In this document: piece after piece, positions 1 through 44,902 of the stretch | Position numbering within the stretch: the first letter of the stretch is position 1 | Layout: each line of letters starts with the position of its first letter | From: Sulfuricurvum sp. | GTDB taxonomy: Bacteria; Campylobacterota; Campylobacteria; Campylobacterales; Sulfurimonadaceae | Length of the DNA stretch: 44,902 nucleotides | Assembly: GCF_028681615.1 (NCBI RefSeq) | Contig: NZ_JAQUHV010000016.1 | Location: 1-44,902 of the forward strand | Direction: 5' to 3' | The notes under the pieces: model-generated | The model's input: only the letters and a program-made list of their open reading frames with translations | Databases searched by the model: none | What the model was told of the DNA's origin: nothing | Program-made: the position numbers and the translations under genes

Positions 1-1280
1 GCACGCCACATCATACCTTGTGTAATACCGGCAATCCACATAGAAGTGAAATACAATACAACACCTAGAGTTTGAATCCAGAATTGAGTATTCATCAATG
101 ATTTAGAATAAATCTCACGTTTGAATACACGCGGAGCCATATGGAACAATGCAGCCATGATCATGAATGCAACCCATCCAAGAACACCGTCATGTACGTG
201 ACCGACGATCCAGTCAGTAAAGTGAGCCAATGCATTGACCGATTTGATCGCTTGGATCGGACCTTCAAGAGTTGAGAACATATAGAATGTAGAAGCCAAG
301 ATCATGAATTTGATCAATGGACTTGCAGCAACTTGTTGCCATTCACCCTTCATGGTCAAAAGCATATTGATCGCAGAACCCCATGATGGGAGAATCAATA
401 CAACAGAGAATACAGAACCCATAGTTTGCATCCAGTCAGGTACAGTAGAGAACAACAAGTGGTGTCCGCCGGCCCAAAGGTATACAAACATCAATCCCCA
501 GAACGCAAGCAAAGAGAGTTTATATGAATAAACAGCTTGACCAGACTCTTTTGGAAGGAAGTAATAGATCATCGCAACGATAGGTACTGTGAATCCGAAC
601 GCAACCGCGTTGTGTCCATACCACCATTGTACCAACGCATCATTTGTACCTGAGTACATTGAAACAGAGTGATACCATGCACCGATTCCGCCTGATGCGA
701 AATACGTTGGAATTTCCATATTGTTAAATAGATACAACATTGCAATACCCAAGAAAGTAGCAATGTAATACCAAATAGAGATATACAATGATTTTTCACG
801 GCGGATACCGATCAAACCGAATATTGACATACCCCAAATAACCCAAACCACAACAACTGCGATATCGATAGGCCATTCGAATTCAGCATATTCTTTTGAT
901 GTTGTAATCCCCAACAACAATGAAACTACAACTGCAACAACTACTAATAAGTAGAGTCCAAAATGTAATTTACCGAGGAACATCAAGAATTTTGATTCAG
1001 CCATCGATACTTTTAATACACGTTGACCAACATAATACCATGTTGCCCAGATACCGCTAAGGGTAAATCCAAAAATTACTGCATCGGTGTGCAACGGACG
1101 AAGACGGCTGAAGTTAGTGTATTCCGCCAATCCTGATCCCGCAATTGTATTGACTGCAGGAAATGCCATTTCCCACGCCAAAATAACGCCGACAAGCATC
1201 CCGACGATTCCGAGTAACACCGTTGTAAGCATAAACATCTTCGCAACCGTGTAATCATACTCCAATGGACGATTCTCCAT
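1..1280 (-). CDS. ccoN: cbb3-type cytochrome c oxidase subunit I (partial, C-terminus off window)
   Basis: Catalytic haem-copper subunit of the high-affinity cbb3 terminal oxidase in the inner membrane; it reduces O2 and pumps protons. About 426 codons are readable from the ATG at 1280 to the window edge, so some 60 residues are missing from a usual 480-490. The translation is a run of hydrophobic helices with the family's metal-ligand motifs: RPLHTDAVIFG (low-spin haem ligand His), WWYGHNAVAFGFTVP (CuB His with downstream Tyr), AGGHHLLFSTVPDW (CuB His pair) and DWIVGHVHDGVLGW (haem His pair). The start is fixed by a full Shine-Dalgarno AAGGAGGT five bases upstream. ccoO, ccoQ and ccoP are expected beyond the left edge. 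The leader is unusually structured (see 1320-1411). Confidence 0.96.
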   Translation of the reverse strand, partial: MENRPLEYDYTVAKMFMLTTVLLGIVGMLVGVILAWEMAFPAVNTIAGSGLAEYTNFSRLRPLHTDAVIFGFTLSGIWATWYYVGQRVLKVSMAESKFLMFLGKLHFGLYLLVVVAVVVSLLLGITTSKEYAEFEWPIDIAVVVVWVIWGMSIFGLIGIRREKSLYISIWYYIATFLGIAMLYLFNNMEIPTYFASGGIGAWYHSVSMYSGTNDALVQWWYGHNAVAFGFTVPIVAMIYYFLPKESGQAVYSYKLSLLAFWGLMFVYLWAGGHHLLFSTVPDWMQTMGSVFSVVLILPSWGSAINMLLTMKGEWQQVAASPLIKFMILASTFYMFSTLEGPIQAIKSVNALAHFTDWIVGHVHDGVLGWVAFMIMAALFHMAPRVFKREIYSKSLMNTQFWIQTLGVVLYFTSMWIAGITQGMMWR

Positions 1281-1319
1281 TTACGACCTCCTTAAAGATT
1301 CAAAGCATAAGAGCCTATT

Positions 1320-1363
1320 AGGGCACCTCTGACTTCGCAAAACTGTGAAATCAAAGATGCCCT
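1320..1363 (-). promoter_or_regulatory. long imperfect hairpin in the ccoN leader
   Basis: AGGGCA at 1320-1325 pairs with TGCCCT at 1358-1363. The inner arms 1326-1338 and 1345-1357 continue the stem with three mismatches and one wobble around a six-base loop (1339-1344), making about 19 stacked positions. It ends about 40 bases before the ccoN start and no U-tract follows it, so a leader or mRNA-stability structure is likelier than a terminator. Confidence 0.4.
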
Positions 1364-1367
1364 TAAC

Positions 1368-1384
1368 ACTTTTGTAACAAAAGT
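1368..1384. promoter_or_regulatory. 17-bp perfect palindrome, operator-like
   Basis: ACTTTTGTAACAAAAGT is a perfect 8+1+8 inverted repeat. It lies just downstream of the candidate ccoN -10, where a repressor would block transcription. The single-base centre is too short for an RNA hairpin loop, which favours a dimeric DNA-binding protein. It does not match the FNR or CRP consensus. The cognate regulator is unknown. Confidence 0.45.
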
Positions 1385-1402
1385 AGGCTATTAGACACTC
1401 TA

Positions 1403-1411
1403 ATAATAGCA
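1403..1411 (-). promoter_or_regulatory. candidate extended -10 promoter for ccoN
   Basis: On the minus strand this reads TGCTATTAT, an extended -10 element. A TTGATT lies 15 bases upstream as a poor -35. Transcription would begin near 1396 and give a leader of about 115 bases containing both inverted repeats listed next. Consensus match only. Confidence 0.4.
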
Positions 1412-1520
1412 ATACGAGCTTTTAATCAATCTTAAATTTTTAAATGTTTTTCGCTATATGAAAACTTAACGAGATATTTAAGTTTATTTACAGAAATAGG
1501 GGTAAAAAAGTAACACTGAG

Positions 1521-1534
1521 CGATAAATTTATCG
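1521..1534. repeat. 14-bp palindrome between carA and ccoN
   Basis: CGATAAATTTATCG is a perfect palindrome 35 bases beyond the carA stop. A short hairpin (about 1540-1561, no T-run) lies between it and carA. It could be an upstream regulator site for ccoN or a weak end-of-operon structure. No function can be assigned. Confidence 0.25.
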
Positions 1535-1568
1535 TCAATTTACCCTCTGGGAATCCCAAAGAGTTTTG

Positions 1569-2696
1569 TTAGCGTTGAAGAAGTTGAAGAAATTCGTTGA
1601 AGATGTATCGGCTCTCTTTAGGACCCGGGCTGGATTCAGGGTGATGCTGAACCGAGAAAACATGTCCACTGTTATAGCGCAGCCCTTCGATCGTATTGTC
1701 GAAAAGATTTACATGCGTTACTTCAGCAATCTCGCGTACCGATTCAGGAACATTATAATTATGATTTTGTGCCGTAATCTCTACCATTCCAGTTTTAACA
1801 TTTTTCACAGGATGGTTTCCGCCGTGATGACCGAATTTTAGTTTGTGGGTATCATATCCGTGGGCAATACTTAAAAGCTGATGTCCCAAACAAATCCCGA
1901 ACAACGGTATTTTGCGTGCAATGAGTTTTTTGATCTCATCTTGCTCTCGTTTTAGAACCAATGGATCTCCCGGCCCGTTTGAAAGAAAAACACCGTCGAT
2001 CTCTTTAGCATCATAACGGCCGATAAGCTCGTCTGCACTGAATGAGTTCGGCAAAACTTCGACTTCCAATCCAGCTTCCGTCAATTCATTTAAGATATTG
2101 CGTTTGACACCGAAATCGATTGCCGCAATTTTAGCTTTTGGTGCCGGAGCATCGTTATAACGGAAATTAAAAGGATCATAAATTCCATTGGTATGAATAT
2201 AGGCACTTTTCGTACTTACTTCTTCAATATAGTTAATCTCTTCAATACGAGGCGAACTTTCAAGCAGTTTTTTGAGTTCTTCTTTGTCACTCACTTGTGT
2301 CGAAGCAATCATCATCATTGCCCCTTCAGTTCGGAGCATTTTAGTAATATAGCGGGTATCGATGTCACAAATCCCGATGATTCCGTGTTTTTCTAAAAAA
2401 GTGTGTAATGCTTCTTGTCCTCGAAAATTGGAAAATTCACGTTGATATTGACGGACAATGACTCCTTTACAATGCGCACTGGAGCTCTCCATATCTTCTT
2501 CATTGACACCGACATTTCCGATCTCAGGCATGGTAAACGTCACGAATTGCCCAGCATACGAAGGATCGGTGATAATCTCTTGATAGCCGCTCATAGAGGT
2601 ATTAAAAACGATTTCGCCTACGGCTGTTGTATCTGCACCGAAACTTTTGGCACTTAGATACGTCCCGTTTTCGAGATAAATCCAAACATCACGCAT
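1569..2696 (-). CDS. carA: carbamoyl-phosphate synthase small (glutaminase) subunit
   Basis: Hydrolyses glutamine and channels ammonia to CarB for carbamoyl phosphate, feeding arginine and pyrimidine synthesis in the cytoplasm. At 375 residues it has the normal length. The N-terminal CarA domain contains NTSMSGYQEIITDPSY; the C-terminal class I amidotransferase domain has the nucleophile in GICLGHQLL and the catalytic His/Glu in QHHPESSPGP. The start overlaps the upstream DUF507 stop by one base (TAATG), so the two are translationally coupled. carB is not in the window. C. jejuni has the same carA-DUF507 adjacency, as I recall it. Confidence 0.97.
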   Translation of the reverse strand: MRDVWIYLENGTYLSAKSFGADTTAVGEIVFNTSMSGYQEIITDPSYAGQFVTFTMPEIGNVGVNEEDMESSSAHCKGVIVRQYQREFSNFRGQEALHTFLEKHGIIGICDIDTRYITKMLRTEGAMMMIASTQVSDKEELKKLLESSPRIEEINYIEEVSTKSAYIHTNGIYDPFNFRYNDAPAPKAKIAAIDFGVKRNILNELTEAGLEVEVLPNSFSADELIGRYDAKEIDGVFLSNGPGDPLVLKREQDEIKKLIARKIPLFGICLGHQLLSIAHGYDTHKLKFGHHGGNHPVKNVKTGMVEITAQNHNYNVPESVREIAEVTHVNLFDNTIEGLRYNSGHVFSVQHHPESSPGPKESRYIFNEFLQLLQR

Positions 2697-3247
2697 TACG
2701 CCATCCCCCGTCTAACCAATTCATCTTTATAGAGTTTTTCATATACGATCTCATACTCATCCGTTCCCGGAATAAGATCACGTTTGTAGCTTTTAAGTTT
2801 TTGATATACTGCGGATTCAATCTCGCTTGAATCGGCGATAGATCCGGTGATCGCATCATAAATGATATTTTTGATACGATTTTCGCTGACATCGTAATTA
2901 ATCAAATCTTCTTCGTACAATTCATTCAGAATTTGATGTGCAATGTCTGAGTAGCGGTCTTCATACGAAAGGACGACTCCGTATTCCGGCGCTAATTTCT
3001 TTTTGATCATAAAAAAGAGTTGTCGCTCATCGGCTAGATAAAAATCGATCTGTTCTTCGTTGGCGTTGACGATCTCTTTGACTTTTTCTTCCAAAGCGAT
3101 CTCTTTTTTAATGTTGGCAGCCAACACTTTTTCGGCCTCTTTAGCAGTGCTTTCAAGCCCTTTGGTCATAGTAACCAAACCGCTGCGGCTAAGATCGACG
3201 GCGATTCGTGTCGCGATGTGGGGTACGTGTGTCAGTGAAACCTTCAT
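2696..3247 (-). CDS. DUF507 family protein
   Basis: A 183-residue charged, mainly helical cytoplasmic protein matching the DUF507 family, conserved in Campylobacterota and some deep-branching bacteria, with no established biochemical role. The family pattern is visible: an N-terminal amphipathic segment (KVSLTHVPHIATRIAVDL), a central Glu/Lys-rich coil, then DERQLFFMIKKKLAPEYGVVL, and a C-terminal copy-like segment EYEIVYEKLYKDELVRRGMA. It has no signal peptide or membrane helix. Coupling to carA by TAATG suggests co-expression rather than a shared pathway. The Shine-Dalgarno is weak (AGGG). Confidence 0.85.
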   Translation of the reverse strand: MKVSLTHVPHIATRIAVDLSRSGLVTMTKGLESTAKEAEKVLAANIKKEIALEEKVKEIVNANEEQIDFYLADERQLFFMIKKKLAPEYGVVLSYEDRYSDIAHQILNELYEEDLINYDVSENRIKNIIYDAITGSIADSSEIESAVYQKLKSYKRDLIPGTDEYEIVYEKLYKDELVRRGMA

Positions 3248-3342
3248 TGCCAGCCCTGGAGTGAAATTTTTTGCATTTTACTCTAAAACACCTCTCAAAT
3301 CGCTTAGAGATACAAATATATGGAACTGATCTGACTCAGTAT

Positions 3343-3400
3343 GAGGCAAGCTTTAGTGCCATAGCGGCAAGCGTAGCCAAAGGGATTTTATTCCTTTGGC
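3343..3400 (-). repeat. structured intergenic repeat, copy 1
   Basis: Lies just after the motE stop. Read on the minus strand it is a hairpin (8-bp stem GCCAAAGG/CCTTTGGC, 9-base loop, 3400 to 3376) followed by 33 bases (3375 to 3343) that match 5674-5706 at 31 of 33 positions. Aligned without gaps from GGAAT to GCCTC, the two copies span 52 bases with 7 differences. In copy 1 the hairpin may also serve as the motE operon terminator, though no T-run follows. Confidence 0.6.
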
Positions 3401-3403
3401 GTT

Positions 3404-3928
3404 CTATTTGATGGCTTCGGGAACTTTTCGCAGTTTATTGGTAATGTCCGATCCTTTTTTCGGATCCATTTTCGCCAATATCTGGCCTACGCCTTTACTA
3501 TTGAGTGTTGTTAATATCGCAGCCGCATCATCAGCCGACATTTCAGAGAGGATCAATGCCGCTGCAGCAGGTTTCATTTTGGCATAAGCCTGCGAAACTT
3601 TATCGGCTTTGAGCTGTTTCATCTCGTCCAACACTTTCTTGTTCTCATCCAGCATTTTTTTAATGGACGCTTCTCTTGTTTTGATTTCATTCAGTTTTTG
3701 ATCGACTTTCGTATCTTTTCCCTGGACCAATGCCTCTTTTTTACGTAAAAGTTCTTCTGTTGCTTTTTTCAAGGTATCGAGGGATTGGCGTTGTTCATCC
3801 AAACGCTCCAGCTGTACCAGAAGTTCATTTTTACGATCTTCAAAAATTTTGGTACATTCATACGATTTTGTACTCTCAGCCCCTTGAAGCCAAACTATGC
3901 CTAGCATAAACAGCAATATAAATTTCAT
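3404..3928 (-). CDS. MotE/FlgX-like periplasmic flagellar stator factor
   Basis: A 174-residue exported protein. Residues 1-16 form a signal peptide (MKFILLFMLGIVWLQG). Residues about 25-110 are a Lys/Glu-rich coiled coil, and about 112-170 (AYAKMKPAAAALILSEMS...DDAAAILTTL) resemble the MgtE N-terminal-like domain of the MotE family. The likely C. jejuni counterpart is Cj1496c (FlgX), which as I recall supports the MotAB stator units. The gene overlaps fliJ by an ATGA and sits between fliJ and DUF507, matching the Campylobacter order, which supports the flagellar assignment. No lipobox is present, so it is probably soluble in the periplasm or anchored by its signal. Confidence 0.75.
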   Translation of the reverse strand: MKFILLFMLGIVWLQGAESTKSYECTKIFEDRKNELLVQLERLDEQRQSLDTLKKATEELLRKKEALVQGKDTKVDQKLNEIKTREASIKKMLDENKKVLDEMKQLKADKVSQAYAKMKPAAAALILSEMSADDAAAILTTLNSKGVGQILAKMDPKKGSDITNKLRKVPEAIK

Positions 3929-4347
3929 AAAACCTCTCTTTTATAGATCATAGTTCCTATTTCATCGAGCATTTTTGCCTCTTGATCTTTGAGCATTTTA
4001 ATTTGGGCATTCATCTCCTGAACTTCCAGATATTTGAACTTTTCATACTCCATCATCGCCGCTTTGAAATGTTCCCGCATCTGCTGCTGTTTCAGCTGTG
4101 CAGCCTCTAGCGCTTGCTGACATTGTTCAATACTTAGATGTTGCGCGTGTATCATAGCGGTTGCTTGGGAAAATTCGCTCACCGTACCTTCCGTCGGGAG
4201 TGTCATATGCGAGAGATATTCATAGGCTCGGTTTAATTTATCAGAAGCGGATGAGAGGGCATTATTAGCTCCGATAAGGGCACGTTCGGCATTGTCTAAA
4301 CTCTTTTTTTTGAGTTTAACCAAAGGCTCGTAACGCGACTTTCCCAT
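3925..4347 (-). CDS. fliJ: FliJ-like flagellar export chaperone/stalk protein
   Basis: A 140-residue, almost wholly alpha-helical coiled-coil protein beginning MGKSRYEPLVKLKKKSLDNAER, typical of FliJ, the central stalk of the flagellar type III export ATPase complex on the cytoplasmic side of the basal body. Glu/Gln/Lys-rich heptads run through the length, and size fits the family (about 140-150). It lies 20 bases after purA and overlaps motE by four bases, forming one operon. FliJ proteins diverge quickly, so the call rests on the coiled-coil pattern, length and conserved neighbourhood rather than on catalytic residues. Confidence 0.75.
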   Translation of the reverse strand: MGKSRYEPLVKLKKKSLDNAERALIGANNALSSASDKLNRAYEYLSHMTLPTEGTVSEFSQATAMIHAQHLSIEQCQQALEAAQLKQQQMREHFKAAMMEYEKFKYLEVQEMNAQIKMLKDQEAKMLDEIGTMIYKREVL

Positions 4348-4366
4348 AACGGCTCCTCAATAATGA

Positions 4367-5626
<1,260 letters not shown>

Positions 5627-5650
5627 TTACGTAATTTTTATTTTACACGC

Positions 5651-5716
5651 GAATGGAATGCAATCCCATTCTCTACGCTTGCCGCTGTGGCACTGAAGCT
5701 TGCCTCGTTCGAGGCA
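5651..5716 (+). repeat. structured intergenic repeat, copy 2
   Basis: Between hisZ and purA, inverted relative to copy 1 (3343-3400). It is a hairpin GAATGG / 9-base loop / CCATTC (5651-5671), then TC, then the 33-base conserved part (5674-5706). A second small hairpin TGCCTC-GTTC-GAGGCA (5701-5716) overlaps its end. Compared with copy 1, two stem positions change on both sides and keep pairing (A-T to T-A, C-G to G-C), while the loop keeps length 9 and differs at only two bases. Confidence 0.6.
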
Positions 5717-5730
5717 GACAACTCCATCCT

Positions 5731-6576
5731 TTATGTGTGTAATGCGTCGATTAACGCATCGGTGTAAATGGCGAATCCGACCGAAACGGTCTCATCACTT
5801 TTATAACGTCCGCCCATGGCGTACATTTCGTTCCCTTCGATTACGCGGAAAAAGAGCTCATCATAATAGAGCATTTTAGCGTAATAAAGGGGAGCTATAA
5901 CGACATTCGGATATTCCAGCCCTACACAAAGCTCTTTAATCTTGATCAATTCCGGTTTAATCGTCTCAGGAACAATTGCGGCAACCTCATCGATTTCATG
6001 GACATGCTGCATATAGACCAAACGTGTTAGCCAGTCGATTTTCAACGATAAAAACTTCTCGATATTGACATGCCGAAAATCGTCTAAATGCAATCCCAAC
6101 ATCTCAGAAAGGATACGGGGAATATTGATATTTGAAATTTGCAATAACGGAGCAATTTCCAATTCATTTAAAATCCGTGTCGCTTGCGTAAGTGCGTGTG
6201 AGAGATTCGGCTCATCAATAATCTCAACACCGATCTGATACTGCTCTTCGGCAGGATAGCGGTATACCGGCTGAATATAGAACCATTTTTTATGTTCGGT
6301 ATTTCCGCCGAGACGTTTATTGACAATGCGCACTACATCGATTGTCGAATCGGCACGGAGGCTGATCGGATGGTTTTCGCTGTCATTGACACGGATAAGC
6401 TCACGCTGATCGCACACGCTCATATGCTGATGATACGAAAACAGCGGAGTTAAAATCTCTTCAAACCCGGCTTCATTCAACAAAGTACTCGCTTTGGTTT
6501 CGATAATACGCTTCGTTTTCGCCGCTCCGGCAAAATAGAGCTTGGAACCTTCCGGAATTTCGTGTTCAAATACCAT
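5731..6576 (-). CDS. hisZ: ATP phosphoribosyltransferase regulatory subunit-like (HisZ)
   Basis: Histidyl-tRNA-synthetase-like protein without tRNA charging activity that, in this family, activates short-form HisG in the first step of histidine synthesis. It has 281 residues from the ATG at 6576. A class II synthetase core is visible: GSKLYFAGAAKTKRIIE, the motif 2-like LRADSTIDVVRIV...FYIQPVYRYP, and motif 3-like AMGGRYKSDETVSVGFAIYTD at the C-terminus. I chose MVFEHEIPEGSK because family members usually begin this way and it lies four bases after the upstream stop. ATG 6630 would add 18 residues inside the aminotransferase gene, and the open frame further upstream is its shadow. Neither start has a good Shine-Dalgarno. 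hisG is not in the window. Confidence 0.8.
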   Translation of the reverse strand: MVFEHEIPEGSKLYFAGAAKTKRIIETKASTLLNEAGFEEILTPLFSYHQHMSVCDQRELIRVNDSENHPISLRADSTIDVVRIVNKRLGGNTEHKKWFYIQPVYRYPAEEQYQIGVEIIDEPNLSHALTQATRILNELEIAPLLQISNINIPRILSEMLGLHLDDFRHVNIEKFLSLKIDWLTRLVYMQHVHEIDEVAAIVPETIKPELIKIKELCVGLEYPNVVIAPLYYAKMLYYDELFFRVIEGNEMYAMGGRYKSDETVSVGFAIYTDALIDALHT

Positions 6577-6580
6577 AATA

Positions 6581-7684
6581 TCAGAGTCCGAAATAGACGG
6601 TATTAAACACGCGGTTTGCGGTTCCGTCATAAGCACGTCGACCCATTTTTGCCAAGGCCAATTCCACACTGTTAGCTGCCCAACATGCCTCATACGGAGC
6701 AATAAGCCCCATATGGTTGATACGGAAAATCGAATCTTTGATATGGTCTTGCCCGCCGGCCACATTCACATCGAATTCTTTAAGGGTTGAACGGATTTTT
6801 TTCGCTTCGGCGTCCCCTACCGTCGTCATCGAGTCAGCAGGAGCTGTCGGATAGATAGAGAGGCCTATCGCTTTCATCGCTTCGCGGGTTGCACGAGCAC
6901 GACGAGCGGTATCCGCATACAATTTCTCCAGCCCACCTTCGGCTTTGATGCGGTTTAAGACAGATTCCAACCCGATCGTGATCGTCGTTGCCGCTGTCCA
7001 TGCCGTCGTATTTTTACGCTGATTTTTGATCTCGGTTGCGAGGTTAAAGTAATACCCTTTGCCGCTTCCGATTTTCTCAATCGCCGCATTCGATAGACCC
7101 ATAATCGCGAGCCCCGGAGGAAGCATTAACGCTTTTTGGCTTCCTGAAATCAAACAGTCGATATTCGTTACGTCGATTTTCTCGACACCGACCGCCGTGA
7201 TACCGTCTGCAATGACCATAATAGACGGGTTGTGTGCTTTTACCGCCGCTGCAATCGCTTCGACACTGTGACGCAATCCGCCTGCACTTTCGCAGATTTG
7301 AATTGCGAGTGCATCCACATCCGGGTTTGCACGAAGCGCTTCCATGACTTCCTCAACGGTAGCGGGAGTATCCCATTCGTGCTTAATCTCAACGTTGGCA
7401 ATCCCGTGAGCCACGGCAATCTTACCGAAACGCTCACCGAATTTTCCGGAATTAATTGAGAGGAGTTTGGAGTGTGCGAGATTGATCACAGCCCCTTCCA
7501 TTGCACCGGTGCCCGATGAAGCAAGCATTAATACCTCATCCATTCCCAAAAGTTCAAACAACAATGTGCGAGTTCGCTCAAAAATTGCCTCAAATTCGGG
7601 AGTTCGGTGGTGTAGCGTTTCACCTGCCATAGCAATACGTACCGACTCAGGTACTGGGGTAGGTCCGGGTGTAAAAAGTAGCAT
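6581..7684 (-). CDS. class V aminotransferase (alanine/serine-glyoxylate type)
   Basis: A PLP-dependent fold type I enzyme of 367 residues. It starts MLLFTPGPTPVPESV, the typical opening of the serine-pyruvate/alanine-glyoxylate group. ASSGTGAMEG (about 56-64) binds phosphate, Asp160 in VIADGITAVG contacts the PLP ring, and Lys184 in SGSQKALMLPPG is the Schiff-base lysine. In Campylobacterota such enzymes may act as phosphoserine or alanine-glyoxylate aminotransferases; I cannot tell which from sequence. It is followed four bases later by hisZ, which is consistent with an amino-acid operon. Its promoter region carries half of a striking inverted repeat (7701-7765). Confidence 0.88.
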   Translation of the reverse strand: MLLFTPGPTPVPESVRIAMAGETLHHRTPEFEAIFERTRTLLFELLGMDEVLMLASSGTGAMEGAVINLAHSKLLSINSGKFGERFGKIAVAHGIANVEIKHEWDTPATVEEVMEALRANPDVDALAIQICESAGGLRHSVEAIAAAVKAHNPSIMVIADGITAVGVEKIDVTNIDCLISGSQKALMLPPGLAIMGLSNAAIEKIGSGKGYYFNLATEIKNQRKNTTAWTAATTITIGLESVLNRIKAEGGLEKLYADTARRARATREAMKAIGLSIYPTAPADSMTTVGDAEAKKIRSTLKEFDVNVAGGQDHIKDSIFRINHMGLIAPYEACWAANSVELALAKMGRRAYDGTANRVFNTVYFGL

Positions 7685-7700
7685 TAAAAAATTCCTTGAT

Positions 7701-7771
7701 GGAAAGTGTCACAAATCCGCGAATTTTACCCTAGTTGAGGTTAGGGGAGGTTTAAGACACTTTCCTATGAT
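7701..7771. promoter_or_regulatory. divergent promoter region with 10-bp perfect inverted repeat
   Basis: GGAAAGTGTC (7701-7710) and GACACTTTCC (7756-7765) are perfect inverted copies 45 bases apart. A minus-strand -10 (TAAAAT, 7723-7728) serves the aminotransferase and a plus-strand -10 (TATGAT, 7766-7771) serves uppP. One copy lies at about +6 to +15 of the minus transcript; the other abuts the uppP -10. This suits one regulator acting on both genes, perhaps by looping. The regulator is unknown. Confidence 0.5.
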
Positions 7772-7800
7772 ACAATTGCGCCAAAAAGAAAGTGGTTAAC

Positions 7801-8580
7801 ATGACTTTGTTTGATTCGTTAATTTTAGGTGCTCTTGAAGGGGTAACCGAATTTTTACCTATCTCCTCGACCGGGCACCTGATTTTAGCTTCTCAGTTAT
7901 TAGGATTACAGCAAACCGCCGCACACAAAGCATTCGAAGTTTCGATTCAGTTAGGAAGTATTTTAGCCGTACTCTTTTTATATGCACAAAGACTTTTGCA
8001 GGACAAAACACTCTGGTTTAAAATCGCCATCGCCTTTCTTCCGACCGGAGCACTCGGTTTTTTATTTTATAAACACATCAAAGCACTTTTTGGCGTCGAA
8101 ACGGTCAGTATCATGCTTGTAGCCGGTGGAGTCGTCTTTCTTATAATCGAGTATTTCCGACGTGATAAAGCGATCGATGAAGGAAAAGATTTGAGTGAAC
8201 TGACGGTCAAAGAAGCATTTACAATTGGATTTTTCCAAAGTTTTTCGATGGTTCCAGGAACCAGCCGTTCGGGTGCAACCCTCATTGGCGGATTGTTTAT
8301 GGGATTAAACCGTAAAAGTGCTGCGGAGTTCTCATTTCTATTAGCAATACCGACTATGTTTATCGCTACCGCCTATGATCTGTTCAAACATCGTAACGAA
8401 CTCGTCGTTGATGATTGGACTATGCTTATCATTGCATTTGTTACCGCATTCATCTTTGCCTTTGCAACCGTCAAAGCGTTTGTCGGTTTTGTCAGCCGCC
8501 ATACGTTCGTTCCGTTTGCGATTTACCGAATCATCGTAGGGGTTATATTCTTTTATATGGTTACGGAACTACCGGCTTAA
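7801..8580 (+). CDS. uppP: undecaprenyl-diphosphatase (UppP/BacA)
   Basis: Integral membrane phosphatase that recycles undecaprenyl diphosphate to the monophosphate carrier used for peptidoglycan and glycan synthesis; overproduction gives bacitracin resistance in other species. It has 259 residues from ATG 7801. The two signatures are present: [19 protein letters not shown] near the N-terminus and [13 protein letters not shown] near residue 157, with about eight hydrophobic helices. A GTG at 7792 could add three residues, but the family usually starts at MTL. The stop overlaps the convergent rdgB stop by three bases. The carrier lipid it recycles is also used by the pgl locus 19 kb downstream. 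Confidence 0.95.
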
Positions 8581-9179
8581 GAACGCAATGATTTGATCTG
8601 ATCGATCAAAATTTTTGCCAGTTCCAGCGCTTTGGAACGGTGGGAAAGACCTTTTTTGACATCGTTGCCCAACTCTCCGAGCGTCTGTTCAAACCCGGCA
8701 GGGATAAAAATCGGATCGTATCCGAAACCGTTTTCGCCGCGCAGCTCGGTAATGACATTTCCATGCATCCATCCGTGTACGCAACTCTCCCCCTCACGAG
8801 ACACCACTGCGATTGCCGCCGTATAGTGAGCAGGTGTAGTATCTAGCCCTTTTTCCTTTAGTGCTTCGACAAGTTTTAAAAGATTATCCCGATCATTTGC
8901 ACCCTCTCCGGCGTAACGGGCACTGTATATACCCGGAGCACCCTCTAGCACATCCACACTGATACCGCTGTCATCTGCCATTACTATCGCCTCAGGATCA
9001 CCCAACGCGGCATACACTGCGCGGGCTTTGATCAGCGCATTTTCTTTGAACGTGTCGCCGTCTTCAACGATCTCAAATCCTTCGATCAGATCGGTATACG
9101 GAAAAACTTCCCGATCGTGAAGCAGCTCGATGATCTCACGAACTTTCCCCTTATTTGACGTTGCCAAGACGATTTTCAT
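8577..9179 (-). CDS. rdgB: dITP/XTP pyrophosphatase (RdgB/HAM1)
   Basis: House-cleaning enzyme that hydrolyses dITP, ITP and XTP to monophosphates and pyrophosphate, keeping deaminated purines out of DNA and RNA. It has 200 residues, the usual length. The N-terminal [11 protein letters not shown] motif binds phosphates, [10 protein letters not shown] carries the metal-binding Asp pair, [10 protein letters not shown] follows, and [12 protein letters not shown] with LSHRSKALE closes the base-binding pocket. It is a single gene converging on uppP and divergent from the MFS gene. Confidence 0.96.
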
Positions 9180-9204
9180 TTCATTCCTTACAGTAGACTT
9201 TATC

Positions 9205-9247
9205 CATCGGTGTTTACCCGATGTTTCATCTAAGGGTGTAATATAAT
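9205..9247. promoter_or_regulatory. promoter for the MFS gene with adjacent inverted repeat
   Basis: TATAAT at 9242-9247 is a perfect -10 for the MFS gene and gives a leader of about 25 bases. Upstream, CATCGG (9205-9210) and CCGATG (9218-9223) form a perfect inverted repeat with a 7-base spacer, centred between rdgB and the MFS gene. It is placed like an operator controlling one or both, such as a TetR-type site, but I see no regulator gene nearby. Confidence 0.5.
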
Positions 9248-9279
9248 ACTGAAAATTTTAACGTATCTAAGGTTGCACG

Positions 9280-10602
9280 GTGTTTAAAACGGTTCTCCCA
9301 CTCTCAGCGATTCTGTCGCTCCGCTTTTTCGGTCTCTTTTTAGTTCTTCCGGTCCTTTCTGCCTATGCACTCAGTCTCGAAGGCGCTACCCCGCTTCTCA
9401 TCGGAGTTATTGTCGGGGGCTATGCGTTGACGCAAGCGATCTTTCAAGTACCTTTCGGTGTACTCAGTGATAAAATCGGCCGTAAACCGACACTGTTACT
9501 CGGTCTCGTCATTTTCTTGGTCGGTTCTATCATCTGTGCGGTAAGTACCGATATCTACACGCTTATGATTGGACGTTTTTTACAGGGTGCCGGTGCAATC
9601 GGTGCGGTTATCCCTGCTATGATCAGTGATTTGGTCACCGAAGAGAAACGGGGACATGCGATGGCGCTCATGGGAGGAACCATTGCGATCAGTTTTGCTG
9701 CGGCAATGGCTTTGGGACCGGTTCTTGCCGCTGGATTCGGATTCTCTTCACTGTTTTGGATCGCGGGAGTTTTGTCGATTTTATCGATGATCGTCCTCTT
9801 TACCAACGTTCCGACCCCTCCGCGTATCCGTCATATCTACCATTCGGCAACAACAACCAAAGATATCCTAAAAGACCCGAATCTCCTCAGTATGATTATC
9901 ACCAACGGGATGCAAAAAGGGCTCATGACCGTTTCGTTCGTCCTAATCCCTATCTTTCTGACCAAACCCGAATATGGCTTTTTATGGGATAAAAAAGATC
10001 TTTGGCAGGCATTTATGCCGGCTATGGTTATGGGGCTATTGGCCATGGGGCCTGCTGCCGTTTTCGGAGAAAAATATAATAAACCGCGTGAAATCTTTCT
10101 GATTTCCATCGTCCTATTCATCCTTTCCTTTACCCTGATGGGCTTTGCGAACAAAGGATGGGAGTTTATTATAGGGGTTGTGAGCTTTTTCATGGCATTT
10201 AATATGATGGAGCCGTTGGTTCAATCCATGATCTCCAAATATGCCAAAGTCCACCAAAAAGGTGCGGCACTCGGTATCGCCAACGGATTCGCCTATTTTA
10301 TGACATTTATCGGCGGTGCTGCGGCAGGTATCGCACTGCAATACTCAAGCCGTGAAGCGTTTACCATCGCCTTGCTCGTCATTACTACATTATGGCTGTT
10401 ATGGACGTTCAAAATGCAAAATCCTCATCGATATTCGCATCTGTATATCTCTATGGATCATGTGGATATGGAAAAACTCAATAATCTGGAACATGAGCAT
10501 ATTGCGGAGTGGTTTATCAATGAGACCGAAAATATCGTCGCAGTCAAATACCGCAAATCGCTAATAGAAGAAGAGGCAATTAAAGCGAAAATTGTCAAAT
10601 AA
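9280..10602 (+). CDS. major facilitator superfamily transporter
   Basis: Inner-membrane secondary transporter of 440 residues with 12 predicted helices followed by a hydrophilic tail of about 55 residues. The MFS motif A is clear in the loop between helices 2 and 3 (GVLSDKIGRKPTLL), and the GRFLQGAGAIGAVIPAMISDL segment of helices 4-5 fits drug/H+ antiporters. Similar proteins in Helicobacter and Campylobacter are annotated only as MFS permeases, so the substrate is unknown. It starts at GTG 9280 with an AAGG Shine-Dalgarno. The leader has a good -10 and an operator-like repeat. A hairpin follows the stop. Confidence 0.88.
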   Translation: MFKTVLPLSAILSLRFFGLFLVLPVLSAYALSLEGATPLLIGVIVGGYALTQAIFQVPFGVLSDKIGRKPTLLLGLVIFLVGSIICAVSTDIYTLMIGRFLQGAGAIGAVIPAMISDLVTEEKRGHAMALMGGTIAISFAAAMALGPVLAAGFGFSSLFWIAGVLSILSMIVLFTNVPTPPRIRHIYHSATTTKDILKDPNLLSMIITNGMQKGLMTVSFVLIPIFLTKPEYGFLWDKKDLWQAFMPAMVMGLLAMGPAAVFGEKYNKPREIFLISIVLFILSFTLMGFANKGWEFIIGVVSFFMAFNMMEPLVQSMISKYAKVHQKGAALGIANGFAYFMTFIGGAAAGIALQYSSREAFTIALLVITTLWLLWTFKMQNPHRYSHLYISMDHVDMEKLNNLEHEHIAEWFINETENIVAVKYRKSLIEEEAIKAKIVK

Positions 10603-10612
10603 GCTAATAGTC

Positions 10613-10635
10613 TGTCATCCTCCAGCGGGATGACA
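10613..10635 (+). terminator. hairpin after the MFS gene
   Basis: TGTCATCC (10613-10620) pairs perfectly with GGATGACA (10628-10635) around a 7-base loop, ten bases after the MFS stop. Only TTATCT follows, so it is a weak intrinsic terminator or a repeat hairpin. It marks the left border of the three-gene motor cassette. Confidence 0.5.
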
Positions 10636-10678
10636 TTATCTCCAATCCTTTTCCTCCCTCTTTCAACACATCAAAGGA

Positions 10679-10684
10679 TATAAT
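10679..10684 (+). promoter_or_regulatory. -10 box for the MotA/ZorA-like cassette
   Basis: A perfect TATAAT lies 26 bases before the ATG at 10711; CGGAG at 10699-10703 is the Shine-Dalgarno. There is no recognisable -35, as is common in Campylobacterota. The three downstream genes are close-packed and probably share this promoter. Confidence 0.6.
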
Positions 10685-10710
10685 ACTCTTTTCACAAACG
10701 GAGCAAAATT

Positions 10711-11847
10711 ATGATCAATAATATGGCCTATTTCGGAGTCGGTTTAATTACATTGATGTTTATCATTTTCGTGATGAACCGAAAAAATAAATCCATTCAA
10801 GAATTAGCTCCAAGTATTTTAATCACCACCGGTATTTTTTTTACATTCGTAGGGATCGCTATCGGATTAATCCATTTCAATGCGGATAATGTAGATAAGA
10901 GTTTACCCACACTGCTAAACGGGATAAAAACTGCATTTTGGGCATCTGCCACAGGTGTTTTGTTTGCTTTGATAATCAAACTTCTGGATATTTTCGATTT
11001 AACGCAGCACAATGATTCCGCCCAGATTGAGGGAATGAGTATCGATGATATCGTCACCTATCAGGCCAAACAAACCGAAGTGCTGGTGGAGATACTCCAA
11101 AGTATCAAAAATATGCACACCTCGATCACCGCTCAGGATGAATCTTCCCTTGTGAGCCAAATCACATTATTGAGAAATGAATCAAACCAACAAAGCAACG
11201 CATTGCGCCAAGAATTTCGGAATTTTGCTGAAACCATGGCGGAAAACAATTCAAAAGTATTTATCGAAGCACTCAAGGATGTTATCAAAGATTTCAACGA
11301 CAAAATCACTGAACAGTTTGGGGATAACTTTAAACAGCTGAATCAAGCGGTCGAAAAAACCGTCATCTGGCAGGAAAACTACAGAAATCAAATGACCCAA
11401 TCCATCGAGACAATGACCCTCATAACAGCTATGTTGGAATCTCAAGCCCATGATTACAGTGTAGTCGTTTCCAACAGTGCCGAATTCGAAGGGCATGTAT
11501 CGGCGATGGCGCGTTCACTGGAAGAGATAACGTTTCAGAGAGAACATCTCCAAAGCCTTATTCAATCCCTCGTGAACTTTTTGGAGTCCGCATCGGATTC
11601 TCTCCCGCTGATCGGACAAAAAGTTGACGATATGACGGAACGTTTGGTCAAAGGGATGAATGAAGCTACCGAAGAAGTTCAAAAACAAGTCACTCTTCTC
11701 GATAATGAGCTGGAAATTGCTCTTAAAAGATCATTGGAAGGGTTGGGTCAGCAATTAGCCTCTCTCTCAAACAAATTTGTACAGGACTACACGCCTCTGA
11801 CCGATAAATTGCGAGAAGTGGTCGCGTTGGCTTCCAAACAACGATGA
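10711..11847 (+). CDS. MotA/TolQ/ExbB-family channel protein with long cytoplasmic tail (ZorA-like)
   Basis: Putative stator channel subunit of an ion-driven motor. Of 378 residues, about 3-22, 33-55 and 75-96 are membrane helices. The second reads SILITTGIFFTFVGIAIGL and the third AFWASATGVLFALII, with the small and Thr residues that line MotA/TolQ-type pores. The last 280 residues are a soluble, mostly helical tail with coiled-coil heptads. Flagellar MotA has four helices and a cytoplasmic loop; three helices plus a long C-terminal tail is the ZorA arrangement of the Zorya anti-phage system. The following MotB/ZorB-like gene supports this. It could instead be a TolQ-like motor of unknown use. 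Confidence 0.75.
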   Translation: MINNMAYFGVGLITLMFIIFVMNRKNKSIQELAPSILITTGIFFTFVGIAIGLIHFNADNVDKSLPTLLNGIKTAFWASATGVLFALIIKLLDIFDLTQHNDSAQIEGMSIDDIVTYQAKQTEVLVEILQSIKNMHTSITAQDESSLVSQITLLRNESNQQSNALRQEFRNFAETMAENNSKVFIEALKDVIKDFNDKITEQFGDNFKQLNQAVEKTVIWQENYRNQMTQSIETMTLITAMLESQAHDYSVVVSNSAEFEGHVSAMARSLEEITFQREHLQSLIQSLVNFLESASDSLPLIGQKVDDMTERLVKGMNEATEEVQKQVTLLDNELEIALKRSLEGLGQQLASLSNKFVQDYTPLTDKLREVVALASKQR

Positions 11848-11860
11848 TCGGGTTTACAGT

Positions 11861-12583
11861 ATGAACAATACCCTGCTACCGCGAAAAAAACACCACAGCA
11901 AAGAAGATTACTGGATCAGTTTAAGCGATATGATGACCTCGCTGATGATGCTCTTTTTGCTGATCTCCGTTATCTATATGATTAAGGTTCAAGACAGTGT
12001 TAAAGTTCCCCAAATCTATAAAGAGACAACCCAAGGGCTTAATCATGCCCTCAAAAAAGAGTTTGATCAAGACCTAAACAAATGGGGTGCTGTCATCGAT
12101 AAAGATTTAACCGTCCGCTTTCAACAGCCTGATATACTGTTTGCTACCGGGTCATCTGTTCTGACACCAAGATTTAAAGAGATTTTGGATGAATTTTTCA
12201 CCCGCTATTTGAAAATCATGATGTCCAAACAATTTATCAATAATATCGAAGAGATTCGGATTGAGGGATATACATCCTCTATTTGGGAGGGAGAAAGTGA
12301 TCGTGAAAAAGCCTATTTTAAAAACATGACTCTTTCCCAAGAACGAACGAGAGCTACACTAGAATACATCATGACCTCCGATAAAATCAATCTGAGCGAT
12401 GATCAAAAAGAGTGGCTGATGAAATATTTTAGCGCTATCGGGTTTTCTTCAGGTCATCCTCTAAGCAGCAGCGGAAGATGCGTAATCGATGGGGAAAGTG
12501 AAGATTGTCGGCTATCTCAGAGGGTAGAGTTTCGAGTCCGCACCAACATTGAGCGCAAAGTCGCTGATATTGTAGAAAAATAA
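11861..12583 (+). CDS. MotB/OmpA-domain protein (ZorB-like)
   Basis: Putative peptidoglycan-anchored partner of the channel protein. It has 240 residues: a short basic cytoplasmic N-terminus, one membrane helix (about 19-40) opening with ISLSDMMTSLMMLFLL, and a periplasmic OmpA-like domain. Asp23 in SDMMTSL sits where MotB and ZorB carry the essential ion-binding Asp. The OmpA-like part has FATGSSVLTPRFKEIL, IRIEGYTSS, LSQERTRATLEYI and SQRVEFRVRT, matching the peptidoglycan-binding fold. It begins 13 bases after the channel gene and ends in a TAATG overlap with the third gene, so all three are coupled. Confidence 0.78.
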   Translation: MNNTLLPRKKHHSKEDYWISLSDMMTSLMMLFLLISVIYMIKVQDSVKVPQIYKETTQGLNHALKKEFDQDLNKWGAVIDKDLTVRFQQPDILFATGSSVLTPRFKEILDEFFTRYLKIMMSKQFINNIEEIRIEGYTSSIWEGESDREKAYFKNMTLSQERTRATLEYIMTSDKINLSDDQKEWLMKYFSAIGFSSGHPLSSSGRCVIDGESEDCRLSQRVEFRVRTNIERKVADIVEK

Positions 12584-13122
12584 TGAATCTCACCGATTTT
12601 TTGGAGTTTAAACCGCTTGAAAGTCTCCGAAGTGAAATGAAAGCGCCTTTGGTAAAACCAATCTTTATCCACTCTTTTCAAAATCCAATCATCACTCATA
12701 AAAGCGATAGACTAGAGCTCAAATCGCTCAATGAGCTGACAATACATCCCGATGGTACATTGCTGTACAACAACAGTCGGGTTCTTTTGTATATCGTCGA
12801 TTACAGTTTAACCAATATCTATGATAACCCAATTGTCTCTGAGTTTCATATCAGTTCATGTCCAACACTACAAGAGCTCATTACCAGAGGACGTCGGCTA
12901 AGATATTTTGTCACATCCGGAGACGATGAGCTATTTTTAGTTGATCAAATGTTTGAAAGTACCAATCAAATAACACTCGTCCAAAAACTAAGCGTTTGCA
13001 AACATTGTCTGGCATTTCTTAATTGGTCGCAATACGAGGATGTAGATGAGATTACTAAACAAAATATATTTAAAAGTTTTACCGTACTTTCATTTTTTGA
13101 AAAATATCCGAGAGAGCTTTAA
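12583..13122 (+). CDS. uncharacterised third component of the ZorAB-like cassette, His/Cys cluster
   Basis: A 179-residue soluble protein with no signal peptide or membrane helix. Its start overlaps the ZorB-like stop by one base. The core (about 65-150) holds RVLLYIVDYS, FHISSCPTLQELITRGRRLRYFVT and KLSVCKHCLAFLNW. His89, Cys93, Cys139 and Cys142 could form one zinc site. The pattern (YxV...FHxxxCxTL...GRxxRYxVT...VCKxCLxxLN) reminds me of uncharacterised proteins that in some genomes continue into a C-terminal HNH nuclease; this one stops after a short helix and has no HNH. Type II Zorya uses an HNH protein, ZorE, as third component, so this may be a sensor-like part without the nuclease. 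Function unproven. Confidence 0.7.
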   Translation: MNLTDFLEFKPLESLRSEMKAPLVKPIFIHSFQNPIITHKSDRLELKSLNELTIHPDGTLLYNNSRVLLYIVDYSLTNIYDNPIVSEFHISSCPTLQELITRGRRLRYFVTSGDDELFLVDQMFESTNQITLVQKLSVCKHCLAFLNWSQYEDVDEITKQNIFKSFTVLSFFEKYPREL

Positions 13123-13127
13123 TCAGT

Positions 13128-14327
13128 TTATAGCTTTATCACCCGGACAAGTGTACCCGCTTCCAAATCTCCGTCCTCTTCACCACAGATCATGAGTCCC
13201 GCATTTCCGAGCAGATTGGTCAAAATCGCAGAGCTTCCCGTCTTTTTCCCATCGAAATCAACATAGTAACGCCCGTCTTCGAAATTTAGATTACACGCTG
13301 TAAATTCACTTTTATTGGAACGTTTGGAAAAAGGGACTTTGAGTATCGCCTCAATAGGTTCATACGGATTCTCACGCCCCATCATTCGTGCAATCAACGG
13401 CGCCGCATACAGGATAAAGGTGACAGCGGAAGAATACGCGAAGCCCGGCAAAGAGACGATAAACTTCTCTCCCCGCTGTGCTACCATGACATGCTGACCG
13501 GGTTTGATATTGACCCCTTTGAAAATGACCTCGGCACCAAGTTTAGGGACGATATGTTTTACAAAATCATAATCCCCGACACTCACTCCGCCTGTACTGA
13601 CAACAATATCACTTGCGTGCATTGCCGCTTCAAACCGTTCCATAATGGCATGTTTGTCATCCCCGACGATGCCCATCTGGACGCTCTCTGCCCCCAATGA
13701 ATCGACCAGCGCTTGCAGCGTATAACTGTTGGAACTTCGGATTTGCCCCGCATGACGAGCCGTTTCTCCGATATCGAGGATCTCGCTTCCTGTCGCGATA
13801 ATTGCAACACGGGGGCGCTGAGCCACACGTATCATCACCCGATTGACACCGGCCAACACACCGATCTGTGCGAATCCGAGCTGCGTTCCTTTAGGGATCA
13901 GGACTTCTCCTTCGCGATAGCTCTCTCCGACCGGACGGACGGCAAAACCGGAGGGAACCTCTTTTTCGATGATGATTTTGTTCCCCTCTACCCGAACGTT
14001 TTCGATAGGGATAAGAGTATCGGCACCCTGCGGCATCAATGAGCCGGTAAAGGTTTTTATGCACATTCCGCTCGTCACTCCGGCAACGCTGTCGGCTCCG
14101 GCAGGATTATCTCCGAATATCTCCAATGAATCAAATTGTTCTAAATCGCTGTGGACTATGGCATAACCGTCCATGGACGAAGTCGGATGGGTCGGATAAT
14201 CTTCATCAGCAATAATGTCTTCAGCCAAAATCCGTCCCAAAGAAGCCGTTAAAAAGACCTGCTCATTTCGCTCTTGTCCCATACTTAAAAGACTGATCAT
14301 ATTTCGGGAAGTCTCGTATGAAATCAT
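13128..14327 (-). CDS. moeA: molybdopterin molybdenumtransferase
   Basis: Inserts molybdate into adenylylated molybdopterin, the last common step of molybdenum cofactor synthesis. It has 399 residues, normal for MoeA. Seen in order: an N-terminal MoeA region (ILAEDIIADEDYPTHPTSSMDGYAI), the molybdopterin-binding domain with IIATGSEIL and STGGVSVGDYDFVK, NIKPGQHVM, then a C-terminal beta-barrel domain. It overlaps moaE by an ATGA. Its stop lies five bases from the end of the motor cassette, which arrives from the opposite strand. Confidence 0.96.
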   Translation of the reverse strand: MISYETSRNMISLLSMGQERNEQVFLTASLGRILAEDIIADEDYPTHPTSSMDGYAIVHSDLEQFDSLEIFGDNPAGADSVAGVTSGMCIKTFTGSLMPQGADTLIPIENVRVEGNKIIIEKEVPSGFAVRPVGESYREGEVLIPKGTQLGFAQIGVLAGVNRVMIRVAQRPRVAIIATGSEILDIGETARHAGQIRSSNSYTLQALVDSLGAESVQMGIVGDDKHAIMERFEAAMHASDIVVSTGGVSVGDYDFVKHIVPKLGAEVIFKGVNIKPGQHVMVAQRGEKFIVSLPGFAYSSAVTFILYAAPLIARMMGRENPYEPIEAILKVPFSKRSNKSEFTACNLNFEDGRYYVDFDGKKTGSSAILTNLLGNAGLMICGEEDGDLEAGTLVRVIKL

Positions 14328-14776
14328 GCATTGCCCCCTAATATCCCGGCACCGCTGATCGGAGTCGAACGATCACGCGCATAGATACGTTCTCCGTTTT
14401 TCAGATCGTACTTCCAGATCGGGGCGGAAGCTTTAAAATCTTCGACAAATTTCTCAATCGTCTCCAAAGCAACACGCCGTTTCGGAGAAAACACCGCGGC
14501 GATATAGCTCGATTCATGTACCAGTACATCGCCCCGGCTGTGCGCCATTTTCAGTTTTGCCCCCAATGGTGCCGCTTTTGCTTCCCATGCCTGAAACCAT
14601 GCATTTAGAATCGGTTCATACACATCGAAACTGAGCCCGTCAATCCCGTCTTCTTCCCGCACCGTTCCGATAAACGGGATATACGCACCGTAGTTGTAAT
14701 CGGCTTCTTCACTGTACCATCGGGTTATGATTTCCGGAACGTTAAGCGCTCCGTCATAGAGTTCTAACATACTCAT
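14324..14776 (-). CDS. moaE: molybdopterin synthase catalytic subunit
   Basis: Large subunit of molybdopterin synthase; it transfers sulfur from thiocarboxylated MoaD to precursor Z. The start shown (ATG 14776) overlaps the moaD stop by ATGA and gives 150 residues; ATG 14770 (MLELYDG) is equally plausible and 14785 less so. Family motifs are visible: GAYIPFIGTVREEDGI, VLVHESSYIAAVFSPKRRVALE and APIWKYDLKNG with the lysines of the active site. It lies in the moaD-moaE-moeA operon on the minus strand. Confidence 0.94.
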   Translation of the reverse strand: MSMLELYDGALNVPEIITRWYSEEADYNYGAYIPFIGTVREEDGIDGLSFDVYEPILNAWFQAWEAKAAPLGAKLKMAHSRGDVLVHESSYIAAVFSPKRRVALETIEKFVEDFKASAPIWKYDLKNGERIYARDRSTPISGAGILGGNA

Positions 14777-14994
14777 CCGCCGCATACCGGAGGAAGCAAT
14801 GATACTTTATCCCCTGATTTCAGAGGAGTATCGAGGGTTGCGACAAGGGTATCATTGACCGCTACCGCACAGTTTTCAAGCCATTGCGCCATTTCCGTAT
14901 CTTGTTTCAATACCTCAGCGACATCACGTAAAGATGCCGCTTCCAACGTTAACTGAGCCTTTTGAATCGGTCCTAAGAATTCGATTGTCACCAT
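14773..14994 (-). CDS. moaD: molybdopterin synthase sulfur-carrier subunit
   Basis: Small ubiquitin-like sulfur carrier of 73 residues ending in the obligatory Gly-Gly (PPVCGG), which is activated and thiocarboxylated for transfer in MoaE. The start at ATG 14994 is set by AAGGGG seven bases upstream and by MVTIEFLGPIQKA, a normal MoaD opening; the longer open frame upstream is non-coding leader. First gene of moaD-moaE-moeA, with a -10 (TATAAT) at 15031-15036 on the minus strand. Confidence 0.94.
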   Translation of the reverse strand: MVTIEFLGPIQKAQLTLEAASLRDVAEVLKQDTEMAQWLENCAVAVNDTLVATLDTPLKSGDKVSLLPPVCGG

Positions 14995-15030
14995 GACAAT
15001 TCCCCTTATTGGGTAGTTATATTGGTCTAA

Positions 15031-15082
15031 ATTATAGCGAAAGAGAACTAACAGTGCCTTGTCAGGGATCAATTAGTATAAT
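15031..15082. promoter_or_regulatory. divergent promoters of moaD and mqnA
   Basis: Minus-strand TATAAT (15031-15036) gives a leader of about 30 bases to moaD. Plus-strand TATAAT (15077-15082) gives a leader of about 23 bases to mqnA. Both are perfect -10 boxes without a clear -35. The two transcripts diverge and do not overlap. Confidence 0.6.
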
Positions 15083-15111
15083 ACCTATCTTATTTTATAA
15101 GAGGAGATAGT

Positions 15112-15792
15112 TTGATTTTCGGAAAAATAGATTTTTTAAATCTCCTCCCCTTTCATGTTTTTATCAAACGCTATGCCCGTACTACACGTTTTCACCAAAG
15201 CCTCCATTATCACAAGGGTGTCCCCTCGGCTCTGAACCGTGAGTTCGCCATGCGTCGGATCGATGCGGCATTTGTCTCCAGTATTACCGCACAAAACTGC
15301 CGCCATTTCGGAGTCGGAATTGTTGCCCAGCGAGAAGTTCTCAGCGTACTGTCACTCCCCAATGCCGATAAAGACGACAGCGATTCGGCAACGTCCAATC
15401 TCCTTGCTCGTATACTTGATATCCACGGAGAGATATTGATCGGGGACAAAGCGCTGCGCTTTTACTACAGCGGCGGCGACCATATCGATTTGGGAGGGAC
15501 ATGGTATGAGCAAACAGGGCTGCCGTTTGTTTTTGCTCTTCTCTCGACGCACAACCACACCGATGAACTTCACCGACTTAGCCGTGCATTTGTCTCAAAA
15601 AAGGTCAAAATCCCTTATTATATATTGAAGAAAGCCTCTCTGCAAAGCGGACTTACTCCGGTACAAATCATTCATTATCTAAAATATATCAGTTATAAAG
15701 TGGGTGTGAAAGAAATGAAGGGGTATAAACGGTTTGTAAGAGAGGCAAAAAAGAGAGGGATAAACCCCTCTTTGAAAGATATCCGATATTAA
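15112..15792 (+). CDS. mqnA: chorismate dehydratase, futalosine menaquinone pathway
   Basis: First enzyme of the futalosine route to menaquinone, dehydrating chorismate to 3-enolpyruvylbenzoate. It has 226 residues with a periplasmic-binding-protein-like fold. The opening FGKIDFLNLLPFHVFIKR and the SALNREFAMRRIDAAFVSS segment match MqnA as known from Campylobacter and Helicobacter. Translation starts at TTG 15112, five bases after a strong GAGGAG; no ATG suits the family N-terminus. The stop overlaps the convergent gltX stop by three bases. Menaquinone is the respiratory quinone of this phylum. Confidence 0.88.
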   Translation: MIFGKIDFLNLLPFHVFIKRYARTTRFHQSLHYHKGVPSALNREFAMRRIDAAFVSSITAQNCRHFGVGIVAQREVLSVLSLPNADKDDSDSATSNLLARILDIHGEILIGDKALRFYYSGGDHIDLGGTWYEQTGLPFVFALLSTHNHTDELHRLSRAFVSKKVKIPYYILKKASLQSGLTPVQIIHYLKYISYKVGVKEMKGYKRFVREAKKRGINPSLKDIRY

Positions 15793-17171
15793 TGCGCTAA
15801 AAGTGCTTCGATACGCGCCAATGTCTCTTCTACTCCGATAATCGCCATAACGCTATCAAGTGCCGGACCTGAGAGTTTCCCCATAAGGGCGATTCTCAGC
15901 GGTTGTCCGATTTTCCCGAATCCGATTTCAAGTTTGGTTACCACCTCTTCCATCACATGATGATAATCGCTTGGAAGATGGAGCTCGGATGCATTTTTAA
16001 GTGCTTTCGCAAAGCTTTCCAATATCGCTTTACTCTCTTCTTTGTACCCTTTTTTGAGTGCCGCTTCATCAAACGTTTCAGGACGGGTCAACATCTCGGT
16101 AATCAAAGCCGCCATTTCCACAAGCGTTTTTGCACGCTCTTTTATCGCGTCGAGGATGATTTCGCGTTTATCATGACTGATCAACACAACGCCGTGAAAT
16201 TCGAGAAGCTCACACAATTTCTCATTCGGTGTATTTTTGATGTAATGACTGTTAAGCCAGTCAAGTTTCTCGACGTTATACACTGATGCGGAACGGTTGA
16301 TATCGCTCGGATCGAATAGTTCCAGCATCTCTTTCATCGAGAATATCTCTTGATCTCCGTGGCTCCAGCCCAGACGGACCAAGAAATTGAGAAGCGCTTC
16401 AGGGGTATATCCAAGTGTTTTATACGCCATGACATCGGTTGCACCGTCACGTTTGGAAAGTTTTTTACCTTCGTGATTGTGGATCATCGGTACATGGAAA
16501 AATTTCGGAATTGGAAATCCGAGTGCTTGATACACAACGATTTGTTTTGGAGTATTGGAGAGATGATCGTCTCCCCGGATGACATCCGTAACTCCCATCA
16601 ATGCATCATCAACCGCAACTACGAAGTTATACGTCGGTGTACCGTCGGCACGGGCAATGATAAAATCATCCAGGATGTCGGCGACGTTGAAAACAACGTC
16701 TCCTTTCACCCCGTCATGTACCGTGATGGAGCCTTCCAGCGGCGCTTTGATACGGATGACCGCTTCGCGTCCCTCAGGCGGAGTCCCTGTAAAATCGCGA
16801 TATCGATTATCGTATTTCGGACGTTCTTTTCGAGCTGTCTGTTCTTCACGAAGCGCTTCGAGTTCCTCTTTGGACATATAACATTTGTATGCTTTTCCCG
16901 CATCGAGCAGTTTTTGGGCATACTCCTGATAAATCGGCAAACGGTTCGATTGGTATTCAATCACTCCGTCATGTTCCAGTCCGACCCATTTGAATGCTTC
17001 GACAATCGCTAGAGCTGCGGCTTCATCGTTACGGCTGAAGTCGGTATCTTCGATTCGGAGTAAAAAATTTCCGCCGTTACGACGCGCCCAAAGATAACTC
17101 AGCAGCGCAGTACGCAAACCGCCGATATGTAAATACCCCGTCGGGCTTGGGGCAAATCTGGTAACTACCAT
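15789..17171 (-). CDS. gltX: glutamyl-tRNA synthetase
   Basis: Class I synthetase charging tRNA with glutamate. It has 460 residues. The HIGH-type motif is in FAPSPTGYLHIGGLRTAL at the N-terminus and the KMSKS-type motif is HEGKKLSKRDGA near residue 240. Campylobacterota usually carry two GltX paralogues, one able to misacylate tRNA-Gln for later amidation by GatCAB; which of the two this is cannot be told here. No linked gene on the same strand. Confidence 0.96.
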   Translation of the reverse strand: MVVTRFAPSPTGYLHIGGLRTALLSYLWARRNGGNFLLRIEDTDFSRNDEAAALAIVEAFKWVGLEHDGVIEYQSNRLPIYQEYAQKLLDAGKAYKCYMSKEELEALREEQTARKERPKYDNRYRDFTGTPPEGREAVIRIKAPLEGSITVHDGVKGDVVFNVADILDDFIIARADGTPTYNFVVAVDDALMGVTDVIRGDDHLSNTPKQIVVYQALGFPIPKFFHVPMIHNHEGKKLSKRDGATDVMAYKTLGYTPEALLNFLVRLGWSHGDQEIFSMKEMLELFDPSDINRSASVYNVEKLDWLNSHYIKNTPNEKLCELLEFHGVVLISHDKREIILDAIKERAKTLVEMAALITEMLTRPETFDEAALKKGYKEESKAILESFAKALKNASELHLPSDYHHVMEEVVTKLEIGFGKIGQPLRIALMGKLSGPALDSVMAIIGVEETLARIEALLAH

Positions 17172-17261
17172 GTTCTAAATCCTTTTTGGATGCAATTGCG
17201 CAATTTTAGTTAAGGCTATGTTAAAAGCGGGTAAAATAGGAGACTTTTACAAGGAGCTTCG

Positions 17262-18098
17262 ATGCGATCGCTAACCCTTTCTGCTTTATTGGCCACATTC
17301 TTATGGAGCGCCCCTATCGGGGGTGTCGCCGTATTAGTCAAAAACAGTCCTATTACCCTCTATGAAGTCCAGCAGGAGATGAAACAAAGCGGAACCGATG
17401 CACAAACCAGTTCCGATACGCTGATCCGTAAAAAGCTGGAACAACTCGAAGCAGAAGAGAAAAAGATTACCGTCACTTCTGCTGAAGTGCAAGAAGAGCT
17501 TGAACGAATGGCCGCTCAAAACAAGCTGACCGTCGATCAATTAATCAGCGCGATGCAAAATGTCCGCGGATTAAACGAAAAAGATCTCAGAGCCAGAGTC
17601 GAAGAAAATATCAAAGGGCAAAAACTGTACAGTGCCATCGCCTTTTCTAAAATGGCACAGCCTACCGCTGATGAAGAAGCCGAGTACTATCAGCTCCATT
17701 TGGATGAGTTTTCACGACCTGAGAGCTTTGATGTCACCACATACGTAGCAGCCTCACAAGAAGCCCTGTCGGAAAAAATAGCGGACCCGATGCGCAATGT
17801 CCAGAATATCAAATCGAAAGAGGAAAATATCCCGTACAAGGGAATCAACCCTCAACTCGCACAGATTCTCAACAAAATCCCTAATGGAAGCTTCGGCCCG
17901 ATCCTCCCTAACGGTAAAAACGGTTTTATGAGCTTCTATATGCGAGATAAACAAAACGTCGTCACCGAAAATCTAGACTCGGTGCGACCGCAGATTGATA
18001 ATTCGATCATGGGGGACAAACGCAATCAAGTGTTAAACGATTATTTCACCCGCTTACGCCTCAGTGCCGATATTAAAGTCCTTCGCCTTCCTCAATAA
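17262..18098 (+). CDS. SurA-like periplasmic chaperone / peptidyl-prolyl isomerase
   Basis: A 278-residue exported protein with a signal peptide (about 1-18, MRSLTLSALLATFLWSAP). A helical SurA-type chaperone domain (about 20-135; GVAVLVKNSPITLYEVQQEM is the usual N-terminal opening) is followed by a parvulin-like segment (about 140-250, EFSRPESFDVTTYVAAS ... IPNGSFGPI) that looks degenerate at the substrate-binding residues. It probably helps fold outer-membrane or secreted proteins. The Shine-Dalgarno AAGGAG lies six bases before ATG 17262. Single gene; a purine/pyrimidine-rich imperfect hairpin at about 18096-18150 may terminate both this and the convergent chemoreceptor gene. Confidence 0.78.
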   Translation: MRSLTLSALLATFLWSAPIGGVAVLVKNSPITLYEVQQEMKQSGTDAQTSSDTLIRKKLEQLEAEEKKITVTSAEVQEELERMAAQNKLTVDQLISAMQNVRGLNEKDLRARVEENIKGQKLYSAIAFSKMAQPTADEEAEYYQLHLDEFSRPESFDVTTYVAASQEALSEKIADPMRNVQNIKSKEENIPYKGINPQLAQILNKIPNGSFGPILPNGKNGFMSFYMRDKQNVVTENLDSVRPQIDNSIMGDKRNQVLNDYFTRLRLSADIKVLRLPQ

Positions 18099-18148
18099 AG
18101 AGGAAGAAGGAAGCTACTCTCAGGATTTAACTTTCTTCTTTATCTCTT

Positions 18149-20281
18149 CTATCTTACCATCTCTGATAAAACAACAAAAAGTTCTTTACTCGCCGCTTCC
18201 GCCGCTTTAAAACTTGCGATAATCTCTTTATCATTTGCAACCGAATCTTTTTTCAACAATTCCATCGCTTTTCGAATTTCATCATGCACTTTTTTATGCG
18301 GTTCTAACAGTTTCCCGTAAGAAGGCGATTTTTCAAAGACGGTTTTTCCATCACCGTGTTCGTACCAGTGTCCAAGGGCACAGGCATGATGATCGCTAAA
18401 TGTGCTTCGCTGCTCCGTTTTTCCCTCAAATCCGGCTTCATACGCACGTGCTTTAAATATCATATGATCTATTTTTGCCATATTGGTAAAAATTTCATGG
18501 CTGATTGATTGGCTGTCTTCTTTTATTTTTTCAACATTACCGATCAGCTGTGCCATAACGTGCTTGAATTCATCCAATCGGCGAGTCGAATCGACGGCGT
18601 ATTCTTCAACCCGCTCACTGTTTTCCAGCATACCCACTGAATTTTGTTTCAATACACTGATGTTAGCTTCCACTTCACTCGTCGCTTTCTGCGTCCGTTC
18701 CGCCAGTTTGCGTACTTCGTCGGCTACCACGGCAAATCCGCGCCCGTGCTCTCCGGCCCGTGCCGCTTCAATAGCCGCATTGAGAGCCAAAAGGTTCGTT
18801 TGATCCGAGATATCTTTAATCAGCGTGATAACATTCGAAATTTCGCTCACATTGTGATTGAGCTGTTCCGAGTTGCTGCGGGAGTCGTTAATCATTTCGG
18901 TGATATTGGTCATACTGCTCATGATTTCATCTGTTTGTACATTCACCTGATCGACAACTTTCCCCGTTTCAGCATTTAGATCATTCACTTGATGGAGGTT
19001 TTGAATATTACTTTCAAGAGAATTACGTAAATTCCCCGCATTATCAATTGTTCCTCCGATCATTCCATGAGCAAGTGCCAAAGAAATTTCGTTTTTACGA
19101 TTTTGTTCTTCTGTTTTTGCTTTGGCAGATGATGCTTCTACGGCTTTTTCCTGTGCTTCGAGAGCAATTTTTTCGACCTTGCCGATAAAGATATTAAAAC
19201 TGTGTGCCGCTTTTCCGATTTCATCTGTGGATGAGATCTGAAGGCGTTTGCTCAAATCAGCATCACCGCTTGCCAATTCTTGTGCAATATGATCAAGATT
19301 TTTAATAGGTTCAGTCACTGCGCGACGTACTATTATGATCAACAAAACCAAAATAATAATATCCATAGCAGACATAATCACAACTTGTCGTAACAGTGAA
19401 TTTTCCGACTGGCTGATCATACCTTCAACCGCATCCAGTTTTTCGCCGACAAAGGCATACCCTACCACGACATTCGAATAATCCTTAATCGCAATAGGGG
19501 TAACAAAATAATCTTCAGTTTTAAATGACCCTTTTTGAGGGTCAAATTGAGCTGAGCCCAACTCTTTCAAAAACCCTTTATCGATCGTATCCTCTTTAAG
19601 AGCCAATATATACTTCTCACCGACTTTAGGAGCATCTTTTAACTCTTTTGCGACATCCAAATATTTATTGTCGACAGCTACAATCAGATCTGACCCGTAA
19701 TTTTGTTTCATATCTTTTACAATCGAGTTAAGACCCTGCATAAACTCGACAGAACCTAAATATTCATTCCCTGAGATAATCGGGGCAATCCCTCTGAGTT
19801 CCAAACCTGCAACTCCCATTTCAATCGCGACAAGAGGTTTTCGTGTCTCTTTTACAGCAACGATGGTTTTGCGAAAGCCTGAAAGATCATCACCGAATTT
19901 TTCAGGTTTCCAGACCCGAATAAAACTGTGCACATTTTTATCATGCACGTGAATTTTAATATTGCCGAATTTGGTATTCTCTTTGTACTCTTTAGAAAGT
20001 GATTTCAAACTGTTAAGGGTTGACTCACGATCATTACCGACCAAACCGTTTACAACAGCACTGTTTTTGGAGATACCGATGGCATTCGTAATTCCAACAT
20101 TCTTTTTTGACTCAACAGCTTCATCAAAAGCTGTTGTCATCTCTTTGGATTGCGCGGTATAGACATCGGTACGTATTTGGTCTACCGAAACCCAATAATT
20201 GACTAAAACAATTACAAATCCGATCAAAATCGATGCAATTAGCGGAATATGTACTTTTTGTGCAATACTAAGATTATTCAT
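18149..20281 (-). CDS. methyl-accepting chemotaxis protein with dCache_3-like sensor and CZB domain
   Basis: Transmembrane chemoreceptor of 710 residues. A first helix ([19 protein letters not shown]) is followed by a periplasmic sensor of about 260 residues with the dCache_3-like stretch [20 protein letters not shown]...[16 protein letters not shown], a second helix near residue 310, HAMP ([18 protein letters not shown]), and a signalling hairpin with [20 protein letters not shown]. The C-terminus is a CZB zinc-binding domain ([14 protein letters not shown]). Such domains sense zinc or oxidation by HOCl in other species. I use ATG 20281, which has GAGGG before it, rather than ATG 20299. A -10 (TATATT, minus) lies at 20336-20341. 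Confidence 0.9.
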
Positions 20282-20483
20282 TGGATCCCTCTTCTTCATG
20301 ATGTTTGCCCTACAAAGGGAATTCTCTGATACTGTAATATAACGTAAAATCAGTGTAAAAATCAGCTCAGCAACATAAATTACACAATAAATAGAAGATT
20401 AGTGTTTATAAGAAATACTTTAAGTAAAATATTGTTAGAAGATGGCTTGTATTCTAAAAAAAGAGGATGAAAGATGAAAATTG

Positions 20484-20502
20484 CAACGGCAATCAGCCGC
20501 TG
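20484..20502 (-). terminator. intrinsic terminator of accC
   Basis: On the minus strand CAGCGGC-TGATT-GCCGTTG forms a 7-bp stem (one wobble) with a 5-base loop followed by CAATTTT. The accC stop codon TGA lies inside the loop, so terminator and coding end overlap. Confidence 0.55.
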
Positions 20503-21833
20503 TAATTTTCGAGATATTTGGTATCGAAGTTATTGTTGATAAAATCAGGATTTTGCATCATTTTTAAATGGAAAGGGATCGTAGTTTTAATACCCGTAAT
20601 TGTAAATTCACTCAGTGCCCGATGCATTCTGGAAATTGCATCATTGCGATCCGTACCGTAAACGATCAATTTTCCAATCATCGAATCATACGTCGGTGGA
20701 ACGATATATCCCGCATGAGCATGGGTATCAACACGAACATTTCTACCGCCAGGAGAAATCCATTGGGTGATTTTCCCCGGACACGGTAAAAATTTGATCG
20801 GATCTTCAGCCGTAATACGGCACTCGATCGAATGACCGCTCAAAATAACACTCTCTTGCGGCGGAAGAGCTTCCCCTTCTGCTACACGAATCATCATTTC
20901 AATCAAATCGAGACCGCTTACCATTTCAGAAACACAGTGTTCTACTTGAAGACGGGTATTCATCTCCATAAAATAAAACTTTTTATCGGCATCAAGCAGA
21001 TACTCAAACGTTCCCGCACCCTCATATTTAATATATTTGGTCGCACGAACGGCTGAAGCATGCAATTCTGCACGGATTTCAGGTGTCAACGCCACGGCAG
21101 GAGATTCTTCGATCAATTTTTGATGACGACGCTGCATCGAGCAGTCACGTTCACCGATATGCAAGACATTCCCGTGAGAATCCGCAATGACCTGTACTTC
21201 AATGTGACGAGGATTTTTAATGAATTTCTCCATATAAATCGTACCGTCACCGAACGCACCGATCGCTTCCGCTTCCGCCGCTAAAAAGGCATTTTCAATG
21301 TAACTTTCATCTTCAACGACCCGCATTCCGCGTCCGCCGCCGCCGGCAGCCGCTTTGAGAATAACGGGATAACCGACCTCTTTTGCACGTACTTTTGCTT
21401 CCGCAATGTCTTTAATCGCACCGTCAGATCCCGGAACAACCGGAACACCCGCCTCGATCATAACCTCTTTGGCTTTGGATTTATCAGACATCATAACCAT
21501 AACTTCAGGAGTCGGCCCAATAAATTTAATCCCGTGATGGGTACAAATCTCAACAAAATGCTGATTTTCACTCAAAAATCCGTATCCCGGAAATACCGCA
21601 TCACACCCGCTGATTTCACATGCCGCGATTATAGAGGGGATATTGAGGTAACTTTGAGAACTTGGAGCTGCACCGATACAAATCGCCGCATCGGCAAGCT
21701 TAAGATACGATGCATCTTTATCGGCAGTCGAATAAACCGCAACGGCCTCTTTGCCCATTTCCTTAATCGTTCGGATGGCGCGTAGAGCGATTTCGCCCCG
21801 ATTAGCGACTAAAATACGTTTAATTTCCGCCAT
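20493..21833 (-). CDS. accC: acetyl-CoA carboxylase, biotin carboxylase subunit
   Basis: Carboxylates the biotin of AccB with ATP and bicarbonate, the first half of malonyl-CoA formation. It has 446 residues, the normal length. Seen: N-terminal RILVANRGEIALRAIRT, the glycine-rich ATP-grasp loop KAAAGGGGRGMRVV, ERDCSMQRRHQKLIEESP, MEMNTRLQVEHCVSEMVSGLDL and the C-terminal GHSIECRITAEDP. It follows accB by two bases. Malonyl-CoA from this enzyme is the probable extender for the ACP cassette at 36-40 kb. Confidence 0.97.
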   Translation of the reverse strand: MAEIKRILVANRGEIALRAIRTIKEMGKEAVAVYSTADKDASYLKLADAAICIGAAPSSQSYLNIPSIIAACEISGCDAVFPGYGFLSENQHFVEICTHHGIKFIGPTPEVMVMMSDKSKAKEVMIEAGVPVVPGSDGAIKDIAEAKVRAKEVGYPVILKAAAGGGGRGMRVVEDESYIENAFLAAEAEAIGAFGDGTIYMEKFIKNPRHIEVQVIADSHGNVLHIGERDCSMQRRHQKLIEESPAVALTPEIRAELHASAVRATKYIKYEGAGTFEYLLDADKKFYFMEMNTRLQVEHCVSEMVSGLDLIEMMIRVAEGEALPPQESVILSGHSIECRITAEDPIKFLPCPGKITQWISPGGRNVRVDTHAHAGYIVPPTYDSMIGKLIVYGTDRNDAISRMHRALSEFTITGIKTTIPFHLKMMQNPDFINNNFDTKYLENYSG

Positions 21834-21835
21834 AA

Positions 21836-22294
21836 TTAAAGCTTCTCAACCGCAAAAAGTGGCATATCATACTCGACAGCCTGAGAGTCAGAGACAAGAA
21901 CGCTAAGGATCTTACAATCAAATTCAGCCTCAAGTTCGTTCATGATTTTCATCGCTTCCAATACTGCGATCACCTGCCCTTTTTTAACGCGATCACCCAC
22001 TTTGACAAACGGAGCCGAATCCGGTGACGGAGCAGCATAAAATGTCCCCACCATCGGAGACAGGATCATATCACCTGAAGGAACCACAGCCGCAGCTGCC
22101 GAAGTTTCAGCTGATGCCGTAACCGCAACCGGAGCCGCTACTGATGCTACAGGTGCAGCGACCATTACAGGTGCAGCAACTGCACCGATATTTTTTTCAA
22201 GTTCAATCGAAAAAGCATCTTGAGTTATTTTTAATTTTGAAAGAGTACTTGCATCAAACTCTTGCAAAAGAGCTTTAATTTGTTTCATATCCAT
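21836..22294 (-). CDS. accB: acetyl-CoA carboxylase, biotin carboxyl carrier protein
   Basis: Biotin carrier of 152 residues. An N-terminal segment (KQIKALLQEFDASTLSKLKI) leads to an Ala/Val/Pro-rich linker (about 38-74) and a C-terminal biotinyl domain with the acceptor lysine in VLEAMKIMNELEAE. ATG 22294 has AGGAG nine bases upstream. First gene of accB-accC; its minus-strand -10 (TATAAC, 22329-22334) overlaps the dcd -10 on the other strand. Confidence 0.96.
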   Translation of the reverse strand: MDMKQIKALLQEFDASTLSKLKITQDAFSIELEKNIGAVAAPVMVAAPVASVAAPVAVTASAETSAAAAVVPSGDMILSPMVGTFYAAPSPDSAPFVKVGDRVKKGQVIAVLEAMKIMNELEAEFDCKILSVLVSDSQAVEYDMPLFAVEKL

Positions 22295-22327
22295 CGGAAA
22301 ATGCTCCTAAAAGTAGGGTAATAGATG

Positions 22328-22336
22328 TGTTATACT
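22328..22336 (+). promoter_or_regulatory. overlapping face-to-face -10 boxes of dcd and accB
   Basis: TGTTATACT (22328-22336) is a good extended -10 for dcd. The minus-strand TATAAC (22329-22334) is a -10 candidate for accB. They share bases, so polymerase could occupy only one at a time. Confidence 0.45.
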
Positions 22337-22367
22337 ACCACAAATAAAATTAACAACGGATATGAAG

Positions 22368-22928
22368 ATGGGTCTCAAAAGTGATGGATGGATACGGGAA
22401 AAGGCATTAAATGAGGGAATGATCTCCCCATTTTGTGAAGATCAAGTGGGTGTGGGCGTCGTCAGTTACGGACTTAGTTCTTATGGATATGATATCCGTG
22501 TGACGAACGAATTTAAGATTTTTACCAATCTAAACTCCACAGTCGTTGATCCGAAACACTTTGATGACATGAATGTCGTCGATTTTGTCGGTGATGTCTG
22601 TATTGTCCCGCCGAACTCCTTTGCATTAGCCCGGACGGTAGAGTATTTCAAAATTCCCCGCGATGTTTTAGCCATCTGTTTGGGCAAATCTACCTATGCA
22701 CGTTGCGGTATTATCGTCAATGTCACCCCTTTTGAACCCGAGTTTGAAGGACACATTACCATCGAGATTTCAAATACGACTCCGCTCCCGGCAAAAATTT
22801 ATGCCAACGAAGGGATTGCGCAAGTACTCTTTTTACAAGGTGATGAGATGTGCGAAACCAGCTATAAAGATAAAAGCGGCAAGTATCAAGGACAAGAAGG
22901 GATCACGCTTCCACGGATTTTAAATTAA
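22368..22928 (+). CDS. dcd: dCTP deaminase
   Basis: Homotrimeric enzyme converting dCTP to dUTP for thymidylate synthesis. It has 186 residues from ATG 22368 ([14 protein letters not shown]), the usual family opening; an in-frame ATG two codons earlier (22362) is possible. Motifs: [32 protein letters not shown] with the catalytic Ser-x-Arg, and [16 protein letters not shown]...[10 protein letters not shown] with the catalytic Glu. It is divergent from accB, with overlapping promoters. Confidence 0.95.
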
Positions 22929-22971
22929 CTAGTGGTACAATTCCGGCAAAATTCCACGCAAGGACACCTCA

Positions 22972-23208
22972 ATGTTGCACGAATACCGCGATGTTATCAC
23001 CCATATGAAACAAAATGATGCGGCAAATGCCCACTTTTTGAAAATTTTTGATCGTCACAATGATCTCGACACCCAAATTGCCAAAGGTGAAAGCGGAGAG
23101 CTTCCGATGACGGATCTTGAGCTTGAAAAACTCAAAAAAGAAAAATTGTTACTCAAAGACGAAGCATATGCAATGATCATCGAGTACAAAAAAGAACACA
23201 ACCTCTAA
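22972..23208 (+). CDS. DUF465/YdcH-like small protein
   Basis: A 78-residue charged helical protein. HFLKIFDRHNDLDTQIAKGE and LEKLKKEKLLLKDEAYAMI form the short helical hairpin typical of DUF465 (YdcH), a widespread family of unknown function. AAGGA lies eight bases before the ATG. It stands 43 bases after dcd and may be co-transcribed with it. Confidence 0.75.
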   Translation: MLHEYRDVITHMKQNDAANAHFLKIFDRHNDLDTQIAKGESGELPMTDLELEKLKKEKLLLKDEAYAMIIEYKKEHNL

Positions 23209-23220
23209 TTTTTCCTTAAT

Positions 23221-23253
23221 CCCCCCCTGGGGGGCTCCCTTCCTCACTTTTTT
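23221..23253 (+). terminator. C7-T-G6 hairpin with downstream T-run
   Basis: CCCCCCCTGGGGGG (23221-23234) can form a 5-bp G:C stem with a tetraloop 12 bases after the DUF465 stop; a T6 run (23248-23253) follows at a distance. Probable end of the dcd transcript. Confidence 0.45.
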
Positions 23254-23329
23254 CAACTGAATTGATTTACTTTTTAGCTTTAAGTGGATACGATTTATGT
23301 TTTCCTCGACACTATTCAAGGGGTACTCT

Positions 23330-23845
23330 ATGATAACGTCTTACGCTGCTCTGTCCGAATTTGGACGATCTTTGTTAAAACGCCCGACTCTGAGTGAAGG
23401 GCTTCCGATGATCTCAGAATATGCGAAACAAGTCAGCGGAGCGCAGCGATGCTCTATCTTCATTTATAATCCCAATATGCAAATGCTTTGGACGACATTG
23501 GCCGATGAGACAGAAAAAATCATGGTACATAAAGACGACGGGATTGTCGGGCATACACTCAAAGAGGCTAAACCGATTCTAGTCAATAATCCGTATGAAG
23601 ATCCACGATTTTTACACACGATTGACAATAAAACCGGTTTTGTGACCGAAAATATCGCATCAATACCTATTTTTAATTCCGCCCGCCGTATTATAGGAGT
23701 ATTTCAACTGCTGAATAAACCCGGCGGATTTTCAAATGATGATGTCAAATTTATGATCTTTTTTGCCCACTACATCAGCGGCTACCTCGAACTTGCGATG
23801 CTGTTTGATGATGATGCCAAATTACTTGCCAAGGAGACTGAATGA
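23330..23845 (+). CDS. single-domain GAF protein, copy 1
   Basis: A stand-alone GAF sensor of 171 residues (start ATG 23330 with AAGGGG six bases upstream; the open frame begins earlier at 23297). A short N-terminal helix precedes one GAF domain from about residue 15 to 165: AQRCSIFIYN, KDDGIVGHTL, NNPYEDPRFLHTIDNKTGFVTENI, and IGVFQLLNKPGGFSNDD, which resembles the NKFDE motif of cyclic-nucleotide GAF domains. There is no output domain, so it must act through a partner. It overlaps its paralogue by an ATGA. Confidence 0.85.
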   Translation: MITSYAALSEFGRSLLKRPTLSEGLPMISEYAKQVSGAQRCSIFIYNPNMQMLWTTLADETEKIMVHKDDGIVGHTLKEAKPILVNNPYEDPRFLHTIDNKTGFVTENIASIPIFNSARRIIGVFQLLNKPGGFSNDDVKFMIFFAHYISGYLELAMLFDDDAKLLAKETE

Positions 23846-24336
23846 GTCTAGAAATCTATAAACGAATTGCCGATTTTGGAAAACGTCTCTCGGGACTGGA
23901 TCGCATCGAAGATGCATTGCCGACTATTTCGGAAGAAGCCAAAGCGATCGTGAGTGCCGAACGGTGCTCGATCTTTATTGTCGACCTGCCCGGCAACATG
24001 CTTTGGACAAAATTGAGCGACGGAATAGGGAGAATCGCTATTGGGCTTGATTCAGGAATTGTCGGAGAAACGGTTCGTACCAAAACCGTTAAATTGGTCA
24101 ATAACCCGTATGAAAACGCCCACTTTTTACCAAAGATTGATGAAAAAAGCGGCTTTGTAACCCGAAATATACTGGCCGTACCTATCTTCAACTCCCGTCA
24201 AGACGTAATCGGTGTCATCCAGCTGCTCAACAAATACAACGGAGATTTCACCGACAAAGACGAAGGGATCATGAGCTTTTTCGCCAACTATGTCAGCGGA
24301 ACATTGGAACTTGCTCTACTTATGGAGAAAAAATAA
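23842..24336 (+). CDS. single-domain GAF protein, copy 2
   Basis: A 164-residue GAF protein clearly homologous to the preceding gene: AERCSIFIVD, LDSGIVGETV, VNNPYENAHFLPKIDEKSGFVTRNI and IGVIQLLNKYNGDFTDKDEG align one to one. The pair looks like a tandem duplication kept as a coupled operon, which suggests a heterodimer. No kinase, cyclase or phosphodiesterase gene is adjacent, and the ligand is unknown. It ends two bases before the stop of asnB on the other strand. Confidence 0.85.
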   Translation: MSLEIYKRIADFGKRLSGLDRIEDALPTISEEAKAIVSAERCSIFIVDLPGNMLWTKLSDGIGRIAIGLDSGIVGETVRTKTVKLVNNPYENAHFLPKIDEKSGFVTRNILAVPIFNSRQDVIGVIQLLNKYNGDFTDKDEGIMSFFANYVSGTLELALLMEKK

Positions 24337-24338
24337 GG

Positions 24339-26144
24339 CTAAAGTAGTTCTCTGTTCATCCAATGGCTCAATACGTATAATCCCCATACGTGTTGCTTGA
24401 AGCGGCCACGGCGGGCCAAATCGAGATACTCTTCTATCACTTCGGGATAAAATAATCCCGTTTTATCATTCACTTCCCGTATCAGGTCCAAACGCCCTGA
24501 AGCAATCAACCATTCCATATAGGGGTTCGCAAACCCTTTTTTCTTCCGATCGATAATTTCATCGCTGAGATAGTTTCGGGCAACCTGTTTTAAAAGGGTT
24601 TTAGTCTCACCTTCACCGATACGCAGATTCGGGGCAATCGATAAAACCGTTTCGGCCAGCCGATGATCCAAAAATGGGGTGCGTGCTTCAAGAGTATGCG
24701 CCATCGAAACCCGATCAAGTTTTGCCAAGAAATGTTCACCCACAAAGAGTTTCAGATCGATCATACTGTACCACATGCTCGGATCACTGTGGGAAGATTG
24801 TTCAAATTCTTGTCGATAAGCGTTCAAAAATCGGAGTGATTCGTTGTCCCGAATATTTTGACGAAAAAGTTTGTTTTGCTGCAAATCGGTAAACTTTTCT
24901 CCCGAAGTACGAAACAAAAGCGTATCATCAAAAACCCGTTTGTACCACTCCCACTCGCGATTCATCGAAAAGTGGGAATGAAAGTATTTTTTGAGCCAGT
25001 TTTTATGGTGTAAAGAGGCCGCTTTTTCGATATCGAGGTACTCAAAATATTGCCGGTATCCCAAGAACAGCTCATCACTTCCCTCACCGCTCAATACGAC
25101 TTTATATCCATCCATACCGATTTTTTTCATAAGCAAATAGAGCGGTAAAGCCGCAGGATCGTTCAACGGCTCATCCATATGGGTCAGCAGATCGTCCAGA
25201 TGTTCGTTGAAATCATCCTGTGAAATAATCACTTCCGTATGTTCCAGTCCTAAATAATCAGCCGTAACGGCAGCGTTTGCCCTCTCATCATACGCACCGT
25301 ACTCATTGTACCCCAACGTATATACAGGAAGTTTTTTCCCCTGACGTGCCGCCATGGCACAGATCATTGCACTGTCCAGGCCACCTGAGAGCAATGCCGC
25401 TGTCGGAGCCTCCGTGTCAAGGCGAAAGGCAACCGAGCGATGAAGCTCTTCCTCTATCCGACGCAACGCTTCATCTTTATCCGTAATTACGGAACAAGGG
25501 GTCTGCAGAACATCGTAATAACGGTGTTTGGATAGTTTGTTTTTTTCAAAACAGAGCCATTCCCCGCTCTGCACTTTTTCGATACCTTTATAAAATGTAT
25601 GCGGCGGAGTCGGAGCCAAAAAAGAAAGATACGAATGGAGTGCCTCCTTATTCATATCCACTGAGGCTAAAAAAGGTTTGAGAGCTTTAATCTCCGAAGC
25701 AAATACGAAGACTTCCTTTCCCTGATGATAAAAAAGCGGTTTTTTCCCGAAACGGTCTCGGACAAGATAGAGCTTTTCTTCGTCCAACAGCGCAAAAGCA
25801 AACATCCCTTCCAAATGATTCACACACTCGATTCCCCACGCCTCATAGGCGGCCAATATGACTTCGGTATCACTCGCGCTCTCCCACTCGCTCAGCTTCA
25901 AACGTTTGCGAAGTTCCCTATGATTATAGATCTCTCCGTTAAAGCTGATCACACTCCGACCTCTGCTCATCGGCTGATGAGACCTAGGGTGCGGATCGGT
26001 GATAGAGAGACGCTGATGGGCCAAAAATACACCATCGCGTTCTATGATTCCGCAATGATCCCGACCCCTGTGAAGCAACGTCTTTAACGCTTCACGTGCT
26101 TTATGTGGCGAATACTCACCGATAATTCCGAATACACCGCACAC
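24339..26144 (-). CDS. asnB: glutamine-dependent asparagine synthetase-type amidotransferase
   Basis: A 601-residue enzyme with an N-terminal class II glutaminase (to about 190) and a C-terminal ATP-PPi synthetase domain (LLSGGLDSAMICAM near 253; LSGEGSDELFLGYRQYF). The start must be GTG 26144: it gives MCGVFGI, exposing Cys2 as the N-terminal nucleophile after Met removal; an upstream ATG would bury it. A run ending AAAGG lies six bases before GTG. It may make asparagine for metabolism. Because it borders the glycan locus it might alternatively amidate a uronic acid, as related WbpS-type enzymes are proposed to do, but it is divergently transcribed. Confidence 0.88.
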   Translation of the reverse strand: MCGVFGIIGEYSPHKAREALKTLLHRGRDHCGIIERDGVFLAHQRLSITDPHPRSHQPMSRGRSVISFNGEIYNHRELRKRLKLSEWESASDTEVILAAYEAWGIECVNHLEGMFAFALLDEEKLYLVRDRFGKKPLFYHQGKEVFVFASEIKALKPFLASVDMNKEALHSYLSFLAPTPPHTFYKGIEKVQSGEWLCFEKNKLSKHRYYDVLQTPCSVITDKDEALRRIEEELHRSVAFRLDTEAPTAALLSGGLDSAMICAMAARQGKKLPVYTLGYNEYGAYDERANAAVTADYLGLEHTEVIISQDDFNEHLDDLLTHMDEPLNDPAALPLYLLMKKIGMDGYKVVLSGEGSDELFLGYRQYFEYLDIEKAASLHHKNWLKKYFHSHFSMNREWEWYKRVFDDTLLFRTSGEKFTDLQQNKLFRQNIRDNESLRFLNAYRQEFEQSSHSDPSMWYSMIDLKLFVGEHFLAKLDRVSMAHTLEARTPFLDHRLAETVLSIAPNLRIGEGETKTLLKQVARNYLSDEIIDRKKKGFANPYMEWLIASGRLDLIREVNDKTGLFYPEVIEEYLDLARRGRFKQHVWGLYVLSHWMNRELL

Positions 26145-26164
26145 GTGAAACCTTTTTTTTCGCA

Positions 26165-26179
26165 ATTATACGCTATCAT
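26165..26179. promoter_or_regulatory. divergent promoter region between asnB and the glycan locus
   Basis: The minus strand carries TATAAT at 26165-26170 for asnB. On the plus strand TATCAT (26174-26179) could be the -10 for the 26216 gene that opens the glycan locus. No -35 is evident. Confidence 0.4.
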
Positions 26180-26215
26180 AACTCAACCATAAGTACGCGT
26201 GAGTGAGCCCAATTG

Positions 26216-27085
26216 ATGATACCGCTTTCTATATCTCAGAAACAAGTAGTTATGAACTTTTTCGCAGATGATATTAAAATCGTAAAAAAATATTTTAACT
26301 CCATCGGTTTTGATTTTGACGAAGAGTTCAGATTTGATGTTTTTAAAGAATTTATCTACTCTGCGGCCGGTATGTTCAAAGATTTGGACACGACCATCTA
26401 CAATCAAGAACTTGTTACCAAATTCAATACCATCCGCTTTCTCAGCGAACGCTACAGTGATTTTGAGCAGCGTACCAACTATGCTCAAAGAGTCTATACG
26501 AAAGACTTCTTGCTCGCACAGGAGGGATATGTTGCCGAAAAACATCAATTTGAACTTCTCAAATCTGAACTTCAAATGCTGATTACAAAAGAACAGAGCC
26601 TTACTTCAAGACGAGAAACGATGGAACGTCAGTTTATTGACGAACCTAATCTTATTTCCGATAAAACGGCATTTGAACATGAACTCAAAAAAGTTCGCCG
26701 TGAACAAGTAGATACGATCCATATGATCGGAAATCATAAACACGAACTGGATGAACGGTTCATTACCCTTAAAACATTTGAAGATCAGCATCGGGAAGAG
26801 TTTCTCAAATACTTCAATGAAATCAAGGATAAACTCACGTATCAATTTACCGAAGCACTTAATTATTTCGGATATGATTTTAACGAGGCACTCTTTCGCA
26901 ATTCCGAACGTTCAAGTTCCATTCAAAGTTTTAAAAAAGAGGCCGGTATACAGGGGGATATCAACCTGTGCAAATACGTCGAATATTATCTGCGCAACGT
27001 TATCCCCGAAGCCCTATCGGATAAAGGGCACAAGGAACGGCTTCTAATCGCTAAAAAATATTGTGATCGTGTAGGGAAAAAATGA
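26216..27085 (+). CDS. uncharacterised coiled-coil protein upstream of pglK
   Basis: A 289-residue soluble protein that I do not recognise. It has no signal peptide or membrane helix. Residues about 90-210 are a long charged helical stretch (HQFELLKSELQMLITKEQSL ... EHELKKVRREQVDTIHMIG) likely to be coiled coil. The flanks contain two similar phrases, YFNSIGFDFDEEFRFD near the N-terminus and ALNYFGYDFNEALFRN near the C-terminus, perhaps an internal duplication around the coil. It overlaps pglK by four bases and is probably the first gene of that operon. The start is uncertain: ATG 26216 or ATG 26252, both with weak Shine-Dalgarno sites. Confidence 0.75.
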   Translation: MIPLSISQKQVVMNFFADDIKIVKKYFNSIGFDFDEEFRFDVFKEFIYSAAGMFKDLDTTIYNQELVTKFNTIRFLSERYSDFEQRTNYAQRVYTKDFLLAQEGYVAEKHQFELLKSELQMLITKEQSLTSRRETMERQFIDEPNLISDKTAFEHELKKVRREQVDTIHMIGNHKHELDERFITLKTFEDQHREEFLKYFNEIKDKLTYQFTEALNYFGYDFNEALFRNSERSSSIQSFKKEAGIQGDINLCKYVEYYLRNVIPEALSDKGHKERLLIAKKYCDRVGKK

Positions 27086-28791
27086 GGCTTTTTTTCACAA
27101 AGCTTTTTTCAATTCTGACTAGACATGATAAAAAATTTCTTTTTATTTTGTTTTTTATCTCAATCATCGTTTCCCTTATTGAAATGATTGGAGTCAGTGC
27201 CATTCTGCCGTTTATCAATATTGCCAGCAACTTTAGCAATATCCATTCTAATACCTATATAGAAAGAATTTACACATATTTCCATTTCAGCAGCAATATC
27301 AATTTTGTAGTAGCAATCGGTCTAGCCCTTTTGATTTTCTACTTCTTGCGCTCACTGCTCAATCTCGGATATTTTTATTTATTGGCCAAATTTTCGAAAG
27401 GGCGTTACCATCTTATCGCCTACCGACTCTTTGAAAATTATTTGGGGATGAGTTATCGTTCCTTCATTGATAAAAACAGTGCAGACCTTTCTAAAGCTAT
27501 TGTAAATGAAGCACAAAATATGACAGCACTTATTTCAGGTTTGTTACTAATGCTTAGTGAAATCTTTGTTGTGATTTTTATTTACTCAATTATGCTTTAT
27601 ATCAATTGGAAAATCACCCTCCTTATCAGCACCATTCTCATCGTCAATGCTTTGTTTCTCACCATGACCGTATCACGTGCCATTAAAAAAGCGGGAATTT
27701 CCCGTGAAGAACATCAAAAAAAATTTTTCGAGATTATCCAAATAAGTCTAGGAAATTTTAAAATGATGAAACTCACCTCAAATACCGAATCTATTCTCGA
27801 AAAATTCGACCATGCCAGCGCCGGTTATGCGTCTGCTAATATTCGAAATGAAACCCTGAGCCATTTCCCAAGAATTTTCTTGGAAGCACTTGGATTTGGG
27901 ATTATTATTTTTATGATTATTTACCTCGTTCAAAAGTATCAAAGTGATATTTCAGGGGTATTAGCACTGATCTCGATGTTTGTATTGGGATTATATCGTT
28001 TAATGCCATCCGCTAACCGTATCCTCTCAGGCTATAATCAAATCCTCTTTTTTAAAAATTCACTCGACATTATACATAATGATCTCATGTACGATGCGGA
28101 AGAACTTCAAGACATCCCTGTCAGTTTCAACGAAATCCTCCAACTCGATCATATCCGCTTTGAATATAATGAAGGGAAACCTATATTGAACGACCTTTCC
28201 CTGACTATCCATAAGGGTGATAGAATCGCCTTTATCGGTGAAAGCGGTAGCGGAAAATCAACCCTTATTGACCTCATCATCGGACTTTATCGGCCAAAAA
28301 GCGGAACAATCAGCGTGGACGGTACACTATTGGATGAATCCAATATCAAAGCTTGGCGAAGTAAAATCGGATATATTCCCCAAAGTATTTATCTCTTCGA
28401 CGGTACGGTAGCTCAAAATGTCGCTTTCGGGAAACCTATCGACAATGTTCGAATAAAAGAATCTCTTCGTCAAGCCAAAATTTTAGAATTTTTAGAGACC
28501 CATCATCAAGGCATAAACACGATCGTCGGCGAGGGTGGAATCAAGCTCAGCGGTGGGCAGCGTCAACGAATCGCAATCGCCCGTGCACTCTATGGACATC
28601 CCGAAATTTTAGTCCTTGATGAAGCCACCAGTGCACTCGATAACGAAACTGAAGCAAAAATTATGGAAGAGCTCTATAGAATATGCGAAGATAAAACATT
28701 AATTGTTATTGCTCATCGACTCAGTACGATTGAAAAATGTCAAAAAATATATGTATTTACTTCTACACAAAAACTAATAAGGAGAAAATAA
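27082..28791 (+). CDS. pglK: lipid-linked oligosaccharide flippase, ABC type
   Basis: ATP-driven flippase expected to move undecaprenyl-diphosphate-linked oligosaccharide to the periplasmic face for PglB. It has 569 residues; C. jejuni PglK has about 564. An N-terminal transmembrane domain with about six helices is followed by a nucleotide-binding domain: Walker A GESGSGKST (about 385), signature LSGGQRQRIAIARAL (about 489), Walker B LVLDEATSALD and the switch His in VIAHRLST. It could be a general MsbA-like exporter, but its position at the head of a locus with pglA, C, B, E and F supports PglK. Confidence 0.88.
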   Translation: MRLFFTKLFSILTRHDKKFLFILFFISIIVSLIEMIGVSAILPFINIASNFSNIHSNTYIERIYTYFHFSSNINFVVAIGLALLIFYFLRSLLNLGYFYLLAKFSKGRYHLIAYRLFENYLGMSYRSFIDKNSADLSKAIVNEAQNMTALISGLLLMLSEIFVVIFIYSIMLYINWKITLLISTILIVNALFLTMTVSRAIKKAGISREEHQKKFFEIIQISLGNFKMMKLTSNTESILEKFDHASAGYASANIRNETLSHFPRIFLEALGFGIIIFMIIYLVQKYQSDISGVLALISMFVLGLYRLMPSANRILSGYNQILFFKNSLDIIHNDLMYDAEELQDIPVSFNEILQLDHIRFEYNEGKPILNDLSLTIHKGDRIAFIGESGSGKSTLIDLIIGLYRPKSGTISVDGTLLDESNIKAWRSKIGYIPQSIYLFDGTVAQNVAFGKPIDNVRIKESLRQAKILEFLETHHQGINTIVGEGGIKLSGGQRQRIAIARALYGHPEILVLDEATSALDNETEAKIMEELYRICEDKTLIVIAHRLSTIEKCQKIYVFTSTQKLIRRK

Positions 28792-28905
28792 TAATCTTTT
28801 CCTGTTTAGAACAATAAAGACTATATAATTTTCATAGTTAAAAGAGTACAAGATGTCTAAAATAAAAGAGAAAATCTATACCTAGAAATATTATTGGAGC
28901 GAAAA
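28792..28905 (+). promoter_or_regulatory. intergenic region with promoter candidate ahead of the AT-rich genes
   Basis: 114 bases with a perfect -10 TATAAT at 28824-28829 and no clear -35. A tiny frame with an ATG at 28853 and stop at 28885 encodes ten residues; I do not count it as a gene. The composition is already strongly AT-rich, marking the left edge of the foreign-looking stretch. Confidence 0.4.
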
Positions 28906-29655
28906 ATGAATTTCATTAAAAAATTAGTCATCAAAATAATGGAAAAAAATGCATCTATTTTGTCAGATAAACTATCTAAGCGCTTAGAACATATTGAAAA
29001 TCAGTTGAATGAAATTAAATATAATGATCCAAGAAGACCTGAGTATTTATTTTATAAAGTTTGTGAAGTTGCGCAGAAAAAAACAATAGATTACATTTAT
29101 GAAAATATGAAAAATGCAATTTGTATTGTTGATTATGATGAATTTCTTTCTTATTGTGTTTCAAAAAGTAGATCCAATGGAGATATTTTTGAATTTGGAG
29201 TATTCAGTGGGTATTCTATTAATAAATTTGCCTGCCTATCTGTATCATCCAACATATATGGTTTTGATTCTTTTGAAGGATTACCTGAGGAGTGGCAAGG
29301 CTATCATTTTTTCGATTTTAACCGAAATGGAAAATTGCCTAATGTACAATCAAATGTTACTTTGATTAAAGGATGGTTTTCTGACACCCTTCCTGTATTT
29401 TTAAAAGTATATAAAGGTGAAGGAATCAAATTATTGCATATTGATTGCGATTTATACTCATCAACAAAAGATGTTTTTAACGAACTTGCGAAGTACATTA
29501 CCAAAGATATGATAATCATTTTTGATGAGTACTTTAATTATCCCAATTTTGAAAATCATGAGCTTAAAGCTTTTCATGAATTTGTCCAAAAACAACGGAT
29601 CAATTATGAATATATCGCCTACTGTGGTGAAAGAGTGGCAGTTAAAATACTCTGA
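28906..29655 (+). CDS. TylF-like SAM-dependent O-methyltransferase
   Basis: A 249-residue class I methyltransferase of the TylF/macrocin O-methyltransferase group, which methylates sugar hydroxyls in many glycan loci. The first 50 residues are a helical extension. The SAM site is FEFGVFSGYSINKF (about 93), followed by IYGFDSFEGLPEEW and the metal-binding LLHIDCDLYSSTKDVF...IIIFDEYFN with the Asp residues of this family. The start is ATG 28906 with GGAG seven bases upstream; a TTG at 28894 is unlikely. It is much more AT-rich than pglK. It probably O-methylates a residue of the glycan. Confidence 0.82.
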   Translation: MNFIKKLVIKIMEKNASILSDKLSKRLEHIENQLNEIKYNDPRRPEYLFYKVCEVAQKKTIDYIYENMKNAICIVDYDEFLSYCVSKSRSNGDIFEFGVFSGYSINKFACLSVSSNIYGFDSFEGLPEEWQGYHFFDFNRNGKLPNVQSNVTLIKGWFSDTLPVFLKVYKGEGIKLLHIDCDLYSSTKDVFNELAKYITKDMIIIFDEYFNYPNFENHELKAFHEFVQKQRINYEYIAYCGERVAVKIL

Positions 29656-29702
29656 TTAGATTTAACAACACTAAAGGATAAAACTGAAAGTATGGAAATA
29701 AA

Positions 29703-31238
29703 ATGACATCTGTAATAGAATACGAAAAATTAAGATTAAAAGAAATCTATACTTTATTATTCCCTAATGAACATATATTTATTCAGCTAAAACCATCGGA
29801 AATACAAGATTTAAAAGGACCGAAAAATATAAAACTAAATATACTCGCTCATGCCATTTTGAATGAGTATCAGATACATATTGGACCAATGCATTTACCA
29901 GTTTCACATTCATTTGAAATAACTATTCCATCAAAAAATCAATCACAAGAAAATAATTTTCCTATAAGCAATACTAGAAAAATTAGTTATTTATTATCTT
30001 CATATCCATTATTACATGAAACTGTTTTAGAATTGATTTTCAATTATCTTGAGATGAAACAGCATATACATTTTAATAAAAAATATAAAACTTTCCCATG
30101 GAAAACCGACTGTACGTCTGAACAAACACCCACAGCTCTAGTAATGATGCATTGGTTAGATGTTGGTGGTGCTGAAAAATTTGCCGTCGAAACATGCTTG
30201 ATAATGGAAAAAAACAATATAACACCTATTGTTTTATCGTCACGTTCTTCTCGACCATTTTATTTTGAACAACTTAGCCACAAATACTTAATATATGAAT
30301 TAGATCGTCAAATTCCTCTTGGCAAAAGGCTTAAATTTATACTATTACTCATTAAACATCATAAAATATCCATTATTCATAATCATCATAGCACACATTT
30401 TTATCAGGTAATAGCATTGGTCAAAAGTTTTTTTCGATCAATAATAGCCATTGATACTTTACACATTGATGAGAAAAAAAGAAATCGGTTGGGGTTCCCT
30501 CGTTTATCAGTTATTTGGACAAATTACATTGATTATCATCATGTCATAAGTAAACGATTAGAAAACTTTTTTTTAACTCATCGTATTGATAAAAGTAAAA
30601 TTATTTTTGGTCATTTAGGCAAAACTCTCTCATATCCATCCACTTTTAATATTCAAAATAACCTGTTGAATAAAAAGATTAATATTTGTTTTGTGGGGAG
30701 AATGGTCACACAAAAACGACCTATTTTAGGAGCTGTTTTACTAATTGATGCTGTAGCATTTTTGATTAAATCTAATTTTGAAACAACTGTAAATATTGTT
30801 GGTGATGGGGAACATTTAAAATCTTTTATAAATGCTATCAATAAAAGTGGTTATGCAAAATATTTTAAATTTTTTCCAAGCAATACAAATGTATTAACAA
30901 TCATGCAACAAAATGATATTTTACTTATAAGTTCAGAAAATGAAGGAATCACTCTAGTAGCTTATGAAGCGCTTGCTCAAGGATGCATAGTAGTTTCGAC
31001 TGATGTAGGGGCACAAAATGAAATAGTCCCTCAAAATTTATTACTTCCTTCAACAATCTTTAAAGCTAGAAATAGATGGGAAAAAATTTTACTTAACCTC
31101 ACGACAAATGAAATATTTCGAGAAAATATCTTTATTGAAATAAAAAAGAAAGTAGACGAAATGAAACAAAAACAAAACGCATGGGAAGTATTAGATCAAG
31201 TTTATAGGGACATATATGCAAAATTCAATTTCAAATAA
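29703..31238 (+). CDS. GT-B fold glycosyltransferase (GT4-like)
   Basis: A 511-residue cytoplasmic glycosyltransferase. About 140 residues of N-terminal extension, which I do not recognise, precede the GT-B part: MHWLDVGGAEKFAVETCLIM begins the acceptor domain, and NICFVGRMVTQKRPILGAV ... ENEGITLVAYEALAQGCIVVSTDVG is the sugar-nucleotide domain, with the Glu-x7-Glu-like signature of retaining GT4 enzymes. Donor and acceptor are unknown. Codon use and base composition are strongly AT-biased compared with pglA. It may take the role of the missing pglH/pglJ transferases. Confidence 0.8.
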   Translation: MTSVIEYEKLRLKEIYTLLFPNEHIFIQLKPSEIQDLKGPKNIKLNILAHAILNEYQIHIGPMHLPVSHSFEITIPSKNQSQENNFPISNTRKISYLLSSYPLLHETVLELIFNYLEMKQHIHFNKKYKTFPWKTDCTSEQTPTALVMMHWLDVGGAEKFAVETCLIMEKNNITPIVLSSRSSRPFYFEQLSHKYLIYELDRQIPLGKRLKFILLLIKHHKISIIHNHHSTHFYQVIALVKSFFRSIIAIDTLHIDEKKRNRLGFPRLSVIWTNYIDYHHVISKRLENFFLTHRIDKSKIIFGHLGKTLSYPSTFNIQNNLLNKKINICFVGRMVTQKRPILGAVLLIDAVAFLIKSNFETTVNIVGDGEHLKSFINAINKSGYAKYFKFFPSNTNVLTIMQQNDILLISSENEGITLVAYEALAQGCIVVSTDVGAQNEIVPQNLLLPSTIFKARNRWEKILLNLTTNEIFRENIFIEIKKKVDEMKQKQNAWEVLDQVYRDIYAKFNFK

Positions 31239-32190
31239 ACCCACAATCTGTGCCGTAGTAGTTACATATAATAGAAAAGAGTTATTACTTGAATGTTTAA
31301 ATTCTATCGTTAATCAAAATTATCCCGTAGATAGCATAGTTATTATTGATAACTGCAGTAATGATGGAACTACACAAAAATTAGTTGAAGCTAAATACAT
31401 AAGTACGGATAAGACAATAGTTATAAAAAATGGGATATCAATCTTTTATAAAAAAACATCAATGAATATTGGTGGAGCCGGTGGATTCAATATTGGTATT
31501 AAAGAGGCTTTTTCTCATAAATTTGATTTCATTTGGTTAATGGATGATGATACTATTCCACACAATTCAACACTTTCAGAACTAATAAAAAGCTATAAAA
31601 TATCGTCTGAAAAGTTAAAATCGCCAATAGGATTTGTTTGTAGTAAAGTTTTACATACTGATCATACCGTCCACATTATGAATATTCCGACAATTCATTC
31701 AATTTATAAAAATGATAGCCTTCCTTTTAATACTCTAGATGAAGATGACGTGTTAGTTGCTTATTCATGTTCCTTTGTTTCTGTTTTAATCACATTTGAA
31801 GCAATACAATTTAGTGGTTTGCCCTATAAAGAATATTTTATTTGGTATGATGATGTCGAATTTACTTCAAGAATTTCAGACCAAGGTTTTATAGGGATAT
31901 ATTCAATGAATAGTACTGTAGTACACAAAACTCCCTTTAATTACGGAGCAAATATTTTAAGTGCATCAGTTAATGACTTATGGAAATTCAAGTATGGTAT
32001 CCGTAATTCATTACATGCATTAAAAAGAAAAAATTTTAAATTATTTCTTTTTGTATTAATCAAAAAAGCAATTTTTGACTCCATATTCATATACAAAAAT
32101 CGAAAAAACCATAATTTTCTATTTGCTAAATCAAACTTTATTAGTGTTTTGTCCTCTCTCTTTTTTAATCCAGAAAAAGAATTTATTTAA
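31216..32190 (+). CDS. GT2 family glycosyltransferase, probable galactofuranosyltransferase
   Basis: A 324-residue GT-A enzyme overlapping the previous gene by 23 bases, with AGGGA before the ATG. The GT2 opening CAVVVTYNRKELLLECL is followed by NIGGAGGFNIGIKEA, the metal-binding WLMDDDTIP, and YFIWYDDVEFTSRI with a downstream His (HKTPF). The combination NIGGAGGF / DDD / YDDxEF is the layout of GlfT-like galactofuranosyltransferases. The UDP-galactopyranose mutase gene follows, so UDP-galactofuranose is the likely donor. AT-rich like its two predecessors. Confidence 0.8.
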   Translation: MQNSISNKPTICAVVVTYNRKELLLECLNSIVNQNYPVDSIVIIDNCSNDGTTQKLVEAKYISTDKTIVIKNGISIFYKKTSMNIGGAGGFNIGIKEAFSHKFDFIWLMDDDTIPHNSTLSELIKSYKISSEKLKSPIGFVCSKVLHTDHTVHIMNIPTIHSIYKNDSLPFNTLDEDDVLVAYSCSFVSVLITFEAIQFSGLPYKEYFIWYDDVEFTSRISDQGFIGIYSMNSTVVHKTPFNYGANILSASVNDLWKFKYGIRNSLHALKRKNFKLFLFVLIKKAIFDSIFIYKNRKNHNFLFAKSNFISVLSSLFFNPEKEFI

Positions 32191-32278
32191 TACTTCAAAC
32201 AAAAATATTTTAAATAAATTAGACCATTTCAGATTTAACATATAAAACGATAGAAGAACCATTTATGAAAACTTTTAA

Positions 32279-33433
<1,155 letters not shown>

Positions 33434-33442
33434 AGGAAACAA

Positions 33443-34408
33443 TTGAAAATCGCATCCGTAATCGTGACATTTAACCGACTGGAAAAACTCAAACTCACTG
33501 TACAAAAAACATTAGATGAAGAGATTAACTATTTAATTATTATAAACAATGCTTCGACAGATGAAACCAAAAAATGGCTCGATTCATTACTCGATTATCG
33601 TCTTCGAATTATACATTTGGAAACCAATATCGGAGGTGCCGGGGGATTTCATGTTGGCTTTAAAGAAGTAACAGATAATACAGATGCCGATTGGTTGGTC
33701 TGTTACGATGATGATGCCTACCCACAGAAAGATTCCATAAAGCTTTTCAAATCGATTGCTTTACCAAAAGAAGCCGGGAGCATCGCAGCTGCCGTCTATT
33801 CTCCTAATCATCAGATTGTAAATATGAACCGTCCAGGTATTAATCCATTTTGGCATTGGGATAGAGTTATTTCTTTTTTATTTCACGGTCGAAAATCTAT
33901 CCATATTCAGGATAATATGTATCATACTGAACAGTATTATGAAATTGATGCTTCATCATTTGTCGGCTATTTTGTGCAAACTGATATTGTCAAAACAGTA
34001 GGGTTGCCTCGAAAGGAGTTATTTATCTATGCAGATGATGTACTGTATACCCTCCAAGTCAGAAAAGCTGGGTTTAAACACTATTTTTTTCCTACTCTTA
34101 AATTTATTCACGATTGCAATACTATTATACAAGACAATAAAACAATTTCTCCGTTATGGAAAGTCTATTATATTTACCGGAATAATTTAGAGCTATACCG
34201 TATGATGGCAGGTATATTTTTTTATCCCTTAGCTTTGGTAAAAATTTTTTCGTGGTGGAGAAAAGAAAAACATTATAATAATCCTGTCCTGTACAAAAAA
34301 ATACTTTTCACTGCTATTAAAGATGCATTCAAAAAAGACTTTTCGAAATCGCACGTTGAGATATTAACTTTATGTACACCGCTTGATTGTGAAGAAAAAT
34401 TGTTATGA
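33443..34408 (+). CDS. GT2 family glycosyltransferase, second probable galactofuranosyltransferase
   Basis: A 321-residue GT-A enzyme related to the 31216 gene. It has SVIVTFNRLEKLKLTV, NIGGAGGFHVGFKEV, the metal site CYDDDAYP and FIYADDVLYTLQVRKAG, with a final His region (IHDCNT). It begins at TTG 33443, six bases after AAAGGA and nine bases after glf, and overlaps pglA by an ATGA. Close linkage to glf on one side supports UDP-galactofuranose as donor. Two such enzymes suggest two linkages or a short repeated chain. Confidence 0.8.
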   Translation: MKIASVIVTFNRLEKLKLTVQKTLDEEINYLIIINNASTDETKKWLDSLLDYRLRIIHLETNIGGAGGFHVGFKEVTDNTDADWLVCYDDDAYPQKDSIKLFKSIALPKEAGSIAAAVYSPNHQIVNMNRPGINPFWHWDRVISFLFHGRKSIHIQDNMYHTEQYYEIDASSFVGYFVQTDIVKTVGLPRKELFIYADDVLYTLQVRKAGFKHYFFPTLKFIHDCNTIIQDNKTISPLWKVYYIYRNNLELYRMMAGIFFYPLALVKIFSWWRKEKHYNNPVLYKKILFTAIKDAFKKDFSKSHVEILTLCTPLDCEEKLL

Positions 34409-35517
34409 CCTTTGGCTTCCTCTCCCACCTCGATTACAACATTTGGCTTTTCCGTCTGCCGGTCATGCAGGAGTTGGTGCGTCAAGGACATACAGTGTAT
34501 GCGATATGTCCAGCAGGAGAAATAAGCAACTCCTTTTGCGAACACGGGATTACCCATATCCCGTATAAAATAGAGCGTTCGAGTCTCAACCCGTTTAAAG
34601 AACTCAATGCGATCCGACATATCTATACTGCCATCACACCACTCAAACTTGATATTCTCCATACCTTTACAGCCAAACCCAATATTTACGGCACTATCGC
34701 AGGGAGATTCGCCCGCGTGCCTCGTATCATCAACCTTGTCGAAGGACTGGGAAGTTTTTATCTCGAAAACGATTTAAAAAGCCGCATTGTCCGCAATCTG
34801 ATTGAGCTGCTTTATCGTCAAACGTTTAAACTCGCCGATACCGTAATGTTTGTCAATCATGATGACCCGGATTATCTGATCTCTAAAAAAATTGTCTCAC
34901 CTGCTAAAGTTTTCATTATGAAAGGGGTAGGGATAGATACAAATAAATGGAGACCTTTATCTAAAGAGGATAAATGGATTCGAGTAACAATGGTTGCACG
35001 TGCTCTTAAACATAAAGGGGTTTTGGAATTTATTGAAGCTGCTACCATCCTAACAAAAAAATATCCCGAAGTTTCATTCCAATACGTTGGTTCTCCCGAT
35101 GAAGGAAATCGTTTTAGTGTCACAGAAACATTTATGAAAGAACAGACCGCCATACACTACCTCGGCCACCAAACCAATATTTGTCATATCCTAGCCCAAA
35201 GCGATATTTTTGTCCTCCCAAGCTATTATCGAGAGGGGCTCCCCAGAACATCTATGGAAGCTGCAAGTATGGGACTACCAATTGTCACTACCGATGTCGT
35301 CGGATGCCGAGAAACCGTGGATGATGGGGTTAACGGATTTCTAGTACCCCCACACAATATAAACGCATTGGCCAATGCAATCGAAAAACTCATTTCTAAC
35401 CCTGATTTGCGCTCTCAAATGGGACAGGCAGGAAGGGAAAAAGCCTTAAAAGAGTTCGATATCGCTACAATTGTCGACAAACATCTCGAAGTGTACGGAC
35501 TGCAGCGTGTACGTTAA
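34405..35517 (+). CDS. pglA: GT4 glycosyltransferase, PglA-like
   Basis: In C. jejuni PglA adds the first GalNAc (alpha-1,3) to undecaprenyl-diphosphate-linked bacillosamine. This 370-residue enzyme has PglA-like landmarks in order: GFLSHLDYNIWLFRLPVM, RSSLNPFKEL, LVEGLGSFYLENDLKSRIVR, VTMVARALKHKGVLEFIEAA, AIHYLGHQTNI and FVLPSYYREGLPRTSMEAASMG. Its position directly before pglC also matches. The donor could differ from UDP-GalNAc, so treat the sugar as inferred. Confidence 0.85.
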   Translation: MTFGFLSHLDYNIWLFRLPVMQELVRQGHTVYAICPAGEISNSFCEHGITHIPYKIERSSLNPFKELNAIRHIYTAITPLKLDILHTFTAKPNIYGTIAGRFARVPRIINLVEGLGSFYLENDLKSRIVRNLIELLYRQTFKLADTVMFVNHDDPDYLISKKIVSPAKVFIMKGVGIDTNKWRPLSKEDKWIRVTMVARALKHKGVLEFIEAATILTKKYPEVSFQYVGSPDEGNRFSVTETFMKEQTAIHYLGHQTNICHILAQSDIFVLPSYYREGLPRTSMEAASMGLPIVTTDVVGCRETVDDGVNGFLVPPHNINALANAIEKLISNPDLRSQMGQAGREKALKEFDIATIVDKHLEVYGLQRVR

Positions 35518-36121
35518 TCTGATCAAACCCTTACTGGATCGTTTCGGAGCATTGATTTTATTGATCCTCTTTTCGCCTTTCATCCTACTCGTCACACTCA
35601 TGATTGCCGTTCGCATGGGACGTCCCGTTGTTTTCGCCCAACGCCGTCCAGGATTGCATGGAAAGATTTTTACGATCTATAAATTTCGTACCATGACGGA
35701 TGAAAAAGATTCCCAAGGGAACCTTCTGCCGGATTCAGAGCGATTGAAGGGAATAGGTCGATTCATCCGAAATTTCAGTTTGGATGAGCTCCCCCAACTG
35801 CTCAATGTTCTCAAGGGTGAAATGAGTTTTATCGGACCACGCCCTCTCTTGCCGGAATATTTGCCGCTCTATACTCCGCAGCAGGCACGGAGACATGATG
35901 TCAAACCCGGCATTACCGGGTGGGCTCAAATAAACGGACGCAATGCGATCAGCTGGGAAGAAAAATTTCGTTATGATGTCGAATACGTCAATAATATATC
36001 GTTTGCGCTCGACTTTAAAATCTTTTATCGTACTTTTGCAAAGGTGTTTATCAAAGAAGGGATATCCCAAGCAGGAGAAGCAACCATGGAAAAGTTCACC
36101 GGGACTAAGGAAAAAAAATGA
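35507..36121 (+). CDS. pglC: phosphoglycosyl transferase, PglC-like
   Basis: Monotopic membrane enzyme that moves a phospho-sugar (bacillosamine-type in C. jejuni) from UDP to undecaprenyl phosphate, initiating the lipid-linked glycan. I start at GTG 35507, overlapping pglA by 11 bases: it yields MYVNLIKPLLDRFGALILLILFSP with a re-entrant membrane helix, and it places the catalytic Asp-Glu pair (SLDELPQLLN) at residues 93-94, the same numbers as C. jejuni PglC. FIGPRPLLPEYLPLY and RHDVKPGITGWAQINGRNAISW follow. It has 204 residues. Confidence 0.9.
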   Translation: MYVNLIKPLLDRFGALILLILFSPFILLVTLMIAVRMGRPVVFAQRRPGLHGKIFTIYKFRTMTDEKDSQGNLLPDSERLKGIGRFIRNFSLDELPQLLNVLKGEMSFIGPRPLLPEYLPLYTPQQARRHDVKPGITGWAQINGRNAISWEEKFRYDVEYVNNISFALDFKIFYRTFAKVFIKEGISQAGEATMEKFTGTKEKK

Positions 36122-37125
36122 AAATATCGTATTATCTTCCTTCCAATATCGAAGATAATCAGACCTTTGAAGCGCTGGGATGGCCCTCTAAAAAAATCTT
36201 TGCCAAAACCGGAATACGCCAACGGCATGTCAGTGCTCCGGATGAGACAGCTTTGGATTTGGCGGTCAAAGGATGTGAAAAGCTATTCGCCGACCATGCC
36301 ATCGACCGAACCACTATTGACTATATTCTCTACTGCACCCAAAGCCCCGATTTCGTCATCCCGGGCAATGCCGGAATTTTACAACACCGCTTGGGTTTGC
36401 AAAATGCTATCGGTGCTGTCGATATCAATCAAGGATGTACCGGATATGTCTATGCCCTCTCACTCGCAAAAGGGCTTTTGGCTACCCAACAGGCACACAC
36501 AATCTTGATCGTTACAACCGACACCTATACCAAATACATTCATCCGCTGGATCGCGCCAACCGCTCTATTTTCGGGGACGGCGCAAGTGCAACTCTCTTG
36601 GAACAAACCGATGTGGAGAACATCGGGCAGTTTATATTTGGTACCGACGGCAGCGGTGCACACAACATATGCGTCAAAACCAGCGGTTTGAAATACCCAA
36701 AAAGTCCCCAAACCTCCATCGAGCACCAAGACGATTCAGGCAATGTCCGCAGCGAAGACAACCTTTATATGAACGGATCGGAAGTCTTTTCCTTTACTCT
36801 CGAACATGTCCCCTCAGCTGTAACAGCCATACTGGCGAAACATAACCTGAGTATGGATGAGATTGAGCACTTCGTTTTCCATCAGGCAAACGGTTTTATG
36901 CTGACCCATTTGAGAGATAAAATCGGTATCCCCGAAGAAAAATTTTTAATCTGTATGGAAGATACCGGGAATACCGTCTCATCCACTATTCCCATCGTCC
37001 TTTCAGAGCTTATGCGAACCAAAACCGTTAAGGAAAATGATAGAGTGATGCTTGTATCATTTGGGGTCGGATATTCGTGGGCCGCCACCATTTTGACATA
37101 TAAAACTGCCGAGGATCAAAAATGA
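36118..37125 (+). CDS. 3-oxoacyl-ACP synthase III-like enzyme, cassette copy 1
   Basis: A 335-residue FabH-type ketosynthase that condenses an acyl-CoA starter with malonyl-ACP. The catalytic triad is complete: Cys107 in DINQGCTGYVYAL, His255 in FHQANGFML and Asn285 in TGNTVSSTIP. It overlaps pglC and the ACP gene by four bases each. It is not in a housekeeping fab cluster; the position inside the glycan locus, with its own ACP, points to a dedicated acyl group for sugar modification. A paralogue occurs at 38377. Starter and product are unknown; acetoacetyl-ACP is the simplest guess. Confidence 0.88.
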   Translation: MKISYYLPSNIEDNQTFEALGWPSKKIFAKTGIRQRHVSAPDETALDLAVKGCEKLFADHAIDRTTIDYILYCTQSPDFVIPGNAGILQHRLGLQNAIGAVDINQGCTGYVYALSLAKGLLATQQAHTILIVTTDTYTKYIHPLDRANRSIFGDGASATLLEQTDVENIGQFIFGTDGSGAHNICVKTSGLKYPKSPQTSIEHQDDSGNVRSEDNLYMNGSEVFSFTLEHVPSAVTAILAKHNLSMDEIEHFVFHQANGFMLTHLRDKIGIPEEKFLICMEDTGNTVSSTIPIVLSELMRTKTVKENDRVMLVSFGVGYSWAATILTYKTAEDQK

Positions 37126-37343
37126 CTAAACAAGATTTAATAACCGAGATTGAAGATATTCTCCAAGCAGATGAGGGGAGTTTAAATGAAACGACGGCAC
37201 TTGCCGGTCTTGAAGATTGGGACTCGTTGGCTTTTATCAGTATCATCGCTTTATTTGACAAAAAGCTCAGTAAAAAAGTACCGCTTGATGAACTCAAACA
37301 ATGCCAAAGTGTTGGAGATATCATAGCTCTATCCGGCATCTAA
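37122..37343 (+). CDS. dedicated acyl carrier protein
   Basis: A 73-residue carrier. Ser35 in LEDWDSLAFISII is the phosphopantetheine attachment site. It differs from housekeeping AcpP, which has a DSLDxVE motif, and resembles carriers of specialised pathways. It lies between a ketosynthase and the Rieske gene with coupling on the upstream side (ATGA) and two bases to the next gene. It presumably tethers the acyl intermediate shared by the cassette enzymes. Confidence 0.88.
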   Translation: MTKQDLITEIEDILQADEGSLNETTALAGLEDWDSLAFISIIALFDKKLSKKVPLDELKQCQSVGDIIALSGI

Positions 37344-37345
37344 GT

Positions 37346-38380
37346 ATGACATCCAGAGCGGATTATCATACACAATCAACGCATGATAAAGAGTGCGAAG
37401 CGCTCTTTGAACGCTTTTACCACTTTGGAGCGCACCGCTCTGAATTAAACGAACCAAACGATTTTCGACGTATTCAGGCTGGCGGACATGACATTGTTCT
37501 CTACAATGACAACGGAAACATCATTGCTTTTGAAAATAGCTGTCCGCACAGAGGCTGTTTGCTTATAACGGAAGAACATGGCTCCAAAGAGCTCGTATGC
37601 CCTTATCACGGTTGGCGTTTCGGAGAAGGCAAATGTATCGTTCCCAATCGAAAACTTTTTAATGAAGATGAGATCAACTCCGCTGCTCTGCGTACCTATG
37701 CGATCGAGCTGTGCGGAAATTTCATCTTTTTTTCACCGGCTCCTTCCGCGACACTGAGAGAACAGCTCGGTTCTTTTTGGGAACTGCTAGAAACCCTCTC
37801 CCACGATATTTCCCGTCTTATCGACGATAACGACGAGCCTTTTTCAGCCAATTGGAAAATTTCGCTCGAAAATGCCCTCGAAAACTATCACGTCTCTTCC
37901 GTTCATCCGACTTCGCTTGGGACACTGGAACCGACGGACGGAACAGTGACATTTGATCAAACCAATTCGCTATGGGAATCCCCGCTTGGAAATACAAAAG
38001 TGCATACCAAACTGTCAAAACTCCACACCCTTTTTGACAACAAATACCGCAACGAGTGCTATTTCAGCCTTTATCTTTTCCCTTTTTCCATGATTTCTTC
38101 AACGTTCGGGTACTCCTACGCTTTTCAGAATTTTTACCCAAAAACACCTACGGAAACGGCATTTTCCAGCCGTACCTATGCAACACAAACTGAGTACACT
38201 TCGTTCTTCGACAATGTGGCTCAGCTGAATCGCCAAATTTTTGCCGAAGACGCCCGGATTTGTCAACTGGTCCAGATGGGAACCGCTTTAAGCGCTCCGT
38301 ACATCTATAACCGCCAAGAAAAACGGATCCTTGCCTTTCACCGCCATTATGAAGCTCTCGTTAAAGAAGAACCCTTATGA
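37346..38380 (+). CDS. Rieske non-haem iron oxygenase, alpha-subunit type
   Basis: A 344-residue oxygenase. The Rieske [2Fe-2S] ligands are Cys66-x-His68 (SCPHRGC) and Cys85-x2-His88 (CPYHGW). The mononuclear iron ligands look intact: His182 and His187 in LENYHVSSVHP and probably Asp302 in FAEDARICQ, with Glu179 where naphthalene dioxygenase has its bridging Asp, as in choline-monooxygenase relatives. Start ATG 37346 follows the ACP stop by two bases. No reductase or ferredoxin is in the cassette, so electrons must come from elsewhere. It probably hydroxylates the ACP-bound acyl chain or the finished sugar; the substrate is unknown. O2 dependence fits the cbb3-equipped host. Confidence 0.87.
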   Translation: MTSRADYHTQSTHDKECEALFERFYHFGAHRSELNEPNDFRRIQAGGHDIVLYNDNGNIIAFENSCPHRGCLLITEEHGSKELVCPYHGWRFGEGKCIVPNRKLFNEDEINSAALRTYAIELCGNFIFFSPAPSATLREQLGSFWELLETLSHDISRLIDDNDEPFSANWKISLENALENYHVSSVHPTSLGTLEPTDGTVTFDQTNSLWESPLGNTKVHTKLSKLHTLFDNKYRNECYFSLYLFPFSMISSTFGYSYAFQNFYPKTPTETAFSSRTYATQTEYTSFFDNVAQLNRQIFAEDARICQLVQMGTALSAPYIYNRQEKRILAFHRHYEALVKEEPL

Positions 38381-39411
38381 AAATCACCTATACCCACGCT
38401 GCAATCAGCCGCATTGTGACCGTTATTCCTAACCAAAAAATAAACAATCATGATTTGCCGTTTGATGATAAAACGAAAAAGAAAATAATTAAAATGACAG
38501 GGGTTGAAACACGCCACGTTCTCGATGAAAAAACTTCTCTCTTGCCCTTGTATATTCAAGCAGCACAGGAAATTTTCAAGACCATTGATCCACAAAGCAT
38601 CGATGCTGTTATTGTAGTAAGTCAAACTCCCGAATATCGGCTTCCGACAACAGCAAACGTGCTGCACGGGTTGTTAGATCTCAAAAAAGATGCTTTGGCT
38701 TTTGATATCAATCAAGGATGTTCTGGATACATTTACGGTCTTTCTCAAGCGTTTGCCTTGCTCGAAACTGCCTCTGATATCAAACGGATCCTTTTGTTTG
38801 ACGGAGATGCGATTTCAAAAATCTCTGAACCGGAAAACAAATCAACCGCTTTTCTTTTCGGCGATGCTGCCAGCGTAACGCTATGTGAAAGAACGAATGA
38901 TTCTAAAAGCTATTTCGTACTTAAATCTGACGGACATGGATATACCAATCTTATCGTCCCTGATGGCGGAATCGCCTCACCCTTGTGTGCAAACTCGTAT
39001 GAAAAACAGAGTGATGAAACCGGCAATACTACCTCTGCATCAACCCTCTATATGAATGGAACCGAAATTTTCAATTTTACCGTCGAAGAAGTCCCCTCTC
39101 TCTTAGAAGAAGTTTATACACTGTCGAATCAAACTCCGGAAATGATCGATGTATTTTGCCTTCATCAGGCAAATCGCTTTATGCTTGATTTTTTAGCGGA
39201 TAAAATGGGAATTGCACATAAAACTCCGATCAATATTGATCGTTACGGCAACAGCTCTAGTGTCTCTATCCCCCTATTAATCTGCGATATGCCTGAAGTA
39301 TGTACTCGTTCACATGCTCTTTTAGCAGGCTTCGGCGTAGGATATTCCATGAGTGCCGCACTTCTTGATCTTTCAAACACACAAACTATGTTGAAAGGAT
39401 TTGAGGCATGA
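38377..39411 (+). CDS. 3-oxoacyl-ACP synthase III-like enzyme, cassette copy 2
   Basis: A 344-residue paralogue of the 36118 ketosynthase. The triad is complete: Cys115 in DINQGCSGYIYGL, His263 in LHQANRFML and Asn292 in YGNSSSVSIP. The two share DINQGC[ST]GY, LYMNG[ST]E[VI]F and HQAN.FML. It is coupled by ATGA on both sides (Rieske and SDR). Two active-looking KAS III enzymes suggest two condensation steps or a condensation plus an acyl transfer, since some KAS III relatives move acyl groups without decarboxylation. Confidence 0.87.
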   Translation: MKITYTHAAISRIVTVIPNQKINNHDLPFDDKTKKKIIKMTGVETRHVLDEKTSLLPLYIQAAQEIFKTIDPQSIDAVIVVSQTPEYRLPTTANVLHGLLDLKKDALAFDINQGCSGYIYGLSQAFALLETASDIKRILLFDGDAISKISEPENKSTAFLFGDAASVTLCERTNDSKSYFVLKSDGHGYTNLIVPDGGIASPLCANSYEKQSDETGNTTSASTLYMNGTEIFNFTVEEVPSLLEEVYTLSNQTPEMIDVFCLHQANRFMLDFLADKMGIAHKTPINIDRYGNSSSVSIPLLICDMPEVCTRSHALLAGFGVGYSMSAALLDLSNTQTMLKGFEA

Positions 39412-40166
39412 TTCAATTCAGTTCTGACGATATTTTTGTGGTTACCGGTGCCTCAAGCGGTCTTGGAAAAGCCATTGCCCTTAAAATTATCGCGCTTGGG
39501 GGCTCCGTCATCGCCGTTGCCCGAAATAGTGACAAACTCATTCAAGCACAAACCGAAGCCCTCCATCCGGAACATTTATGGATTGAACCGTTTGATTTGG
39601 CAGCCCAACTGGAAGAGATCCCCGATTTTATCAAACACTGTGCAAAAAAATACGGGAAATTAACCGGCCTTGTCCACTCTGCCGGAATCGGCGGTGTCAC
39701 TCCCCTCAAAGCACTCGATCTTTCCGACGCCAAATCGATGTTCGATATCAACTATTTCAGCGCCCTCATGCTGTCAAAAGGGTTCTGTGACAAACGGGTA
39801 TGTACCGCAAACGCGTCGATTATACTCCTCTCCTCTATCGCCTCCGTTCAGGGTAACAGCGGTTTAGGCAATTATTCTGCGACCAAAGGGGCAATCAACT
39901 CTCTGGTTCAATCGCTCGCCGTCGAAACCGCCAGACAAAACATCCGAGTCAATGCCATTTCACCCGGTTTTATCGTGACCGAAATCGTCCACCATGCGCC
40001 GGAAGTTTATAATGATGCGTTCTTTGCAAAAATCAAAGAAGAGTACCCTCTTGGAGAAGGTCATCCCGAGGATGTAGCATCGGCATGTGTCTTTTTACTG
40101 AGTGACAGTGCCCGATGGATAACAGGACAAAATATCATTATCGACGGAGGAAGAACATTATTATGA
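39408..40166 (+). CDS. short-chain dehydrogenase/reductase, FabG-like
   Basis: A 252-residue classical SDR. The NAD(P) loop is TGASSGLG (13-20), the active site is Ser142/143 with Tyr156 and Lys160 (NYSATKGA), and it ends ITGQNIIIDGG as in FabG. Most likely it reduces the 3-oxo group left by the ketosynthases to 3-hydroxyacyl-ACP; action on a sugar is the alternative. It overlaps the neighbouring genes by four bases on each side. Confidence 0.86.
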   Translation: MIQFSSDDIFVVTGASSGLGKAIALKIIALGGSVIAVARNSDKLIQAQTEALHPEHLWIEPFDLAAQLEEIPDFIKHCAKKYGKLTGLVHSAGIGGVTPLKALDLSDAKSMFDINYFSALMLSKGFCDKRVCTANASIILLSSIASVQGNSGLGNYSATKGAINSLVQSLAVETARQNIRVNAISPGFIVTEIVHHAPEVYNDAFFAKIKEEYPLGEGHPEDVASACVFLLSDSARWITGQNIIIDGGRTLL

Positions 40167-40795
40167 AAAAACGGCTTGCCCTCATCGGAGGTGGCGGATT
40201 CGCGAAAGAGATTATTGAAATCGCTCTTTTAAACGGTTTTGAAATTGCCGGTATCTTTGCCGAGCAAAACAACCTCTCGGCATATCCGTATTTGGGGTAT
40301 CTGGATGAATTGCTCTCAAAACGCGAGATGTATGACTATGTTCACATTGCGTTTGGTGGAATCAATCACGCCGGAATTGCCAACCGAATCAAAATAATCG
40401 ATTTTTTAGAAGAGCATGATATCCCCTCCGCTACCCTTGTGTCACCCTATGCGCGTATCAGTGTGGATGTTGAGATAGGCGAGGGGAGTTATGTCGCACA
40501 CAATGCCCTCATTTCATGTGAAGCCAAAATAGGTGCACATGTCATTATCAATACCGCGAGCCTGATCGGTCACGATGCGTACATCGGCAAAAACACTACC
40601 GTATCTCCGCAAGTTTTTATCGGCGGGGAGTGTATCATCGGAGAAAACTCTCTGATCGGCGTCGGGACTTTGATTAAACAAGGGTTGAGCGTTGGAGAAA
40701 ATTGCATTGTCGGAATGGGAACAATCGTTCAACGTTCGCTTCAAAGCAACATGATGATAGTGCACAATCATCCAAAACCGGTCGCACTACATTAA
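40163..40795 (+). CDS. PglD/NeuD-family hexapeptide acyltransferase
   Basis: A 210-residue left-handed beta-helix acyltransferase. N-terminal ALIGGGGFAKEIIEIA forms the small nucleotide-sugar-binding Rossmann part; from about 98 on, hexapeptide repeats (VDVEIGEGSYVAHNA..., YIGKNTTVSPQVFIGGE) build the beta-helix. His137 in TASLIGHDAYIG is the catalytic base position of PglD. The start is ATG 40163, overlapping the SDR stop. It is the only PglD candidate in the window, so it acylates the UDP-4-amino sugar either with acetyl-CoA or, as the cassette suggests, with the ACP-bound acyl group. Confidence 0.85.
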   Translation: MKKRLALIGGGGFAKEIIEIALLNGFEIAGIFAEQNNLSAYPYLGYLDELLSKREMYDYVHIAFGGINHAGIANRIKIIDFLEEHDIPSATLVSPYARISVDVEIGEGSYVAHNALISCEAKIGAHVIINTASLIGHDAYIGKNTTVSPQVFIGGECIIGENSLIGVGTLIKQGLSVGENCIVGMGTIVQRSLQSNMMIVHNHPKPVALH

Positions 40796-40802
40796 CGTTA
40801 TG

Positions 40803-40822
40803 GGTTCTAAAAGAACCTTTTT
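40803..40822 (+). terminator. intrinsic terminator after the acyl cassette
   Basis: GGTTCT-AAA-AGAACC (40803-40817) followed at once by five T (40818-40822), eight bases after the acyltransferase stop. A compact but textbook stem plus T-run. Confidence 0.7.
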
Positions 40823-40848
40823 GATACACTAAACGCTTTAATTATGAT
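40821..40848 (+). promoter_or_regulatory. promoter of pglB-pglE-pglF
   Basis: TTGATA (40821-40826), a 16-base spacer and TATGAT (40843-40848) make a good vegetative promoter; transcription would begin near 40855, 30 bases before the pglB start. It begins inside the T-run of the preceding terminator, so the oligosaccharyltransferase operon can be expressed independently. Confidence 0.55.
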
Positions 40849-40884
40849 CCCTAATACAAAACACACCAAAAAGGCAAGAAAGCC

Positions 40885-42996
40885 ATGAATTTTCTAAAGC
40901 TTCCCAATGAACACTCCGGAGTCAAACTAACCCTTTTCTTCATTATTGTCGCGTATCTCTTTTCTCTCTCCATGCGCTATATTTGGGTGGCTGATTTTCA
41001 GTCTGTTCCACAATTTCATTGGCATAACGAATTGATGATAAACACAAATGACGGATACTTTTTTGCCGAAGGGGCACGTGATATCTTACAAGGCTACCAT
41101 GAGCCAAACGACCTCTCACCGGTCAACGAGCCCCTCGCCCTTCTAACCGCATGGCTCTCCAAGATAGTCCCAGTAAGCTTTGAAACACTAATTCTCTATA
41201 TGCCTTCGTTTCTCGGTTCTTTAATTGTCATACCGATTATTTTGATCGGACGGACATTAGGACAAACGTCAATAGGCTTTATTGCAGCACTGATCGCAAG
41301 CATAACCAACAGCTATTACAACAGAACAATGACGGGGTATTACGATACCGATATGCTTACTATCGTATTACCGCTGTTTGCCGTGTACTTTATCATTTTT
41401 GCTATTATTCATCAACGTAACCGTTTTTTAATTCCTATCACCCTTGCCTTTGCGTTAAATCAATGGTGGTATCCGCAGAGTTATTCACTCAACAGTGCGA
41501 TTTTGGTTATGACTTTTATCTATGCCATCATCTTTGAACGAAAAAATCACTATTTCTATAAGATTGCACTCTTTATCATCATTGGTGTTTTATCCCTTCC
41601 AATTTGGGTCAAACTTGCAATTGCGATAGGAGTTTTTTCCTTTTTCCATTTTCGACCGGCACTCGATCAAAAATGGTTTTGGGTGTTATTCGGGGCAATT
41701 ATTGTCATCTATTTTGCGACAGGGGGGATTGACCCAATCTGGGCACAGCTAAAAGGGTATCTATTCCGTGAAACTGTCTCAAATGAAGCCGGTGGGCTTC
41801 ATTTTTACAACGTAGCCCAAACCGTCCGTGAAGCAGGAAATATCCCTTTTACAGTTTTTGCGGAACGGATCAGCGGACATACGGTCACGTTTCTTATTGC
41901 CTGTATCGGTTATGCTCTTGCCGTCTTTGCCTATCGTCCGCTCTTAATCACCCTTCCCCTTGTAGGGCTTGGATTTATCGCTATGTCGGCAGGACTACGT
42001 TTTACGATTTATGCCGTTGCACCGATAGCAATCGGATTCGCTTATTTTATCGTCCTCATTAGCCGCCCGATCGAAAAAGGATGGCTGAAATATATTGTCT
42101 TGTCCGTTTTTACCGCTGTTGCTCTCTATCCTAACTATTTACATATTAAAGAGTATAAGACTCCAACCGTGTTCACTGCCGGAGAGGTCTCTATTCTCGA
42201 ACAGCTCGGAAAAATTGCAGGACACGAAGACTATGTTGTCTCTTGGTGGGATTACGGCTATCCTATACGCTTTTACAGCGATGTCAAAACGCTCATAGAC
42301 GGTGGAAAACACAGTGGGGATGTCAATTATCCCGTAAGCTATATTCTAACCCAGCCTCAGCAAAATGCAGCCGCAATGGCACGATTAAGTGTTGAATATA
42401 CGGAACGCAGATTTGAAACCAATAACCCAGACGATATTACAAAAATGATGTTCAAAGCATATAAAGCCGATTCGGTTGACGATCTAATGGTCACTATTCA
42501 GCTCAATCCCGCTTCATTGCCGAAACCGACACGAAATATTTATTTCTATCTGCCACTGCGGATGATGGACATTTTTCCGACGGTAACACTCTTTAGTAAT
42601 CTGGATCTTAAAAATCCGAATGATCATCCTCAACAGCCTTTCTTCTATATGACTCAAGAGGCTAAAGATACTGGAAAAACCATTGATCTTGGAAGTGGGA
42701 TTTCCATCCTAAAAGAAAAAAACAGCCTAAAAATCGATAATCAGGAAGTACCGATCAAAGGCTTTTACCAAGTCGGTTACGACAAAGCTCAAAAACTTTC
42801 TGTCAATGAACAGCACTTTGCATCAGACGGTCTCAACGTTATCTTCATGGCAAGCTATGGACGGTTTTTAATCGTGGACGATTTTTATTTTAACTCTTCC
42901 TATATCCAAATGTTTGTTTTTGATCATTATGACCCAAAATTGTTTACGCCCGTCATTCTTGACCCGATGAGCAAAGTTTATAAATTGAAAGTATGA
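40885..42996 (+). CDS. pglB: bacterial oligosaccharyltransferase (STT3 family)
   Basis: Transfers the lipid-linked glycan en bloc to Asn in periplasmic proteins. It has 703 residues; C. jejuni PglB has 713. About 13 membrane helices are followed by a periplasmic domain. Catalytic residues fall at the same numbers as in C. lari PglB: Asp56 (NTNDGYFF), Asp154 and Asp156 (TGYYDTDM). The WWDYG sequon-binding motif is at 454-458. Arg329 in AERISG matches the Arg that gives C. jejuni PglB its preference for Asp/Glu at position -2, so the extended sequon D/E-x-N-x-S/T is predicted. It is coupled to pglE by ATGA. Confidence 0.96.
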   Translation: MNFLKLPNEHSGVKLTLFFIIVAYLFSLSMRYIWVADFQSVPQFHWHNELMINTNDGYFFAEGARDILQGYHEPNDLSPVNEPLALLTAWLSKIVPVSFETLILYMPSFLGSLIVIPIILIGRTLGQTSIGFIAALIASITNSYYNRTMTGYYDTDMLTIVLPLFAVYFIIFAIIHQRNRFLIPITLAFALNQWWYPQSYSLNSAILVMTFIYAIIFERKNHYFYKIALFIIIGVLSLPIWVKLAIAIGVFSFFHFRPALDQKWFWVLFGAIIVIYFATGGIDPIWAQLKGYLFRETVSNEAGGLHFYNVAQTVREAGNIPFTVFAERISGHTVTFLIACIGYALAVFAYRPLLITLPLVGLGFIAMSAGLRFTIYAVAPIAIGFAYFIVLISRPIEKGWLKYIVLSVFTAVALYPNYLHIKEYKTPTVFTAGEVSILEQLGKIAGHEDYVVSWWDYGYPIRFYSDVKTLIDGGKHSGDVNYPVSYILTQPQQNAAAMARLSVEYTERRFETNNPDDITKMMFKAYKADSVDDLMVTIQLNPASLPKPTRNIYFYLPLRMMDIFPTVTLFSNLDLKNPNDHPQQPFFYMTQEAKDTGKTIDLGSGISILKEKNSLKIDNQEVPIKGFYQVGYDKAQKLSVNEQHFASDGLNVIFMASYGRFLIVDDFYFNSSYIQMFVFDHYDPKLFTPVILDPMSKVYKLKV

Positions 42997-44108
42997 GCAT
43001 GCATACCCAACGCCTATTTCTTTCCCCTCCGCATATGAGCGGAAGAGAACAAACCTATATTGCCGAAGCGTTTGAGAGCAACTATATCGCACCGCTGGGG
43101 CCGATGGTTGAACGATTTGAGCAAAGTATCCGCGATCTCACCTCTACCCCGCATGCTCTCGCACTTAGCAGTGCTACAGCGGCACTGCATTTAGCTTTGC
43201 GCGTTCTGGGAATAGGTGCGGGAGATATCGTTTTAACCTCATCCTTTACATTTATCGGCGGGGTTGCACCGATTCTCTACCAAAATGCAACTCCGGTTTT
43301 TATCGACAGCAACACCGTGAGTTGGAACCTCGATCCCTCTCTTCTTGAAAAGGCCATCATCGAATCACCCGTAAAACCTAAAGCGCTCATCCTTGCCCAT
43401 CTCTACGGACAATGTGCCGATCTGGAAACAATCATTGCACTGTGCACCCATTATGACATTCCCATCATCGAAGATGCTGCCGAAAGCCTTGGAGCCACCT
43501 ACAATAATCAGCAAACCGGAACCTTTGGAACCTTCGGGGTCTACAGTTTTAACGGAAACAAAATACTCACGACCTCCGGGGGAGGAATGCTGATCTCTAA
43601 AAATAAAGCGCTCATCGACAAAGCCCGTTTTTATTCGACCCAAGCACGTGACGATGCACCCCATTATGAGCATACCGACTACGGGTACAATTATCGCATG
43701 AGTAATATTCTAGCCGCTATCGGAGTAGCGCAGATGGAAGTTTTGCAAGAGCGGATAGCAGCCAGACGACAGATTTTCGAGTGGTACCGCGAAGTGTTGA
43801 ACGATATCGAAGAGATAACCTTTATGCCGGAACTCTCACAGGCAAAAGGCAACCGGTGGCTGACCACACTCACGTTCGAGCACTCCGATCCGACCCGCAT
43901 CCGTCTTGCCCTCGAAGAAGAGAACATTGAAAGCCGTCCTCTTTGGAAACCGATGCACATGCAACCGCTTTTCAAAGAGGCTCTTTGTTTCCAAAACGGA
44001 ACATCCCAAAGCCTTTTTGAAAAAGGGCTGTGTCTCCCCAGCGGAACCCAGATGAATCGAAACGACGTCGATCGTGTCTGTAGTATTCTTAAAAAGGTCC
44101 TACGATGA
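42993..44108 (+). CDS. pglE: UDP-4-keto-sugar aminotransferase
   Basis: PLP aminotransferase of the DegT/DnrJ/EryC1 family, 371 residues. In the bacillosamine pathway it aminates the 4-keto sugar made by PglF. Lys190 in YSFNGNKILTTSGGGML is the PLP lysine; EDAAESLGA (160-168) contacts the cofactor and ALSSATAALHLAL binds phosphate. It overlaps pglB and pglF by ATGA. Its product, UDP-4-amino-4,6-dideoxy-GlcNAc, is the substrate for the acyltransferase at 40163. Confidence 0.93.
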   Translation: MSMHTQRLFLSPPHMSGREQTYIAEAFESNYIAPLGPMVERFEQSIRDLTSTPHALALSSATAALHLALRVLGIGAGDIVLTSSFTFIGGVAPILYQNATPVFIDSNTVSWNLDPSLLEKAIIESPVKPKALILAHLYGQCADLETIIALCTHYDIPIIEDAAESLGATYNNQQTGTFGTFGVYSFNGNKILTTSGGGMLISKNKALIDKARFYSTQARDDAPHYEHTDYGYNYRMSNILAAIGVAQMEVLQERIAARRQIFEWYREVLNDIEEITFMPELSQAKGNRWLTTLTFEHSDPTRIRLALEEENIESRPLWKPMHMQPLFKEALCFQNGTSQSLFEKGLCLPSGTQMNRNDVDRVCSILKKVLR

Positions 44109-44902
44109 TCGGATGGCTACGTCCGAGCAATGTTAAACGGATCGCTTTTTTTCTTTTTTCCGATATCTTTTTATCTCTCTCGACACTGTATGTCTCTTAT
44201 CTTCTACGGTTCAACTTTGATATACCGGATCCGTTTTTGGTTCCGTTTTTATGGGTTGCCGCAGCCTTAATTTCGATTAAATTGTTTTTCATACACTGGT
44301 TTAAAAACTACACGATTATTTGGCGTTTTTACGGCTTACAAGAAGCCAAAAATCTCTTTTTTGCCCATCTCATAACCTATGGGATTTTTGCACTGATCCA
44401 TACTTCATCCCCTGCCTTATTTTTCCCTTTTCCCAGAAGTGTCATCATTATCGATTTTTTATTTTCCTTCATCTTTTTAGGAGGGCTTCGTCTCTTAAAA
44501 CGTTCCATCATCGAAATCGGTGCACCTCGTGCCGATCGTAAACCTACTCTGCTTATCGGAGTCTCTTCCAACAGTGCCAATCTGATTAAAAATATGCTGA
44601 AAGAGTCCAATGAATACTATCCGCTAGGAATTATCGTACTTCAAGAAAAAAATCACAATATGATCGGTTCTTATCTCAACAACATAAAAATATTCGGGAT
44701 TGACGATGTCCCTTCCCTCATCACATCGAAATCGATCACTGCCGCGATTATTGACGGTTCATTGCCAAACGACTCTTTGCGCAAAGCCTATCAAGTCCTC
44801 AGTGATGCAGGGGTACATGAAATCAAGCGCTCACGCCTATTGGATGATGCCCATAACCGTATCGAAACACTCTCGATCGAAGAGCTTCTCGCCCGCCATC
44901 CA
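44105..44902 (+). CDS. pglF: UDP-GlcNAc 4,6-dehydratase, membrane type (partial, C-terminus off window)
   Basis: First 266 residues of a PglF/WbpM-type enzyme that removes water from UDP-GlcNAc to give the 4-keto-6-deoxy sugar. About four membrane helices (residues 12-130) are visible with the conserved LSTLYVSYLLRFNFDIP opening, then a CoA-binding-like Rossmann domain (KPTLLIGVSSNSANLIKNML, GIIVLQEKN, FGIDDVPSLI). The catalytic SDR domain lies beyond the right edge. Coupled to pglE. Confidence 0.92.
   Translation, partial: MIGWLRPSNVKRIAFFLFSDIFLSLSTLYVSYLLRFNFDIPDPFLVPFLWVAAALISIKLFFIHWFKNYTIIWRFYGLQEAKNLFFAHLITYGIFALIHTSSPALFFPFPRSVIIIDFLFSFIFLGGLRLLKRSIIEIGAPRADRKPTLLIGVSSNSANLIKNMLKESNEYYPLGIIVLQEKNHNMIGSYLNNIKIFGIDDVPSLITSKSITAAIIDGSLPNDSLRKAYQVLSDAGVHEIKRSRLLDDAHNRIETLSIEELLARHP

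Follow-up and report, generated by a model that had tools for sequence, protein, structure and literature searches.

According to the current view, type II Zorya is a motor that recruits a nickase. In PMC11890865, Escherichia coli ZorE is reported to be brought to the membrane by ZorAB upon infection and to be a nickase that E. coli type II defence requires. A 2026 preprint (PMC13192584) names the N-terminal domain of ZorE DUF8245, finds an N-terminal residue of ZorE, His90, to be required, and describes ZorE activity as dependent on RecBCD-shaped DNA. The authors of the preprint retained only ZorE proteins "containing a recognisable endonuclease domain", a filter implying that ZorE proteins without such a domain were seen. 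The type II ZorAB structure 8VVI comes from Sulfuricurvum kujiense DSM 16994 (Mariano et al. 2025, PMC11890865), whose ZorAB is treated there as ordinary Zorya II, and the searched text of that paper holds no remark that the S. kujiense ZorE lacks a nuclease. No discussion of nuclease-less ZorE as a class was found in the literature text searched.

A type II Zorya cassette between an MFS gene and moeA

The stretch of DNA analysed here, the window, comprises 44,902 nucleotides from Sulfuricurvum sp. (contig NZ_JAQUHV010000016.1) and contains a zorA-zorB-zorE cassette of three collinear ORFs with the following features.

10679..10684, + strand: TATAAT, probable -10 element of the cassette (read from the sequence)
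about 10700, + strand: Shine-Dalgarno GGAG before zorA (read from the sequence)
10711..11847, + strand: zorA, type II, MotA/ExbB-like, about 3 TM helices and a cytoplasmic tail of about 280 aa, 378 aa (PADLOC, NCBIfam, 8VVI chain F)
11861..12583, + strand: zorB, type II, MotB plug with Asp23 and OmpA-like peptidoglycan-binding domain, 240 aa (PADLOC, Pfam, 8VVI chain A)
12583..13122, + strand: zorE cut to the N-terminal zinc (DUF8245-like) domain, HNH absent, 179 aa (PADLOC, C-terminus, AlphaFold2)
12583..12645, + strand: N-terminal motif conserved in ZorE, MKLxDFLxxxxLNxLRxxMGA, a candidate helix for docking to ZorAB or the membrane (matrix score, predicted structure)
12847..13008, + strand: zinc-site codons His89, Cys93, Cys139 and Cys142 of the short ZorE (alignment)

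The zorB stop shares its last base with the zorE start (position 12583), and moeA, which is convergent to the cassette, ends 5 bp beyond zorE. An earlier note made from the sequence had described these ORFs and the 5-bp distance to moeA, both of which were confirmed, as was the ion-binding Asp23 of the MotB-like protein, present in SLSDMMT. Its recognition of a ZorA/ZorB core was also right. ZorA matches PADLOC ZorA2 with an E value of 2.4e-139 and ZorB matches PADLOC ZorB2 with 1.6e-88; Pfam MotB_plug and OmpA both score above gathering in ZorB, and the two proteins are 88% and 89% identical to 8VVI chains F and A, respectively. NCBIfam agrees with the Zorya assignment, under its curated cut-offs (for instance ZorA2, E 2e-48, below that model's cut-off). 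A flagellar MotAB or Tol/Exb stator was ruled out, as the MotA_ExbB (E 0.02) and NCBIfam MotB (E 2e-5) matches are far weaker than those to the Zorya models. Neither zorC/zorD of type I nor zorF/zorG of type III lies beside zorAB, because the cassette is bounded by the MFS gene and moeA and its third gene is ZorE-like. Judged from these matches, the three genes are a type II Zorya cassette by gene family. ZorA2, ZorB2 and the ZorE N-terminal zinc domain are all present and the HNH nickase is absent, and by this missing effector domain the cassette lacks one defining feature of Zorya II. Codon 138 of the window zorB encodes Tyr where the motif RIEGHTS normally has His (84 His and 3 Tyr among 92 ZorB).

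The "own promoter" proposed in the earlier note is plausible in that TATAATACTCTTT (TATAAT) and the GGAG before zorA form an island conserved between the window genome and S. kujiense, and weak in that a sigma-70 consensus scan before zorA gives nothing above chance. The conservation with S. kujiense covers TATAATACTCTTT...AAACGGAGCAAAATT, and the DNA upstream has diverged. Similarly, the border hairpin it described (GTCATCC..GGATGAC, about 10613-10640) can be seen by eye and is not called by a terminator scan.

A ZorE protein ending before its HNH domain

The third protein has no Pfam family match, and the earlier note held that it matched no known Zorya component outright. This was wrong: PADLOC ZorE2 is matched with an E value of 3.9e-38 along positions 1-182 of the 282 in the profile, so that the gene is, on profile evidence, the N-terminal domain of ZorE. 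The suggestion of a new minimal Zorya-like type is thus half retained, the cassette being minimal, since the type II nuclease domain is missing, and not new by gene family. A new type with an unrelated third protein, for which the lack of a Pfam match might speak, is refuted by the clear ZorE profile matches and the zinc site held in common, and we give it virtually no credence. Automatic annotation masks the difference by labelling such loci as Zorya II with "HNH endonuclease". A second PADLOC ZorE2 profile with that label, PDLC00646, is itself short (162 positions), hence short forms or fragments were in its training set; it matches the window protein with an E value of only 1e-12.

Canonical Zorya II, as in E. 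coli and in its nearest example here (Sulfurovum L113, ZorB 74% identical), has the same zorA-zorB-zorE order, 5:2 motor family and ZorE zinc domain, whereas its ZorE continues into the HNH nickase. Full-length ZorE runs from FFxKYPxxL into the HNH domain (at residues 195-261 of 263 in Sulfurovum L113), and the window protein stops at ...FFEKYPREL, after 179 aa. No ZorE-type HNH was found elsewhere in the window genome, by family or by HNH query. A frameshift or misassembly behind the missing domain was rejected for the Sulfuricurvum cassette, in which the short zorE is separated from moeA by 5 bp in the window and about 35 bp in S. kujiense, with no HNH relic in either. It was also rejected for four further short forms introduced below (L120, L132, L141 and L144), where a six-frame check of the locus gave no HNH ORF. 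What is left of ZorE is precisely its N-terminal zinc domain; the HNH nickase is gone.

The His/Cys cluster that had been noticed in the third protein, H89-x3-C93 and C139-x2-C142, is a zinc site whose H/C/C/C ligands are invariant across 54 aligned ZorE and are retained in 7 of 7 nuclease-less proteins. His90 of the preprint corresponds to His89 of the window protein by motif only, as the residue numbering could not be aligned one to one. Most of the nuclease-less proteins have lost V109, G116 and N141, residues that are frequent in ZorE with HNH. An AlphaFold2 model of the short ZorE (mean pLDDT 88) gave no credible match in a fold comparison with the PDB; such a missing match is no proof of a new fold.

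The first 20 or so residues carry a second conserved element, MKLxDFLxxxxLNxLRxxMGA, found in 33 of 49 full-length ZorE. Scored with a matrix derived from those 33, the window N-terminus reaches 37.3 and that of the best unrelated ORF 6.7, and eight genes with the motif only score 13.7-28.6. The maximum among 1080 control ORFs was 27.5, and the top four control scores equal those of L156, L186, L150 and L187; we take these controls to be the motif-only genes themselves, the next control scoring 6.7. The motif is kept even where the zinc domain is also lost, as in a betaproteobacterial clade that retains only the first 25 or so residues of ZorE. The predicted structure, in which a helix at 10-18 is followed by a linker of low confidence and then a globular part, fits a candidate role as a tethered docking helix.

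Constraint on the short zorE was estimated between the window genome and S. kujiense, with dN/dS of 0.050 for zorA, 0.062 for zorB, 0.150 for zorE and, in four flanking genes, 0.042-0.065; cassette and flanking genes have similar synonymous divergence (dS about 1.0-2.1), which is near saturation and makes these values rough. Among the three genes, the short zorE is under the weakest constraint (65% identity versus 88%). The short zorE of Ferrovum has a pN/pS of 0.23, versus about 0.41 in two pairs of full-length zorE with HNH. These substitution patterns show the short zorE to be maintained by purifying selection, rather than in recent decay.

Occurrence in Sulfuricurvum and in related loci

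Of 41 Sulfuricurvum genomes, 3 encode a Zorya-type ZorB, the window genome among them. One of the other two (G044) has a ZorB with exactly the sequence of the 8VVI chain, for which reason we take it to be S. kujiense DSM 16994 or the same sequence; its cassette is that of the window and likewise lies between the MFS gene and moeA (ZorA 88%, ZorB 89% and short ZorE 65% identical), with a ZorE of 172 aa that ends in FFEKYPRHL and also lacks the HNH domain. The other (G051) has the cassette at another site, with ZorA, a ZorB interrupted by a contig break, and a ZorE without HNH that is about 162 aa long. The three copies group together in a ZorA tree (99/99), with HNH-bearing Sulfurovum outside (94/94), so that a single HNH loss within the genus is the simplest reading.

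The moeA gene is present in all 41 genomes searched, and the gap between the MFS gene and moeA is only 5-96 bp in most of them, supporting the "neat insertion" of the earlier note and supplying the empty site in relatives for which it had suggested looking. The gap holds the cassette in the window genome and S. kujiense, and other genes in a few genomes. The cassette is accessory, and the pattern resembles the turnover of defence genes at a hotspot of insertion; neither the flagellar or Tol/Exb match nor the core gene set that would have spoken against a Zorya reading was found. The same gap is an insertion hotspot in other relatives (L065/L097 of G067, L070, L086 and L099). The nearest relative, G067, has a leucyl/phenylalanyl-tRNA-transferase-like ORF there, and others have small membrane protein genes or an ORF6N-like gene, all named by eye.

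A first scan of genome contigs with ZorE alone found nothing; the 9-sequence ZorE alignment was too diverged as a query, and ZorB was therefore used as the anchor. The resulting survey of 80 loci from GTDB genomes, several of them metagenome-assembled, consists of the best matches to the window ZorB and is a biased sample. Most of these loci carry HNH; a fourth gene common to the loci was sought and not found. In 57 of the 80 the third gene is ZorE-N plus HNH; in 2 others it is split, and 1 has a diverged HNH form. ZorE-N stands alone in 4 (Sterolibacterium L120, Ferrovum L132 and L141, and the unclassified proteobacterium L144), only the N-motif remains in 8, all betaproteobacterial, and the gene is absent in 4; 3 loci are cut and 1 (L190) is unclear. 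The split genes (L157, L180) and L190, at a contig end, were left aside as likely frameshifts or cuts. In a quickly built ZorB tree, at least 4 changes on starred branches are required to explain the loci with ZorE-N only, and loss of the HNH domain appears recurrent, in at least four lineages and at the same domain boundary. Reduced forms are just as patchy in the Ferrovum family (2 of 32 genomes) and in the marine family (7 of 26).

The eight motif-only loci (L148, L150, L154, L156, L170, L184, L186 and L187) have a type II ZorAB and a third gene opening with the ZorE N-motif; they differ in that the zinc domain is gone too and a low-complexity tail takes its place. The group is one side of a branch beside Ferrovum in the ZorB tree (support 93 and 87). 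In the marine betaproteobacteria among them, the next gene encodes what we take to be a DUF502-like membrane protein, and is the same in L154, L156, L184 and L186, which are long enough to show it. L059 (genome G442) likewise has the ZorE N-domain after ZorB (PDLC00644, E 1e-27), with a DUF4145/HEPN-like C-terminus (weak, E 0.03) in place of HNH, a possible effector swap; this gene (L059:1012-1917, - strand), beside zorAB, consists of the N-domain, a coiled coil and the HEPN-like domain with an RNHIVH motif. ZorB-like genes of about 40% identity (L005-L031) were rejected as Zorya II, having a short ZorA-like partner and no zorE. Such genes occur in many genomes of other genera of the family (L005-L031, L035-L051), beside a ZorA-like gene of 65-314 aa, and form with it a separate small MotAB-like pair.

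How a nuclease-less ZorE may act

The reading we prefer, with a probability of roughly 45%, is an accessory Zorya II with a selected, nickase-less ZorE that the motor recruits as an adaptor on DNA. ZorA5B2 would sense envelope or peptidoglycan disturbance as phage DNA enters, as in canonical Zorya II, ion flow would rotate the cytoplasmic rod of ZorA, and the activated motor would bring the ZorE N-terminal module to the membrane via the conserved N-terminal helix. Without a nickase of its own, the module would occupy the incoming DNA and/or pass it on to a nuclease encoded elsewhere, either host RecBCD/AddAB or another defence system; no partner nuclease for the short ZorE was identified. Adaptor action is the most likely role by analogy with the published membrane recruitment of ZorE, the His90 requirement and the preference for RecBCD-shaped DNA. 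It is supported by the absence of HNH in three Sulfuricurvum, the selection on zorE, recurrent loss at one boundary, the zinc ligands kept in all seven short proteins, the persisting N-motif, and a patchy, site-specific presence like that of defence genes. Against it, E. coli needs the ZorE nickase, and a nuclease-less system may therefore not defend at all.

That the system is an inert, decaying remnant would account for the missing effector domain and for zorE being the least constrained gene. This is very unlikely, however, as the ORFs are intact across near-saturated synonymous divergence with a dN/dS of 0.15, the short zorE is constrained at least as strongly as HNH-bearing ZorE, and loss recurs at one boundary with the zinc site intact. 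Domestication as a motor-based envelope-stress sensor, in which the ZorE remnant signals to host functions, would agree with the stepwise reduction in the betaproteobacterial clade (HNH, then zinc domain, with the N-motif left) and the shared next gene, presumably for a DUF502-like protein, of several marine loci. A core function would be expected to be more uniform than the patchy presence in all three groups, and the Sulfuricurvum copies occupy two different sites, and many relatives retain an empty site; we regard this use as distinctly improbable. Alternatively, the motor itself may be the effector, with a phage-triggered opening of the ion path depolarising the infected cell and the ZorE N-domain only gating or coupling it. 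Strong conservation of ZorAB (dN/dS 0.05-0.06), an intact Asp23 and several loci in which ZorAB has only the N-motif or no ZorE are in its favour, and the model first proposed, as cited in PMC8565338, was a proton channel. However, ZorAB alone is reported to be insufficient for defence, and the E. coli data favour ZorE nicking as the effector step, so that this explanation, too, is unlikely, if worth keeping in mind.

More broadly, and quite tentatively, ZorAB may be a modular sensing platform with the ZorE N-helix and zinc domain as its coupling unit, and nuclease-less forms, evolved at least four times, may protect without a nickase through depolarisation, DNA occlusion or a host nuclease, in which case nicking would not be the essential output of Zorya II. 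A selected and repeatedly evolved nuclease-less form separates "motor plus adaptor" from "nuclease", provides a natural test of the motor's own contribution, and suggests that ZorAB can do something useful without its presumed nuclease weapon. Furthermore, the published type II ZorAB structure stems from such a nuclease-less system, bringing structure and effector question together in one organism.

Elsewhere in the window, positions 35471-44108 hold a PglB-type N-glycosylation cluster with a PglC-like sugar transferase, a PglD-like gene, STT3/PglB and a DegT aminotransferase; two KAS III-like synthases, a Rieske oxygenase and a short-chain dehydrogenase lie between its PglC- and PglD-like genes.
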